Source: Clostridia bacterium
Lineage (GTDB): Bacteria > Bacillota > Clostridia > Christensenellales > Aristaeellaceae
NCBI GenBank assembly: GCA_017545905.1
Contig: JAFWXL010000033.1
Location: forward strand, 1 to 52,145
Length of the DNA stretch: 52,145 nt
Direction of reading: 5' to 3'
The notes beneath the pieces are model-generated. The model did not search any database and had not been told where the DNA came from. It saw only the letters and a program-made list of their open reading frames with translations. The position numbers and the translations under genes were made by a program. This document shows, in pieces, positions 1 to 52,145 of the stretch (position 1 is the first letter of the stretch; the number at the start of each line of letters is the position of its first letter).

Positions 1-60
1 GAGCGCTTGCGCGACTATGCGAGTTCCCCGAGAAAACCCGGGTTTCCCCTCATCCCTTTG
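1..60 (-). repeat. Partial intergenic repeat, module X (cut by window edge)
   Basis: Positions 1-28 are the reverse complement of 149-176 except near the ends, and also match 20072-20098. The shared core reads GCGCTTGCGCGACTATGC. This is the edge of a third copy of the element described at 145-291, in opposite orientation, truncated by the window start. The boundary near 60 is approximate. No coding frame here resembles a protein. Confidence 0.6.
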
Positions 61-144
61 GGCCCAGCGCAGCGCGCAGCCTGTTGGCTGAACGCAGAAA
101 TTCTATCAAAGTATACAGGAATCTCAATTGTCACCTTCGGCACA

Positions 145-291
145 GGAAACTCGCATAGTCGCGCAAGCGCTCCTTGCCGTTTCCGACGCTCCGCCTGCCT
201 GTTTCGCCCACTGGGCGCGGCAGGCTCCGGTCCCAAACCCGCTTGAGGGATTTCATCCCTCAAACTCCCTTCTTCGCTTCGCGCCTATCGT
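145..291 (+). repeat. Composite intergenic hairpin repeat (modules X and Y)
   Basis: Module X starts with the CATAGTCGCGCAAGCGCTCC core, then carries a long hairpin with outer arms GCCTGCC/GGCAGGC and inner stem CGCCC-ACT-GGGCG. Module Y follows with hairpin TTGAGGGAT-TTC-ATCCCTCAA and the tail ACTCCCTTCTTCGCTTCGCG. A second copy on the minus strand (19975-20118) keeps the outer arms, but its inner stem is CCGCC-ACT-GGCGG. That is two compensatory pair swaps, so the fold looks selected. It lies beyond the terminator of the CHAP gene. The stretch 61-144 between this and the copy at the window edge holds nothing I recognise. Confidence 0.7.
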
Positions 292-321
292 CGTTACTGA
301 TCTTTATCTCCCTGATTCACA

Positions 322-353
322 CAAAAAGGACTGCCTTTCGACAGTCCTTTTTT
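322..353 (-). terminator. Intrinsic terminator after the CHAP gene
   Basis: An 11-bp stem (323-333 with 342-352, AAAAAGGACTG/CAGTCCTTTTT) with an 8-nt loop is flanked by A and T runs, so it could work in both directions. It sits 4 bases past the stop of the minus-strand CHAP gene and is the likely end of that transcript. Confidence 0.85.
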
Positions 354-356
354 CTT

Positions 357-1112
357 TCACCACGTCGCACCGAATCCCGTGATGTACCATTCCTTGTTGT
401 GCAGGGTGTACTGGCAGTTCTCGCGCGTGATCTCTTCCTCGGGGATCACGAACATGTTGTAGTATTTCTTTTTGGGCGTGGCGTCGTAACGGAAGTTCAT
501 GCGCTTGATCGTCGAGTTCACATTGCCCTCAACCGTCGTCAGCTCGTACATACCCTCGCCCAGCTCCTTCACGCTCTCCACAATGCCCACATGCGTATAG
601 GGCGTGGAACCGCGCTTGCCGTAGATCACGATATATCCGGGCTTGGGAATCGCTTCCATCTTGTCAGCCTGCTGCCAGCGTCCGTGCGCGTCAAAGACAT
701 AATATACGTTGCCCACGCGTCCCTCCATCGCAGAGATGACGTCCTCTGGCGCAACGCTGACGTCCTGCTTATGCCGGATGAGCTGCACGCCGCTGTGCTG
801 CGCGCAGTAAATCTGGAACACCGAGCACCAGCCGATCTCGCGCTTATCCTGATAATACCACTTGGTGTACTCGTTTGCCTTGGGCAGCTTTTCAAAGGGA
901 TGCTTTTCAAACTGTGCGCGCGCAAAAAGCACAAAATTCCTCGCCGCAGGCGGCATATCCTCCGGGAACGCAAGATCATACGTCTCAAGCTCCCCCTCCG
1001 CCTGCGTGGCAATCGCCGCAGGCGGCACATCCATATTCGCCGGTGCTGTATCCGCCATTGCGCCTGCAGCCATCAGCATGCAGGCGAGCAGCGTCATCAA
1101 AAATCTTCTCAT
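357..1112 (-). CDS. Secreted CHAP-domain cysteine peptidase/amidase
   Basis: A 251-residue exported protein. I start it at MRRFLMTLLACML rather than 17 codons upstream, because this gives a clean signal peptide (basic N-terminus, hydrophobic core, AMADT cleavage region). The C-terminal half looks like a CHAP (NlpC/P60-like) fold: WCSVFQIYC carries the likely nucleophile cysteine, THVGIVE the histidine, and VEGNV the third polar residue. CHAP enzymes cut peptidoglycan peptide or amide bonds outside the membrane. It is the last gene after the polysaccharide operon, separated from the upstream glycosidase gene by about 180 bases of repeat, so co-transcription is possible but unproven. The family call is fairly secure; the bond cleaved is unknown. 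Confidence 0.75.
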   Translation of the reverse strand: MRRFLMTLLACMLMAAGAMADTAPANMDVPPAAIATQAEGELETYDLAFPEDMPPAARNFVLFARAQFEKHPFEKLPKANEYTKWYYQDKREIGWCSVFQIYCAQHSGVQLIRHKQDVSVAPEDVISAMEGRVGNVYYVFDAHGRWQQADKMEAIPKPGYIVIYGKRGSTPYTHVGIVESVKELGEGMYELTTVEGNVNSTIKRMNFRYDATPKKKYYNMFVIPEEEITRENCQYTLHNKEWYITGFGATW

Positions 1113-1128
1113 CGATAAACCTTTCCCG

Positions 1129-1271
1129 TGGGCTCCGCCCCCGGATCCCGCAAGGGATTTCATCTTCTCGCTCGTCGGTCAGGGCAGCTCTGACAGCCCA
1201 CTGGGGCTGTCATTCACTTCTGCCCCAGTTCGGAAAACCGAACCCCTTGACCCTTCTTCTCTTCGCGGCGG
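1129..1271 (+). repeat. Intergenic hairpin cluster with module-Y tail
   Basis: This gap between the CHAP and glycosidase genes holds stacked palindromes: GGGC-TCC-GCCC near 1131, GACAGCCC-ACTG-GGGCTGTC (1192-1211) and GTTCGG-AAAA-CCGAAC (1228-1243). It ends with CCCTTCTTCTCTTCGCGGCG, close to the tail of the other module-Y copies. The hairpin sequences differ from other copies while pairing is kept, so I class it as a diverged member. The left boundary is approximate. Confidence 0.5.
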
Positions 1272-1289
1272 CTTTAAGCAGCACAGCGC

Positions 1290-3113
1290 TCAGTCGCCCA
1301 TGGTCAGCGTCATTTCGCATCCCAGTTCAATCGTCTTCTCTTCGCCCTTTTCACGCAGCGTCACCTTCCAGCCCGGCTCGCTGCAGCGGATCGTGTAGCG
1401 GCACTGGCTCGGAGAGATGCGCTCGCTCTCAAAGCTGAGCACAGCGCTGCCGATGGCCACGTTTTCCAGCTTCCAGCCGTCCCAGCCAATGGGCGTATGC
1501 GGCCTGAAGGCGATCATCTTCTTCGCCGCATCCGGCTCAAAGCCGAACAGGCTCTGCGTCATCGGCCAGACGAATCCCGCCGCGCTGCGCGCGCTGAGCA
1601 GCACGCCGTTTTCCTCCGCCTTCATCGCGCCCGGCATACCCGGCGCGCCAGCCTTGGCCATCATGCACAGACAGCCGATCATCTGCTCGACGTGATCCTG
1701 CGTGCCATGCCAGTGGGCCAGCTGCGCAAGCGGCGCATGCTCGCCCGGCTTCTCCTGCTCCGGCACATGCACCTTTTCCAGCTCCTTCAGGCACATGCTG
1801 TCATCCTCGCCGGTCATGCGCAGGATATACGCCTGCCCCCTGAGCGCCAGCGCCGTCTCGCGCACGATGTCCTCGCGGATATCATCAAAATTGCGCGTCG
1901 CACGGCGCAGATAGCTGATGCAAAGGCCAGTCATCGGCAGCATGTCCCCGGCAAACTGCTCATCGCCCGTCCAGCGCAGCACATGATGCACCAGCGACAC
2001 AAACAGCGCGCTTTCCTTCACGCCGCCGATCTGGCGGATACGGCCGCTGCGCGAGATGCGCTTGGCCAGACGGCCCGGCGCAAGCTGCGCTTCCTCGCTC
2101 ACGCGAACCAGCGTGCGCAGCATCTCCTGCACACGCATGCCGCCGCCAAGGGGCAGCAGCGCGCTCATCGCCTGCGCAAAGCCCTCGCCAAACAGCGACG
2201 GATGCTCCGGCAGATCGGTGCAAAGGCCCACGCCGCCGCGCGGCAGTTCGCGCGTCAGCCACTCGCCATAAATCTTCGTCCAGTTCCAGCTGCGCTCAAG
2301 CGAATCCTCCGGCAGCGCCGCGCTGCTGCTGTGCATCAGCTTTGCCAGCCGGGCCTGTTTCTGCTCAATGAGCTCAAGCGCGTTTTCTCGCAGATACGCC
2401 AGCGCATCCTCCGCTCTGGAGCGGGAAGCATAGCCGCCGGCGACAAACAGGCGCATCGTCGCCTGCGCGCCCGCGTTCACGCGGATGCGGTAAAACAGCC
2501 TGCCGTTGACGCCCTTTCCCAGCGTATTGCCAAAGCCATAGACAGAATGCGGAAGATCCGCCTGAAGCACGCGGTTTTTCAGCTCCGCGCCCCACACGGC
2601 ATGCCACGGATTGCGGCTGTCGCGCGCATAGAATGCCTGCGTCTTCTCGTCATACTCGCCCACGTCGCGGCCCAGCTCCATGCTGTCCTCGCCGCGCGCC
2701 GCAGCCACGGTCAGAATATCCGTGCGCACGGTGAAGGACACCTCCACCATACGCGGCGCGTTTCTGCTGTTTTCAATCGTCAGTTCGATCACGCAGCCGT
2801 TCACGCCATCGGGAATACACTGACGGCGCACGACGTGCAATTCCTGTTCCTGCATGCGGTAATGGAACGCCGTCGCAGCCGGATCGATCTCGCAGGCGTC
2901 TGCCTGCGTCAGCGGCACATCGTCGATGGCAAAGAAGAATCCGTCGCACACCTTCTTTTCGCCGGCCCACAGGCCGCCCATCTCGCCCTCAACATTGAAG
3001 CCCAGATCCGGAAAAAGGCCGTTCTGCGCACCGATGAGCACAGCATGCGTGCCTGCAGTCACAGCGCTGGTCTGCATCTGATCGTAACGGTAAACCCTGT
3101 ATGGAGAAAGCAT
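1290..3113 (-). CDS. Putative six-hairpin (alpha/alpha)6-barrel glycosidase
   Basis: A 607-residue protein without a signal peptide. The start is set by AAGGAGG 6 bases before the ATG at 3113; an upstream in-frame start lacks a site. The first ~270 residues look like the beta-sandwich domain that precedes the catalytic barrel in glycogen-debranching and glycoside-phosphorylase-like enzymes. The rest (about 285-560: SWNWTKIYGEWL, GGGMRVQEMLRTLVR, RSAAGFVWPMTQSLFG) looks like an (alpha/alpha)6 barrel. I cannot assign a GH family or confidently point to catalytic acids, so a degenerate or carbohydrate-binding role is possible. It lies 16 bases after the sugar transferase gene and is probably co-transcribed, which suggests trimming of the polymer made by the operon. 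Confidence 0.5.
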   Translation of the reverse strand: MLSPYRVYRYDQMQTSAVTAGTHAVLIGAQNGLFPDLGFNVEGEMGGLWAGEKKVCDGFFFAIDDVPLTQADACEIDPAATAFHYRMQEQELHVVRRQCIPDGVNGCVIELTIENSRNAPRMVEVSFTVRTDILTVAAARGEDSMELGRDVGEYDEKTQAFYARDSRNPWHAVWGAELKNRVLQADLPHSVYGFGNTLGKGVNGRLFYRIRVNAGAQATMRLFVAGGYASRSRAEDALAYLRENALELIEQKQARLAKLMHSSSAALPEDSLERSWNWTKIYGEWLTRELPRGGVGLCTDLPEHPSLFGEGFAQAMSALLPLGGGMRVQEMLRTLVRVSEEAQLAPGRLAKRISRSGRIRQIGGVKESALFVSLVHHVLRWTGDEQFAGDMLPMTGLCISYLRRATRNFDDIREDIVRETALALRGQAYILRMTGEDDSMCLKELEKVHVPEQEKPGEHAPLAQLAHWHGTQDHVEQMIGCLCMMAKAGAPGMPGAMKAEENGVLLSARSAAGFVWPMTQSLFGFEPDAAKKMIAFRPHTPIGWDGWKLENVAIGSAVLSFESERISPSQCRYTIRCSEPGWKVTLREKGEEKTIELGCEMTLTMGD

Positions 3114-3129
3114 AGCAAACCTCCTTGAC

Positions 3130-3786
3130 TTAGTCTCTGATGACAGCAACAATCGTGGAAAGAATCAGCCGGATATCCGCCAGCGGCGAAATCTCGCGCA
3201 GATATTTCATATTCAGCTCGATCTTATCGGGCATGATCACGTCGATGTACATCTTCTCCGGATCCTCCGCACCCGCAAGCAGATCGTTTTCGTTGCGGTA
3301 GGCGATGGACGCATAATCCGTAATGCCCGGGCGCACCAGCAGCACCTGACGCTGGTAAGGGGTATACATATTCACGTATCTGGGCACCTCAGGGCGCGGG
3401 CCCACAAAGCTCATTTCGCCGGTGAAGACATTGATGAGCTGCGCCAGCTCGTCCAGCTTCGTCTTGCGAAGCAGTCGTCCCATGCGCGTGATGCGGTTGT
3501 CCCGGCCGACGGTGATCGAAAGACCCTTCTTGTCGGCGTCGACGACCATCGTGCGGAACTTGAATATGCGGAATTCCTTTCCGCCCCTGCCCACGCGCAC
3601 CTGCCGGTAAAACACGGGACCCGGATCATCAATCTTGATCGCCAGCGCGATGAGCAGCAGCACCGGCCAGATCACGGCAAGCGCGCAGCCGGAGATGGCG
3701 ATATCCATCGCCCGCTTGAGCACAAGCTGCAGCTTTCGCTTTTCCAGCACTGCAGCGATATCCATATTCTGCATGTATAGCCTCAC
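3130..3786 (-). CDS. Small monotopic phosphoglycosyl transferase (initiating sugar transferase)
   Basis: A 218-residue bacterial sugar transferase (PglC/EpsL/WcaJ catalytic-domain family). It moves a sugar-1-phosphate from a nucleotide sugar onto undecaprenyl phosphate at the inner face of the membrane, the first step of a repeat unit. One N-terminal hydrophobic segment (about 30-50) ends in DDPGPVFYRQ. FRIFKFRTM and the catalytic KLDELAQL (Asp-Glu pair) follow, then SFVGPRPEVP. These are the family hallmarks and all are present. It overlaps the upstream glycosyltransferase gene by 4 bases, indicating translational coupling. The sugar used cannot be read from sequence. Confidence 0.88.
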   Translation of the reverse strand: MRLYMQNMDIAAVLEKRKLQLVLKRAMDIAISGCALAVIWPVLLLIALAIKIDDPGPVFYRQVRVGRGGKEFRIFKFRTMVVDADKKGLSITVGRDNRITRMGRLLRKTKLDELAQLINVFTGEMSFVGPRPEVPRYVNMYTPYQRQVLLVRPGITDYASIAYRNENDLLAGAEDPEKMYIDVIMPDKIELNMKYLREISPLADIRLILSTIVAVIRD

Positions 3787-4805
3787 ACTCGGTCAAAGAT
3801 ACAGGTAAACAGGAAGCACATCGTCAGCGCCATCCTGTATTTCATCAAAAACAATCTCATCGCCAGCTTCGGCGGGAAGGAAAGCGGCTTCACATCTGCA
3901 AACCAGCTGCGCACATCCCTGCGGTTCATATACGCACGCGCGCGACGCACCCGGGCAAAGAAGCCATACGGCGTGCCGGGATAGCACAGATTGCGCACGG
4001 CCGTCACCGCCATCTTGCGCCTGCGGATCGTCATGCGGCGCTGGCACTCAGGATTATCCCTGAGCAGCGCGGCGATGGCGTCATTGGACAGGTCATGGCT
4101 CGCTGGCACATGGGCGCTGTAGCGCTTGGTGACGCTCTGCCCATGAAAGCGGTAGTGATAATACGCCTCGTCCACCGCGACGGCCGCATCCGCATCCAGC
4201 ATGCACTCGACGATAAAGAGCAGATCCTCCGCATAGCGGATCTCCTCGCGGAAGCGGTGCGCCCCGATCACCTCCCGCCGGAAGAGATTGCGCGGCGTAT
4301 AGCCGGACAGCGGCAGCTCGTCCGAATCATTCTCCTTGGAGAGCATCGCCGGAATCAGCGCTGCGCGGATTGATCCCCTGTCAAAGCGCGTGCCGGTTTC
4401 AAAGCCGAGCGGCACGTTTTCCTGCTTATGGGCATAATCCTTGAATACGCGGCAGAACGCGATATCCGCGCCGTGCTCCTTCGCCATGTCATACAGGCGC
4501 TGATACATCCCGGGCTCAATCCAGTCGTCGCTGTCGCAGAAAATCACATATTCACCCGAAGCTGCCTCCAGGCCCGCATTGCGCGCAGCGGAAACGCCCC
4601 TGTTCTCTTCAAAGGCGATCACGCGTATGCGGCTGTCCTTCGCCTCGTATTCCCGCAGGATGGCAAGCGAATTGTCCGGACTGGCGTCGCACACGCAGAT
4701 CATCTCGATCTGCCGCATCGTCTGCGCGCGCAGGCTGTCCAGACATTCTCTCAAAAATGGTTCACAATTGTATACCGGAATGATCACCGAAACCTTCGGC
4801 TGCAT
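3783..4805 (-). CDS. Family 2 glycosyltransferase (GT-A fold)
   Basis: A 340-residue GT2 enzyme. The N-terminus VSVIIPVYNCEPFLRECLDS binds the nucleotide sugar. CDASPDNS and the DxD-type FCDSDDW (about residue 90) supply metal and donor contacts, with VSAARNAGLEAASG between them. The C-terminal third (basic, RRRRKMAV and following) is less conserved. It probably adds one sugar to the lipid-linked repeat unit in the cytoplasm. It starts 22 bases after the stop of the O-antigen ligase-like gene and overlaps the sugar transferase gene by ATGA. Donor and linkage are unknown. Confidence 0.85.
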   Translation of the reverse strand: MQPKVSVIIPVYNCEPFLRECLDSLRAQTMRQIEMICVCDASPDNSLAILREYEAKDSRIRVIAFEENRGVSAARNAGLEAASGEYVIFCDSDDWIEPGMYQRLYDMAKEHGADIAFCRVFKDYAHKQENVPLGFETGTRFDRGSIRAALIPAMLSKENDSDELPLSGYTPRNLFRREVIGAHRFREEIRYAEDLLFIVECMLDADAAVAVDEAYYHYRFHGQSVTKRYSAHVPASHDLSNDAIAALLRDNPECQRRMTIRRRKMAVTAVRNLCYPGTPYGFFARVRRARAYMNRRDVRSWFADVKPLSFPPKLAMRLFLMKYRMALTMCFLFTCIFDRV

Positions 4806-4827
4806 GTTCTTTCCTCCAATAAGCGCA

Positions 4828-6171
4828 TCAGCCTTCGATCTTATCGGCGGCGCTCTGCGTCAGATCTGCGCGCCACAGCGGCGCCTGCACCAGCAGATAC
4901 GTGCAGCCGATCACGGAGAACGGTGCATACACCGACTCAAACAGGCCCACCAGAATAAACACCGCGCAGAATGCCAGCGGCGTGGCGGCATAGGCGCTCG
5001 CCTTTCTGTGAATCCAGTAATACTGCACCGAGCGCACGACGGCCAGCGCCGTATAGGCGACGATAAGCAGACCCGCGATAAAGCCGTTGTTGTATGTCAC
5101 ACCGAAGAAAGCGTTGTGCGCATTGAAGCGGCGATCGCCCGCGCCGTCCTTGGCAACCCACTCCTGAACGACGCTCGTCTCGTGTCCGTTCCATGTCAGG
5201 TTTTCAAGGATCGTCATCCAGATGCCCCAGCGGTCGCTGGTCAGGTCGTCCATGGAGAGGGTGCGCTCCTCCGGTCTGGGCACGGTGATCTCCTGACCAT
5301 AGTGCTCATAATTATATACAGCCAGCGCATAGTCCTCCTCGTAGGACTCGTAAACCTTGTCCATCGTCACCTTCGCGCCCAGCATGGCAAACGCCAGCAC
5401 GAAGACAGCCAGCATCGCCAGCAGCCTGCCGGGATTCCTGGCGCTGCCCGCGATGATCGCCACCGTCAGAATTGCAGCCACACCCACCAGCGCCAGCAGG
5501 CCCGACCGGGACAGGGACAGTACCAGCGAAACCGCCGCCAGCAGCGCGCACGCGCCATAGGCGATCATGGATTTCGTCTTCTTTTCCCTGAAGCTGGCAT
5601 AGGTCAGCAGCATTGCCGCCGCCGCCATCACAATGCAGCACATGGACAGGCAGTTTGCATCGTAGAAAACGCCCTTATAGCCCGGATAGCCGATCGTCAG
5701 GGGCACCGTCAGATACGACAGCACAAGAAACGGCAGCACCGCAAACACACAGCCGCGCAGAATCGAGCGGAATGTGGATTCATCATCGCGCGATGCGAGC
5801 ACGGAGAAGACCACCGGATAGCACACAAGCAGCGGCACGCTCTCGGGCAGCCAGTCCTGATAAAACAGGCCCGACACCACCATCATGCCGTGCAGCGCAA
5901 ACCACAGCCCGGACATGCCCCTGTGAAAATGCACGCGCGCCTTCACGCCGCTTCTGGCTGTGAGGGTCACAAACGCCATCAGGATCATGCCGAAGAGCAC
6001 GAAGATCATCCAGCGCATCGGGAACTTGCGCTGGGTGAAGAGCGTACAGTAGCCGATGAGCGCAAAGAGCGACGCTGTCAGCAGGCGGCTGTCAAAAATC
6101 TCGTTGAAAATGCCCGTCACCTTGTCATAAAGGTTGAGCACCCTCGTGCCGTCAAAGCCTTGTTTACGCAT
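4828..6171 (-). CDS. O-antigen ligase/polymerase-like membrane protein
   Basis: A 447-residue polytopic protein with roughly ten or more hydrophobic stretches and one large hydrophilic loop (about 240-340) holding RPEERTLSMDDLTSDRWGIW and HNAFFGVTYNNGF. That layout, with the HNAF-type motif after the loop, is typical of the Wzy/WaaL/RfaL family that polymerises or ligates undecaprenyl-linked glycans outside the membrane. I start at MRKQGFDG (GGAGG, 7-base spacing). An upstream in-frame start would place 34 codons inside a repeat element and has no ribosome site. Polymerase and ligase members cannot be separated by sequence; in a Gram-positive operon polymerase is likelier. Confidence 0.75.
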   Translation of the reverse strand: MRKQGFDGTRVLNLYDKVTGIFNEIFDSRLLTASLFALIGYCTLFTQRKFPMRWMIFVLFGMILMAFVTLTARSGVKARVHFHRGMSGLWFALHGMMVVSGLFYQDWLPESVPLLVCYPVVFSVLASRDDESTFRSILRGCVFAVLPFLVLSYLTVPLTIGYPGYKGVFYDANCLSMCCIVMAAAAMLLTYASFREKKTKSMIAYGACALLAAVSLVLSLSRSGLLALVGVAAILTVAIIAGSARNPGRLLAMLAVFVLAFAMLGAKVTMDKVYESYEEDYALAVYNYEHYGQEITVPRPEERTLSMDDLTSDRWGIWMTILENLTWNGHETSVVQEWVAKDGAGDRRFNAHNAFFGVTYNNGFIAGLLIVAYTALAVVRSVQYYWIHRKASAYAATPLAFCAVFILVGLFESVYAPFSVIGCTYLLVQAPLWRADLTQSAADKIEG

Positions 6172-6198
6172 ATATGCCTCCAATGTTTCGGATATACG

Positions 6199-6263
6199 TT
6201 GGGCTGCCGCCCAAGCCCGCTTGAGGGATTTCATCCCCCAAACTCCCTTCTTCGTTTCGCGAA
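6199..6263 (+). repeat. Intergenic hairpin repeat, module Y
   Basis: Two hairpins in tandem, TTGGGC-TGCC-GCCCAA (6199-6214) and TTGAGGGAT-TTC-ATCCCCCAA (6221-6241), are followed by the tail ACTCCCTTCTTCGTTTCGCG. Hairpin 2 and the tail differ from the copy at 236-291 by only a few bases. It sits inside the polysaccharide operon, between a GT4 gene and the ligase-like gene, in antisense orientation to them. No -10/-35 pair was seen, so it does not obviously break the operon. Confidence 0.7.
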
Positions 6264-6285
6264 AATAAACCACATTATCTGAGAA

Positions 6286-7476
6286 TCATATGGCTTTAAA
6301 ATTCCCAATCGCTTCCCGATAAATCACTTCCACGGTCTGCGCGTTGCGCGCCCATGTAAGCTCGCGTGCGTCCCGCCGGCCCTTCCTGCGGAGCGTCTCG
6401 TATTTTTCGGGACAGGCGAATACCTCGCGCATCACGCGCTCAATCGCTTCGATATCGCCCGCGGGTACGAGGAATCCGTTTTCTCCGTCGGTGATCGTAT
6501 CCCCGATACCCTCGTCCTTCGCGCCCACGGCGATGCAGCCGGCAGCCATCGCCTCGATATACACGATGCCGTAGCCCTCGCCCCAGCTGGGCAGGACGAA
6601 CAGATCGCTCTTTGCCATCCGCTCCATCACCTGCTCATGCGGCAGGCCGCCTGTCAGCGTCACGCGGCTTTCAAGCCCCAGCTCCCTGATGCGATCCCTG
6701 AGCTGCCGCTCCATCTCGCCGATGCCCACAATGGTGAGCGAAGCATCCGGATACTCGTCAGAAAGCCTTGCAAATGCCTCCAGCGTCCTGTCCATGCACT
6801 TGCGCGCCTTGAGCGTGCCCACAGAGATCACCGCGCGCGGTACATTCTCCGTCTTTTCAGGCACGAGCGACAGATCCACGCCGTTTGGCACGATCCGCGA
6901 GATCCTTCCCCCGCCGCGATACGGCTCAACCCGGCTCATCAGCAGGCTCGATACCGCCATCAGCGCATCAGCCTCGCGGGCGATCATCTGATTGCGCGCC
7001 CACGGCGTTTGTCCGGGGATAAAGTAATGGAAGATATCCGTGCCATGCACCGTCAGCGCAAGCGGCACGCCCAGTGCGCGCGCAGCCAGCAGACCCGCAT
7101 GTCCGTCGCGGGGGAGCATATGCGCATGCACGATATCAAACGGGCGCTCCCTGTGCAGGCGCTTTGCAATGGGCAGCGCGGCCCATGCCAGCAGCCGTCC
7201 GCCCAGAAGTTTTTCGCCTTTGTTGCCCAGCGTCAAGCAGCGCGGATAATAGACCCTGATCCCGTCGATCACGGCCTGCTCCGGCGTTCTTTCGTTGACC
7301 TCATAGAGCTTCGGACGCAGCCGCTTCATCATCGGCAGCACGCCCATGCACGAGATCACCACGACCTCATGCCCGCGCGCCTGCAGCGCCTTCGCCTGCT
7401 CATGCACGTAAAAGCAATAGGGAGAATTGTCCGCCTGCCGGTGGATCATCATCAGAATACGAAGCTTTTTTTCCAT
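6286..7476 (-). CDS. Family 4 glycosyltransferase (GT-B fold)
   Basis: A 396-residue GT4 enzyme with a complete two-domain GT-B layout. The N-terminal acceptor domain has a HAHMLPRDGHAG loop and LTVHGTDIFHYF. The C-terminal donor domain has ISVGTLKARKCMD, LTIVGIGEMERQLRDR and the E-x7-E signature in GEGYGIVYIEAMAAG. AGGAGG lies 9 bases before the ATG. It is a retaining, cytoplasmic enzyme adding a hexose-type sugar to the repeat unit. It follows the other GT4 gene by 42 bases. Donor and acceptor cannot be read from the sequence. Confidence 0.88.
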   Translation of the reverse strand: MEKKLRILMMIHRQADNSPYCFYVHEQAKALQARGHEVVVISCMGVLPMMKRLRPKLYEVNERTPEQAVIDGIRVYYPRCLTLGNKGEKLLGGRLLAWAALPIAKRLHRERPFDIVHAHMLPRDGHAGLLAARALGVPLALTVHGTDIFHYFIPGQTPWARNQMIAREADALMAVSSLLMSRVEPYRGGGRISRIVPNGVDLSLVPEKTENVPRAVISVGTLKARKCMDRTLEAFARLSDEYPDASLTIVGIGEMERQLRDRIRELGLESRVTLTGGLPHEQVMERMAKSDLFVLPSWGEGYGIVYIEAMAAGCIAVGAKDEGIGDTITDGENGFLVPAGDIEAIERVMREVFACPEKYETLRRKGRRDARELTWARNAQTVEVIYREAIGNFKAI

Positions 7477-7518
7477 CCGGCACGCCTCCTCTTCTCCGCC
7501 TTTTCCGAAAGGAAAGGC

Positions 7519-8613
7519 TTATTTCATCTCATAGAGTTCCATCCATTTTTTCGCGATGATCGGCCATGCATAGCCCTTCGCCAGCTCCGCACAGCGCCCG
7601 GAGCGCTGCGCATAGTCCTTGACGATCTCCTGCAGCATCTGCGCCTGCTGCTTTGTATCGCCGCAGACCACCGAATAGCCAACCTTGCCCTCGTCAAACT
7701 GGCCGTCAAAGCCCTGACCGCGCGTGTAGAGCACCGGCACGCCCTGGCTCATCGCCTCCAGATATACCATGCCGAACGTCTCAGCGCTGGAGGGCACCAG
7801 CAGCACATCCACCCCGGCATAGAATCGCTTCATCGCATCCATGCCGCCGGCCACGCCCAGATACGCATCGCCCTCATGAAGCCCGGCAACCAGATCGTTC
7901 ATCAGCTTGCCCTCGCCCACAGCGCGCAGCACGCAGGGCATACCCGTTTCCGTCGCCCTGTGCACGGCTTCCAGCGCGTCCAGCGGGCGCTTGCGCTTTG
8001 TCATCTTCCCTGCAAAGCCCACGCGCAGCGGATGCTCGCAGCCCCCGCGCGCCGTGCCGTCCAGCCATTCTGGCGCGATGCCGTTGGGGATCACCGCCGT
8101 CTTGGGCTCAACAAGCGCGCGGTCGCGGCTTCTGAGCCATTTGCCCAGCACCTTATCCCTTGCCGCGCCGCTGAGGAACACAACCCTCTGCGCCGCGCGC
8201 AGGATTTCTCTGGCCATGCCATGCAGGTGCGGCTCATATTTCCAGATCGCCTCAATGTCGCTGTAGCGCAGGGTGACGATGAACGGAATATCGTATTTCT
8301 GATGAAGCGCCAGAGCGATAGAGCCGTCGGTGAAGAGCGTATGCGCATGCATCAGGTTCACCCTGCTCATGTCCACAGCCTCTTCAATCGCCGGCACGGT
8401 GCGCTTCGCCTTGCGGGAGAAGAAGACCGCATCGCTGCGCCTGACGGTGAGCGCGCTCAGCGTCTCAACGCCCTCAGGCTGATTCTTGCCCATGTCGCGC
8501 TTTCTCTTTTCGGGCACGAAAACAATCTGCTCAAGTCCCTCGTCCCTCAGCGCCTCAAACATCTGCGGAAAGACCGTGCTTCCCGCCAGATTGCAGCAGA
8601 TATGCAGAATCAT
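7519..8613 (-). CDS. Family 4 glycosyltransferase
   Basis: A 364-residue GT-B glycosyltransferase. Motifs include NLMHAHTLFTDGSIAL (acceptor domain), VFLSGAARDKVLGKWL, RVGFAGKMTKRKRPLDAL (phosphate-binding start of the donor domain) and the E-x7-E signature AETFGMVYLEAMSQGVP. The N-terminus MILHICCNLAGSTVFPQMF fits a glycosyl transferase family 1/4 opening. Its start overlaps the stop of the preceding GT2 gene by 4 bases (ATGA), so the two are translationally coupled. The role is repeat-unit assembly; specificity is unknown. Confidence 0.85.
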   Translation of the reverse strand: MILHICCNLAGSTVFPQMFEALRDEGLEQIVFVPEKRKRDMGKNQPEGVETLSALTVRRSDAVFFSRKAKRTVPAIEEAVDMSRVNLMHAHTLFTDGSIALALHQKYDIPFIVTLRYSDIEAIWKYEPHLHGMAREILRAAQRVVFLSGAARDKVLGKWLRSRDRALVEPKTAVIPNGIAPEWLDGTARGGCEHPLRVGFAGKMTKRKRPLDALEAVHRATETGMPCVLRAVGEGKLMNDLVAGLHEGDAYLGVAGGMDAMKRFYAGVDVLLVPSSAETFGMVYLEAMSQGVPVLYTRGQGFDGQFDEGKVGYSVVCGDTKQQAQMLQEIVKDYAQRSGRCAELAKGYAWPIIAKKWMELYEMK

Positions 8614-9647
8614 GCTCTCTTTCCGCCTTCCTTTTTCTTCTTTTCCTTTTCAGCCCTGAGGAATTTGGGCAGGCTGGCGATACCCACCAGCGAGCCGTAG
8701 CCATAGGCAAAGTGGAACGCCGGATAGAGGATCACCTCAACCGGGAAGAATTTGAAGCCCTTTTCCTTGGCGATGGTATATGAATAGAAGAAATCCAACA
8801 GCAAATATGCGCCCCATTCAAGCGCCAGCAAACCGCCGAAGAGCCAGCTGCGGGTGAAAAGCGTCAGCAGGACGAGGCCAATGGTGGAGAGCACGAAGGC
8901 CAGCGGCACGAAATGGCGCACGCCCATCGAGCCGGGCACAAGCGTCATCGTAATCACACCCCACTTACCGTTCATATACGCCATCTTCATGATGCCGCGC
9001 ATGGTATCGCGGCAGTAATAGAGCACGCGGATCTTATGATTGAGATACACTTTGCCGCCGTTTTTACGGATGCGGTGATTGAGCTCGTTATCCTGATTGC
9101 GGGTCATGCGCTCGTCAAAGCCGCCGATACGGTCAAAGAGCTCCTTGCGCCAGCATCCAAAGGGCACGGTATCGACATAGCCGTCCTCTTCCGTCAGGCG
9201 ATAGGTCGCATTGCCCACACCCAGCGGCGTTTTGAGCATCTCCGCGATTGCCTCGCCCATGAAGCCCTTGCCTCGCGTGACAAACACGCCGCCCGCATTG
9301 TCGCAGTCTTTTTCCAGCAGCGTTTCCACAGACAGGCGGATGTAATCCGGCGGATACTCCGCATGCGCGTCAAGGCGCACGATGATCTCCGCCCTGCAGG
9401 CTTCAATGCCGATATTCATCGCATAGGGCACCGTGCGGTTGGGATTATCCAGCACGACGATCTGCGGATGCTCCTTCTGCATATCGCGCAGCATCGCTAC
9501 GGTGCGGTCCTCGCTCCTGCCGTCGACAAAGATGACCTCCATCAGCTCAGCAGGATAATCCTGCGAAAAGATAGAGTCTACACAGGCGGCGATGAATTTT
9601 TCCTCGTTGCGCACGGGCAGGATGACAGAAATGAACGGCAGCTGCAT
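8610..9647 (-). CDS. Membrane-anchored family 2 glycosyltransferase (ExoA-like)
   Basis: A 345-residue GT2 protein and first gene of the polysaccharide operon. The GT-A domain shows ISVILPVRNEEKFIAACVDS, FVDGRSEDRT and the DxD-type VRLDAHAEYP. NQDNELNHRIRKNGGKVY is the acceptor-side ED/QDNE motif. Two to three transmembrane helices (about 250-300) and a Lys-rich tail follow. This layout resembles succinoglycan ExoA-type enzymes. I start at MQLPFISV (GGGAG, 7 bases before ATG); a TTG five codons upstream would overlap that site. It has its own promoter just upstream. Confidence 0.85.
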   Translation of the reverse strand: MQLPFISVILPVRNEEKFIAACVDSIFSQDYPAELMEVIFVDGRSEDRTVAMLRDMQKEHPQIVVLDNPNRTVPYAMNIGIEACRAEIIVRLDAHAEYPPDYIRLSVETLLEKDCDNAGGVFVTRGKGFMGEAIAEMLKTPLGVGNATYRLTEEDGYVDTVPFGCWRKELFDRIGGFDERMTRNQDNELNHRIRKNGGKVYLNHKIRVLYYCRDTMRGIMKMAYMNGKWGVITMTLVPGSMGVRHFVPLAFVLSTIGLVLLTLFTRSWLFGGLLALEWGAYLLLDFFYSYTIAKEKGFKFFPVEVILYPAFHFAYGYGSLVGIASLPKFLRAEKEKKKKEGGKRA

Positions 9648-9716
9648 GCTTCTTACTCCCAACTTATCGATATCTGTACATGGTTATCCATATTGAGAAT
9701 CACAATGAATCAGTTT

Positions 9717-9745
9717 ATTATAGCACAAACAAACGGCAATGAAAA
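9717..9745 (-). promoter_or_regulatory. Promoter of the polysaccharide operon
   Basis: Read on the minus strand, TTTTCA (9740-9745), a 17-base spacer and TATAAT (9717-9722), with TGC before the -10 (extended -10). It points at the GT2 gene 70 bases away. The same TTTTCA-17-TATAAT pair recurs before the hydrogenase operon. Confidence 0.75.
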
Positions 9746-9754
9746 GGAATTCAT

Positions 9755-9789
9755 ACAAAAACCGCTCCCCCTCGTCAGAGGGAGAGCGG
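9755..9789 (-). terminator. Intrinsic terminator after the SH3b lipoprotein gene
   Basis: A 12-bp stem with one mismatch (9762-9773 with 9778-9789, loop GTCA) is followed on the minus strand by TTTTTG. It separates the lipoprotein gene from the polysaccharide operon promoter. Confidence 0.8.
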
Positions 9790-9822
9790 AATCCGTCAGA
9801 TCATGACCCGTCCGGCCGGCAA

Positions 9823-10353
9823 TCAGTCGCAGCTGCGGCAATGCACGTAGCCTTCCTTTTCCGCCTCTTCAGCAGAATTGAAATACACCCTGTTCTTCTC
9901 CGCCGGCAGGGAATGGCACCATATCTCGTGGTATTTCCTGCTGTTGCGGTTGCCAATCAGCTTCGCCTCGTCCGGGGACGGCTGAGCGTCCTCCTGCTGT
10001 TCTTCAGGCTCCTTAGAGGCAAGCAGCAGATCGCTGCGGACAAAGCCCTGCGTGCCGTCTTCCATGCAAACGCAGTAGAATAATTCGCCGTCCGCGCTGA
10101 TTTCGGCTCCAGTCACCGTCAGCTGCATGCCGCGTTCAAGGCGGCCCACCTTTTCCGAACGGGTGTCGGCCTGCGCGCGGACATTGACAGCCAGCTCATG
10201 GGTTTCAGCCAGGAACGGAAACTGCGTCGCTTCCTCCAGCGCATCTTCCGCCGGATCACCCGCCAAAGCCTCGGCCTGCGCGCCGCAGGCGCACAGCAGC
10301 ATCATGATCAGACATGCCATCACGCATGCAATCAGGGAAAATCTCTTTTTCAT
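9823..10353 (-). CDS. Lipoprotein with SH3b domain and C-terminal Cys motif
   Basis: A 176-residue exported protein. The second of two ATGs is chosen (AGGAG then 8 bases). The signal peptide ends LMMLLCACGA, which offers a plausible lipobox (LCAC). Residues about 50-110 form a bacterial SH3 (SH3b) domain (VNVRAQADTRSEKVGRL, GTQGFVRSDLL), usually a peptidoglycan-binding module. After an acidic linker comes GNRNSRKYHEIWCHSLP...VYFNSAEEAEKEGYVHCRSC. This matches the short Ada-like Cys/His motif often found at the end of secreted nucleases and surface proteins, probably a zinc site. No catalytic domain is present. It stands alone between two terminable units, and its function is unknown. Confidence 0.7.
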   Translation of the reverse strand: MKKRFSLIACVMACLIMMLLCACGAQAEALAGDPAEDALEEATQFPFLAETHELAVNVRAQADTRSEKVGRLERGMQLTVTGAEISADGELFYCVCMEDGTQGFVRSDLLLASKEPEEQQEDAQPSPDEAKLIGNRNSRKYHEIWCHSLPAEKNRVYFNSAEEAEKEGYVHCRSCD

Positions 10354-10422
10354 CTGCATTTTCTCCTTTTAAGCCTTCTTTTCTGTTGGCTGTGTATGCG
10401 CAATATAACCGCATCTGTGCGC

Positions 10423-13400
10423 TTAATACCACAGCCAGCCGTCAAACCATGCCACAGCATCGCACCACGCGCGCGGCACCTCGATGCCCGAGGCCAGCGG
10501 ATAGAACGCAACAAACAGCACAACCGCCGCCACAGACAGCAGCACGGCCAGCGCATACGCCAGCTTCCTGCGGCGCCGCGCCAGATACTTGAGCGCAAGC
10601 ACCGTGGCGATGATGATCCACGGCACGGAGGCAAAGTAGTGATAGATGAACGTGAGGCGTGACACCAGCACCCACGGCAGATAGCCCGACAGGAACGCGA
10701 CGCAGATCACCGGCATCGCCCGGTCGTCCTCGTCCTCGCGGCCCGGGATCGCGCCAAGCGCCGGCAGCGCATTGCGGTACACACTGTACGCCAGCACAAA
10801 CAGGATACCGATCAGGCCCGTCCACCACACCGCCGGATTGCCGAAAGAGAGGATGGAGGAAGCCATGCCCGCGCCCTTGAAATCCGCCTGATAATACCAC
10901 ATGGGCTTGACAATCAGCGGCCACTCATACCACGGCGAGGCAAAGTAATGCTCCGCCACGAGGTTCGCGTGGTAATCGAGCATCAGCGTCTGCGCATCCC
11001 ACAGGCGGCGCATTGTCGCCAGATTCCACTTGAAGCCGCCGTACGGCGCAAGATACGGAATATAGCTGGCAACGTAGATTGCAAGGGGCACAAACACAAA
11101 GAATGCGAAGCAGGCAAGAATCGTCTTTGTTCCTCTGTCGCGGAACGTATCCGCCGCGCGCACAAACGCGGGATCCTCGTCATAGTGCGCCCTTGCATAC
11201 ACGCTCTGCCGCCAGAGCTGATAGAAGCGGGCAAAGAACATCACCGCAAGGCCCACCGCGCCGTAGCAGCCAATCCACTTGCTCGCAATCGCAAGGCCCA
11301 TGAATACGCCCGAGAGCGCCAGCGGCACAAACGTATCGCGCAGGCGCTGGTGATAAAAGCTCATCTTCATCCAGCGCGCCATGAACAGGAACATCAGCAT
11401 CATGAACAGCACCGGGAACGAATCAATCGTCGCGATGCGCGTCTGCGTGAAGTGCATGCAGTCGCTGGCGAGCAGCAGCGTGCACAGCGCGGACCAGCCG
11501 GTGGACAGCAGCAGCGTTTTGGCCAGCAGATACATCGCCGGCACCATCAGCGCGCCGCAAAGCGCGCCCGCAAAACGCCACGCAAACGGCGTCATGCCCA
11601 TCAGCCTGATGCACCACGACATGAACACCTTGCCCAGCGGCGGGTGCGTCGTCTCGTAGGTGTTCTGTCCATGCGCATGCTCATAGCCCGTGCGCGCGTG
11701 ATAGATCTCGTCAAAGTACATGCTGTTCATGTACGAGGGAACGGCGGGTACGGTATCCTGCTCGTCGATGAGCGAAGCAGGGTCGCCCATGCGGCCTTCC
11801 ACGCCGCCGAAGCCCTGCGCCGAAACCGGCGCAATCACACGGCCCTGCGCATCCACCGCTGCAATCTCCCACAGCGCGCTGGCCGCGCCTTCAAAGGTGA
11901 TGCGCAGATAGCGTCCGCTGAAGGGGAGCATGCCGCCGCTCACATCTGTCACCGTGCCGGAATCATTGTAGATCGGCTGGCGCACCGCCTGCCATTTGTA
12001 GCAGTCCCCGATAAGGTATTTGGCGTCTGTCTCGTCCTGATAGCTTTCGCCGTCGTCGCTTACTGCAACGCTGAACGCCGTTTCAGATACGCCGCCGTAG
12101 TAATAGATATGGAAATTTTCGTGCCGGCTGCCCAGATCAATCACGACGTATTCATCCGCCGCCGTGGAGGCATAGCCGCCCTGAGGCGCCTTTGTCTCGC
12201 CCAGCCCCCAGAAACCGACCACACCGTAGATCAGCGTGAGCGCAAGCATGATCGCCCAGTCGGCGCGCTTCATATGCAGCTGATAATCCCTGCCATGCAG
12301 GATCTCCTCGCGCATGCGCGCATGCGCGCTGTCGGATACCGGCTTTTCAAACAGATCGTCCGTATCCTTTTTCACCGCTGCGCGCTTCTTCAGGCGCACG
12401 GGCTCCCTGCCCATGCAAAGGCTCACCGCCGCCCAGACGGAAAGGCCCGCAGCGATCACCTGCACGGCGCCGACGAGATAGCCCAGCCAGAGATTAGGCG
12501 CAACCAGATGCTCAAAGGCAAGCACCGCGCCGATATTCACCGCAGACGCCGCGCTTGAGAGCGCGCAGGCCAGCAGCAATCGCACATCCGGCGCATATGC
12601 ATACGCCAGCAGCAGCAGCACAAGCGCCGGCAGGATGTATCTTTCGTGCATCTTGCTGCCCAGCACGAAGATCAGCTGCAGCGTCACGCCGGCGGAAAGC
12701 AGCAGATGCTTTCGCTCCCTGCCCAGCAGATACACAGCCAGCCCAAATGCAAACGACAGCGCCATCAGCACGCCGCCCAGCACGCCGTAGCTCACGCTGC
12801 CGAACACATGCTGCGCAGTAGGCGTCCAGTTGCCGCCCAGCAGGAACATCAGATTGCCCGTGGACAGCGTCGCATACGCGTAGCTGGAGAGCGTCTCGAC
12901 GTATTTATCGACAATCCAGAAGATAGAATCCTGATTCGGCGAGAACGGCGCAACGATCGCAATCGTCGCCGCCACGCCCAGCAGCAGGCCGATGCCGGCG
13001 CTCTTTCTGGCCTCCCTGCGGGAAACCACATCGCGCACAAGCGCCGCAACGCCAAGCGGCGCCAGCAAACCCGCCTGCGGCTTGGCCAGTACAGCCAGCG
13101 CAAACACCGGGATCGCCGCGTGCCACCTGCCGTCAAGGGCATACAGAAGCACCAGCACCAGCATCACGCACAGCACGGAGTCAATCTGACCCCAGCACGC
13201 GCCCGCGATCACAAACGCAGGGTTGAGCGCAATCAGCGCCGCCATGCCCAGCGCCGCCGCCTTGCCCGTCACGCGCTCCGCCGCGCGATACACGCAAAGC
13301 GCAAGCAGCACATCGCACAAGATGGGCACGGTTTTGAGCAGAAGCTCTCCGCTGACCGTTCCCATCTGAATGCCGGTCAGATTCGCTATGCTGCCCAGCA

Positions 13401-14361
13401 GGCCCAGCACAAGCATGTAGCCCGGCGGATAATCGCAGAAATAACCGCTTTCATAGAAATCCGCTGCGCCGCCGTATGCCATTTTCCCGGCCCACGCACT
13501 GAAACAGCCAATGTCCACGCCATATCCGCGCACGGCGCCAGCCAGCGCCACGCGTACAATCAGCGCGCCCATGAGCAGCACGCCGAGCATGATATTCGCC
13601 CGGCGCCCGTCCATGCCGCTGCCGGTCAGCAGCGTGCGCGAAAGCGCCAGCGTCAGCAGCAGATACGCGCACGACACGGCAATCAGACCGGGGATCACTG
13701 CATCCTTGCCGCCTTCGCTTTTCTGCTTCGTTTCCTTCTGCGGCTCCGGCGTGGCAAGCTCCATCACATACACGCCCACCGGCGCGCTGTCCACCTGCTC
13801 CAGCCGCACATCCGTAAACCATGCGCGCCCTGTCGCCTCCGAGCCGTATCCGCCAAGACGCACGCAGACCGTCGCATCGCGCTGGCCCTTGCCTGTATGC
13901 GCATAAAGCGTGATGGTTTCCCATTTGCCGCCGGTGTCATGCACATAGTCGCTGGTGCCGAATATGCCCAGAAACGATACGTTTGCGCCGATCTGATCGG
14001 GATCACAATGCTCGGCCATCACGCGCGCCGTCAGCTTATAGGTCGCATTCTCGCGCACGGAGACCGTCTGTTCAAACCGGGCATCGTTAGCCGCGACGTT
14101 TTCCACAAGCACAGCCGTCGTTCCGTCCGCCATGGTCGCCGCTTCCAGATACGAAGCGCCCGCGCTGGTCACCCACATGCCGGTATTCCAGCCGTCCGGC
14201 ATGCCGCCCGTGACGCTTGCAAAGTCGCCGTTTTCCAGCAGATTGCCCTGCTGGATGCCCTGCGCCTCCTTTTCGCCAAAAAGCAGGATAGCGCTGACGA
14301 TCAGAGCGATCACGAGCAGCGCTGCAATGAGAATTATGCTTGTTTTTTTGTTGATCTTCAT
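10423..14361 (-). CDS. Giant tandem GT-C protein: GT-C core fused to PMT O-mannosyltransferase-like core
   Basis: A 1312-residue membrane protein. Order: N-terminal helix (8-28); an extracytoplasmic beta-sandwich like a CBM (40-195, NLLENGDFASVTGGMPDGWN); a first GT-C membrane core (about 222-620) with catalytic-type Asp in YGVDIGCFSAWA and DYPPGY, GACWGQIDSVL; a basic cytoplasmic linker; one helix (about 700); an F5/8-type discoidin-like domain (about 725-840); and a second, PMT-type GT-C core (about 850-1312) with YFDEIYHARTGYEHAHG and ETTHPPLGK. PMT enzymes use polyprenyl-phosphate sugars to O-glycosylate exported proteins. Both cores look intact. GGAGG precedes the start, and the gene follows yraN by 34 bases. 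Two catalytic cores in one chain is unusual; the substrate is unknown. Confidence 0.8.
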   Translation of the reverse strand: MKINKKTSIILIAALLVIALIVSAILLFGEKEAQGIQQGNLLENGDFASVTGGMPDGWNTGMWVTSAGASYLEAATMADGTTAVLVENVAANDARFEQTVSVRENATYKLTARVMAEHCDPDQIGANVSFLGIFGTSDYVHDTGGKWETITLYAHTGKGQRDATVCVRLGGYGSEATGRAWFTDVRLEQVDSAPVGVYVMELATPEPQKETKQKSEGGKDAVIPGLIAVSCAYLLLTLALSRTLLTGSGMDGRRANIMLGVLLMGALIVRVALAGAVRGYGVDIGCFSAWAGKMAYGGAADFYESGYFCDYPPGYMLVLGLLGSIANLTGIQMGTVSGELLLKTVPILCDVLLALCVYRAAERVTGKAAALGMAALIALNPAFVIAGACWGQIDSVLCVMLVLVLLYALDGRWHAAIPVFALAVLAKPQAGLLAPLGVAALVRDVVSRREARKSAGIGLLLGVAATIAIVAPFSPNQDSIFWIVDKYVETLSSYAYATLSTGNLMFLLGGNWTPTAQHVFGSVSYGVLGGVLMALSFAFGLAVYLLGRERKHLLLSAGVTLQLIFVLGSKMHERYILPALVLLLLAYAYAPDVRLLLACALSSAASAVNIGAVLAFEHLVAPNLWLGYLVGAVQVIAAGLSVWAAVSLCMGREPVRLKKRAAVKKDTDDLFEKPVSDSAHARMREEILHGRDYQLHMKRADWAIMLALTLIYGVVGFWGLGETKAPQGGYASTAADEYVVIDLGSRHENFHIYYYGGVSETAFSVAVSDDGESYQDETDAKYLIGDCYKWQAVRQPIYNDSGTVTDVSGGMLPFSGRYLRITFEGAASALWEIAAVDAQGRVIAPVSAQGFGGVEGRMGDPASLIDEQDTVPAVPSYMNSMYFDEIYHARTGYEHAHGQNTYETTHPPLGKVFMSWCIRLMGMTPFAWRFAGALCGALMVPAMYLLAKTLLLSTGWSALCTLLLASDCMHFTQTRIATIDSFPVLFMMLMFLFMARWMKMSFYHQRLRDTFVPLALSGVFMGLAIASKWIGCYGAVGLAVMFFARFYQLWRQSVYARAHYDEDPAFVRAADTFRDRGTKTILACFAFFVFVPLAIYVASYIPYLAPYGGFKWNLATMRRLWDAQTLMLDYHANLVAEHYFASPWYEWPLIVKPMWYYQADFKGAGMASSILSFGNPAVWWTGLIGILFVLAYSVYRNALPALGAIPGREDEDDRAMPVICVAFLSGYLPWVLVSRLTFIYHYFASVPWIIIATVLALKYLARRRRKLAYALAVLLSVAAVVLFVAFYPLASGIEVPRAWCDAVAWFDGWLWY

Positions 14362-14395
14362 CCTGTGATGCCTCCGATTTCGGCCTGTCCCCGCA

Positions 14396-14764
14396 TCAGA
14401 ATGCAGGGCCCTGATACCCGAACGCGTTTTCGATATGCGCCGCGCGTTCTCCCTGAATCTCGATCACATCAAAGCGTGCCTGCCGATTCATCAGGCCGTT
14501 TCGCATCAGATAGTACAGCGCGCCTTTGCAGATGCGCTTTTGCTTAGCCGGCGTGACCGCCTCACGTCCGGAAGAGGCGCGCCCCGTTCTCATCTTCACC
14601 TCGATGAAGACGATCACGTTTTCCTGCTCTGCGATCAGGTCGATCTCCGAGCCGGGCGATACATAGTTGCGCGCCAGAATCCGGTATCCCTTTTCCACAA
14701 GGATCTGCTCCGCGCGGATCTCGCCGAGCATGCCGCGCGTGCGGGAAGATTCGCTCATCGTCAT
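14396..14764 (-). CDS. yraN: YraN/UPF0102 family nuclease-fold protein
   Basis: A 122-residue member of the UPF0102 family, a small restriction-endonuclease-like fold of uncertain role that often travels with rnhB. RGMLGEIRAEQILVEKGYRILARNY, then GSEIDLIAEQENVIVFIEVKMR carries the D...ExK nuclease-like triad (Asp, Glu, Lys all present), and AVTPAKQKRI follows. Length is normal for the family. Its ATG overlaps the rnhB stop (ATGA), so it is translationally coupled to it. A DNA-processing function is inferred from the fold and neighbours only. Confidence 0.88.
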   Translation of the reverse strand: MTMSESSRTRGMLGEIRAEQILVEKGYRILARNYVSPGSEIDLIAEQENVIVFIEVKMRTGRASSGREAVTPAKQKRICKGALYYLMRNGLMNRQARFDVIEIQGERAAHIENAFGYQGPAF

Positions 14765-15381
14765 ACCTTCACAAAATTGCCGATAAACGAACGCCTGTGC
14801 GCCGGGCAGGGGCCGTATTCCTTCAGCGCCGCGATGTGCTGCGCCGTGCCATAGCCCTTGTTTTTCGCAAAGCCATACTGCGGATACATTTCATCTAGCT
14901 CGCGCATCAGGCGGTCACGCGTCACCTTCGCCAGAATCGACGCCGCCGCAATCGAGTAGCACAGCGCATCGCCATGCACAATGCCGCGCACCTCGCCCGC
15001 CACGTCCAGCTTATCGATCGCATCCACGAGAAACAGATCGCACGGCGCATCCTTGGCGGCCAGCGCCATGGCGTTTTTCGTCGCATTGAGGATGTTCACC
15101 CGGTCGATCTCCTCCGGCGATGCGAGGATCACCTTCGCATACACCGCCGTCTCCAGAATCTGATCGTAGAGCGCCTCGCGGCGCTTCTCGCTCAGCTTCT
15201 TGCTGTCGTCCACGTACAAAAGCAGCGGCTCGCTGGGCATGACCACGCATGCCGCCGCCACCGGGCCGCACAGCGGGCCGCGTCCAGCCTCGTCGATACC
15301 GGCAAATATGCGTCCGTTCTCCCATATGCCGCGGTCGGTCTGCGTGATTTCGACAAGGCGCGCATTCCAGTCTTTCTTCAT
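14761..15381 (-). CDS. rnhB: Ribonuclease HII
   Basis: A 206-residue RNase HII that removes ribonucleotides from DNA and RNA from RNA-DNA hybrids, using two metal ions. FAGIDEAGRGPLCGP holds the first Asp-Glu pair and the GRG motif characteristic of type 2 enzymes. VDAIDKLD, HGDALCYSIAAASILAKVTRD and the C-terminal FAKNKGYGTAQHIAALKEYGPCPAHRRSF complete the family. Length is typical. It is preceded by about 90 bases of hairpin repeat after ylqF and followed by yraN with a 4-base overlap. The ylqF-rnhB-yraN order is standard in Bacillota. Confidence 0.95.
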   Translation of the reverse strand: MKKDWNARLVEITQTDRGIWENGRIFAGIDEAGRGPLCGPVAAACVVMPSEPLLLYVDDSKKLSEKRREALYDQILETAVYAKVILASPEEIDRVNILNATKNAMALAAKDAPCDLFLVDAIDKLDVAGEVRGIVHGDALCYSIAAASILAKVTRDRLMRELDEMYPQYGFAKNKGYGTAQHIAALKEYGPCPAHRRSFIGNFVKV

Positions 15382-15392
15382 AAGTTCATCTC

Positions 15393-15441
15393 ATGGGGCT
15401 CTGCCCCATCCCCCGGTCCAGGGGCTTTCCGGTCGCCCCTA
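15393..15441. repeat. Intergenic hairpins between ylqF and rnhB
   Basis: ATGGGGC-TCT-GCCCCAT (15393-15409) is a perfect 7-bp hairpin of the module-Y hairpin-1 type. A second imperfect palindrome, AGGGGC...GCCCCT, follows within 35 bases. The CGCTTCGCGG tail of other copies is not recognisable here, so membership in the family is likely but diverged. No promoter was found in this gap. Confidence 0.5.
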
Positions 15442-15473
15442 GGACGTACCCTTCGGTCTTCACACGAATATAT

Positions 15474-16409
15474 TTATTCTTTTTCCGCTGCTTCGTCTAA
15501 AACCTTGTCTTGCTTTTTCTCCGGCGCATTTTGCAGGGTCAGCCGGCCGAGCTTGCCGCCGCGGAACTCATCCAGGATCACCGCAGAGCCGCGGTCGGTA
15601 TCCATCACGCCGCCGGGCATCAGCCAGCCGCGGCCGCGGCAGGCTTCCTCCAGCAGCGCCACGCCGCGAAGCGTCGTATCCTTGAGCTTGAAGCGCGCAG
15701 CAGCCGCAGCCGGCTTCACGTCCATGAGCATCTCCAACAGGTTCACCGCCAGCATCTGCTGATCCATGATCTGATCGTTAATCGTGCCCACATAGGCCAG
15801 CGCGCGCGCGTCCTTCTGATCATCGAGCTTGGGCCAGAGCAGGCCGGGGGTATCGAGCAGCTCCAGATACGGCGTGATCTTGACCCACTGGTTATTGCGG
15901 GTCACGCCCGGTCGGTCGCCGGTTTTGGCGATGGATGCGCCGTTGACCTTGTTGGTAAACGTGCTCTTGCCCACGTTCGGCACGCCGACGATCATCACGC
16001 GCACGGTCTTCTTCACGCCCTTGGCCGCCATCTTTGCCACAGCCTCGCTTGCCGATTTTTCGATGCGGCTGATCACGTCCTTGGCGCGGCCCTTCGCACT
16101 GTCAAAGCTCATGCAGTCAATGCCCTGCGCACGGAAATAGCCCAGCCATGCGCGGGTCGCCTGTTCTTCGGCGAGGTCGGCCTTGTTGAGAATCAGCAGG
16201 CGCTTTTTATTGCGCACAAGCTTGTCCAGCTCCGGATTGCGGCTGGCACGCGGAATGCGCGCATCGCACAGCTCCACCACCACATCCACGCGGGAAAGCT
16301 GCTCCTCGAGCTTGCGCTTGGCGCGCGCCATATGACCCGGGTACCAGTTGATCGCCTTGTCCTCGGCGCGCAGGATCATATGATCATACTTGTTTTCTCT
16401 GTTATTCAT
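15474..16409 (-). CDS. ylqF: Ribosome biogenesis GTPase YlqF/RbgA
   Basis: A 311-residue circularly permuted GTPase that acts late in 50S subunit assembly. INWYPGHMARAKRKL is the family N-terminus. The G motifs come in permuted order: LNKADL (G4) first, then GVPNVGKSTFTNK (G1) and DTPGLLWPK (G3). The C-terminal RNA-binding helical domain follows, with a longer tail (GRLTLQNAPEKKQDKVLDE) than usual. The start at MNNRENK has only a weak ribosome site; a start 10 codons further in is possible. A terminator separates it from rplS upstream, and no clear promoter was seen in the short gap. Confidence 0.93.
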   Translation of the reverse strand: MNNRENKYDHMILRAEDKAINWYPGHMARAKRKLEEQLSRVDVVVELCDARIPRASRNPELDKLVRNKKRLLILNKADLAEEQATRAWLGYFRAQGIDCMSFDSAKGRAKDVISRIEKSASEAVAKMAAKGVKKTVRVMIVGVPNVGKSTFTNKVNGASIAKTGDRPGVTRNNQWVKITPYLELLDTPGLLWPKLDDQKDARALAYVGTINDQIMDQQMLAVNLLEMLMDVKPAAAAARFKLKDTTLRGVALLEEACRGRGWLMPGGVMDTDRGSAVILDEFRGGKLGRLTLQNAPEKKQDKVLDEAAEKE

Positions 16410-16460
16410 ATCAATAACCCATCTATTTACGATAACGCATCATGCCGTGCGTCCCTCACA

Positions 16461-16492
16461 TAAACAAAAAGACCGCCGGAAAAACCGGCGGC
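16461..16492 (-). terminator. Intrinsic terminator after rplS
   Basis: Stem CCGCCGG/CCGGCGG (16473-16479 with 16485-16491, 5-base loop) is followed on the minus strand by TCTTTTTGTTT. It ends the rplS transcript 12 bases past the stop codon. Confidence 0.9.
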
Positions 16493-16503
16493 CGGTAGCA
16501 CAA

Positions 16504-16845
16504 TTACCTCTCCTTAATCTTGGCGGCTTTGCCGGACAGATTACGCAGGTAGTACAGCTTCGCACGACGGACCTTGCCGCGGCGGAGCACCGTAATCTTA
16601 TCAAGACGCGGGGAATGCAGCGGGAAGGTACGCTCCACGCCGATGCCGTAGGAAACACGGCGCAGGGTGAAGGTCTCACGGATGCTGCCATTGCGCTTAG
16701 CGATGCAGATGCCCTCGAACGCCTGAAGACGCTCGCGCTCGCCCTCAACAACCTTCACCATCACACGCAGGGTGTCGCCCACGCTGAACTTGGGAAGATC
16801 CTTCTTGAGCTGCTCGCTTTCGATCGCACGGATGATCTCGCTCAT
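16504..16845 (-). CDS. rplS: 50S ribosomal protein L19
   Basis: A 113-residue L19, normal length, at the 30S-50S interface. [64 protein letters not shown] and [19 protein letters not shown] are conserved L19 segments. AGGAG lies 9 bases before the ATG. It has its own promoter and terminator and so is a single-gene unit here, although in many relatives it ends the rpsP-rimM-trmD cluster. That cluster is absent from this window. Confidence 0.97.
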
Positions 16846-16926
16846 TGTCGATTTCTCCTTTCATCATAGACGCTCATTCTATGCGCGACTTCGCATACAG
16901 CGGAACGTCCGTTTCATACAGAGGCT

Positions 16927-16955
16927 ATTATATCATCACCATCTCCCATTTGCAA
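16927..16955 (-). promoter_or_regulatory. rplS promoter
   Basis: On the minus strand, TTGCAA (16950-16955), a 17-base spacer and TATAAT (16927-16932), with TGA forming an extended -10. The roughly 75-base leader contains CGGA-CGT-TCCG and TATGCG-AAGT-CGCGCATA hairpins and may be an autoregulatory ribosomal-protein leader. I could not match it to the known L19 leader. Confidence 0.8.
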
Positions 16956-17014
16956 GAGTTAATTTTCCGTTTTTGCCCGTTTTTTGAGTTATTTTTACAC
17001 CGCCAGACATCCGC

Positions 17015-18148
17015 TCAGCGCAGCGCCCGCATGGCCGCCGCAGCGCGGTCCAGCGCATCCTCCACCGTTTCGCGTCCCTGCATCACATCGTCAAGCGCCG
17101 TGCACAGCAGGCTGCGCAGCGTCGACGTTCTGTCGTCCCTGTCAAGGCTGGCCGGCCAGATTGCGCCGTCCTGCCAGATGCCCCGCGCGCCCAGAATCTC
17201 CTGCGCCTGCTCGTGCAGGATCACGCAGGCTTTCTGCGCCAGCGCATCCCTGCGCGCATCGCCCCCGGCAAACGCACACACGCCCGTCAGCACGAACGAG
17301 CGCACCGGCAGCCCGACCGCTGAAGGATACGGCACTGTCATGATATCCGCCATATCGCCGGGCAGCGTCTGTCCGTCCACCCAGTCGATGAAGATCGCCG
17401 TCTCTCCGCTGACAAAGCGCTCCAGCGCGTCTTCCCTCGTCCCGCAGCAGCCGATCAGGCCGTCGTCAACCGCATCACGCAGCCACCGCACGCCCGCACG
17501 CATATCCAGGCTGTCCGCCTCGCAGGTCTTTCCATCCTCGCTGAGCAGCATACCGCCAAAGACAGACTGCGTGAGCGCCTCAAGCGCCGCGCTCGTCTGC
17601 GGGGTCGCCAGCCAGATATCCACGGCAGTTTCATCCTGAAGCAGGAACTCCTCCAGAATCTGATAAAACTGCGTCGGATACCAGACGGGATACGTCCTGG
17701 CATCGAGCATATAGTCTAAGCGGTGCTCCTCAAAGCGCCTGCGGTTTACCGCCATCTGCCTGTGATACGCAATCAGCGGCGCCATGAACAGCGCTTCATC
17801 CTCCACGCACAGGTCAAGCACCTGCCGCTGCATCCTCGTCTGACTGCCGATAACCGCCTGCAGCGGCACCAGCATCCCCTCTTTGGCCCACGGCCTTGCC
17901 TCCTTGGGCGCACAGATCGCCAGATCCGGCGCATCGCCCCGCATCACCCGCTCGCGCAGCGAAGCGCCGCCCTCTTCAAGCGTCCACGCTGCATCCGGCA
18001 TCTCCTCGCTGAGCAGCGCCAGCACCTGCCGCGCCTTTCCCTGCGCGAGCGCGCCCTCCTGCACATACAGTTCCATCGTCTCCTGCGCACTGGCGCCCGA
18101 GACAAGCAGCACAAGCAGCATACACACTGCAAGCATTCCCGGTTTCAT
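17015..18148 (-). CDS. Orphan extracellular solute-binding-like protein
   Basis: A 377-residue exported protein. The start MKPGMLAVCMLLVLLVSGASAQ gives a signal peptide and has GGAGGG upstream; the longer open frame upstream covers a terminator and is not coding. The body resembles type-1 ABC solute-binding proteins: a segmented alpha/beta body, APDLAICAPKEARPWAKEGMLVPL near the first lobe, and YPTQFYQILEEFLLQ, then FVSGETAIFIDW and PYPSAVGLPVRSFVLTGVCAF as in sugar- or oligopeptide-binding members. No lipobox is evident and no permease or ATPase gene is adjacent, so its transporter, if any, is elsewhere. The ligand is unknown. Confidence 0.55.
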   Translation of the reverse strand: MKPGMLAVCMLLVLLVSGASAQETMELYVQEGALAQGKARQVLALLSEEMPDAAWTLEEGGASLRERVMRGDAPDLAICAPKEARPWAKEGMLVPLQAVIGSQTRMQRQVLDLCVEDEALFMAPLIAYHRQMAVNRRRFEEHRLDYMLDARTYPVWYPTQFYQILEEFLLQDETAVDIWLATPQTSAALEALTQSVFGGMLLSEDGKTCEADSLDMRAGVRWLRDAVDDGLIGCCGTREDALERFVSGETAIFIDWVDGQTLPGDMADIMTVPYPSAVGLPVRSFVLTGVCAFAGGDARRDALAQKACVILHEQAQEILGARGIWQDGAIWPASLDRDDRTSTLRSLLCTALDDVMQGRETVEDALDRAAAAMRALR

Positions 18149-18224
18149 CGCATACCCTCCCGCATCTCCTCTTGCACCTATGTATATACGGCGGGCGCAG
18201 GATTCATGCCGGATTGCTTTTCCC

Positions 18225-18266
18225 GAAAAAGAAAACAGAGAATCCGTCCCTAAAACGGATTCTCTG
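18225..18266 (-). terminator. Intrinsic terminator of the amino-acid ABC operon
   Basis: A perfect 12-bp stem (18236-18247 with 18255-18266, CAGAGAATCCGT/ACGGATTCTCTG) is followed on the minus strand by TTTTCTTTTTC. It ends the transcript 15 bases after the ATPase gene. Confidence 0.92.
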
Positions 18267-18281
18267 AAATAAAGCCTTGTA

Positions 18282-19019
18282 TCAGAGCATGCTGCGAAGG
18301 AAGGACTGCAGCCTCTCATGTTTCGGACTGCCAAGCACCTGATCCGGCGTGCCCTCCTCGGCGATGACGCCCTGATCCATGAAGACCACCTTATCCGCCA
18401 CAGCGCGGGCAAAGCCCATCTCATGGGTGACGACGAGCATCGTCATGCCCTCCTGCGCCAGATTCTGCATGACGGAAAGCACCTCGCCGACCATCTCCGG
18501 GTCAAGCGCGGAGGTGGGTTCGTCAAAGAGGATGACCTCCGGGTCCATGGAAAGCGTGCGCGCGATGGCCACACGCTGCTTCTGGCCGCCGGAGAGCTGG
18601 CGCGGCTTCGCGCCGACATAGGCCTCCATGCCGACCTTGCGCAGATACTTCATGGCGTTTTCCATGCTCTCCTCGCGGGAGCGCTTCAGAACCTTCATCT
18701 GGCCGGTCATGCAGTTTTCCAGCACGGTCATGTTGCCGAAGAGATTGAACTGCTGAAACACCATGCCCACCTTGGCGTGGTACTGCGGCATGTTGATCGT
18801 CTCGTCGGTCAGAATGTCCTTGCCATGGTAACAGATTTTACCCTTGTCCGGGTTCTCCAGCAGGTTGATGCAGCGCAGCAGCGTGCTCTTGCCTGAGCCG
18901 GAGGAGCCGATGATACAGACAACCTCGCCCTTGTTGGCGGCAAAGTCGATGCCCTTCAGGACTTCGTGGCTGCCGAAAGCCTTGTGCAGGCCTCTGATCT
19001 CAATCACTTGCTCTGCCAC
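18282..19019 (-). CDS. Polar amino-acid ABC transporter ATPase (GlnQ-type)
   Basis: A 245-residue ATPase of the PAAT importer family. Walker A is [11 protein letters not shown], the Q-loop lies in MVFQQFNLF, the signature is [15 protein letters not shown], Walker B is [12 protein letters not shown], and the H-loop is VVTHEMGFA. Length is typical. It begins with GTG behind AGGAGG and overlaps the permease gene by 16 bases, so the two are co-translated. It powers uptake of a polar amino acid bound by the product of the upstream solute-binding gene. The substrate (Gln, Arg, Cys or another) cannot be told from the ATPase. Confidence 0.93.
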
Positions 19020-19810
19020 TGTCTGTCCACCTCCTGTTCCTGTTCCTTGCTGACCACGATCTCCGAGCGGCTGTCGCTCTGGGAGCCGCAGATCACGTAG
19101 TTATCCGGGCCGTCCATCTTCTTCTCCACAAAGCGCAGCACGCGGCTGACCGTCACCGTCAGCACCAGATAGATGACAGCGATGATGAAGAAGACCTCAA
19201 AGTACTTATAATACGTGCCCGCAGCGCTCTTCGCCTGGAAAAACAGCTCGCTGACGGAGATGACGTTGAGCACGCTGGAGTCCTTGATATTGACGATCAG
19301 CTCGTTGCCCACGCTCGGCAGGATATTGCGGATCGCCTGCGGCAGCACGACGGTGGTCATCGTCTGCCAGTGGGTCATGCCGATGGAATGCGCCGCCTCA
19401 AACTGCCCCTTGTCCACGGAGATGATGCCGCCGCGGATGATCTCGGCCATGTATGCGCCGGTGTTGATCGAGATGATCAGGATCGCCGCCATGGTGCGCT
19501 CCATGTCGATGCCCAGATACTGCATCGAGCCGTAGTAAATGACCATCGCCTGCACGATCATCGGCGTGCCGCGGAAGACCTGAATATACACGCCGATGAG
19601 CATATGCGCCAGCTTGCGGATTGCACGCTTGACCGGACCCATGCCGCGCGGAATCTCAATCGTGCGGACAATGGCTACAAGCAGACCGATGATAAAACCA
19701 AAGAATGTGCCGGTGAGCGCAATGAGCAGCGTGGTCAGCGTGCCTGAGAGAAACAGGCCGCCATACTGCTTAAGCAGAAAGCCCACCCAGCCAAAGAACG
19801 TAGATGGCAT
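19004..19810 (-). CDS. Polar amino-acid ABC transporter permease
   Basis: A 268-residue HisM/GlnP-type permease. [20 protein letters not shown] is chosen as the start (AAGGAG, 8-base spacing); upstream frame codons fall in the repeat. It has about five membrane segments, the family opening [17 protein letters not shown], and the EAA coupling loop [22 protein letters not shown] that docks on the ATPase. An unusually charged C-terminal tail ([18 protein letters not shown]) overlaps the ATPase start. A single permease gene implies a homodimer. Confidence 0.92.
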
Positions 19811-19824
19811 ACAAAAACTCCTTC

Positions 19825-19896
19825 TTGGGGCTATCGCCCCAAACCCCATTTGAGGGACCAGTCCCTCAAACTCCCTTCACCGCTTCGCGGCGTTCT
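19825..19896 (+). repeat. Intergenic hairpin repeat, module Y
   Basis: Hairpin 1 is TTGGGGC-TATC-GCCCCAA (19825-19842). Hairpin 2 is TTGAGGGAC-CA-GTCCCTCAA, followed by ACTCCCTTCACCGCTTCGCGGCG. It has the same order and tail as the copies at 6199 and 236-291, with changed but still paired hairpin arms. It lies between the solute-binding and permease genes of one importer, in antisense orientation. Confidence 0.75.
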
Positions 19897-19974
19897 ATTG
19901 AAAGTATGTAAGCAGACGAAAAGGAAAGCGCTGACGCGCTTCCCTTTGGGAATGAAAACCTATGATTCCCTCCT

Positions 19975-20118
19975 CTGCGCGCAGCGCAGAGAAGAAGGGA
20001 GTCTGAGGGACCGGAGCCTGCCACCGCCAGTGGCGGATACAGGCAGGCGAAGCGTCGGGAATCGCAAGGAGCGCTTGCGCGACTATGCAAGTTCCCCGGA
20101 TCGGCAGCCCTAACGTAA
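19975..20118 (-). repeat. Composite intergenic hairpin repeat, module X copy 2
   Basis: Minus-strand copy of the element at 145-291: the CATAGTCGCGCAAGCGCTCC core, outer arms GCCTGCC/GGCAGGC and inner stem CCGCC-ACT-GGCGG. It then runs into a GGTCCCTCAGACTCCCTTCT tail. Its leading edge, ACGTTAGGGCTGCCG, equals the start of the element after fucO. Together with 19825-19896 it fills nearly the whole 312-base gap between the solute-binding and permease genes. The remaining 19897-19974 holds a GGAAGCGC-GTCA-GCGCTTTCC hairpin and nothing coding. Confidence 0.7.
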
Positions 20119-20122
20119 CCTT

Positions 20123-20923
20123 TTACTCGGAAAGCGGCTGCGCGGCCACAGCGGCGTCCATGAGCGCGCTGCGCTCTTCGCGGCTGATGTTGGCGAGGAT
20201 CGCGTTGATCTTCTCGGTCAGGTCGCTGCCCTTGGTCACGCCCACGGCGATGGCGACGTCTTCCGGAGAGGCCTCAAAGCCCTTGCCCTCTTCGAAGGCG
20301 ACGTAGCCGATGGACGGGTTGGAAGCCATCGCGGAGACAGCGCCCGGACGCTCGGAGATGTAGCCGTCAATCGCGCCGGCAGTCAGCGCAACGATCATCG
20401 CCGGGAAGGTCTCCATGGCCGGCATCTTCTTGACCTTGTCAATCTGATCGATGACGGTATAGTGGAAGGTGTTGAGCTGGCCGGTGATCTTCGCGCCGGA
20501 GAAATCGGCGAGGGAAGCAGCATTCGCGTACGCGCCGTCGTTCATGACGACCACGCACAGCTCGCTCTCGTAGTACGGCTCGGTGAAGTCGATGGTCACC
20601 TTGCGCTCCTCAGTCGGGCTCATGCCGGCGATGATGCAGTCGATCTTGCCGCTCATAAGGCTGGGAACAAGGCCGTCCCACTCGGTCTTGACGATTTCAA
20701 GCTCCATGCCCAGCTCGCTGGCAATGCGCTTGGCAATGCGCACGTCGTAGCCGTCGGCATAGCCGCCCGCAGCAATCGCCACAGCCTCGTCGCTCGGCTC
20801 GCTCTGGGTCCAGTTGTAGGGCGCATAGTTGCATTCCATGCCGACCTTCAGGGTATCCGCCATGCCCATGGCAGACACACACAGCATCATCATGGCCAGC
20901 GCCAGCACCATCATCTTCTTCAT
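20123..20923 (-). CDS. Polar amino-acid ABC transporter substrate-binding protein
   Basis: A 266-residue periplasmic-type binding protein of SBP family 3. The second of two close ATGs is favoured (GGAGG with 8-base spacing). The signal peptide is MKKMMVLALAMMMLCVSAMGMA, with no clear lipobox Cys, so membrane anchoring is uncertain. Family motifs: LKVGMECNYAPYNWTQ, GYDVRIAKRIASELG, WDGLVPSLMSGKIDCIIAGMSPTEERK, DFTEPYYESELCVVV. It binds an amino acid outside the cell and delivers it to the permease-ATPase pair downstream. It is first in the operon and separated from the permease by 312 bases of repeats, which may let it be made in excess. Confidence 0.92.
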   Translation of the reverse strand: MKKMMVLALAMMMLCVSAMGMADTLKVGMECNYAPYNWTQSEPSDEAVAIAAGGYADGYDVRIAKRIASELGMELEIVKTEWDGLVPSLMSGKIDCIIAGMSPTEERKVTIDFTEPYYESELCVVVMNDGAYANAASLADFSGAKITGQLNTFHYTVIDQIDKVKKMPAMETFPAMIVALTAGAIDGYISERPGAVSAMASNPSIGYVAFEEGKGFEASPEDVAIAVGVTKGSDLTEKINAILANISREERSALMDAAVAAQPLSE

Positions 20924-21068
20924 TGTCATTTCCTCCTTGATTTGCAGCTTCCTGCAGGCTGATTATGCAAATCCTTCGCCGCACAGATCATTCTCAATCC
21001 GAAAAGTGAGGACTTGTCAAACCGCTTCGTTCATATTTCCGGTTTTTCACCGGCGTTGCGTGGGTCTT

Positions 21069-21097
21069 ATATTACCGCCTTAACGCGCAAATGTCAA
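21069..21097 (-). promoter_or_regulatory. Promoter of the amino-acid ABC operon
   Basis: On the minus strand, TTGACA (21092-21097), a 17-base spacer and TAATAT (21069-21074). The ~140-base leader contains a CCGGT-GAAAA-ACCGG hairpin. No T-box core or known riboswitch motif was found in it. Confidence 0.75.
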
Positions 21098-21183
21098 TCA
21101 AAATACAAAAAATATCCCCAAATTTTGTAATTTACACAAAATCTAGGGCGTATTCATCCACTTTTTCTAGTCAGGTTCAGCCG

Positions 21184-22854
21184 TTACACAAGCGTCACAC
21201 GGCATTCCCACGGCCTGAGCATGTCCTTGGCGCCCGCGACCTTGTAATTGGCGAGGAGCATTTCGCCGCGCGTATGCGCCGCCTCCTCCAGCGCTGCCTC
21301 CTCACAGGAGAAATTGCAGGCGACCAGCAGCGTCTTTCCTTCGTAGCTGCGCGTGTAGGCAAAGACCTGCTTATCCTCCTTCATCAGCAGCGTGAAATCG
21401 CCGTGTACAATCACCGGATGCGTCTTTCGCAGGGCGATGAGCTTCTTATAGAAGCTGAAGACGGAATCCGGATCGCCGACCTGGCTTTCGGCATTGATGA
21501 ATGCATGATTCGGATGAACCGGCATCCACGGCTGCGCGTCGGTAAAACCTGCGTTTTTGCCCGCGGTCCACTGCATGGGCGTACGCGCGTTGTCGCGGCC
21601 CTTATAGCGGATGCAGTCCATCATGCGCTCCGGCGTAATCTTCTTCTGCTCGATCACCAGCTCCTGCCATGCGTTGTAAACCTCCACATCGCGGGACTGG
21701 GTGACATGGGTAAAGGGATAATTGGTCATGCCCAGCTCTTCGCCCTGATAGATGTAGGGCGTGCCTTCCATCATATGCAGGCAGGCGCCGACCGTCTTGG
21801 CGCTGAGCACGCGGTATTCCTCTTTGTCGCAGCCAAAGTGCGACACAGCGCGCGGCTGATCGTGATTGCTCCAGTAGAGGCTGTTCCACGCCCTGCCGTG
21901 AAGGTGCGTCTCCCAGCGCTCAAAGATACGCTTGAGCTTGACCAGATTCATCGGGCCGGTGGACCACTTGCTCATCTCGCCGTTGTCCAGCGGGCCGTTG
22001 TCGTGCTCTACATGCTCAAACTGAAACGCCATGCTCAGCTCGCTGCCGTCCAGATTCGCATAGCGCAGCGCCTCCTCAGGCGTCAGGCTGCCGGTCTCGC
22101 CGACGGTCATGACGTCGTAATGGCTGAGCACCTCGCGGTTCATCTCCTGCAGGAACTCATGCTCGCGCGGGCCGCAGCTGCTGGGCCTGTGGGGGCCGCC
22201 GTCGCAAAGGAGCATCTCGGGCGGCTTGCCGATCATGTCGATCACGTCCATGCGGAAGCCGTCGATGCCCTTTTGGAACCACCAGTGCATCATGTCATAG
22301 ACCTCGCGGCGCACCGCTTCATTCTCCCAGTTGAGATCCGCCTGCTCTCTGGCAAACATGTGCAGGTAGTATTCGCCCGTGACCGCGTCGTATTCCCATG
22401 CCGGGCCGGAGAACACGCTGCGCTCTCCGTTGGGCACGCCGCCATTGAAGGGCTTGCGCCAGATATAAAAATCACGCTTGGGATTATCCCGGCTCGACTT
22501 GGATTCGAGGAACCACGCATGCTCGGTGGAGGTGTGATTGACCACCAGATCCATCACGATACGGATGCCGCGCCTGTGCGCCTGACTGAGCAGCTCGTCA
22601 AAATCGGCCATCGTGCCCAGCTCCGGGGCGATATCGCGGTAATCGCTGATGTCGTAGCCGCCGTCCACGCCGGAATTCCTGTAGCAGGGATTGAGCCAGA
22701 TGACGTCGATACCCAGCTCCTTGAGGTAATCCAGTCTGGAAATCACGCCGCGCAGATCGCCCATGCCGTCGCCGTTGCTGTCCTGAAAGCTCTTGGGATA
22801 GATCTGATAGACAACCGCTTCCTTGAACCACTGTCTTTTCTGCCCGTTATTCAT
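21184..22854 (-). CDS. GH13 alpha-glucosidase (oligo-1,6-glucosidase type)
   Basis: A 556-residue cytoplasmic GH13 enzyme. KEAVVYQIYPKSFQDSNGDG is the family opening, and VVNHTS is region I. DGFRMDVID holds the nucleophile Asp (about 203), VGETG the acid Glu (about 253) and SNHDQPR the third Asp (about 332). Valine directly after the nucleophile is the residue linked to alpha-1,6 specificity in oligo-1,6-glucosidases and trehalose-6-phosphate hydrolases; alpha-1,4 enzymes usually have Ala there. It likely hydrolyses isomalto-oligosaccharides or a related disaccharide. The start ATG overlaps the dnaX stop by 8 bases with GAGGG before it, so expression is tied to dnaX unless an internal promoter exists. 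No sugar transporter is adjacent. Confidence 0.88.
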   Translation of the reverse strand: MNNGQKRQWFKEAVVYQIYPKSFQDSNGDGMGDLRGVISRLDYLKELGIDVIWLNPCYRNSGVDGGYDISDYRDIAPELGTMADFDELLSQAHRRGIRIVMDLVVNHTSTEHAWFLESKSSRDNPKRDFYIWRKPFNGGVPNGERSVFSGPAWEYDAVTGEYYLHMFAREQADLNWENEAVRREVYDMMHWWFQKGIDGFRMDVIDMIGKPPEMLLCDGGPHRPSSCGPREHEFLQEMNREVLSHYDVMTVGETGSLTPEEALRYANLDGSELSMAFQFEHVEHDNGPLDNGEMSKWSTGPMNLVKLKRIFERWETHLHGRAWNSLYWSNHDQPRAVSHFGCDKEEYRVLSAKTVGACLHMMEGTPYIYQGEELGMTNYPFTHVTQSRDVEVYNAWQELVIEQKKITPERMMDCIRYKGRDNARTPMQWTAGKNAGFTDAQPWMPVHPNHAFINAESQVGDPDSVFSFYKKLIALRKTHPVIVHGDFTLLMKEDKQVFAYTRSYEGKTLLVACNFSCEEAALEEAAHTRGEMLLANYKVAGAKDMLRPWECRVTLV

Positions 22855-24499
22855 CGAGTACCCTCACATTCTCGCGTCCGAACGCGCTGAATACCTTGCT
22901 TAAATTGTCCTCCGCCTGCTTTTTTGCCTCCTGCTGCGCGGCAAGGATGGCCTTGTCCGATTCCTGCACCGTGCCCTCCAGCGCCGCGCGGAACGTGCAG
23001 GGATAGCCTGCCGCAGCGCTGAGCGCCTCGGCGATCTGCGCGCTCTTATCAGGCATGGAGAGCATCTTGACATACATGCCGCCGCTGATCTTGTCAAAGA
23101 CGACCGTGAACAGCCCGTTCTCTCCGCTGATGAGCCGCCCAAAGCGCGCCATGCCGTAGAGCTGGGGCTTCTGCTTGAGCTTTCGGACCGCCTCCTGCCA
23201 GATGCGCTCAGCGTCCGGCGCGGGGCCTGTCGGCGCAACGGCCATAGTCTGCGCCGGCTTCACAGGGCACGAATCCGGCGTATCGTCCGCCGCTGCCGAC
23301 CTGATCTTTTTCGGCGCGGCAACGGCAAGCGCGCCTTCGCGGATCTTTCTTTCCAGTTCATCCACGCGGGCCATAAGCGCCTCCAGCTGCAGGCTCTCTT
23401 CCGGCTCGCATGCACGAAGCGCCGCCGCCTCCAGCGCAAAGCGCGGCTGCGCGGCCCATTTCATATCGGTCTCACTGGCCAGGAACAGATCCAGCATGCG
23501 CATCAGGCGCACATGCGAGGTTCGCCGCGCCTGCTCGACATAGGCCATCGCGTCCTCCTGCGTGACCTCGAGCAGCTGCGCCGTGTGCTCCTCGCCGCAC
23601 ACGTCAGCCAGCATCAGGTTGCGCAGATGGCCGCTCACATCGCGCACAAACACCTGCACCTCGCGTCCCGCGCGCATCATCTCATCAATGAGCTGCAGCA
23701 CGCCGATGGCATCCGCACTGATGAGCCTGTCTGCAAACTCAAAGAGGAAGCGCTTGTCCGCCGCGCCGAGCACCTGAAGAACCAGTGCCTCCGTCAGGCC
23801 CTCGCCATCTTCCTGCGCATAGCCCAGACACATATCCATGATCGACCACGCGTCGCGCATGCCGCCCTCAGCCGCGCGGGCAATGCGCGCAAGCGCCGCC
23901 TCCTCCGCCGCTATGCCGCCCTCCTGCAGCGCTACGCGCAGGCGGTCCACGATCTGATGCGCGGGAATGCGCCCGAAATCGAACCGCTGGCAGCGCGAGA
24001 GGATCGTCGCCGGCAGCTTCTGCGGCTCTGTCGTCGCCAGAATAAACACCACATAGCTGGGCGGCTCTTCCAGCGTCTTGAGCAGCGCATTGAACGCGCC
24101 CTGAGAGAGCATGTGTACCTCGTCTATGATATAGACGCGGTAGCGGCCGCTCTGCGGCGGATACTTCACCTTCTCGCGCAGGTCGCGGATCTCGTCCACG
24201 CCGTTGTTGCTCGCCGCATCGATCTCCAGAATATCGAGGCTGCTCTCGCTCGCCAGCGCGCGGCAGGTCGCGCATGCGCCGCAGGGCTCGCCCCTGTCGG
24301 GATGCTCGCAGTTCACCGCGCGGGCAAAGACCTTTGCCGTGGACGTCTTGCCCGTGCCGCGCGTGCCGCAGAACAGATATGCGTGCGCGATGCGGCTGCT
24401 CATCACCTGTGAGCGCAGGGTTCTGATCACGGCCTCCTGTCCCACAAAATCGTCAAACCGCGCCGGACGGTAGCGGCGGTACAGCGCCTGATAGCCCAT
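22847..24499 (-). CDS. dnaX: DNA polymerase III subunit gamma/tau
   Basis: A 550-residue clamp-loader ATPase that opens the sliding clamp at the replication fork. The start is [12 protein letters not shown] (GGAGG upstream); a longer open frame upstream covers the promoter. The AAA+ domain has Walker A GTRGTGKT (45-52), a zinc module (Cys 64, 73, 76, 79), Walker [13 protein letters not shown], sensor 1 ILATTEP and the arginine-finger region LSRCQRF. Domain III follows (oligomerisation), then a tau-like C-terminal part of moderate length. No frameshift-slippery run for making gamma was noted. It shares a divergent promoter region with an AEC transporter gene and overlaps a glycosidase gene downstream. 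Confidence 0.96.
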
Positions 24500-24622
24500 A
24501 ATCTTCCTCCACAAGCGGGCTGCGCCTGATCTGCGCCGCCGGAAAGCCCTGCAACTCGGCATTCCGGCGCATGCAGCGCGGCGCCCCGCATCAATTCCAT
24601 TCAGATAAAGAACACTGTGTGT

Positions 24623-24651
24623 AGGATAGCATAAAAATGGCAACTTTACAA
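24623..24651 (-). promoter_or_regulatory. dnaX promoter
   Basis: On the minus strand, TTGTAA (24646-24651), a 17-base spacer and TATCCT (24623-24628). Its -35 overlaps the -35 of the divergent AEC promoter. The ~115-base leader has a GCCGGAA...TTCCGGC hairpin. The small SRP RNA often found next to dnaX was looked for and not seen. Confidence 0.6.
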
Positions 24652-24673
24652 CCATCCGGCTGCGGTGTACAAT
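24645..24673 (+). promoter_or_regulatory. AEC transporter/pepT promoter
   Basis: TTTACA (24645-24650), a 17-base spacer and TACAAT (24668-24673), each one mismatch from consensus. It is 53 bases before the AEC start and shares its -35 region with the divergent dnaX promoter. Confidence 0.75.
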
Positions 24674-24725
24674 AGGCACAGACGTCCGTTTTCCATACCG
24701 TTTTATCCGATGGAGGATTCCGTAT

Positions 24726-25640
24726 ATGAATCTGTTTGCTGTGATCAATCAGCTGATTTCCCTGTTCCTGATGATGCTGCTGGGCTTCATCGCCGCGCGC
24801 GCAGGCATCATCACGCCGGACTTCCGCAAGCGGCTGTCCTCGTTCACCCTCAATACCGCGGCGCCGTGCATCATCATCTCCTCCGTGCTCGAGAGCGAGA
24901 GCAATCCGCTCAAGATGCTGGGCGCAGCAGGCATGGGCGTGTTTTTCTTTGTGATCATGATCGTCTTTTCCGCGGCGATTGTGCGCGTGCTGCGCATAAA
25001 AAAGGAAGAACGCGGTCTGGATCAGCTGATGCTCATCTTCACCAATGTGGGCTTCATGGGTATCCCGGTCGTGCAGTCCATCTACGGACCAAACGGCGTG
25101 GCGCTTCTGTCCATGTTCATCCTGATCTTCAATCTGTTCTTCTTCTCCTATGGCGTGCTGCTGATCTCCTCGAGTGCAAAGTTCAACTGGCGCTCGCTGG
25201 TCAATGCCTGCATCATCGCCGCGCTGGTCGGTCTTCTCTTCGGCGTGACAGGCTGGCATCTGCCCGGCCCGGTGGAAAACACGATGGCCTCCGTCGGCGC
25301 GATGAACACGCCGCTGGCGATGATGATCATCGGCGCGTCGATGGCGCACAGCGACGTCAGAAAGGCGCTCACCAACCGGCGCATGTACCGCGTATGCCTG
25401 CTGAGCATGTTCCTGATGCCGCTGCTCGTTCTGATGGTTGTGCGCTTTATGCCGGTGGACCCGATGCTTGCCGGCATCTGCGTGCTGCTGGCGGCGATGC
25501 CCATCGCCGGCAACTGCGGCATGCTTTCCGACATCTATACCCCTGAAGACATGACCGCGTCCCACTGCGTGATGGTTTCCACGCTGATGAGCGGCGTGTC
25601 GCTGCCGCTTGTGTGCGCGCTGATCGCCGCTGCACTCTGA
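24726..25640 (+). CDS. AEC (auxin efflux carrier) family transporter
   Basis: A 304-residue integral membrane protein of the AEC family (BART superfamily), with about ten transmembrane helices in two inverted halves. Hallmarks include LMMLLGFIAARAGIITPDFRK (helix 1 and loop), NTAAPCIIISSVLE (Pro-kinked helix), FTNVGFMGIPVVQSIYG (Asn-Gly-Pro substrate region) and MPIAGNCGMLSDIY near the end. Bacterial AEC carriers move malate or other organic acids, or small metabolites; the substrate is not predictable here. GGAGG lies 9 bases before ATG. It is followed 32 bases later by pepT, and the two share a promoter and terminator. Confidence 0.88.
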   Translation: MNLFAVINQLISLFLMMLLGFIAARAGIITPDFRKRLSSFTLNTAAPCIIISSVLESESNPLKMLGAAGMGVFFFVIMIVFSAAIVRVLRIKKEERGLDQLMLIFTNVGFMGIPVVQSIYGPNGVALLSMFILIFNLFFFSYGVLLISSSAKFNWRSLVNACIIAALVGLLFGVTGWHLPGPVENTMASVGAMNTPLAMMIIGASMAHSDVRKALTNRRMYRVCLLSMFLMPLLVLMVVRFMPVDPMLAGICVLLAAMPIAGNCGMLSDIYTPEDMTASHCVMVSTLMSGVSLPLVCALIAAAL

Positions 25641-25672
25641 TGGAAATATTCACCGTAAAGGAGATTATGATT

Positions 25673-26887
25673 ATGCGAGCCTGTGAACGATTCCTGAACT
25701 ACGTCAAGGTCCACACCACCTCCGATCCCGCCGCCTCCTGCGCGCCGAGCTCTGCGATCCAGTTTGATCTGGCGCACAAGCTTGTGGAGGAAATGACTCA
25801 GCTGGGCATGGAAAACGCACATGTCGATGAATTCGGCGTGGTCTACGGCTGGCTGCCGGCGACTGAAGGCCGCGAAAGCGAACCCGCGCTCGGCTTCATC
25901 GCGCACATGGATACCTCCCCGGATTACTCCGGCGAGAACGTGAAGCCCCAGATCATCGAAAACTATGACGGCGGCGACGTCGTGCTCGCCGGCACGGGCG
26001 ACGTGCTGAGCGTTTCGAATTTCCCCACGCTCACCACCCTTAAAGGCATGACCCTCATCACCTCCGACGGCACGACCCTGCTGGGCGCGGACGACAAGGC
26101 CGGCATCGCCGAGATCCTCACCGCCGTGGAAGCCATCGTCAGCGAAAACAAGCCGCACGGCAGGCTCTGCATCGCCTTCACGCCCGACGAGGAGATCGGC
26201 ATGGGTGTGGCACATTTTGACATCGAAAAGTTCGGCGCGAATTTTGCCTACACCGTAGACGGCGGCCAGGAGGGCGAAATCGCGTTTGAAACCTTCAATG
26301 CCGCCTCCGCCAAGGTCGAAATCACCGGCATGAGCGTGCATCCCGGCTCCTCCAAGGACACAATGATCAACGCTGCGCTGGCGGCGATGGAATTCAACGC
26401 CCTGCTGCCGGCGGGCGATACCCCGCGCCAGACCGAGGGCTACGAGGGCTTCTTCCATCTGCACGACATGAAGGGCGACGTTTCCCACGCCGAGCTGGAC
26501 TACATCGTGCGCGACCACAGCCGCCAGACCTTTGAGGTGCGCAAAGAGATCATGCGTCACGCCGCAAAGGTGTTGGGCGAGCGCTACGGCCGCGAGGTGG
26601 TGAAGCTGACCCTCACGGACACCTACTACAACATGGCCGAGAAGATCGCGCCGCACATGGAGCTGATCGAAAACGCAAAGGCCGCCGCAAAGAAGGCGGG
26701 CATGGAGCCGTTTGTCGAGCCGGTGCGCGGCGGCACGGACGGCTGCCGCCTCTCTGAAATGGGCATGCCCACGCCGAACATCTGTACCGGCGGCTTTGCC
26801 TACCACGGCAAGTTTGAGCACATCGCCATGGAGAGCATGGACCGCTGCGCGAAGATGGTCGAATACCTGATGACTGGCGAAGCATAA
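25673..26887 (+). CDS. pepT: Peptidase T (tripeptide aminopeptidase)
   Basis: A 404-residue M20B metallopeptidase that removes the N-terminal residue from tripeptides in the cytoplasm using two zinc ions. The start MRACERFLNYVKVHTTSDP is set by GGAG with 9-base spacing and by family alignment. GFIAHMDTSPD carries the first zinc His (about 78) and Asp, LLGADDKAGIAE the bridging Asp, and FTPDEEIGMG the catalytic Glu pair. FDIEKFGANFAYTVDGG and PVRGGTDGCRLSEMGMP follow. The length is normal. It is second in the AEC-pepT unit, perhaps linking peptide breakdown to export of a product. Confidence 0.95.
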   Translation: MRACERFLNYVKVHTTSDPAASCAPSSAIQFDLAHKLVEEMTQLGMENAHVDEFGVVYGWLPATEGRESEPALGFIAHMDTSPDYSGENVKPQIIENYDGGDVVLAGTGDVLSVSNFPTLTTLKGMTLITSDGTTLLGADDKAGIAEILTAVEAIVSENKPHGRLCIAFTPDEEIGMGVAHFDIEKFGANFAYTVDGGQEGEIAFETFNAASAKVEITGMSVHPGSSKDTMINAALAAMEFNALLPAGDTPRQTEGYEGFFHLHDMKGDVSHAELDYIVRDHSRQTFEVRKEIMRHAAKVLGERYGREVVKLTLTDTYYNMAEKIAPHMELIENAKAAAKKAGMEPFVEPVRGGTDGCRLSEMGMPTPNICTGGFAYHGKFEHIAMESMDRCAKMVEYLMTGEA

Positions 26888-26897
26888 GCTTAGGAGA

Positions 26898-26933
26898 AGA
26901 CGCCCGGGGATGCAATCCCTGGCGTCTTTTTTT
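26898..26933 (+). terminator. Intrinsic terminator after pepT
   Basis: Stem AGACGCC/GGCGTCT (26898-26904 with 26921-26927), extended by CGGGGAT/ATCCCTG-type pairing, is followed by seven T. It starts 11 bases after the stop. Confidence 0.92.
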
Positions 26934-27100
26934 GGAAAAATGATGTTTTCTTCGCGCTCAAAGCGCCCGAAAGCTTCTGAGATCAATTCAAAAGCGCCTC
27001 GGGCATGATCTGATTCTTTTCTGTCCGCCCTATACGCCTCTCTCATCATCAAATTTCACTGAAATGTAATATTTCCTGCATATTGCTTTCCGGCATTCTT

Positions 27101-27109
27101 TGCTATAAT
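27101..27109 (+). promoter_or_regulatory. Extended -10 promoter of the LPXTG protein gene
   Basis: TGCTATAAT: a perfect -10 (27104-27109) with the TGn extension. No good -35 lies at 16-18 bases. It is 68 bases before the start codon, with AAGGAG just upstream of the start. The rest of the 26934-27100 gap shows nothing I recognise. Confidence 0.7.
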
Positions 27110-27176
27110 TGAGCGGACGATATTGCCCTGCTGTCCGGCAGTCCGCGCATCTGACATATAAGGAGATCAGAACCTG

Positions 27177-30100
27177 ATGAAAAACACATTGTTTCGCTCT
27201 GTGATCCGCGCGCTGGCGCTGTGCCTCGTGCTGCTCGCCGTCCTGTCCGCGCAGGCGCTGGCGGCCTACAGCGGCACGCCCAAGACGCCCATGAAGATCA
27301 CGTCCTCCACCTATGCCTATTTCGGCCTGACTGAGGAAAACTGGAGCCCGTTCAACGGCTATTACGGCATCCGCAATGCCGAGGAGCTCTATGGCTTTGC
27401 CCAGCTTGTCAACGGCGGCGACCGCACCGCCAAAGCCGTGCTCCTGCAGGATATCGTGGTCAATGAAACCGTGTCCGGTTCCGGCACCAAGCATGTGTGG
27501 ACGCCCATCGGCTCCGGCGAGGATAACAGCTTCATAGGCGTCTTCGACGGCAACGGCCACACCATCAGCGGCCTGTATTACGACAATGCAAACGCCTCCT
27601 TTGTCGGCCTGTTCGGCGTCGTCGGCAAGTACCTCCAGAATGATTACGCATCCATCTCCAATGTGACGCTTGCCAATTCCTTTCTGCGCGGCATGGATCT
27701 GGTCGGCGGCATCGCGGGCCTGCTCGATGGCCGGAACGACCATATCAGCAACTGTACAATCGCCCCGAGCGTCACCCTCCGCGCCGCCACAAAGGATGAG
27801 GAGGCCTTTCTGGGCGGCATTGCCGGCGGCTACGGCTTGTCTTATCCTGGTCAGTACCCTGACCACTCGGTCAGAAACTGCGTCGTGCTCGGCTCCCTCA
27901 TCAAGGAAACCGCGGGCTGCTATGCCGGCGCGGTGGTCGGCGATTACTCCTCAGCCTCCTCTCAGATGGATTACATCGAGGTTTCAAACTGCTATTACCT
28001 CGAAGACTGCCTGAAAATCAATAACTCCCCGTATAATTACGGCAAGGGCGGCGTCTACGGCCATGCCTCTGACGACGGCTGCACCCGGCTTGCCTCCCTC
28101 TCCGCCAGTCACACCCACCTTCCCGTCAGCGTCGCTGCGACGACGGCGAACTGCACCTATCCCGGCGTCACCGCCCATTCCTTCTGCCTCATCTGCGGCG
28201 AGGTGACAAGCGGCACGAAAACCGTGATCCCCGCCGACGGCACGTCCCACGTCTACAACCCCACCAACTGCGTCACCGCGGGCGTCTGTCAGGCCTGCGG
28301 CCACAACAAGGGCAAGGACCCGGACAATCACAAGAGCGCTGAATACACCTACAAGCTCTCTTCCTCCGACCCGAAGAAGCACGATATCTTCCACAAGTGC
28401 TGCGGTGCGCTCGCCGCAAGCGCTGCGCACACGTATGTAGACTACGTCTGCACCGACTGCAAGACGCGCTGCCCGCACAACAGCTTCACAGGCGGCGTGT
28501 GCGACGACTGCGGCACCAAGGGCGATCTGTACATTTATTACGAATGGAACGCCGGACAGCTCACGCAGAAGTACGGCAGCGCCGCCGCCAAGACCTATAA
28601 CGGCGAGACGTCCCTGAGCAGCGGCTGGTACATCGTTAAAAAAGACTGGAACGTCAAGCAGCGCATCATGGTCAACGGCAATGTGCATCTCATCCTCGCC
28701 GACGGCGTGCATCTGAATGCGGAATACGGCATTTCGCTCTATCCGGAGAAATCGCTGCACATCTATGCCCAGTCCACGTCTCTCTCGACGGCGGGCAAGC
28801 TGACCGCCATAGGCGACTACGTGCATAACGCCGGCATCGGCGGCTCCACTCTTGTGACGTCTGGTCAGAAGGAATACGCCCTCGACCCGAGCGCCGGCAA
28901 TCTCACCATCCACGGCGGCGTCATCTCTGCCACGGGCTCTTCAGCCTCCGCAGGCATCGGCGGTGTAGACCCCAACGGTGTGGGCGGCAACGTCGTCATC
29001 TTCGGCGGCCATGTGACGGCGAAAGGCGGCGATAATGGCGCCGGTATCGGCAACGGCGGCGGCTACTACGACCTCAGAGCCGGCTGGCTCACCGTCCGCG
29101 GCGGCACCGTCAGGGCGGAGGGCACAAAAAGCGGCACCGGCATTGGCAGCGCGAGTACCCACGGACGCGGCGCTGACGTCCGCATCACGGGCGGCAGCGT
29201 CTTAGCCATCGCCGGATTCGATCCAGAAGCCGGTTATACCCTGCAGCCCATCGGCGGCGGCAAGGACAGGCTTACCAGTGGCACCCTCAAGAACGCGGAT
29301 AACGGCGACAACCTCTCCCTGTACACCCTCGTCCTCGACACCGCGGCGGATTCCGCGCAGGTGAATGCCATCTCCGGCACGGCGGCGGCCTCCTACGGCG
29401 TCAGCGACGTGTATGCGCAGGGCGGCAAGCTCTATTTCTACCTGCCCAAGGAGACGGACATCGCCTCCGCCGTCAGCACCGTCACCGCGGACGGCAAAAC
29501 CTATTACTACAACGAAACAAACGAAAGCGGCGAGCATCTGTATACCCTGCACGTCCACAGCTGGGGCTATGCCGCCGGCGACAGCGACGGCGACGGCACG
29601 AACGACACCATCACCGCCACCTGCTCGTCGAGCAAGGGAGAGTGCCCCTCGGGCCGCTGCAGCGTGACGCTTTCCGCCCCCGCAGACCTCACCTACGACG
29701 GCTCCTCCAGGGACGCCGTCCTCACCTATGACAGCTGGGCCTTCGGCGAAGAGAACAAGCCCGAAATCACCTACAACGGCGTCTCCCGCACGGACGTGAC
29801 CGGCAGCCCCGTCACCGCCTCCATCTCCCTGGGCGGCGAGACCGTCACCCTCTCCTACACCCTTGCAAAGGCCCCCATCGCCTCCGTCACGCTGGATGTG
29901 ACGGCCCCCGTCGCCGGCGCAGCCCCGCAGGCGAGCATCACAGGCCTCACGGGCTGCAGCGGCGCCATCGTCTGGACGCCTTCCCCCGAGACCTTCGATT
30001 ACAACACCGCATACGCCGCTTCCGTGACCCTCGTCCCGGACGGCAACCACTTCTTCCCCGCCGCGCCCGACGCGGCGGGCTGGACGGGCGCGCTCAGCGC

Positions 30101-32162
30101 GGACGGCAGCGCGGTCTATACCCGCTCCTTCACCACCGCCCTGCGCAAAATCGTCTCCGTCACGCCGCCCGCTCTGGCAGCGTTCGGCGCTTACCACGCA
30201 GACGCCGCCTCCGCGATCGCGGCACTCCCGCAGACGATCACCGTCGCCCTGGAAGCAGGCGGCAGCGGTTCTCTTCCCCTCACATGGGCAGCAGAGGGCG
30301 CGTATGATCCCACCCCCTCCGCATCCAACACTTTCCACTGGACGGCGGCCAACACAGCCTATGATGAAAACGACTGTGTGCTCACCGGCACATGCGTCAT
30401 CGCCAATGCGGCGCCCATCCCCGTCGTCAACGGGGCGAACGACGCCTCGCGCACCTACGACGGCCAGCCCTTTGACGTGAGCGCCCTCTTCACCTTCGGC
30501 GAACACGCCGGCACGCCTGCCTATGCGCTCGTCGCCGGCGACACGGCCTACGCCTCGCTTCAGGAGAACAAGCTCACCATCATGAAGGCCGGCGAGTTCA
30601 GCATTCAGATGACCACCGCCGCCCATGGCGCGTACGGCGAGGGCGCTCCGGTCGTCGCCAGGCTCACGGTCGGCAAGGGCACGCCCGTCACCCAGAGCGA
30701 CGTGCCCACAGGCTTCACCGCATGGTACAGCCAGACGCTGGCCGACGTGAACCTCAACGCCACGGCGCATCCGCTGGGCACGTGGTCCTGGGCGGACGAT
30801 ACGCTCAGCGTCGGCAACGCCGGAGCCTCGGGCAACGCGTTCCCCGTCGTCTTCATGCCTCATGACGACGGCCTCTGGAACACGGTGACCGGCCTCACGG
30901 CGAGCATTTCCGTCTCCAGCGCGGACACGGGCCTTGCCGTCTCCCCGCAGGACGCTGCGCATATCTACGGCGACACCTTCTCCGTCACCGTCGCGGTCAC
31001 GGCCCAGCAGCCGGACCTGCGCATCCGCGGTCTGCTCGGCAGCCGCTCCATCCCCGCTCCCGGCTCGGTCAGCATCGAGCACGGCGGCAATCGCTGGCAG
31101 CAGAGCGCCACAAACGGCGACACGCTCACCTTCCCGTTTGACACCGTCGCGGAGGGCTTCCTCCCCGGCGGCTACACCCTCCCGGTCACCTATACCACCG
31201 ACGGCAACATGAACGCCCAGACGGCTGAGCTGCGCTTCTCCGTCGCCTATCTCACCGAGGATGAAAACGGCAATCCCATCCCGGACGCCGTGCCCGGCGC
31301 TCCCTCCTCCGGGGAATGGTATCGTGAAGCGCCCGCACTCACCGCGCCCAACGGCTATCAGGTTTCCACGGGCAACGGCCCGGACGCCTCCTGGGGCGAC
31401 AACACGGCGCTGACCCCTGTCGAGGGCGAAAACGAGTACACCTATTATCTCAAAAACGAGGATGGGCAGATCGCCGAAAAGAAGATTCCCCTCAAGGTGG
31501 ACCTCACCGCGCCCGCCGTCTCCGAAACCACCGTCACCGCGACCGATGCCACAGCGGAAATCACCGTCAGCGCAGAAGATGCGCATGCCGGCGTCGCGTC
31601 CATCGTGCTGACGGCCCCCGACAGCAGCGTGTCCATCACCGACAACGGCGGCGGCTCCTTCTCCCTGTCGGGCCTCACCCCCGGAAAAGAGCACACCTTC
31701 ACCCTCACCGTCAAGGACAACGCGGGCAATCAGACCACCCTCCCCGTCACCGTCCTCGCCTCGCCTGCTGTGCGCATCACTGCGCCGCTGGCGCCCACCT
31801 CCGTTTCCGCCGTCTCCGGCCAGAGCGTGGTGCTCAGCGTCACCGCAGAGAACGCATCCGCCTTCAAGTGGTATCGCAGCACGGACGACGGCGCGACCTT
31901 CGCACCCATCAAGGATGCGAACGCACCGGATCTGAACCCCGGCGCATTGGAGCTTTCCCACAGCGGCCATCAGTTCTTCTGCCGGGTCTATGGACACAGC
32001 GGAGTCCTCTTTGCGGACAGCCCCGTCTTCACCCTCACCGTCAAAGAGCCGGTGCTCCTCCCTGAGACCGGCGACCAAAGCGTCCTCCTGCTGTGGATGC
32101 TGCTCCTCGCCGTCTCCCTCTGCGCGCTTCCCCTCTTGCCCAGGCGCACAAAAGACGCGTAA
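27177..32162 (+). CDS. Giant LPXTG-anchored surface protein with GLUG-like, carbohydrate-binding-like and Ig-like parts
   Basis: A 1661-residue secreted, cell-wall-anchored protein. The signal peptide is residues 1-30 (RALALCLVLLAVLSAQALA). Residues about 55-280 are GLUG-like beta-helix repeats (FIGVFDGNGHTISGLYYDN, LVGGIAGLLDG). About 320-450 is Cys/His-rich with CxxC knuckles (CLICGE, CQACGH, CTDCKT, CDDCGT). About 455-690 has repeated GG-hV-A-G-GAGIG units as in carbohydrate-binding beta-helix domains. About 830-1600 is a series of MBG/Ig-like beta-sandwich segments. The C-terminus LPETG (1628-1632), a hydrophobic helix and RRTKDA form a sortase signal. Such proteins usually bind host or plant glycans. 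No catalytic domain was recognised. It is a single-gene unit with its own promoter and terminator; ligand unknown. Confidence 0.85.
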   Translation: MKNTLFRSVIRALALCLVLLAVLSAQALAAYSGTPKTPMKITSSTYAYFGLTEENWSPFNGYYGIRNAEELYGFAQLVNGGDRTAKAVLLQDIVVNETVSGSGTKHVWTPIGSGEDNSFIGVFDGNGHTISGLYYDNANASFVGLFGVVGKYLQNDYASISNVTLANSFLRGMDLVGGIAGLLDGRNDHISNCTIAPSVTLRAATKDEEAFLGGIAGGYGLSYPGQYPDHSVRNCVVLGSLIKETAGCYAGAVVGDYSSASSQMDYIEVSNCYYLEDCLKINNSPYNYGKGGVYGHASDDGCTRLASLSASHTHLPVSVAATTANCTYPGVTAHSFCLICGEVTSGTKTVIPADGTSHVYNPTNCVTAGVCQACGHNKGKDPDNHKSAEYTYKLSSSDPKKHDIFHKCCGALAASAAHTYVDYVCTDCKTRCPHNSFTGGVCDDCGTKGDLYIYYEWNAGQLTQKYGSAAAKTYNGETSLSSGWYIVKKDWNVKQRIMVNGNVHLILADGVHLNAEYGISLYPEKSLHIYAQSTSLSTAGKLTAIGDYVHNAGIGGSTLVTSGQKEYALDPSAGNLTIHGGVISATGSSASAGIGGVDPNGVGGNVVIFGGHVTAKGGDNGAGIGNGGGYYDLRAGWLTVRGGTVRAEGTKSGTGIGSASTHGRGADVRITGGSVLAIAGFDPEAGYTLQPIGGGKDRLTSGTLKNADNGDNLSLYTLVLDTAADSAQVNAISGTAAASYGVSDVYAQGGKLYFYLPKETDIASAVSTVTADGKTYYYNETNESGEHLYTLHVHSWGYAAGDSDGDGTNDTITATCSSSKGECPSGRCSVTLSAPADLTYDGSSRDAVLTYDSWAFGEENKPEITYNGVSRTDVTGSPVTASISLGGETVTLSYTLAKAPIASVTLDVTAPVAGAAPQASITGLTGCSGAIVWTPSPETFDYNTAYAASVTLVPDGNHFFPAAPDAAGWTGALSADGSAVYTRSFTTALRKIVSVTPPALAAFGAYHADAASAIAALPQTITVALEAGGSGSLPLTWAAEGAYDPTPSASNTFHWTAANTAYDENDCVLTGTCVIANAAPIPVVNGANDASRTYDGQPFDVSALFTFGEHAGTPAYALVAGDTAYASLQENKLTIMKAGEFSIQMTTAAHGAYGEGAPVVARLTVGKGTPVTQSDVPTGFTAWYSQTLADVNLNATAHPLGTWSWADDTLSVGNAGASGNAFPVVFMPHDDGLWNTVTGLTASISVSSADTGLAVSPQDAAHIYGDTFSVTVAVTAQQPDLRIRGLLGSRSIPAPGSVSIEHGGNRWQQSATNGDTLTFPFDTVAEGFLPGGYTLPVTYTTDGNMNAQTAELRFSVAYLTEDENGNPIPDAVPGAPSSGEWYREAPALTAPNGYQVSTGNGPDASWGDNTALTPVEGENEYTYYLKNEDGQIAEKKIPLKVDLTAPAVSETTVTATDATAEITVSAEDAHAGVASIVLTAPDSSVSITDNGGGSFSLSGLTPGKEHTFTLTVKDNAGNQTTLPVTVLASPAVRITAPLAPTSVSAVSGQSVVLSVTAENASAFKWYRSTDDGATFAPIKDANAPDLNPGALELSHSGHQFFCRVYGHSGVLFADSPVFTLTVKEPVLLPETGDQSVLLLWMLLLAVSLCALPLLPRRTKDA

Positions 32163-32251
32163 TCCCCTCTCACGCAAACAGACTCCGTCATAGCATCGGG
32201 AGGCTCAGAGCTATGATAGAGGGACTGTCAGACTAAACGCAAAAGAGAATG

Positions 32252-32292
32252 AAAAAGATGCGAGAAGGACTTGCCTGCTCGCATCTTTTTTT
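32252..32292. terminator. Bidirectional terminator between convergent genes
   Basis: Stem GATGCGAG/CTCGCATC (32257-32264 with 32278-32285) has T7 on the plus side and T5 on the minus side. It can end both the LPXTG protein transcript and the yqeC operon. The 133 bases beyond it up to yqeC (32293-32425) hold nothing recognisable. Confidence 0.85.
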
Positions 32293-32425
32293 ATTGCAGT
32301 TTCATACCGCCAGATAAAAACACCCATGAAAGAAAATACCTCAAAAGAGCGGAAATGCGCTGTACCCCATTGGTCAGACAGTATGTGAATAACAAGCGGG
32401 ATACAGTTCAGAAAGGCTTGGGGGA

Positions 32426-33175
32426 TTATTGCGCAAAGCTTGTCAGCACAGTCTTTGTGTGTCCGCGCTTTTCCAGCTCGCGCATCACCGCTTCGCCGTT
32501 GCGCATGCGCGCATCATCGTCGCACTTATTGAGCACGATGTGGAATTCGCGCATGCCGACGTCTTTTCGCGTGCCTCTTTCAGAGAGCAGGATCTCTGCC
32601 ATATCCGCCGCCGTCAGCACATGATCCATGCCGCAGCCCAGCAGCGCCGCGACGTACTGCGGCCTGTGGCAGACCGCTCCGACTGCGCCGCCGAGCACCT
32701 CAGCGCCCATCACGCCGATGACAATATCGCTCTGCGGCAGGATCACCGGCTCATGCTCCGCCGGCACTTTGCAGGCAAGCCTGTGCGCGCCGTCCGCCTC
32801 GATGAGAACCGCGTCCGCCTCCTGCAGCAATTCATTCATCAGGCTGTCCTGCGGCGCGCGGAATTTGCCGTTTTCCGTGCGCTCGCCGCATGCCGCATAT
32901 CCGCCCGCTGCCCAGCAGGCACGGCAATCCTCCATGCTGCCGCAGACATGCGCCGGGCAGGCCATACGCGTGGTCGTCATGATCACCGTGCGCGCGCCAC
33001 GCGCGGCAAAGCACTGCGCCAGATATTCCAGCAGCGTTGATTTACCGCCGCCGCCCACCAGCGAAATCACATGGCGTTTTCCGTCGAAGAACGGAAAATA
33101 ATCCTCCGGCGCGCCGCATTGCAAGGCGTCCCCGCTGCGCCAGCGCGCCGTCGGTTCGATCATCTGTGTCTTCAT
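32426..33175 (-). CDS. yqeC: YqeC, selenium-dependent hydroxylase accessory protein
   Basis: A 249-residue P-loop protein of the YqeC family, which genome surveys associate with selenium-dependent molybdenum hydroxylases, probably in cofactor or selenium insertion. VISLVGGGGKSTLLEYLA is the Gly-rich P-loop, VIMTTTRM follows, VLIEADGAHRLACKVPAEHEPVI is the family's best-conserved stretch, and IGVMGAEVLGG and HIVLNKCDDD come later. The start overlaps the flavodoxin gene by ATGA, with GAGGAG upstream, so it is the last gene of the FecCD operon. No hydroxylase, selD or molybdopterin gene is in the window. The family call is firm; the exact biochemistry is not known. Confidence 0.85.
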   Translation of the reverse strand: MKTQMIEPTARWRSGDALQCGAPEDYFPFFDGKRHVISLVGGGGKSTLLEYLAQCFAARGARTVIMTTTRMACPAHVCGSMEDCRACWAAGGYAACGERTENGKFRAPQDSLMNELLQEADAVLIEADGAHRLACKVPAEHEPVILPQSDIVIGVMGAEVLGGAVGAVCHRPQYVAALLGCGMDHVLTAADMAEILLSERGTRKDVGMREFHIVLNKCDDDARMRNGEAVMRELEKRGHTKTVLTSFAQ

Positions 33176-33732
33176 GTCTGCTCCTCATTCAGCCACTTGG
33201 CCAGCGCAATCACGTCCGCCACAGCTTTTTCATCCTGATCCGCCGGAATCTCGTCGGTATTGGGCGAGCAGACCCAGTGCTCTGCAAAGCCCTTTGCATT
33301 CAGCATGCGGCACAGCGCGCGCACATGATGCAGCGCCATATCCGCATTGCCCTTGCCGCCTGCGGTCAGGATCACCGCCGCCTTCTTTTCGCGCAGCTCA
33401 AGCGGCCGATTGAGAAAGAACTTCGCCGCATGCCACGGCTGCAGGCGGCTCATCAGGCTGAGCATCTGCCCGGGCAGCGTGCCGTAATAGACGGGCGAGG
33501 CGATGACGACATTGTCAAAATCGTCGTCGTAAATCGTCTGCATGCCGTCACGCACGGCGCACTTTGCCGTCGTCCAGCAGCTGCGGCAGTCCACGCACGG
33601 CGCAATGCCCGAGCGGAAGGCAGAAATCTCGATCACTTCTCCCGAAAGCTTTGTCCTGAGCGTTTCAATCAGCGCTGCGGTATTGCCCTGCGGGCGCGGG
33701 GAGCCGTTGAGAATCAGCGTCTTTCTGGCCAT
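33172..33732 (-). CDS. Flavodoxin-family NAD(P)H-dependent FMN reductase-like protein
   Basis: A 186-residue flavodoxin-fold protein. The start is MARKTLILNGSPRPQGNTA (AAGGAG, 6-base spacing). NGSPRPQGNT is the FMN phosphate loop. CVDCRSCWTTAKCAVRDGM is the Cys-rich segment typical of the iron-sulfur flavoprotein/azoreductase-like branch, possibly binding an Fe-S cluster or metal, and SPVYYGTLPGQM contacts FMN. It lies 20 bases after the substrate-binding gene and overlaps yqeC by 4 bases. In a metal or chelate uptake operon it may reduce the imported metal or cofactor; this role is inferred from position only. Confidence 0.8.
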   Translation of the reverse strand: MARKTLILNGSPRPQGNTAALIETLRTKLSGEVIEISAFRSGIAPCVDCRSCWTTAKCAVRDGMQTIYDDDFDNVVIASPVYYGTLPGQMLSLMSRLQPWHAAKFFLNRPLELREKKAAVILTAGGKGNADMALHHVRALCRMLNAKGFAEHWVCSPNTDEIPADQDEKAVADVIALAKWLNEEQT

Positions 33733-33752
33733 GGTTTCTCCTTGCGTATCCA

Positions 33753-34793
33753 TCAGTTCATCCTGCCGATTGAATTTTTCACCAGCACGTCGTATGCTTC
33801 GCGCGTCAGTTCGCTGTGATAAAACAGCGCAAAGTGCCGCGCCGTCTCTTCATACATATCCCAGTCCGCCTCATCCGGATAGAGCACCTTGCCCGTCCAC
33901 AGCATGCCCAGAAGGCGCTGCACGCCCGGCGGGAAGCCCATCCAGTTGTACGGGCCAACGGGCACCTCGTAATATGTATTCTGCGCGACTGCGCTGACCG
34001 CCTGCCACAGCGGATCATTCTGCGCTGTTTCAAACGCAGAGGACTGCGAGAAGAGGATCACATCAGGATCCCATGCAAGGATCTGCTCCATATCCACCTC
34101 GTTGCCCGTGCCCTTGGAAGAGGGTGATTCCAGCACAGCCACGTTGTCGGATAGCATATCGATCACCGCGCTGTGATAGGAATCCTTCGCAATCACGCCA
34201 AGGCCCTCCACGCCTACAACGTAGAGCAGGCGCTTCTTTTCCACGCGATCCGCAAGCGACTTCACGCGCGCATATGCGTCAGCGCAGTAATCGCTGAGCA
34301 CCTTCGCCTCCTGCTCCATGCCCAGCAGCTCGCCAAGGCGTGCATAGGTCTTGTCCAGACTGTCGATGTACGCGCTGATATGCACAAACGGCAGCCCCGT
34401 CTGCGCCTGCAGTTCATTCAGATCCTCGACGATATCGCCGCGCGGCTCACCCACGTCGATAACCGCCTGCGGCGCAGCGGCGATGAGTTCTTCCAGATTC
34501 ACATTGCCCTTGCCGCCGTAGATCTGGCCGATCACCGGCAGATCGTATTTTTCGGTATCGATATACGGTCTGGACGCGTCGTCCCATGCGCTGCACAGGC
34601 CCACGAGCTTCTCCGGCGCAATGGCGAACACGGCGATCTGACCCAGCGGGCCGGTGACCACGACGCGCTCAATCGCTTCATCGAGCACGATCTCGCGGCC
34701 AGCGTCGTCCACAAACACGCGTTCATCCGCGCAGCCCAGTGCGGCAAGAAGCATCAGCAGCAGCGCAATCAGACAGGTTATCCGTTTCTTCAT
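33753..34793 (-). CDS. Metal/chelate-type ABC substrate-binding protein (FecB/BtuF fold)
   Basis: A 346-residue exported binding protein, class III (two lobes joined by a long helix). The signal peptide MKKRITCLIALLLMLLAALGC ends in a near-lipobox (ALGC), so it is probably a lipoprotein. The mature start VFVDDAGREIVLDEAIERVVV is the family opening. Then come NLEELIAAAPQAVIDVGEP, ILAWDPDVILFS and the C-terminal ...YNWMGFPPGVQRLLGMLW typical of ligand-contact regions. Family members bind ferric siderophores, heme, cobalamin or molybdate/tungstate. It is the fourth gene of the operon, after a methyltransferase, 39 bases downstream. The ligand is unassigned; the yqeC neighbour makes an oxyanion such as molybdate worth testing. 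Confidence 0.88.
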   Translation of the reverse strand: MKKRITCLIALLLMLLAALGCADERVFVDDAGREIVLDEAIERVVVTGPLGQIAVFAIAPEKLVGLCSAWDDASRPYIDTEKYDLPVIGQIYGGKGNVNLEELIAAAPQAVIDVGEPRGDIVEDLNELQAQTGLPFVHISAYIDSLDKTYARLGELLGMEQEAKVLSDYCADAYARVKSLADRVEKKRLLYVVGVEGLGVIAKDSYHSAVIDMLSDNVAVLESPSSKGTGNEVDMEQILAWDPDVILFSQSSAFETAQNDPLWQAVSAVAQNTYYEVPVGPYNWMGFPPGVQRLLGMLWTGKVLYPDEADWDMYEETARHFALFYHSELTREAYDVLVKNSIGRMN

Positions 34794-34832
34794 GAATTCA
34801 GCACTCCTTTTTCCAGTCGGTTCGTTTTTGAT

Positions 34833-35555
34833 TCATTTACGGAAAATCCGCGCCGGCTGCGGAATATCCTTCACTTGAAGATGCACCATGCCCGCCCGCC
34901 GCATATGCGGCAGATACAGCGGGTAAGGCTGATCGCCGGTATGGATCAGCTTACTCATGAGGAATTCATCGGTGATCAGCGCCGGATCATCCCGGCTGTA
35001 AAGCGCATAAAAGCGCCGCGCCTCATCAATGCTCTCAAACGGCTGGCCCATGTCCAGCTCAAATTCCGCAGCGTCATAGGGAATGCCCAGCTGATCCAGC
35101 GTGCGCCGCGCATCACGGTAGCCGCTGTAGCGCACGGGATGCGCGCCGACGGAAAAGCGATGCAGGTCGTAATCGCGCGAAATATAGAACACATCGCCCG
35201 TGCAGCAGGCCGCCGCCATGGACAAGGCTTCGCGCATCTGCGCAAAGAAGCAGAAGATCATCGCGTCGTAGGGCGTTTCGGGCACATGCGTCCTTGCATC
35301 CGCCAGACACGCGTCAACGCGCGCATCGCCTGCTGACGACAGCTGAAAAAGCGCCTCTTCGCTGATATCCAGCGCCGTGACGGCATAGCCCTGCCGCGCC
35401 AGCTCGCTTGCCAGCGCGCCCACGCCGCAGCCGGCGTCGCATACGCGCGCGCCCGGCTGAAGACAGGGCGTGATCTGCCCGGCAAGCGTTTGGACCGCGC
35501 TGCCATGCGCATACGCGCGTGCAAGCCACGCCGCCGATTCCCTCGTCCAGATCAT
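34833..35555 (-). CDS. Class I SAM-dependent methyltransferase in the ABC operon
   Basis: A 240-residue Rossmann-fold methyltransferase. Motif I is ARVCDAGCGVGALASELA (SAM loop), motif II is VTALDISEEAL, and YDAMIFCFFAQMREAL is the post-motif region. The C-terminal part (SGYRDARRTLDQLGIPYD onward) is not recognised and probably sets substrate choice. Its start overlaps the ATPase gene by 4 bases, so it is translated with the transporter, which is not usual for plain siderophore or B12 importers. A role in modifying the imported ligand or a metallophore is an inference from location. No radical-SAM or synthase gene for a ligand is present. Confidence 0.82.
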   Translation of the reverse strand: MIWTRESAAWLARAYAHGSAVQTLAGQITPCLQPGARVCDAGCGVGALASELARQGYAVTALDISEEALFQLSSAGDARVDACLADARTHVPETPYDAMIFCFFAQMREALSMAAACCTGDVFYISRDYDLHRFSVGAHPVRYSGYRDARRTLDQLGIPYDAAEFELDMGQPFESIDEARRFYALYSRDDPALITDEFLMSKLIHTGDQPYPLYLPHMRRAGMVHLQVKDIPQPARIFRK

Positions 35556-36331
35556 ACGATATCACCCGCCAGTGCCGGCACAATCACGCGGCCGGCCGTC
35601 GTTTTGGCAAAGATGACATCCACGCCATAGAGCCGGGAAATCAGCTCAGGTGTGAGCACGTCCTCCGGCCTGCCCAGCGCGGCGACGCGCCCTTCCGACA
35701 GCGCCAGAATCCGCGTGGCAAACGTCAGCGCATGCTGCGGATTATGTGTGGAGAGCAGCACGCCATAGCCCTCCTTCGCCAGCTCGCGCACCAGCTGCAG
35801 AATGCGCAGCTGATTGCCGTAATCCAGCGCGGAGGTCGGCTCGTCCATGATCAGAATCTCGGCCTGCTGTGCAATCGCACGGCTGACAAGCACCAGCTGC
35901 TGCTCGCCGCCGGAGAGCCGGGTGAAATCGCGCTGCGCCAGATGCGCCGCGCCCACGCGCTCAAGCGCCGCCATCGCGCGTTCCACCTGCGTTTTTCCCG
36001 GCTGGGAAAAGGGCGAAAGCTGGCGTGCGGTGCCCATGAGCACGGTATCGAGCACCGTGTAGCTGAACGTAGGCTGGTGAATCTGAGGAATATACGCAAG
36101 ACGTCTTGCGGTCTCGCGCCGGGGCAGCGTGCTCAGGTCGTCGCCATTTGAGGTGATCGTGCCCGCATAGCTGTCGAGGCGGCCGAGAATGCAGCGAAAC
36201 AGCGTGCTCTTGCCCACACCGTTGGGGCCGAGCACAGAGAGAAACTCGCCTTTTTCAAGCCTGAAGGAAACATCCCGGAGCACCTCGTGTCCATCATAGG
36301 CAAAGGAGAGCTTTTGGATCTCAAGGCTCAC
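35552..36331 (-). CDS. FecCD-type ABC transporter ATPase
   Basis: A 259-residue ATPase of the iron-complex/B12/molybdate (class III) importers. Walker A is LGPNGVGKSTLFR, the signature is RLSGGEQQLVLVSRAIA, Walker B is [12 protein letters not shown], and the H-loop is LLSTHNPQHAL. The C-terminal tail DVLTPELISRLYGVDVIFAKT is typical of FepC/FecE/BtuD-like members. It overlaps both the permease gene upstream and the methyltransferase gene downstream by 4 bases, a tightly coupled set. Confidence 0.93.
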   Translation of the reverse strand: MSLEIQKLSFAYDGHEVLRDVSFRLEKGEFLSVLGPNGVGKSTLFRCILGRLDSYAGTITSNGDDLSTLPRRETARRLAYIPQIHQPTFSYTVLDTVLMGTARQLSPFSQPGKTQVERAMAALERVGAAHLAQRDFTRLSGGEQQLVLVSRAIAQQAEILIMDEPTSALDYGNQLRILQLVRELAKEGYGVLLSTHNPQHALTFATRILALSEGRVAALGRPEDVLTPELISRLYGVDVIFAKTTAGRVIVPALAGDIV

Positions 36332-37347
36332 AGCAGGCTCTCCTTTCTGGTCATCAGATAGATGAAAAACGGCGCGCCGATCAGTGCGGTCAGAATGCCG
36401 ATGGGAATCTCGGTTGCAAGCAGATTGCGCGACACGTTATCCACCAGCAGCAGAAACACCGCGCCCATGAGCATGGACGCCGGCAGCAGATGGCGGCAGT
36501 TATTGCCCACCAGCCGGCGGCTCAGATGCGGAATCACAAGGCCCACCCAGCCGATCATGCCGCTGACCGATACGCTCCCCGCCGTCAGCAGCGTTGCGCT
36601 GAGCACGACGATCAGGCGAAGACGGCCCGTGTTCGCGCCCAACGCCGTGGCTTCTTCCTCGCTGAGGGTGAGCAGATTGATGCGCCAGCGAAGCAGCAGC
36701 AGCGGCAGCGCGCCAAGCGCCATCGGGATCAGCGCAAACGTCACGTCGCCAAGGCGCGCGCCGGAGAGGCTGCCCATCATCCAGTAGGTGATCTCCGGCA
36801 GCTGATCGGACGGATCGGCGACGAGCTTGATATACGACGCGCCTGCAGAAAAGAGCGAGGAGATCATCACGCCCGAAAGCAGGATGGACACCGAGCGCGC
36901 GCCCTTTGTCCTTGCAGAGACCAGATACACCAGCGCGATGGTCAGCATGCTCGCAGCAAAGGCGAATACCGTCACGCCCCCGCGCGCAAGGCCAAGCAGA
37001 ATCGCCAGCGCCGCGCCGAAGCACGCGCCCGAGGATGCGCCCAGAATATCCGGTGCAGCCATGGGATTCTGAAACACGCTCTGATACGCCGCGCCGGCCA
37101 AAGACAGGCACGCACCCACCATGCACGCCAGCGCAATGCGCGGCAGACGCACGTTCATGATCACGGCCTCCATGCTCCTTGACCATGTTTCCTGCATCGG
37201 GATCAGCCGAGAGAGCAGAATGCGGATCACCTCCAGCGGCGACATGTCATATCTGCCCAGCACAAACGAAAACACAAACAGCACGGCCAGCAGCGCGCCA
37301 AGCATCGCCATGCTCAGCGCCGCGCGGCGGGAATCCGGCATCTTCAT
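36328..37347 (-). CDS. FecCD-family ABC transporter permease
   Basis: A 339-residue permease with about ten helices, working as a homodimer with the adjacent ATPase. The start is taken at MKMPDSRRAALS (37347; AAAGGA with 9-base spacing); an ATG two codons upstream is also possible. Family motifs: LPRIALACMVGACLSLAGAAYQSVFQNPMAAPDILGASSGACFG, RWRINLLTLSEEEATALGAN and GMIGWVGLVIPHLSRRLVG, the coupling region with the ATPase. The open frame continues upstream to 37560, but that part is the structured leader, not protein. First gene of the operon. Confidence 0.92.
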   Translation of the reverse strand: MKMPDSRRAALSMAMLGALLAVLFVFSFVLGRYDMSPLEVIRILLSRLIPMQETWSRSMEAVIMNVRLPRIALACMVGACLSLAGAAYQSVFQNPMAAPDILGASSGACFGAALAILLGLARGGVTVFAFAASMLTIALVYLVSARTKGARSVSILLSGVMISSLFSAGASYIKLVADPSDQLPEITYWMMGSLSGARLGDVTFALIPMALGALPLLLLRWRINLLTLSEEEATALGANTGRLRLIVVLSATLLTAGSVSVSGMIGWVGLVIPHLSRRLVGNNCRHLLPASMLMGAVFLLLVDNVSRNLLATEIPIGILTALIGAPFFIYLMTRKESLL

Positions 37348-37375
37348 ATCCATAAATCCTTTCGGGATGCATTCG

Positions 37376-37421
37376 CAAAAACAACAAAACGTCCGTCTTT
37401 CCATGAGCGGAAAAACGGACG
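37376..37421 (-). terminator. Leader terminator (attenuator) of the FecCD operon
   Basis: On the minus strand a 13-bp stem (37409-37421 with 37390-37402, one G-U pair, 6-base loop) is followed by TTTTGTTGTTTTT. It lies 140-180 bases after the promoter and before the first gene, so it must be read through or prevented for the operon to be expressed. Confidence 0.88.
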
Positions 37422-37560
37422 ACACAATCAAATCCTGCACGGCAGGACAGGGTATATGCGCATTCCGTCTCCTTTTCAAACAGGAAGGCCGCGCCGTTTC
37501 CCGCGCGACCCCGGCCCCGATTCCATAGCCATTGCCGTAGGAAGGAGGGCTCGAAGACAA
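37422..37560 (-). promoter_or_regulatory. Structured 5' leader with switching pairings; riboswitch or leader-peptide attenuator
   Basis: Between promoter and terminator the minus-strand RNA can fold into an outer helix CUCCUU (37542-37547) with AAGGAG (37469-37474). This encloses a GGUCGCGC/GCGCGGCC hairpin (37503-37510 with 37487-37494), and UCCUGC-CGU-GCAGGA (37433-37447) follows. The segment GGAGACGGA (37464-37472) can instead pair with UCCGUUUUUCC in the 5' arm of the terminator, giving an antiterminator that excludes the outer helix. AAGGAG also serves an ATG at 37461-37463 opening an 11-codon ORF (MRIYPVLPCRI) that stops at 37428, just before the terminator. I could not match it to cobalamin, FMN, molybdenum-cofactor or T-box consensus by eye. 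Confidence 0.65.
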
Positions 37561-37565
37561 GCTTT

Positions 37566-37594
37566 ATTATAGAATCGCGTTCAGCAGTTGTCAA
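37566..37594 (-). promoter_or_regulatory. Consensus promoter of the FecCD-yqeC operon
   Basis: On the minus strand, TTGACA (37589-37594), exactly 17 bases and TATAAT (37566-37571): a perfect sigma-A-type promoter. Such strength fits control by the downstream attenuator rather than by a weak promoter. Confidence 0.92.
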
Positions 37595-37696
37595 GATAAA
37601 ATGTCAATCTTCCCGCTCATATCGCCGTTTATTTCATTCTTTGTGATTTGATTATCTATCAGATCTATGCAACAGGAGATTCTCCATTCGGATCGA

Positions 37697-37721
37697 ATTG
37701 GAAGAATATATCATTTCCAAT
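37697..37721. promoter_or_regulatory. Operator-like inverted repeat before the GH43 genes
   Basis: ATTGGAA (37697-37703) and TTCCAAT (37715-37721) are perfect 7-base inverted arms, 11 bases apart, 33 bases before the first GH43 start. The spacing suits a dimeric regulator. No convincing -35/-10 pair for these genes was found in 37595-37754, so the promoter is unplaced. Confidence 0.4.
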
Positions 37722-37754
37722 CAGCTACAAAGGGAAAACGAAAGGATGAATCAC

Positions 37755-38678
37755 ATGTTTACAACCGTCCGTCTCCCCTTCGCCGCCGCCGATCCCTTTA
37801 TCATGCAGACAGGCGACGGCATGTACTATCTCTACTGCACCACCGAAGATGAAACCGGCCTCAACGGAACAGGCTTCCCCGTGCGCCGCTCCCGCGACCT
37901 GATCACATGGGAGGACTGCGGCTACGCGCTCAGCAAGGAAAACGCACGCTGGGGCACGGGCAACTTCTGGGCGCCGGAATGCTACGCATTCGGCGGAAAA
38001 TACTATCTCTTCTACAGCGCGGACTGGAAGGAGAATCCTGCCGGCGCACTGGAGAATTTCCGCATCGGCGCAGCCGTATCCGATACGCCCGAAGGTCCGT
38101 TTGAAGACATCAGCGACAAGCCGATCTTCGATCCCGGCTATCCGATCATCGACGCCAATGTGCTGGAGGATAATGGCAGATTTTATCTGTACTATTCCCG
38201 CTGCTGCTACGAGCACAGCATCGACGGTCTTGAGGAAAGCTGGATCTACGGCGTTGAGCTCAAACCCGACTTTTCCGGCGTGATCGGCGAGCCTGTGCTG
38301 CTGCTGCGCCCCGAGCAGGAATGGGAAGGCCGCAGTGCCGCCGCCACCGGCCGCCGCTGGAACGAGGGCTCCTTCATCATGAAGCACGAGGGGCAGTACA
38401 TCATCACCTACTCCGGCAATTTCTTTGGCGGGCCGGATTATGCCGTGGGCTACGCCGTGGGCCAGTCGCCGCTGGGCCCGTTTGAAAAGGCGGCGGAAAA
38501 CCCGATCCTGGAATGCTATGGCGACGTCACCGGTACGGGCCACAGCTGTATGCTGCAAAGCCCCGAAAACGAACTTCTCATCTGCTATCACGGCCGCACG
38601 AAGCACACCGGTCACGACCGCGTCGGTTTCATCTCTCCCGCCAGCCTTTCCGCTGGAAGGCTGACCATCCATCCCTGA
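37755..38678 (+). CDS. Cytoplasmic GH43-family glycosidase
   Basis: A 307-residue five-bladed propeller glycosidase. The start is taken at 37755 (AAAGG, 9-base spacing); an ATG three codons earlier sits on the ribosome site. The GH43 triad is visible: AAADPFIMQTGDGMYYLY (general base Asp), PIIDANVLEDNGRFYLYYS (second Asp) and RWNEGSFIMKHEGQYIITYS (acid Glu). No signal peptide, so it acts inside the cell, probably on arabino- or xylo-oligosaccharides. It is 14 bases upstream of a secreted paralogue with the same core. The substrate is not fixed by sequence. Confidence 0.85.
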   Translation: MFTTVRLPFAAADPFIMQTGDGMYYLYCTTEDETGLNGTGFPVRRSRDLITWEDCGYALSKENARWGTGNFWAPECYAFGGKYYLFYSADWKENPAGALENFRIGAAVSDTPEGPFEDISDKPIFDPGYPIIDANVLEDNGRFYLYYSRCCYEHSIDGLEESWIYGVELKPDFSGVIGEPVLLLRPEQEWEGRSAAATGRRWNEGSFIMKHEGQYIITYSGNFFGGPDYAVGYAVGQSPLGPFEKAAENPILECYGDVTGTGHSCMLQSPENELLICYHGRTKHTGHDRVGFISPASLSAGRLTIHP

Positions 38679-38692
38679 TCAGGAGGTACGCT

Positions 38693-40096
38693 ATGATCCG
38701 AAGAATTCTTGTTGCAATGCTCGCGCTGATGGGGCTCGTTCCCGTCTGTGCGATGGCAGACAGCCTGCCGCTTGTGGACACAGAAACCGTCAAGGACCGT
38801 TTTGTGTCCAACCCCCGTCCGGTCAAGGATATCGGCGATCCGCACATCATCAGGGAAGGCGATGAATACTTTGCCTTCGCTACCGGCGGTCCGCTGGGCT
38901 TCAGCGTCTGGCGCAGCGCCGATCTGAATACCTTCACCAAGGAAAAGGCGCTCAAAAAGGTTTCCTGGGCTTCCGGCGATTACTGGGCGCCCGAAGTTTA
39001 CAAAGCCGGCGAAAAGTTCGTCATGTTCTTCACCGCCCGCTGGAAGGAAACCGGCACGCTGCGCATCGGCGTCGCCATGAGTGATGCGCCGCAGGGTCCG
39101 TATGAGGACGCCATCGGCGGCCCGCTGTTTGATCCCGGCTATGCCGTGATCGACGGCTCTCTGGTATATGGCGGCGACGGCACGCCATACATGATCTATT
39201 CCCGCGACTGCTCTGAAAATGTCGTGGGCAGCTACCACGAGAGCCATCTTTACGGCATTGAGCTTGCGCCCGATCTGCTTTCCGTCGTCGGTGAAGGCGT
39301 GCTGCTGACCGCGCCGGATCACGACTGGGAGCTTCAGTCCGGCGACTATCACTGGAACGAAGGCCCGTTTGTGCTCACCCATGACGGCAAATACTATCTC
39401 TATTACAGCGCCAACGGCTATTTCCAGAAGGAGTATGCCGTCGGCGTGGCGGTCGCGGATCATCCGCTGGGACCGTATACCAAGCAGGAGAATAACCCCA
39501 TCCTCAATTACATCGAAGAAGACGGCAATTTGCTCGTCTCCGGCCCCGGCCACAACAGCTTCTTCACCGTGGGCGATGAGCTCTTTACCTCCTATCACAC
39601 GCACACCTATCCCGCAGCGCCCTCCGGCAACCGTCAGATCGCCATTGACCGCGCCGGCTTCCACGCGGACGGTACCGCCTACATCAACGGCCCGACTCTC
39701 GCCCCGCAGCTGCGCCCGCTTGCAGATCTTGGCCTTGTGAATCACATGAAGACTGCGGCGAGCGATACACCGAATGCTGCGCTGCTCACCGACGGCGATA
39801 CCTGCCAGAGCGACGCTTCCGCCGCCTATGTGTTTACCGGCAGCGAAGCCGCGTTCACCTGGGATGCGCCGGTCAGCGCCGACATGCTGCTCGTCTATCC
39901 GGCGCAGGGCGCGCCCCTTTCCGGACAGGCGGTCATCAACGGCAGCCTGACGGCAGATTTTGCACTTGAGGCCGGCAGCAAACCAGGACAGGCAGCCGTT
40001 CTCGCCTTTGACGCCGTGCCGGTCACAAGCCTCACGCTTTTCTTTGAGGACGGAAGCAAAACCGGTGAAGTCATGCTGCTGGGCAGCGTGCAATAA
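38693..40096 (+). CDS. Secreted GH43-family glycosidase with C-terminal accessory domain
   Basis: A 467-residue protein starting at MIRRILVAMLALMGLVPVCAMA, a signal peptide (AGGAGG upstream). The propeller core (about 25-340) has IGDPHIIREGDEYFAFAT (base Asp), AVIDGSLVYGGDGTPYMIYS (Asp) and WNEGPFVLTHDGKYYLYYS (acid Glu), matching the upstream gene block for block. Residues about 345-467 form a beta-rich domain (AAFTWDAPVSADMLLVYPAQ, VTSLTLFFEDGSKTGEVMLLG) like an F5/8 or carbohydrate-binding module. It probably acts on plant hemicellulose or arabinan outside the cell, feeding its cytoplasmic partner. No lipobox or LPXTG is present. Confidence 0.85.
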   Translation: MIRRILVAMLALMGLVPVCAMADSLPLVDTETVKDRFVSNPRPVKDIGDPHIIREGDEYFAFATGGPLGFSVWRSADLNTFTKEKALKKVSWASGDYWAPEVYKAGEKFVMFFTARWKETGTLRIGVAMSDAPQGPYEDAIGGPLFDPGYAVIDGSLVYGGDGTPYMIYSRDCSENVVGSYHESHLYGIELAPDLLSVVGEGVLLTAPDHDWELQSGDYHWNEGPFVLTHDGKYYLYYSANGYFQKEYAVGVAVADHPLGPYTKQENNPILNYIEEDGNLLVSGPGHNSFFTVGDELFTSYHTHTYPAAPSGNRQIAIDRAGFHADGTAYINGPTLAPQLRPLADLGLVNHMKTAASDTPNAALLTDGDTCQSDASAAYVFTGSEAAFTWDAPVSADMLLVYPAQGAPLSGQAVINGSLTADFALEAGSKPGQAAVLAFDAVPVTSLTLFFEDGSKTGEVMLLGSVQ

Positions 40097-40107
40097 CGTC
40101 TCTTTTC

Positions 40108-40141
40108 AGCCTCCTCCGCCAGCGGATGGAGGCTTTTCTTC
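40108..40141 (+). terminator. Intrinsic terminator after the GH43 pair
   Basis: Stem AGCCTCC-TCCGC/GCGGA-(T)-GGAGGCT with one bulged T is followed by TTTTCTTCTGCCTTTTTTC. It begins 12 bases after the stop. Confidence 0.85.
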
Positions 40142-40238
40142 TGCCTTTTTTCACTCTTATTCTTTCTATACATTACATATCTGTTTGCTTTTATACCGGA
40201 TGTACAAAGCCTTATCGTATATTTATTGACGATTCCTA

Positions 40239-40267
40239 TTTTCATCCACTCGAAAAAATGTTATAAT
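40239..40267 (+). promoter_or_regulatory. Promoter of the hydrogenase/sensor operon
   Basis: TTTTCA (40239-40244), a 17-base spacer and TATAAT (40262-40267), the same pair as the polysaccharide operon promoter. TTCAT...ATGAA (40267-40285) overlaps the start point and could be an operator. The ~105-base leader has a TCCGG-TGCAAG-CCGGA hairpin. No clear Rex site was found. Confidence 0.7.
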
Positions 40268-40381
40268 TCATACGTTCAGAATGAAAATAAACCCATCTTT
40301 ATCCTTTTAATCGTTAATTTATTGTTTTTTCTTCATATTGTTCCGGTGCAAGCCGGAGCGTCGCAATAAAGGAGTGTTTTT

Positions 40382-40621
40382 ATGAGAATCACCGTATGTA
40401 TCGGCTCCTCCTGCCATGTGAAGGGTTCCCGTCAGGTTGTCCGCGCGCTGCAGCAGCTCATCGCTGAAAACAATCTTCAGGACAAGGTTTCGCTCGGCGG
40501 CACCTTCTGCCTGAGCAACTGTCAGAAGGGCGTATGCGTCACCGTGGACGACGAGTTCTTTTCCGTCACCCCTGAAAACGTGATTGAGTTCTTCCGTGAA
40601 AACGTGCTTGAGAAGGTGTAA
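40382..40621 (+). CDS. Small thioredoxin-like [2Fe-2S] ferredoxin
   Basis: A 79-residue protein with the thioredoxin-like ferredoxin fold (NuoE C-terminal type). VCIGSSCHVKGS and GTFCLSNCQKGVCVTVDD give the four-Cys pattern C-x4-C...C-x3-C expected for a [2Fe-2S] cluster. No other domain is present. AAAGGAG precedes the start. It opens the hydrogenase operon and is followed 6 bases later by a paralogue. It probably carries electrons to or from the iron-hydrogenase sensor or links it to a bifurcating partner; the partner is not shown by sequence. Confidence 0.85.
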   Translation: MRITVCIGSSCHVKGSRQVVRALQQLIAENNLQDKVSLGGTFCLSNCQKGVCVTVDDEFFSVTPENVIEFFRENVLEKV

Positions 40622-40627
40622 GGAATC

Positions 40628-40885
40628 ATGATTATTCAGATTTGCGTCGGCTCTTCCTGCCATCTCAAGGGCTCTGCCGAAATCGTTCAGCTGCTCCAGA
40701 AAGCCGTTGAGGAGCATCATCTTGAAAACGAAGTGACCCTCGCCGGCAGCTTCTGTACGGGCAACTGCAACCGCGTGGGCGTGACCATTCAGGTGGACGA
40801 CGAAACCTATACCGGCGTGACCCGCGAAGGCTTTAGCGAATTCCTAAACGACAAGATTCTATCCAAGCTGGAATCCCAAAGATAA
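40628..40885 (+). CDS. Second small thioredoxin-like [2Fe-2S] ferredoxin
   Basis: An 85-residue paralogue of the preceding gene: ICVGSSCHLKGSAEIVQLL and GSFCTGNCNRVGVTIQVDD keep the four cluster cysteines. The last Cys region reads NCNRVG where the first protein has NCQKGVC, so the extra Cys of the first is missing here. It lies 15 bases before the HydS-like sensor gene. Two copies in tandem suggest a heterodimer or separate electron partners. Confidence 0.85.
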   Translation: MIIQICVGSSCHLKGSAEIVQLLQKAVEEHHLENEVTLAGSFCTGNCNRVGVTIQVDDETYTGVTREGFSEFLNDKILSKLESQR

Positions 40886-40900
40886 GGAGAGAATCCCTCC

Positions 40901-42577
40901 ATGGCGAAGTTTCTGACCCTGAAAAAATCCAACTGCAAAAACTGCTATAAATGTATCCGCCATTGCCCGGTGAAATCCATCCGCTTCTCCGGCAATCAGG
41001 CGCATATCATCGACAACGAGTGCATCCTGTGCGGCCGCTGCTTCGTCGCCTGTCCGCAGAATGCCAAGCAAATCGTCGATGACACCGAGAAGGTCAAGGT
41101 CATGCTGCAGTCAGGCGAGCCTGTGTTCGTCTCTCTCGCGCCCTCCTTCATCGCCAATTATGACGGCGTGGGCATCAACGCCATGCGCGAGGCCCTCATG
41201 AAGCTCGGCTTTGCCGGCGTCGAAGAGACCGCCATCGGCGCAACGATCGTCAAAACCGAATACGAGCGCATGATCCGCGAGGACAACAGGAACATCATCA
41301 TCTCCTCCTGCTGCCACTCGGTCAATCTGCTCATCCAGAAGTATTTTCCGGTCGCCCTGCAGTATCTGGCGGACGTAATGTCCCCGATGCTGGCCCACTG
41401 TCAGGATATCAAGCGCCGCTATCCGAACGCAAAGACCGTGTTCATCGGCCCGTGCGTCGCCAAGAAGGACGAGGCCGATCATTATACCGGCCTCACCGAT
41501 GCGGTAATGACCTTTGAAGAGCTGACCAACTGGCTGAATAAGGAAGGCATCGAGCTTAAAAAGGAATCTGACCAGACCGATGAGAGCCTCGCGCGCTTCT
41601 TCCCGGTGACCGGCGGCGTGCTCAAGACCATGACGCAGGACAATCCCGATTTCACCTACATGGCCATCGACGGCGTGGAAAACTGCATCGAAGCGCTCAA
41701 GGACATTGAAAACGGCGTCATCTCGCACTGCTTCATCGAGATGAACGCCTGCGCCGGCGGCTGCATCAGCGGCCCGGTCATGGAAAAATACCATCGCACC
41801 CCGGCCAAGGACTTTATCGCCGTGTCCAGATATGCCGGTAAAAAGGACTTCGACGTGCCTCAGCCCGATCCGCTTCGCCTGCGCAAGAGCTTCTCGCCGA
41901 TCGATCTGGAAAGCGCCATGCCCAGCGAAACCGAGATCATGGGCATCCTGCGCCAGATGGGCAAGTACCGCCCTACTCAGGAGCTCAACTGCGGCTCCTG
42001 CGGCTACAACACCTGCCGCGAAAAGGCCATCGCCATCTATCAGGGCAAGGCCGACGCCTCCATGTGCCTGCCCTATCTCAAGGACAAGGCAGAGAGCTTC
42101 TCCGATTCTATCGTGCGCAACACGCCCAACGGCCTGATTGTGCTTAATGAGAACCTCGAGGTGCAGCAGATCAACGCCGCTGCGCGCAAGATCATGAATA
42201 TCCGCGCCGCCAGCGACGTGCTGGGCGAGCCTGTTGTGCGCATTCTGGATCCGATGATCTTCATGAACGCACTCGAGTCGCGCCTTGGCATCATCGAGCA
42301 GCGCGAATATCTGGCTGAATACAAGCGCTATGTCGAGCAGACCGTTATCCATGACAAGGAGAGCCGCCTGCTGATCTGCATCATGCGCGACGTCACCAGC
42401 GAGGAGCGCGAGCGTGAGAAGAAGGAAAGCATCTCCCGCCAGACCATCGAGGTCGCCGACAAGGTCGTCGACAAGCAGATGCGCATCGTGCAGGAAATCG
42501 CCTCTCTGCTGGGCGAAACCGCCGCTGAAACCAAGATTGCCCTGTCCAAGCTGAAGGAGTCCATCACCAATGAATGA
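40901..42577 (+). CDS. Sensory-type [FeFe]-hydrogenase with PAS domain (HydS-like)
   Basis: A 558-residue protein. Two [4Fe-4S] ferredoxin sites (Cys 12/15/18/22 and 41/44/47/51) lead into an H-cluster domain: L1 ISSCCHSVN (135-140), L2 IGPCVAKKDE (183-191), L3 EMNACAGGCISGP (280-292). Then a Fe-S domain (NCGSCGYNTCR...C, Cys 364/367/372/389) and a PAS domain (about 405-500), ending in a coiled-coil-like helix. L1 has His where catalytic enzymes have Pro (TSCCP), consistent with a sensor rather than a bulk catalyst. Known group C sensory hydrogenases share this H-cluster plus PAS layout and sit next to phosphatase genes. It overlaps the phosphatase gene by 8 bases. The H2-sensing role is inferred. 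Confidence 0.88.
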   Translation: MAKFLTLKKSNCKNCYKCIRHCPVKSIRFSGNQAHIIDNECILCGRCFVACPQNAKQIVDDTEKVKVMLQSGEPVFVSLAPSFIANYDGVGINAMREALMKLGFAGVEETAIGATIVKTEYERMIREDNRNIIISSCCHSVNLLIQKYFPVALQYLADVMSPMLAHCQDIKRRYPNAKTVFIGPCVAKKDEADHYTGLTDAVMTFEELTNWLNKEGIELKKESDQTDESLARFFPVTGGVLKTMTQDNPDFTYMAIDGVENCIEALKDIENGVISHCFIEMNACAGGCISGPVMEKYHRTPAKDFIAVSRYAGKKDFDVPQPDPLRLRKSFSPIDLESAMPSETEIMGILRQMGKYRPTQELNCGSCGYNTCREKAIAIYQGKADASMCLPYLKDKAESFSDSIVRNTPNGLIVLNENLEVQQINAAARKIMNIRAASDVLGEPVVRILDPMIFMNALESRLGIIEQREYLAEYKRYVEQTVIHDKESRLLICIMRDVTSEEREREKKESISRQTIEVADKVVDKQMRIVQEIASLLGETAAETKIALSKLKESITNE

Positions 42578-43742
42578 TCTTTGCGCGGATATCGGATACA
42601 AAAGCATCAACCACGTCGGCGAGCAGCTCTGCGGCGACCACGTCGATATCGTGGAGCAGAGCGACGGTTCCACCGTCATCGTTCTGGCCGATGGTCTGGG
42701 CAGCGGCGTAAAGGCGAGCATCCTCTCCACGCTGACCTCCAAGATCATCTCCACGATGCTCGCCGAAGGCCTGCCCATCGAGGAATGTGTCTCCGCCATT
42801 GCCGCCACGCTGCCCGTGTGCTCGGTGCGCGGCGTCGCCTATTCCACATTCACCATCATTCACCTGCGCGACAACGAGACCGCAGAGCTCATCCAGTACG
42901 ACAACCCGCAGATCATTCTCATCCGCAATGAGCGCAGCTGCGAATATCCGCGCACGGAGATGAACATCGGCGGCAAGAGGATCTACAAGTCCGTCGTCAA
43001 GCTGCAGGAAAACGACATCTTCGTCGCCATGAGCGACGGCTGTCCGCACGCCGGCATCGGCCTGAGCTACAACTTCGGCTGGAAGCACGAGGACATCGCC
43101 GCCTTCATGGAGACCATGTCCGTGGCCGGCTATACCGCCAAGACGCTCTCCACCATCCTCATCGACGAGGTCAACAGACTCTACGGCGGCAAACCCGGCG
43201 ACGACGCCACTGCATGCATCGTGCGCATCCGCAAGCGCGTGCCCATGAATATGCTCTTCGGCCCGCCTTCAAACCGCGACGACTGCAACCGGATGATGAG
43301 CCTGTTCTTCTCCAAGGAGGGCAAGCACATTGTCTGCGGCGGAACGACCTCCTCCATCGCCGCCAAGTATCTGGGCAAGCCGCTCGTTCCCACGCTCTCT
43401 TTTGAGCGCAGCGACATACCGCCCATCGCCGAGATCGAAGGCGTCGATCTGGTGACCGAGGGCGTCATCACGGTCAACAAGGTCGTCGAGTTCGCCCGCG
43501 ACCACGTAAGCAGCAACGAGCTCTACGAGCAGTGGAGCATGCACCGCGACGGCGCATCCCTGATTGCGCGCCTGCTCTTTGAGGAGGCAACCGATATCAA
43601 CTTCTACGTCGGCCGCGCAGTCAACCCGGCGCATCAGAACCCGGATCTTCCGATCAATTTCAACATCAAGATGAATCTTGTGGAAGAACTGAGCAAGTGT
43701 CTGAAGCAGATGGGCAAGCGCATCAAGGTCAGCTACTTCTAA
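42570..43742 (+). CDS. SpoIIE/PP2C-type serine phosphatase with C-terminal extension
   Basis: A 390-residue protein. Residues 1-225 are a PP2C/SpoIIE-type phosphatase with metal-binding aspartates in CGDHVDIV, VIVLADGLGSGVKAS, VAMSDGCPHAG and GKPGDDATACIV. Residues about 228-390 (from MNMLFGPPSNRDDCNRMM) form a further domain that I do not recognise; it contains HIVCGGTTSSIAAKYLGK and FARDHVSSNELYEQW. Its ATG lies inside the last codons of the sensor gene (8-base overlap), so the two are co-translated. It probably dephosphorylates a regulator when the hydrogenase sensor changes state; the target is unknown and no kinase is nearby. Confidence 0.85.
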   Translation: MNDLCADIGYKSINHVGEQLCGDHVDIVEQSDGSTVIVLADGLGSGVKASILSTLTSKIISTMLAEGLPIEECVSAIAATLPVCSVRGVAYSTFTIIHLRDNETAELIQYDNPQIILIRNERSCEYPRTEMNIGGKRIYKSVVKLQENDIFVAMSDGCPHAGIGLSYNFGWKHEDIAAFMETMSVAGYTAKTLSTILIDEVNRLYGGKPGDDATACIVRIRKRVPMNMLFGPPSNRDDCNRMMSLFFSKEGKHIVCGGTTSSIAAKYLGKPLVPTLSFERSDIPPIAEIEGVDLVTEGVITVNKVVEFARDHVSSNELYEQWSMHRDGASLIARLLFEEATDINFYVGRAVNPAHQNPDLPINFNIKMNLVEELSKCLKQMGKRIKVSYF

Positions 43743-43864
43743 CCGGGCCGTGCCCGAATCCGCATCCGAACAGGCTAAACACAATCAAGTGATTCAGTGC
43801 ACGCTGCTTTGCATTCGTGAAATCAACCTTTCGGGTGTTTCAGACGAGATAAAGTGAGGAATCC

Positions 43865-45283
43865 ATGAGAAAATTCGATACAAAGGTTCAATACCTCAAA
43901 TACAAGGTGCTGCGCGAGGTCGCGCGCGATGCGTGGAACGGCACGCTGCTGGATAACCTGCTCAATATCCCCAAGATCATTGCGCCGGGCAAGGTGCCGA
44001 CCATGCGCTGCTGCATCTTCAAGGAGCGCGCCATCCTCGGTGAACGCGTGAAAATCGCCATGGGCGGCGACAAAAGCAACAACAACGTGATCGAGGTCAT
44101 CGATATCGCCTGCGACGAATGCCCGGCTGCCGGCTACGAGGTTACGGCCTCCTGCCGCGGCTGCCTTGCGCACCGCTGCGAAGACGTTTGCAAGCGCGGC
44201 GCGATCACCTTTGACCACAACCATGTCGCCCATATCGACAAGAGCAAGTGCGTGGAATGCGGTCAGTGCGCCAAGGTCTGCCCGTATACTGCAATCATCC
44301 ATCACCAGCGCCCCTGCCAGACGGCCTGCAAGGTGAAAGCCATTTCCATCAACGACGATGGCGCCGCTGCCATCGATAACGAGAAGTGCATCTCCTGCGG
44401 CGCGTGCGTGTATCAGTGCCCGTTCGGCGCGATCATGGACAAGAGCCAGATCGTGGACGTCATCAACATCCTGCGCGAAAGCGCTTTCGGCGCCAACTAC
44501 AAGGTCTACGCCGTGGTCGCCCCGTCCATCGCCAGTCAGTTCACCTATGCCAAACTGGGCCAGGTGATCACAGGCCTGAAGAAGATCGGCTTCCATACGG
44601 TCGTTGAGGCTGCGCTGGGCGCGGACATGGTCGCCATGTGGGAATCCAGAGAGATTGCTGAAAAGGGCTTCTTGACCAGCTCCTGCTGCCCGGGCTTTGT
44701 GCAGTATATCAAGAGCGCATTCCCGGCGCTTCAGCAGTATATCTCCCACAATCCCTCTCCAATGGCCGCGATGGGAAAATACATCAAGAAGACCGATCCG
44801 ACGGCCAAGATCGTTTTCATCGGACCATGCACAGCCAAGAAGATGGAGATGCAGCGCGAGGACGTGCGCCCGTACATCGACGCCGTCATGACCTTTGAGG
44901 AGCTGCAGGCGCTCTTTGACAGCCGCGAATTCGACATCAAGAACCTCGAGGAAGATGTGCTGGACAATGCCTCCTACTTCGGCCGCATCTTCGCGCGCGT
45001 CGGCGGTCTGACCGACGCTGCCGCACAGGCGCTCAAGGAGCAGAACATCGACTTTGAGATCAAGCCCGAGGTCTGCGACGGCATTGAAGCCTGCAAGATT
45101 GCCCTGCTCAAAAAGAGCAAAAATGCACTTGCCGCAAACTTCATTGAGGGTATGGCCTGCTCCGGCGGCTGCATCGGCGGCGCCGGCTGCCTGACCCACG
45201 GTCCCAAGGATAAGACGCAGGTCGACAAATACGGTCAGGAAGCCTTCGAAAAGACCATCTCCGACGCGATCTCGATGCTGTAA
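43865..45283 (+). CDS. Catalytic monomeric [FeFe]-hydrogenase (group B type)
   Basis: A 472-residue cytoplasmic hydrogenase. The N-terminal Cys-rich part has CRGCLAHRCEDVC (97-109), CVECGQCAKVC (129-139) and CISCGACVYQC (175-185) for Fe-S clusters. The H-cluster domain carries all three canonical motifs: TSSCCPGF (271-278), IGPCTAKKME (319-328) and EGMACSGGCIGG (428-439). It makes or uses H2 with ferredoxin as partner. Lacking a C-terminal NADH module, it is monomeric. It follows the phosphatase gene by 122 bases with AGTGAGGAA before the ATG. No promoter was seen in the gap, so it is probably in the same operon as the sensor. A similar HydA2-HydS pairing is described in Ruminococcus albus. 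Confidence 0.92.
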   Translation: MRKFDTKVQYLKYKVLREVARDAWNGTLLDNLLNIPKIIAPGKVPTMRCCIFKERAILGERVKIAMGGDKSNNNVIEVIDIACDECPAAGYEVTASCRGCLAHRCEDVCKRGAITFDHNHVAHIDKSKCVECGQCAKVCPYTAIIHHQRPCQTACKVKAISINDDGAAAIDNEKCISCGACVYQCPFGAIMDKSQIVDVINILRESAFGANYKVYAVVAPSIASQFTYAKLGQVITGLKKIGFHTVVEAALGADMVAMWESREIAEKGFLTSSCCPGFVQYIKSAFPALQQYISHNPSPMAAMGKYIKKTDPTAKIVFIGPCTAKKMEMQREDVRPYIDAVMTFEELQALFDSREFDIKNLEEDVLDNASYFGRIFARVGGLTDAAAQALKEQNIDFEIKPEVCDGIEACKIALLKKSKNALAANFIEGMACSGGCIGGAGCLTHGPKDKTQVDKYGQEAFEKTISDAISML

Positions 45284-45354
45284 TGGGGATTGCATCCCCA
45301 TGCCCCTGCCTGGGGACATTGTCCCCAGATCTCTGTTACGCTTCGCGGCGGTTT
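45283..45354 (+). repeat. Intergenic hairpin repeat, module Y
   Basis: ATGGGGAT-TGC-ATCCCCAT (45283-45301) and CTGGGGAC-ATT-GTCCCCAG (45310-45328) are two perfect 8-bp hairpins, followed by the CGCTTCGCGGCGGTTTTGG tail. It starts at the last base of the hydrogenase stop codon, in sense orientation, so it forms the 3' end of that mRNA. Confidence 0.75.
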
Positions 45355-45373
45355 TGGAAAAACAGATAAACAT

Positions 45374-45406
45374 GCAACAGGCAGGAAGATTTTTCCTGCC
45401 TGTTGC
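45374..45406. repeat. Perfect 14-bp inverted repeat
   Basis: GCAACAGGCAGGAA (45374-45387) and TTCCTGCCTGTTGC (45393-45406) flank a 5-base loop. It would make a very stable hairpin downstream of the hydrogenase gene. No T-run follows, so it is not a standard terminator. It lies 37 bases before a small ORF. Confidence 0.7.
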
Positions 45407-45443
45407 GCTATATAGGCAAACACTGACAATGGAAGCCATTCCC

Positions 45444-45707
45444 ATGAAGCGACTGTTTGCCATGCTGATGCTGTGTCTGCTTCTGCCCGCCTTTGCTTTC
45501 GCCTTTGACCTTTCCGCCTACGAGATTGATGATGCGGCGGGCACCGCCACAGACCTTGCAGCCAGCCATATCGAAGACCGTTTTTCGCTGGAAGGGCACC
45601 CCTGCCGGTTGTTTTCCTCCGGCGGCGTGTATTCCGGCGGCAAGGGAATCCTCGTTCCCTTCGATGATTTGCCCACGATTTCACCACCCGCACTTACCTT
45701 TCAATAA
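45444..45707 (+). CDS. Small exported protein of unknown function
   Basis: An 87-residue ORF. MKRLFAMLMLCLLLPAFAFA is a good signal peptide, followed by FDLSAYEIDDAAGTATDLAAS and HPCRLFSSGG. I do not recognise a family. It has only a weak ribosome site (GGAAG) and no clear promoter, but it is followed by a strong terminator. It is flanked on both sides by hairpin repeats. The abrupt hydrophobic-poor end could mean a truncated remnant of a larger secreted protein. Confidence that it is expressed is moderate. Confidence 0.45.
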   Translation: MKRLFAMLMLCLLLPAFAFAFDLSAYEIDDAAGTATDLAASHIEDRFSLEGHPCRLFSSGGVYSGGKGILVPFDDLPTISPPALTFQ

Positions 45708-45713
45708 GCATCA

Positions 45714-45748
45714 AACGGGCCTTCCTTTCGGAAGGCCCGTTCGTTTTC
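45714..45748 (+). terminator. Intrinsic terminator after the small exported ORF
   Basis: A perfect 12-bp stem AACGGGCCTTCC/GGAAGGCCCGTT (45714-45725 with 45730-45741), with a 4-base loop, is followed by CGTTTTCT. Confidence 0.9.
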
Positions 45749-45766
45749 TCTGATTCATCCTCTTCA

Positions 45767-45838
45767 AACCGCCGCGAAGCGGAAGAAGGGGTGCGGGGAG
45801 AATGTCTCCGAGCGGGTCTTAGGGCGGCAGCCCTAACG
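45767..45838 (-). repeat. Intergenic hairpin repeat, module Y, after fucO
   Basis: On the minus strand TTAGGGC-TGCC-GCCCTAA (45819-45836) and GGAGA-CAT-TCTCC are followed by CCCCTTCTTCCGCTTCGCGG. Same order and tail as the other copies. It begins 6 bases past the fucO stop, in sense with fucO, much as the hydrogenase copy does with its gene. Confidence 0.72.
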
Positions 45839-45843
45839 TCCCA

Positions 45844-46992
45844 TTACATGAGCTTGAGGAACAGCTCCTTGATCTCTGCAACGCTGGTGTCGCGCGGATT
45901 GCCCGGGCGGCAGGCGTCGGCAAAGGCGGACTCAGCCAGGAAATCAAGATCCTCAGCCTTGACGATGTCCTTGAGGTCGGCCGGGATGCCCACGTCGACG
46001 CTCAGCTTGCGCACGGCGTCGCAGGCAGCCTTGCGGTACTCGTCCTGCGTCATGGCTTCCACGCCCTCAACACCCATGGCGGCAGCGATGTACTTGTACT
46101 TGTCGCCCGTCACCGGCGCGTTGTATTCCATGATCGTCGGCAGCAGGATGGCATTGCCCACGCCGTGCGGGGTATCATACACAGCACCCAGTGTGTGCGC
46201 CATGGAATGCACGATGCCAAGGCCCACGTTGCTGAAGCCCATGCCGGCCACATACTGGCCCAGCGCCATGCCCTCAAAGCCCTCAGCCTCGCCGGCGACG
46301 GCGGCGCGCAGGGACTTCGCAATGATCTCGATCGCCTTGAGATGGAACATATCGGTCATCTCCCAGGCGCCCTTGGTGGTGAAGCCCTCGATCGCGTGGG
46401 TCAGCGCGTCCATGCCGGTCGCGGCGGTCAGGCCCTTGGGCATGGTGGACATCATATCCGGATCGACGACGGCGACTTCCGGGATGTCATGCACGTCGAC
46501 GCACACGAACTTGCGCTTCTTCTCCACGTCGGTGATGACGTAGTTGATGGTAACCTCAGCCGCGGTGCCGGCGGTGGTGGGCACGGCGATGGTGAAGACG
46601 GTCTTGTTCTTCGTCGGCGCAACGCCCTCAAGGGAGCGCACATCAGCGAACTCCGGATTGTTGATGATGATGCCGACGGCCTTCGCGGTATCCATGGAGG
46701 AGCCGCCGCCGATGGTCACGATGCAGTCCGCGCCGCAGGCCTTGTAGGCTTCCACGCCGGTGAGCACGTTTTCGATGGTCGGGTTCGGCTTGATCTCGCT
46801 GTAAACGCTGTAGGCAAAGCCGGCCTTGTCCAGCAGGTCAGTCACCTTCTTCGTGACGCCAAACTTAACCAGATCGGGATCAGAGCAGACAAAAGCCTTC
46901 TTGTAGCCGCGGGAAGTGAGCTCCGGCACGATGTTTTCAATCGCACCCTTACCATGATAGGAAATGGGGTTGAGAACGATACGATTCGCCAT
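45844..46992 (-). CDS. fucO: Lactaldehyde reductase (iron-dependent alcohol dehydrogenase)
   Basis: A 382-residue group III alcohol dehydrogenase, the same length as E. coli FucO and closely similar along its whole length (NNPEFADVRSLEG, TTAGTAAEVTINYVITD, GQYVAGMGFSNVGLG). IGGGSSMDTAKA binds NAD. The iron ligands are in GMDALTHAIEG (Asp, His) and HSMAHTLGAVYDTPHG (two His). It reduces L-lactaldehyde to 1,2-propanediol, regenerating NAD during fucose or rhamnose fermentation; other small aldehydes are possible. AAGGAGG precedes the start. It is a single-gene unit with a consensus promoter. No fucose or rhamnose genes are in the window. Confidence 0.92.
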   Translation of the reverse strand: MANRIVLNPISYHGKGAIENIVPELTSRGYKKAFVCSDPDLVKFGVTKKVTDLLDKAGFAYSVYSEIKPNPTIENVLTGVEAYKACGADCIVTIGGGSSMDTAKAVGIIINNPEFADVRSLEGVAPTKNKTVFTIAVPTTAGTAAEVTINYVITDVEKKRKFVCVDVHDIPEVAVVDPDMMSTMPKGLTAATGMDALTHAIEGFTTKGAWEMTDMFHLKAIEIIAKSLRAAVAGEAEGFEGMALGQYVAGMGFSNVGLGIVHSMAHTLGAVYDTPHGVGNAILLPTIMEYNAPVTGDKYKYIAAAMGVEGVEAMTQDEYRKAACDAVRKLSVDVGIPADLKDIVKAEDLDFLAESAFADACRPGNPRDTSVAEIKELFLKLM

Positions 46993-47038
46993 GGGAAACG
47001 CCCTCCTTATATCTTTTCAGGTTGTCAATTCATTCTGT

Positions 47039-47095
47039 ACGGCACATGCCGTCTGTATATAGATTATAGCACTTCGATATTTAATTGTCAATTAA
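47039..47095 (-). promoter_or_regulatory. fucO promoter with two operator-like palindromes
   Basis: On the minus strand, TTGACA (47086-47091), 17 bases, TATAAT (47063-47068): perfect consensus. TTAATT-GTC-AATTAA (47081-47095) is a palindrome covering the -35. ACGGCA-CA-TGCCGT (47039-47052) lies just past the expected start point. Either could bind a repressor. Confidence 0.8.
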
Positions 47096-47101
47096 GGCGC
47101 A

Positions 47102-47132
47102 CAAAAAGAGGCTGCGCCTGCGCACAGCCCCT
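47102..47132 (-). terminator. Intrinsic terminator of the DUF1538-PII operon
   Basis: An 11-bp stem (47107-47117 with 47122-47132, two G-U pairs, loop of 4) is followed on the minus strand by TTTTTG. It ends only 7 bases before the fucO -35 palindrome. Confidence 0.85.
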
Positions 47133-47137
47133 TGTGT

Positions 47138-47476
47138 TTATGCCTGTTCTCCGCTCGCTTCTTCCTTCACAAGGCCCGCCACGTCGCTCACCGGCAGCGT
47201 GAACGCGATGCCCTGTGCCGGCTTGCCCATACCCATCTCGTGATAGATCGCGTGGAGCACATTGTCCTTGATACTCTTTTCCACGACCATCATCAGGATT
47301 TCCTTTTCGGATTGGAGCGGGATGCCGAAAAAGGCCGCCGCCGCCTCCTTGGCCACGCCGCGGCCGGTAAGAATCGTGCCGCCGCGCGCGCCCTGCTCGC
47401 GGGCGACGTCCATCACATCCTCGGCAAAGCCGGAATTGACGATCACGAAGATCACCTCATGGTTATTCGTCTTCAT
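47138..47476 (-). CDS. PII-like regulatory protein (second of pair)
   Basis: A 112-residue protein of the GlnB/PII-like superfamily (small trimeric ferredoxin-like fold that senses nucleotides). VIFVIVNSGFAEDVMDVAREQGARGGTIL is the first beta-alpha-beta with a PII-like loop. EILMMVVEKSIKDNVLHAIYH, then GKPAQGIAFTLPVSDVAGL is the B-loop/last-strand region. No canonical T-loop tyrosine motif is present, so it is not a classical GlnB. It lies 5 bases after another PII-like gene and downstream of a DUF1538 membrane gene, where it probably controls that protein in response to a nucleotide. Confidence 0.8.
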   Translation of the reverse strand: MKTNNHEVIFVIVNSGFAEDVMDVAREQGARGGTILTGRGVAKEAAAAFFGIPLQSEKEILMMVVEKSIKDNVLHAIYHEMGMGKPAQGIAFTLPVSDVAGLVKEEASGEQA

Positions 47477-47481
47477 GCTGA

Positions 47482-47847
47482 TTATTCCCTCCCCAGCCTG
47501 TTGTTGGACAAGAACTGATACAGATTCACGCCGATCACGCTTGACATCGGCACGGCAAAGGCGATACCCTTGCCGTTTTTGATCGTGGCAAAGCGCTGCT
47601 CAAGCGCATTCATGATCTCATCGACCTTATCCTCGCGCACAACGCTCAGGAGCACGGCTTTGTGAATGTTCAGGCCAAGCAGGTCGATAAGCTCCGAGTT
47701 CGCCGTGCCGAGGCCGCCGACTGCCATCTGACAGTTGACCTCAAACTGGCTGATCACATCCAGATAAAACTCGCCCTTGTTGCGGTCGACCACCGTAACG
47801 AGGAGCTTCAGCTTTTTGATATCCGATGCATCAAATTTCTTTGCCAT
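47482..47847 (-). CDS. PII-like regulatory protein (first of pair)
   Basis: A 121-residue PII-superfamily protein. KLKLLVTVVDRNKGEFYLDVISQFEVNCQMAVGGLGTANSE is strand 1, helix 1 and a long loop. AVLLSVVREDKVDEIMNALEQRF and KNGKGIAFAVPMSSVIGV form the second half. It is distinct in sequence from the neighbouring PII-like protein, so the two are not a recent duplication. It lies 12 bases after the DUF1538 gene and in one operon with it. Ligand and effector are unknown. Confidence 0.78.
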   Translation of the reverse strand: MAKKFDASDIKKLKLLVTVVDRNKGEFYLDVISQFEVNCQMAVGGLGTANSELIDLLGLNIHKAVLLSVVREDKVDEIMNALEQRFATIKNGKGIAFAVPMSSVIGVNLYQFLSNNRLGRE

Positions 47848-47859
47848 ATCCGCCCCTCC

Positions 47860-49401
47860 TCACATAAAGCTGATGATCTGTTCATCGTTGCTGTCCAGCA
47901 TGCGGCGCATCGCCATGTGCTCGCGCACGCGGCGGTCGAGCACGGCGCGGAAGCCCAGCAGCTGAATGGTGATCAGCGGGCTCATCGCCACCAGCGCCAC
48001 CACGCCGAACGCATTGGCAAGCACGGCGTCCGCGCCCTGCAGCGCGCAGCACACACCCACAGCAAACGGCAGGATAAAGCAGCTGGTCATCGGGCCGCTG
48101 GCCACACCGCCCGAGTCAAAGGCGATCGCGGTATACACCGGCGGCACAAACAGCGACAGCGCCAGCGAAATGAAATAGCCCGGGATGATGTAGTAAATCA
48201 GCGAAAAATCGAAGATGATGCGGATCATGGAGAGCATGATCGCCGCGCTCACGCCGCAGCACAGGCCAACCATCATGGACTTGCGCGACACCGTGCCGCC
48301 GGTCACATCCTCCACCTGCTGGTTGAGCACGTGGATCGCCGGCTCGGCCAGCACCACCAGAACACCCATCACCAGACCGAAGAGCGCGAGGAACGTCGTA
48401 TTACCCTGCGCCAGCGTATAGCCCAGCTTGTAGCCGATGGGCATGAAGCCCACATTCACACTGGTGAGGAACATCACAAGACCGACATAGGTAAATCCCA
48501 CGCCCACCGCAATGCGGTGCAGGCTGCGCGCTGTAAGGCGCAGGAACAGCATCTGGCAGACGATAAAGAACACGACGATCATGCCCAGCGCAAGGGCGAC
48601 TTCCTTCGCCGTATGCACGCCGGTATGCAGGAAAGCCGAAAGGATCTCGCTGCCAACCGTATAGTCCGGCACCTGATAGGTCAGATCGTTGGTGGAAAAG
48701 ATGCCCAGAAGCAGCACCGCCATGATCGGGCCGACGGAGCACAGCGCCACCAGACCAAAGCTGTTTTCCTGACTGTGCCTGTCACCCAGCACGGCGGAAA
48801 TACCCACGCCAAGCGCCATGATGAACGGCACGGTGATCGGGCCGGTCGTCACGCCGCCGGAATCAAATGCCAGCGGCAGCAGGCTGCCGTTGCCCCGCTC
48901 CACCAGCAAGAGGGCCAGAGCAAACAGCGCCATGTAAAACAGCATCAGGATGCTGCCCAGCGTTCTGCGGAAGACAATTCGAAGAATCGCAACCATCAAA
49001 AACGCGCCCACGCCGATACCCACGGTATACACCAGCAGCGTGCCATTCATCACCGCGCTCACCTGACCGGCAAGCACCTGCAGATCGGGCTCAGCGACGG
49101 TGATCAGCAGCCCCAGCACAAAGCAGACGGACAGAAGCAGGCCCAGCTTTCTTTGCCTTGACAAGCCGGAGCCAATATGCGTGCCCATCGGCGTCATCGC
49201 CAGGTCAGCGCCCATGTTGAACAGGCCGATGCCCACCACCAAACCAATCGCGCCGATGGTGAACGTGATCAGCTCTGCCCTTGAAAAATGAAACAGCGGC
49301 GTGAGCGCCATCAGATAGACGATCGCCGTGATCGGCAGCGCCGAGACCAGCGCTTCGAGAATCTTGTTCTTGAGTTCCTTCAATCCTCCATCACCTTCCA
49401 T
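47860..49401 (-). CDS. DUF1538 family membrane protein, two internal repeats
   Basis: A 513-residue polytopic membrane protein with two DUF1538 halves. The pairs are AEPDLQVLAGQV (about 103) with AEPAIHVLNQQV (about 352), and FDSGGVTTGPITVPF (about 179) with FDSGGVASGPMTSCF (about 428), each near a run of helices. Such an internal repeat is typical of transporters. DUF1538 members have no established substrate. Co-occurrence with PII-like genes, as here, suggests a nucleotide-regulated transporter. The ATG at 49401 lacks a clear ribosome site and lies close to the -10; a TTG at 49383 behind AAGGTGATGGAGGA is an alternative start. Confidence 0.82.
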   Translation of the reverse strand: MEGDGGLKELKNKILEALVSALPITAIVYLMALTPLFHFSRAELITFTIGAIGLVVGIGLFNMGADLAMTPMGTHIGSGLSRQRKLGLLLSVCFVLGLLITVAEPDLQVLAGQVSAVMNGTLLVYTVGIGVGAFLMVAILRIVFRRTLGSILMLFYMALFALALLLVERGNGSLLPLAFDSGGVTTGPITVPFIMALGVGISAVLGDRHSQENSFGLVALCSVGPIMAVLLLGIFSTNDLTYQVPDYTVGSEILSAFLHTGVHTAKEVALALGMIVVFFIVCQMLFLRLTARSLHRIAVGVGFTYVGLVMFLTSVNVGFMPIGYKLGYTLAQGNTTFLALFGLVMGVLVVLAEPAIHVLNQQVEDVTGGTVSRKSMMVGLCCGVSAAIMLSMIRIIFDFSLIYYIIPGYFISLALSLFVPPVYTAIAFDSGGVASGPMTSCFILPFAVGVCCALQGADAVLANAFGVVALVAMSPLITIQLLGFRAVLDRRVREHMAMRRMLDSNDEQIISFM

Positions 49402-49426
49402 GCAAAATCAAACACTTCTCAGTATG

Positions 49427-49435
49427 ATTATAGCA
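49427..49435 (-). promoter_or_regulatory. Extended -10 promoter of the DUF1538 operon
   Basis: On the minus strand TGC then TATAAT (49427-49432 for the -10). No -35 at 16-18 bases; a TTGACG lies 22 bases away. The first ATG is only 25 bases downstream, giving a very short leader unless the TTG start is used. Confidence 0.6.
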
Positions 49436-49482
49436 AAGAACGTCTCCATACTCACGTCAAGATATCTGTATATGCCAAGCGG

Positions 49483-49956
49483 TCAGCCCTTTATGTATTT
49501 CTCCAGCCTGTACAGCCCTTCATCCTCCACCTGATTCACACCGTTTTTGTAATCATAGCCCAGCTTTCTATAGAATGCACAGGCGGTGATCGACGCTGGG
49601 ATCTCGATGCGCTTTGCCCGCAGAGCAAATTCATCCCGTTCCAGCGTTTCAACGATCTTGCGGCCGATTCCCCTGCCCTGATGCTCCGGCAGCACAAAGA
49701 TGGTGAACAGGCTGCTCTCCGTCTCGCTGCCCCAGTACGGCCCGATTGCGCCGCATCCGATGATGCTTTCGCCTTCGCAGACGACGTAAAAATGCGTCCA
49801 GCTTGCGCGCCAGGCGATGTATTCCGGCGTGAGCACCTTCACCTCGTTTTCGATGAATTCGCTTGAATAGTCCTGGATGTTCGTCGTGCGCAGCGTTTTG
49901 GCAATCAGCGCCGAAACCGCCTGTGCGTCTCTTTCTTCAAACCTTCTGATTTCCAT
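49483..49956 (-). CDS. GNAT acetyltransferase under a T-box leader
   Basis: A 157-residue GNAT-fold N-acetyltransferase. The start is MEIRRFEERDAQAVSAL (AAGGGGG, 9-base spacing), downstream of the T-box terminator. ESSLFTIFVLPEHQGRGIGRKIVETLE holds motif A (QGRGIG) for acetyl-CoA binding, and ITACAFYRKLGYDYKNG is motif B. The substrate is not evident. It is the only gene controlled by the T-box, which points to a substrate tied to the sensed amino acid, possibly methionine or a related compound; that is inference. No other gene follows before the DUF1538 promoter. Confidence 0.85.
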   Translation of the reverse strand: MEIRRFEERDAQAVSALIAKTLRTTNIQDYSSEFIENEVKVLTPEYIAWRASWTHFYVVCEGESIIGCGAIGPYWGSETESSLFTIFVLPEHQGRGIGRKIVETLERDEFALRAKRIEIPASITACAFYRKLGYDYKNGVNQVEDEGLYRLEKYIKG

Positions 49957-49977
49957 ACCACAATGCCCCCTTTTCAA

Positions 49978-50357
49978 TATAAGAAATAACGCCGCCGTCC
50001 AAAAAGGACGACGGCGACGCATCGTGATACCACCTTCATTCATCCGCGCCTCGCAGCGCGGACCTTGTCAGGTACGGACAGGCAGATGATGCCCATCGAT
50101 ACCCCGGCGCTGTAAAGGGCGCTCCCATCGCAGCCTGTGCCAAATACGCTCCGTGCGCGTTTTCATCTCCGAAATGCTTAACAATGTTAAGCTCCTTCGT
50201 GTACGCAGCACGGCAATTATCCCATTCCATCGGCAGTCGGTGCGCGGCTCCAAGATCATGTTCCCCGCCGTCTTCTGCGTCCGCTCCCACCAAACCGGAC
50301 TCTCTGCGGCATATCCCGCCGGGTACTCTTCTTTTCAATGCCTTTGATTATGAGGTT
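49978..50357 (-). promoter_or_regulatory. T-box riboswitch, predicted methionine specificity
   Basis: A complete T-box leader on the minus strand. Stem I has the AGAGAG motif (50300-50305) and the S-turn halves AGTA (50324-50327) and GAAC (50260-50263). The codon after GAAC is ATG (50257-50259) followed by A, the expected specifier position. The T-box core GAAGGTGGTATCACGATG lies at 50019-50038. The terminator stem is 49990-50000 with 50006-50016, then TTATTTCTT. The bulge UGGU calls for a tRNA with A73, which fits tRNA-Met and not tRNA-His (C73) or tRNA-Asp (G73), the nearby alternative readings. It gives anti-termination by uncharged tRNA. Confidence 0.88.
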
Positions 50358-50363
50358 AGAAGC

Positions 50364-50392
50364 ATTTTAACATGACGGATGGCCGCTGTCAA
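50364..50392 (-). promoter_or_regulatory. Promoter of the T-box unit
   Basis: On the minus strand, TTGACA (50387-50392), 17 bases and TAAAAT (50364-50369). The -35 overlaps the stop codon of the upstream GNAT gene. Confidence 0.85.
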
Positions 50393-50871
50393 TCTGCTTT
50401 CGCCATGTTTTCCAGCGTCTCGCCCGTCAGGCGGTACACTGTCCATTCGTCCATCCGCTTCGCGCCGAGAGACAGATAGAAATCGATGCTCGGCTGATTC
50501 CAGTCCAGACAGGACCATTCCAGCCTGCCGCAGCCACGCTCCAGCGCAATCTGCGCAAGCCTGCGCAGCGTCGCCTTGCCATAGCCTTTGCCGCGATATT
50601 CCGGCAGGATGAACAGATCCTCCAGATACAGGCCTGCTCGTCCGAGGAATGTCGAGAAATTATGGAAGAACAGCGCAAAGCCGACTTCCTTTCCATCGAC
50701 CGTCGGGAAAATCACTTCGGCTTTTTTCTTTTCGAAGATCCATTCTTCCAGAAGGACAGGCGTGGCGACCACGTCGTCTTCCATCTTTTCGTATTTTGCC
50801 AGCTCGCGGATGAAGAAGAGGATCTTATCAGTGTCTTCGCGCTGAGCGGCGCGGAATGTCAGATTATTCAC
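50389..50871 (-). CDS. GNAT acetyltransferase (diamine N-acetyltransferase-like)
   Basis: A 160-residue GNAT enzyme. MNNLTFRAAQREDTDKILFFIRELAKYEK, VGFALFFHNFSTFLGRAGLYLEDLFILPEYRGKGYGKATLRRLAQIA and RLEWSCLDWNQPSIDFYLSLGAKRMDEW match the spermidine/spermine (SSAT)-like and thialysine acetyltransferase branch: the YLEDLFVxPxYRGKGxG and W-N-xPSIxFY motifs are intact. It probably acetylates a polyamine or amino-group metabolite. It lies 18 bases after the next GNAT gene and may be co-transcribed with it. Confidence 0.88.
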   Translation of the reverse strand: MNNLTFRAAQREDTDKILFFIRELAKYEKMEDDVVATPVLLEEWIFEKKKAEVIFPTVDGKEVGFALFFHNFSTFLGRAGLYLEDLFILPEYRGKGYGKATLRRLAQIALERGCGRLEWSCLDWNQPSIDFYLSLGAKRMDEWTVYRLTGETLENMAKAD

Positions 50872-50889
50872 GGTTCTTCCTCCCGATAT

Positions 50890-51462
50890 TTATTGCTTCA
50901 TGCGGACGAAATAGTCCCCGTATTTCGCGCCGTCATGTCCGATCAGCTTTTCATCGCTGCGCGTGAATCCCAGTCTCGCCAGCGCACAGATTCTCTCCTT
51001 CGCAGCCGGCACGGCCTTCGTGGCAATCATGCTGCAATCAAAAAGCGCATATGCCTTAGGAACGATCAGCTCAAGGATTTCCCAGATGACGCCTTCATGC
51101 TCATAGTCGCTTCGCAAATCCAATCTGAGGATGCTGCAGTCCGTAAACCAGTCATCCGCCTCACGCTTAAACAGCTCAATCGTACCAATCGCCTCGCCGC
51201 TCGTTTTATCCACGACCGCCCAGCGTACAAAGTACCGATGCATATAGGAATAAAACCAGAAATCGATGGCGCTGCGCATGCGTTCCATTGTCACATAATG
51301 AAAGTCATCGCCGTGGCAGTTATCACTGTTAAATAGCGGCACAGACTGTTCGTCTGAATAAATCCTCAGCATATCTTCGCAGTCATCCTGCGAAATCTGC
51401 CTGATCATAAAGCGCTCCCCTTCAAGCTTTGGACAGCATTCGTACACATCCTGCACAATCAT
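50890..51462 (-). CDS. GNAT acetyltransferase (RimJ/RimL-like)
   Basis: A 190-residue GNAT protein. The start MIVQDVYECCPKLEGERFMIRQ is behind AAGGAGG; a GTG two codons later has better spacing and could be used. ERFMIRQISQDDCEDMLRIYSDEQSV, IGTIELFKRE and LRLDLRSDYEHEGVIWEILELIVPKAY fit the RimJ/RimL type, although motif A (normally RGxGxA) is degenerate here (RSDYEHEGVI), so acetyl-CoA binding may be altered. Substrate unknown. It lies 67 bases downstream of the rpoC terminator. Confidence 0.7.
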   Translation of the reverse strand: MIVQDVYECCPKLEGERFMIRQISQDDCEDMLRIYSDEQSVPLFNSDNCHGDDFHYVTMERMRSAIDFWFYSYMHRYFVRWAVVDKTSGEAIGTIELFKREADDWFTDCSILRLDLRSDYEHEGVIWEILELIVPKAYALFDCSMIATKAVPAAKERICALARLGFTRSDEKLIGHDGAKYGDYFVRMKQ

Positions 51463-51529
51463 CACCCTCCTTTTCCTATTATTGCATATTCCCAGCCAAA
51501 ACACAAGAACATTTGTTCGTATACCCATC

Positions 51530-51562
51530 AGAAAAAGCCGCTTGGATTGTCCAAGCGGCTTT
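51530..51562 (-). terminator. Intrinsic terminator after rpoC
   Basis: A 13-bp stem AAAGCCGCTTGGA/TCCAAGCGGCTTT (51534-51546 with 51550-51562), 3-base loop, is followed on the minus strand by a T-run. It ends the RNA polymerase operon. Confidence 0.92.
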
Positions 51563-51594
51563 GATTCTTTTTTGGCTTCGAGTCAATCGGAAAA

Positions 51595-52145
51595 TCAATA
51601 CATTTCCTTGACTTCGATGTCGCGATAGCGCGCCATGCCGGTGCCGGCCGGAATGATCTTGCCGATGATGACGTTCTCCTTGAGGCCGACGAGGTGGTCT
51701 TCCTTGCCCTTGATCGCAGCTTCGGTAAGCACGCGGGTCGTCTCCTGGAAGGAGGCAGCAGACAGGAAGGACTCGGTAGCCAGGGCAGCCTTGGTGATGC
51801 CCAGCAGGATACGCTTGGCAACAGCAGGACGGCCGCCGTTCATGATCGTCTTCTCGTTCTCCTTCTCGAAGTGGAAGATATCGACCATGGAGCCCGGGAG
51901 CATCGCCGTATCGCCGGCGTCCTCGACGCGGACCTTGCGCAGCATCCGATGGACGATAACCTCGATGTGCTTATCGCCGATGCCTACGCCCTGCAGGCGG
52001 TAGACCATCAGAACTTCCTTGAGCAGGTGTTCCTGAACAGCCTTCACGCCGAGAATGCGCAGCAGATCGTGCGGGTTGATCTGGCCTTCGGTCAGCTCGT
52101 CGCCCGCCACAACGCGGTCGCCCTCCTTCACCTTCAGGCGGCTGC
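51595..52145 (-). CDS. rpoC: RNA polymerase beta' subunit, C-terminal part (runs off the window)
   Basis: The last ~183 residues of RpoC; the 5' part lies beyond the window edge. [62 protein letters not shown], then [58 protein letters not shown] is the highly conserved C-terminal clamp region. It is followed by a strong terminator. The GTG near 52131 is internal, not a start. Confidence 0.97.

What the first reader, a model, noticed from the sequence alone, without database searches (positions are those of the whole stretch)
37354..37594. FecCD-yqeC operon has a switch-like transcribed leader of unassigned class
A perfect consensus promoter (37566-37594) is followed by ~140 bases of foldable RNA and a strong 13-bp terminator before the first gene. 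Two mutually exclusive pairings are visible: outer helix CUCCUU/AAGGAG (37542-37547 with 37469-37474) versus GGAGACGGA (37464-37472) with the 5' arm of the terminator. That is textbook OFF-switch geometry. I could not match it to a known riboswitch class by eye, so it may be new or a diverged metal/cofactor aptamer.
Basis: partly seen in the sequence, partly recalled or inferred. Interest (0 to 1): 0.72.

Follow-up and report, generated by a model that had tools for sequence, protein, structure and literature searches.

The report
Cofactor riboswitch on an importer operon
The RNA leader belongs to a known class of switches that sense the molybdenum or tungsten cofactor, but the operon it controls may import that cofactor into bacteria that seem unable to make it, which would be a kind of transport system not known to us.

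Summary
The leader is real but not of an unassigned class. Rfam RF01055 (Moco/Tuco riboswitch) matches window 37453-37568(-) at 67.3 bits, cut-off 36. Stem P3 is missing, as in the group Regulski 2008 proposed to sense tungsten cofactor. Promoter, terminator and antiterminator idea hold up: a transcriptional OFF switch, inferred.

The new part is the operon. In this genus, 7 draft genomes with it under such a leader, the window's included, show no MoaA over cut-off and no MoaC, MoeA or ModA, yet have xanthine-dehydrogenase-type enzymes or AOR. Of 78 family genomes with this RNA, 19 of 24 without MoaC carry it on this operon, against 7 of 54 with MoaC. Of 50 genomes picked for the permease, 23 lack MoaC and 21 of those have molybdenum hydroxylases.

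Best reading: FecCD-ATPase-SBP imports the finished cofactor and the riboswitch senses the cargo. Main rival: a MolBCA-like molybdate/tungstate transporter. Nothing here shows transport or ligand.

The parts
37566..37594 (-). sigma-70 promoter, TTGACA (37594-37589), 17 nt, TATAAT (37571-37566); transcription start inferred near 37559, next to the first base of P1
   Evidence: start inferred from spacing
37453..37568 (-). RF01055 Moco/Tuco aptamer as matched by Rfam; the transcribed aptamer is about 37558-37467
   Evidence: 67.3 bits, cut-off 36, model 1-135, P3 positions are gaps
37553..37558 (-). P1 5' strand GUCUUC
37514..37550 (-). P2 hairpin with the receptor-like bulge (CCUACG here, CCUAAG in the relative L037)
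   Evidence: receptor described in PMC2408646
37486..37511 (-). P4 hairpin, GGAAAC loop; follows P2 after two bases, so P3 is absent
37476..37485 (-). P5, two-pair hairpin
37467..37472 (-). P1 3' strand GGAGAC, shared with the antiterminator
37464..37472 (-). antiterminator half GGAGACGGA, partner of the terminator's 5' arm (about 37419-37411)
37390..37421 (-). intrinsic terminator stem; U-rich tail 37389-37380
36328..37353 (-). FecCD/BtuC-type permease, first gene; in-frame ATGs at 37353, 37347 and 37341 after GAAAGGA (37363-37357); analysed from 37341 (337 aa)
35552..36331 (-). ABC ATPase
34833..35555 (-). SAM-dependent methyltransferase-domain protein
33753..34793 (-). substrate-binding protein (Peripla_BP_2)
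33172..33753 (-). FMN reductase/flavodoxin-fold protein
32426..33175 (-). YqeC (TIGR03172, 197.3 bits, cut-off 73.05)

Best explanation
The leader is a P3-less member of the Moco/Tuco riboswitch class acting as a transcriptional OFF switch. Without ligand, P1's 3' strand pairs with the terminator's 5' arm and transcription runs into the operon. With cofactor bound, P1 closes, the terminator forms and the operon is shut. The operon encodes a BtuCDF/MolBCA-like importer (permease, ATPase, binding protein) with a methyltransferase, an FMN reductase-like protein and YqeC. I propose that it takes up the finished, metal-loaded pterin cofactor (Moco or its nucleotide form, perhaps Tuco) from the surroundings, so that the riboswitch senses the cargo, as B12 riboswitches do on B12 uptake genes (recalled). 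In the window's species the cofactor would go on to the MocA-like and XdhABC-like proteins found elsewhere in the genome. Shown by computation: class, missing P3, structure and covariation, gene content, missing synthesis genes in drafts. Inferred: ligand, OFF direction, cargo. Rough odds: class 0.98, OFF attenuation 0.85, cofactor import 0.5.
For: Class; covariation in 33 RNAs. Attenuator; own antiterminator pairing averages -12.29 against -9.94 for swapped partners, 0 of 20,000 permutations as low, 36 of 41 leaders used. Window genome: PF20256 over cut-off in an XdhB-XdhC-XdhA-MocA-like operon (names by similarity, all below the NCBIfam cut-offs), GAKxxGE region kept; no MoaA over cut-off, no MoaC, MoeA_N, ModA or AOR. 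Genus, 29 genomes: of 15 without MoaC, 8 have a PF20256 enzyme or AOR and 7 of these 8 carry the RNA on this operon; none of the 7 enzyme-less ones has the RNA. All 7 also lack MoaA over cut-off, MoeA_N and ModA, so they could not load metal onto an imported precursor with MoeA. Family, 78 RNA-bearing genomes: operon-led in 19 of 24 without MoaC and 7 of 54 with it, Fisher p 2.2e-8, uncorrected for kinship. Named set: 23 of 50 permease-bearing genomes lack MoaC, 21 of the 23 have PF20256, the isolates Flexilinea flocculi TC1 and Lachnotalea glycerini DSM 28816 among them. On the permease tree (68 rows) the MoaC label needs 13 changes, at least 6 forced by starred branches. An XdhC-family gene lies beside the importer in 19 of 80 named loci, 9 of the 23 without MoaC.
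Against: The permease also occurs with MoaC (27 of 50 named genomes), Acetobacterium and Desulfosporosinus among them, where plain metal uptake would serve. Its best solved relative is HI1471 (2nq2), the permease of the MolBCA molybdate transporter (name recalled). Outside the genus 11 of 17 RNA-bearing MoaC-lacking family genomes showed neither PF20256 nor an AOR-led leader; other molybdoenzyme families were not searched. G032 has PF20256, lacks MoaC and has no RF01055 hit; whether it has the transporter was not tested. 3 of 13 controls without RNA and MoaC also have PF20256. Only 24 of 80 named permease loci have an R1-detectable leader; Flexilinea's has none. Free Moco is unstable. A P3-less RNA points to tungsten, yet of the enzyme families searched the window genome shows only PF20256. 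Only 10 of 36 antiterminators beat 95 of 100 shuffled arms, and the window's own was matched by 8 of 100. The genomes are mostly drafts; the window's is 78% complete.
Confidence: 0.5

Rival explanations
1. The operon is a MolBCA-like uptake system for molybdate or tungstate under the known Moco/Tuco riboswitch, i.e. ordinary feedback on metal supply. The MoaC-lacking genomes are then incomplete drafts, or hold idle molybdoprotein homologues.
For: The permease's best solved match is HI1471 (239.1 bits); the binding protein matches HI_1472 more weakly (45.4 bits single, 79.5 by profile) than the uncharacterised 4pag and 4ovk. Regulski 2008 already places Moco RNAs on metal transporters. The permease is found in 27 of 50 named genomes that have MoaC. 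In this family leaders on modABC and tupABC are common.
Against: Metal alone is of no use for Moco enzymes without MoaA/MoaC/MoeA, yet the operon-led leaders are concentrated in MoaC-lacking genomes (19 of 24 against 7 of 54). Draft gaps are an unlikely cause: for the 7 genus genomes the product of their missing fractions is about 2e-6 (my arithmetic from completeness, assuming independence), and two isolates show the same pattern. XdhA-like proteins of the MoaC-lacking genomes are as close to the window species' as those of MoaC-holding ones (83-91% in 5, 74% in G032; 86 and 88% in two MoaC holders).
Confidence: 0.33
2. The transporter imports a precursor (cPMP or metal-free molybdopterin) and the cell finishes the cofactor.
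For: MoaA and MoaC, the first steps, are missing; cPMP is the most stable intermediate (PMC2408646).
Against: MoeA_N, the metal-insertion step, and ModA are also missing in all 7 genus genomes. MogA, MoaD and MoaE were not searched.
Confidence: 0.08
3. The operon imports an iron siderophore, heme or a corrinoid and the riboswitch coupling is secondary.
For: FecCD/BtuC family membership.
Against: A Moco-class leader precedes this permease in 24 of 80 named loci from Bacillota and Chloroflexota, and XdhC-family or YqeC genes lie beside it.
Confidence: 0.05
4. The leader is a new riboswitch class.
Against: RF01055 at 67.3 bits, cut-off 36.
Confidence: 0.01

Closest known systems
Moco/Tuco riboswitch, Rfam RF01055 (Regulski 2008, PMC2408646)
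   Same: P1, P2, P4, P5, GGAAAC P4 loop, conserved junction letters; terminator-type expression platforms are described for the class
   Different: P3 absent (as in 58 of their 176); one receptor base differs; controls a FecCD importer that also occurs in genomes without Moco synthesis
MolBCA molybdate/tungstate transporter of Haemophilus influenzae (HI1470-1472; names recalled)
   Same: BtuC-type permease, best solved match 2nq2
   Different: binding protein closer to uncharacterised 4pag/4ovk than to HI_1472; operon partners MTase, FMN reductase-like, YqeC, elsewhere XdhC; present in genomes without Moco synthesis
BtuCDF under cobalamin riboswitches (recalled)
   Same: works alike if the best reading holds: cofactor importer shut by its own cargo
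   Different: other cofactor, other aptamer; B12 uptake is proven, this is not
Selenium-dependent molybdenum hydroxylase accessory genes (yqeB/yqeC/ygfJ; PMC2276186, PMC11448449)
   Same: YqeC in the operon; MocA/YgfJ-like gene beside xdh in the genome
   Different: YqeB and SelD were not searched; selenium use not tested
Orphan molybdoproteins (Peng 2018, PMC6147048)
   Same: molybdoprotein homologues without a complete Moco pathway
   Different: they suggest unknown synthesis steps or Mo-independent forms in the passages seen; here an importer is proposed

Membership tests
RF01055 Moco/Tuco riboswitch | covariance-model score over the gathering cut-off | tested here: met
   67.3 bits, cut-off 36
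RF01055 Moco/Tuco riboswitch | conserved, covarying P1, P2, P4, P5 | tested here: met
   30 of 41 pairs changed on both sides over all helices, P1 98.5% of cells paired; P5 itself hardly varies
RF01055 Moco/Tuco riboswitch | GNRA loop in P4 with receptor in P2 | tested here: inconclusive
   GGAAAC loop present; receptor CCUACG/UAUGG differs by one base from the usual CCUAAG
RF01055, P3-containing (Moco) form | P3 stem | tested here: not met
   P3 positions are gaps; two bases between P2 and P4
RF01055, P3-less (proposed Tuco) form | no P3, Tuco-related genes in the organism | tested here: inconclusive
   P3 absent; no AOR found in the 78% draft; TupA not searched in it
RF01055 Moco/Tuco riboswitch | response to Moco or Tuco | not testable with these tools
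   direct binding was not shown in PMC2408646 either
MolBCA molybdate/tungstate transporter | BtuC-type permease closest to HI1471 | tested here: met
   2nq2 best solved match, 239.1 bits
MolBCA molybdate/tungstate transporter | binding protein of the MolA (HI_1472) type | tested here: inconclusive
   HI_1472 fourth by both searches, behind 4pag and 4ovk
MolBCA molybdate/tungstate transporter | transport of molybdate/tungstate | not testable with these tools
   -
Cofactor importer under its cargo's riboswitch | importer kept where de novo synthesis genes are missing and dependent enzymes remain | tested here: met
   7 genus genomes; 21 of 23 named; weaker outside the genus, 6 of 17
Cofactor importer under its cargo's riboswitch | cargo is the riboswitch ligand | not testable with these tools
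   -
Selenium-dependent molybdenum hydroxylase system | YqeC | tested here: met
   TIGR03172 over cut-off
Selenium-dependent molybdenum hydroxylase system | YqeB and SelD | not tested
   no search made

The most novel reading that the evidence does not exclude
FecCD-ATPase-SBP with its methyltransferase/XdhC/YqeC partners is a bacterial importer of the finished molybdenum (or tungsten) pterin cofactor, shut by a riboswitch that senses its cargo. Many anaerobes, the window's species included, are cofactor auxotrophs that live on neighbours' Moco, which explains the 'orphan' molybdoproteins. A second, unrelated system (an S-component-like membrane protein plus a secreted Oxidored_molyb-domain protein under the same RNA class, in 4 of 24 MoaC-lacking RNA-bearing genomes) does the same.
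Probability: 0.45. Interest if true: 0.9.

Novelty: new variant of a known kind. Interest (0 to 1): 0.7.

Why it matters
PMC9793310 (abstract, seen in passages) states the prevailing view that cells needing Moco must make it, with C. elegans as an exception that takes it from its bacterial food by unknown means. PMC6147048 (passages) reports several hundred organisms with molybdoproteins but no complete Moco pathway, unexplained. A bacterial Moco importer would explain such genomes, make Moco a shared good in gut and digester communities like B12, and give a handle on Moco delivery. Even if the cargo is metal oxyanion, the family offers a test of the P3 rule: here leaders on modABC are all P3-length, those on AOR all P3-less, and this operon has both.

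Tried and rejected
Unassigned class: rejected. Chance hits RNA-OUT and HOTAIR_3 at E 2.2 and 4.7, far below their cut-offs: ignored. P3 as a clean Mo/W predictor for this operon: not supported; of 24 permease-led family leaders 5 are P3-less and 19 have P3-length (lengths and sequences), and in the genus P3-less ones occur with XDH only (G000, G071), AOR only (G273) or both (G135). Draft gaps as the cause of missing MoaC: judged unlikely, not excluded. Structure prediction of the binding protein and of the S-component-like protein was wanted but the tool was off; profile search of PDB sequences gave no match for the latter. Dropped before counts: 5 of 41 leaders (L120, L119, L071, L033, L073) before the permutation, for distant, aptamer-overlapping or duplicate terminators; 10 named loci that duplicate family genomes before the tree; tandem second copies and the contig-edge hit G244:C122 were not fetched; loci with little downstream DNA (for example L041, L052, L056) could not be classed. 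MoaC was searched in only 50 of the 80 named genomes.

Full report
1. What is there. On the minus strand a 12-of-12 sigma-70 promoter (37594-37566) is followed by an RF01055 aptamer (37568-37453, 67.3 bits, cut-off 36, E 4e-14 for the window), a terminator at 37421-37390, and a permease gene whose in-frame ATGs lie at 37353, 37347 and 37341. The start of transcription, inferred from promoter spacing, falls next to P1. The operon continues with ATPase, methyltransferase-domain protein, Peripla_BP_2 binding protein, FMN reductase-fold protein and YqeC.

2. The fold. From the Rfam alignment, P1 is GUCUUC/GGAGAC (37558-37553 with 37472-37467), P2 37550-37514, P4 37511-37486, P5 37485-37476; P3 is absent. 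On 33 relatives (alignment A1) 30 of 41 pairs show changes on both sides (shuffled mean 20.8, 0 of 500 as high; slid versions 16 to 23) and P1 pairs 98.5% of cells.

3. The switch. Cut off at 37410 or 37400 the RNA pairs 37469-37464 with 37419-37414 and P1 stays open; through the terminator it folds as terminator plus part of P1, with full P1 plus terminator 1.9 kcal/mol higher. Every one of 41 leaders given to one search had a terminator-like hairpin by my loose scan, a few of them distant or overlapping the aptamer. In 36 of them the pairing of P1's 3' region with the own terminator arm averages -12.29 kcal/mol against -9.94 with swapped arms, 0 of 20,000 permutations as low; this ignores kinship, and against shuffled arms only 10 of 36 are in the best 5%, the window's being matched by 8 of 100. 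In L125, L168, L136 and L112, where P1's 3' strand reads GGAGCA, the terminator arm reads UGCUUCC: a direct co-change. So ligand-dependent termination is well supported as geometry, not shown as function.

4. Relatives of the RNA. In 300 family genomes 78 have RF01055. Loci from all 78 were fetched. By downstream genes: 38 leaders on modA-type operons, all 131-144 nt; 25 leaders on ydhY-AOR-ydhW-type operons, all 107-112 nt, without the receptor and with GCAA-type P4 loops (representatives annotated); 24 on this permease and 4 on its binding protein alone; MoeA/MoaA-type and one tupA-type (L035, P3-less). Lengths stand in for P3 here. This agrees with Regulski's P3 rule for ModA, AOR and TupA; the permease operon is the exception, with 5 P3-less and 19 P3-length leaders.

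5. Missing synthesis genes. The window's genome (2.53 Mb, 115 contigs, 77.78% complete) has no MoaA over cut-off, MoaC, MoeA_N, ModA or AOR but a PF20256 enzyme in an xdhB-xdhC-xdhA-mocA-like set (best NCBIfam scores below their curated cut-offs) with the GAKxxGE region kept (motif recalled). Over the genus's 29 genomes: MoaC 14, MoaA over cut-off 13, MoeA_N 11, ModA over cut-off 13, AOR 13, PF20256 18, RF01055 18. Of 15 without MoaC, 8 have AOR or PF20256 (G000, G135, G177, G265, G273, G238, G269, G032); the first seven have the permease-led RNA and none of MoaA over cut-off, MoeA_N, ModA; G032 has no RF01055 hit. The 7 enzyme-less ones have no RF01055.

6. Family and beyond. MoaC is found in 81 of 300 family genomes. 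Of the 78 RNA-bearing genomes 24 lack it. Leaders in these 24 are on the permease or its binding protein in 19, on the S-component-like pair in 4, on modA alone in 1 (G170); G040 has both a permease-led and a modA-led leader. With MoaC it is 7 of 54 (Fisher p 2.2e-8, uncorrected). Of the 17 outside the genus 4 have PF20256 and 2 an AOR-led leader, 11 neither. Of 80 named permease loci (336 relatives found, best 80 kept) the genomes of 50 were searched: 23 lack MoaC; PF20256 is in 21 of these 23 and in 22 of 27 with MoaC. Of 13 family controls without RNA and MoaC, 3 have PF20256. The label MoaC-minus needs 13 changes on a quick permease tree of 68 rows (37 without, 31 with MoaC), at least 6 forced by starred branches; 28 of 65 inner branches are weak.

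7. Operon partners. Over 80 named loci the order is permease, ATPase, often methyltransferase, binding protein, then XdhC-family protein and/or an NTPase_1 protein. XdhC-family hits lie beside the importer in 19 of 80. In Flexilinea flocculi the order is methyltransferase, XdhC (PF13478 and PF02625 over cut-off), NTPase_1, permease, ATPase, binding protein; its XdhC scores below the NCBIfam cut-offs. XdhC proteins bind Moco and hand it to hydroxylases (recalled). The binding proteins are one family, 42-77% identical to the window's in 41 others.

8. Reading. The ligand of this RNA class in E. coli depends on MoeA and molybdate uptake but not on MobA (PMC2408646, parts 1-4 of 7 read), which points to Moco. 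Cells without MoaA, MoaC and MoeA that keep such an RNA on an importer, keep a MocA-like protein and hydroxylases, fit import of the finished cofactor. The rival, metal-oxyanion import, fits the kinship to HI1471 and the MoaC-holding genomes, but not the enrichment. Both could be true in different clades of the permease tree.

9. Print. Searches for a bacterial Moco importer or salvage (open-licence PMC papers only; 20 of 67, 1 of 1, 20 of 28 and 3 of 4 listed) showed none in the listings; PMC9793310 on dietary Moco in C. elegans was seen in passages, PMC6147048 in passages, PMC3766115 in passages, PMC11448449 and PMC2276186 in passages, PMC4031551 only in a listing. Regulski's supplements were not seen, so they may list this operon.

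Noticed in passing
L189:433-1469, L191, L194, L050:860-1402(-), L076 (related genomes G123, G138, G188, G081, G257): P3-length RF01055 leaders with the start codon just after P1 precede a ~180-aa membrane protein (weak Trep_Strep, 19.5 bits, below cut-off 28.7, S-component-like by eye) and, in the two annotated, a 165-aa protein with an N-terminal membrane segment and an Oxidored_molyb domain (25.8-26.8 bits, cut-off 24). Four of the five genomes lack MoaC.
   Followed up: partly
L041-L064, L207-L210 (28 leaders, related genomes): Short 107-112 nt, receptor-less, GCAA/GUAA-loop Moco-class RNAs; 25 of 28 lie on ydhY-AOR-type operons, the other 3 have too little downstream DNA. About half fall under Rfam's gathering score (33-36 bits), so the Rfam cut-off misses many.
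   Followed up: partly
for example G288:C107:10884-11150, G134:C64:37429-37705, G257:C311:6367-6634: Tandem Moco-class RNAs before modA-type operons: a strong copy followed at once by a weak second copy of about 25-37 bits.
   Followed up: no
window 40901-45283(+): [FeFe] hydrogenase cluster: group B1 enzyme at 43865-45283 (561.8 bits, cut-off 450), a second hydrogenase-like ferredoxin-domain protein at 40901-42577 and a SpoIIE-like protein at 42570-43742.
   Followed up: no
window 27177-32162(+): 1661-aa open frame on the other strand, ending just beyond the operon's 3' end, with no Pfam family over cut-off.
   Followed up: no
window 37541-37524(-): The window's P2 receptor reads CCUACG where the relative L037 has CCUAAG, a single change in an otherwise kept tetraloop-receptor site.
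   Followed up: no
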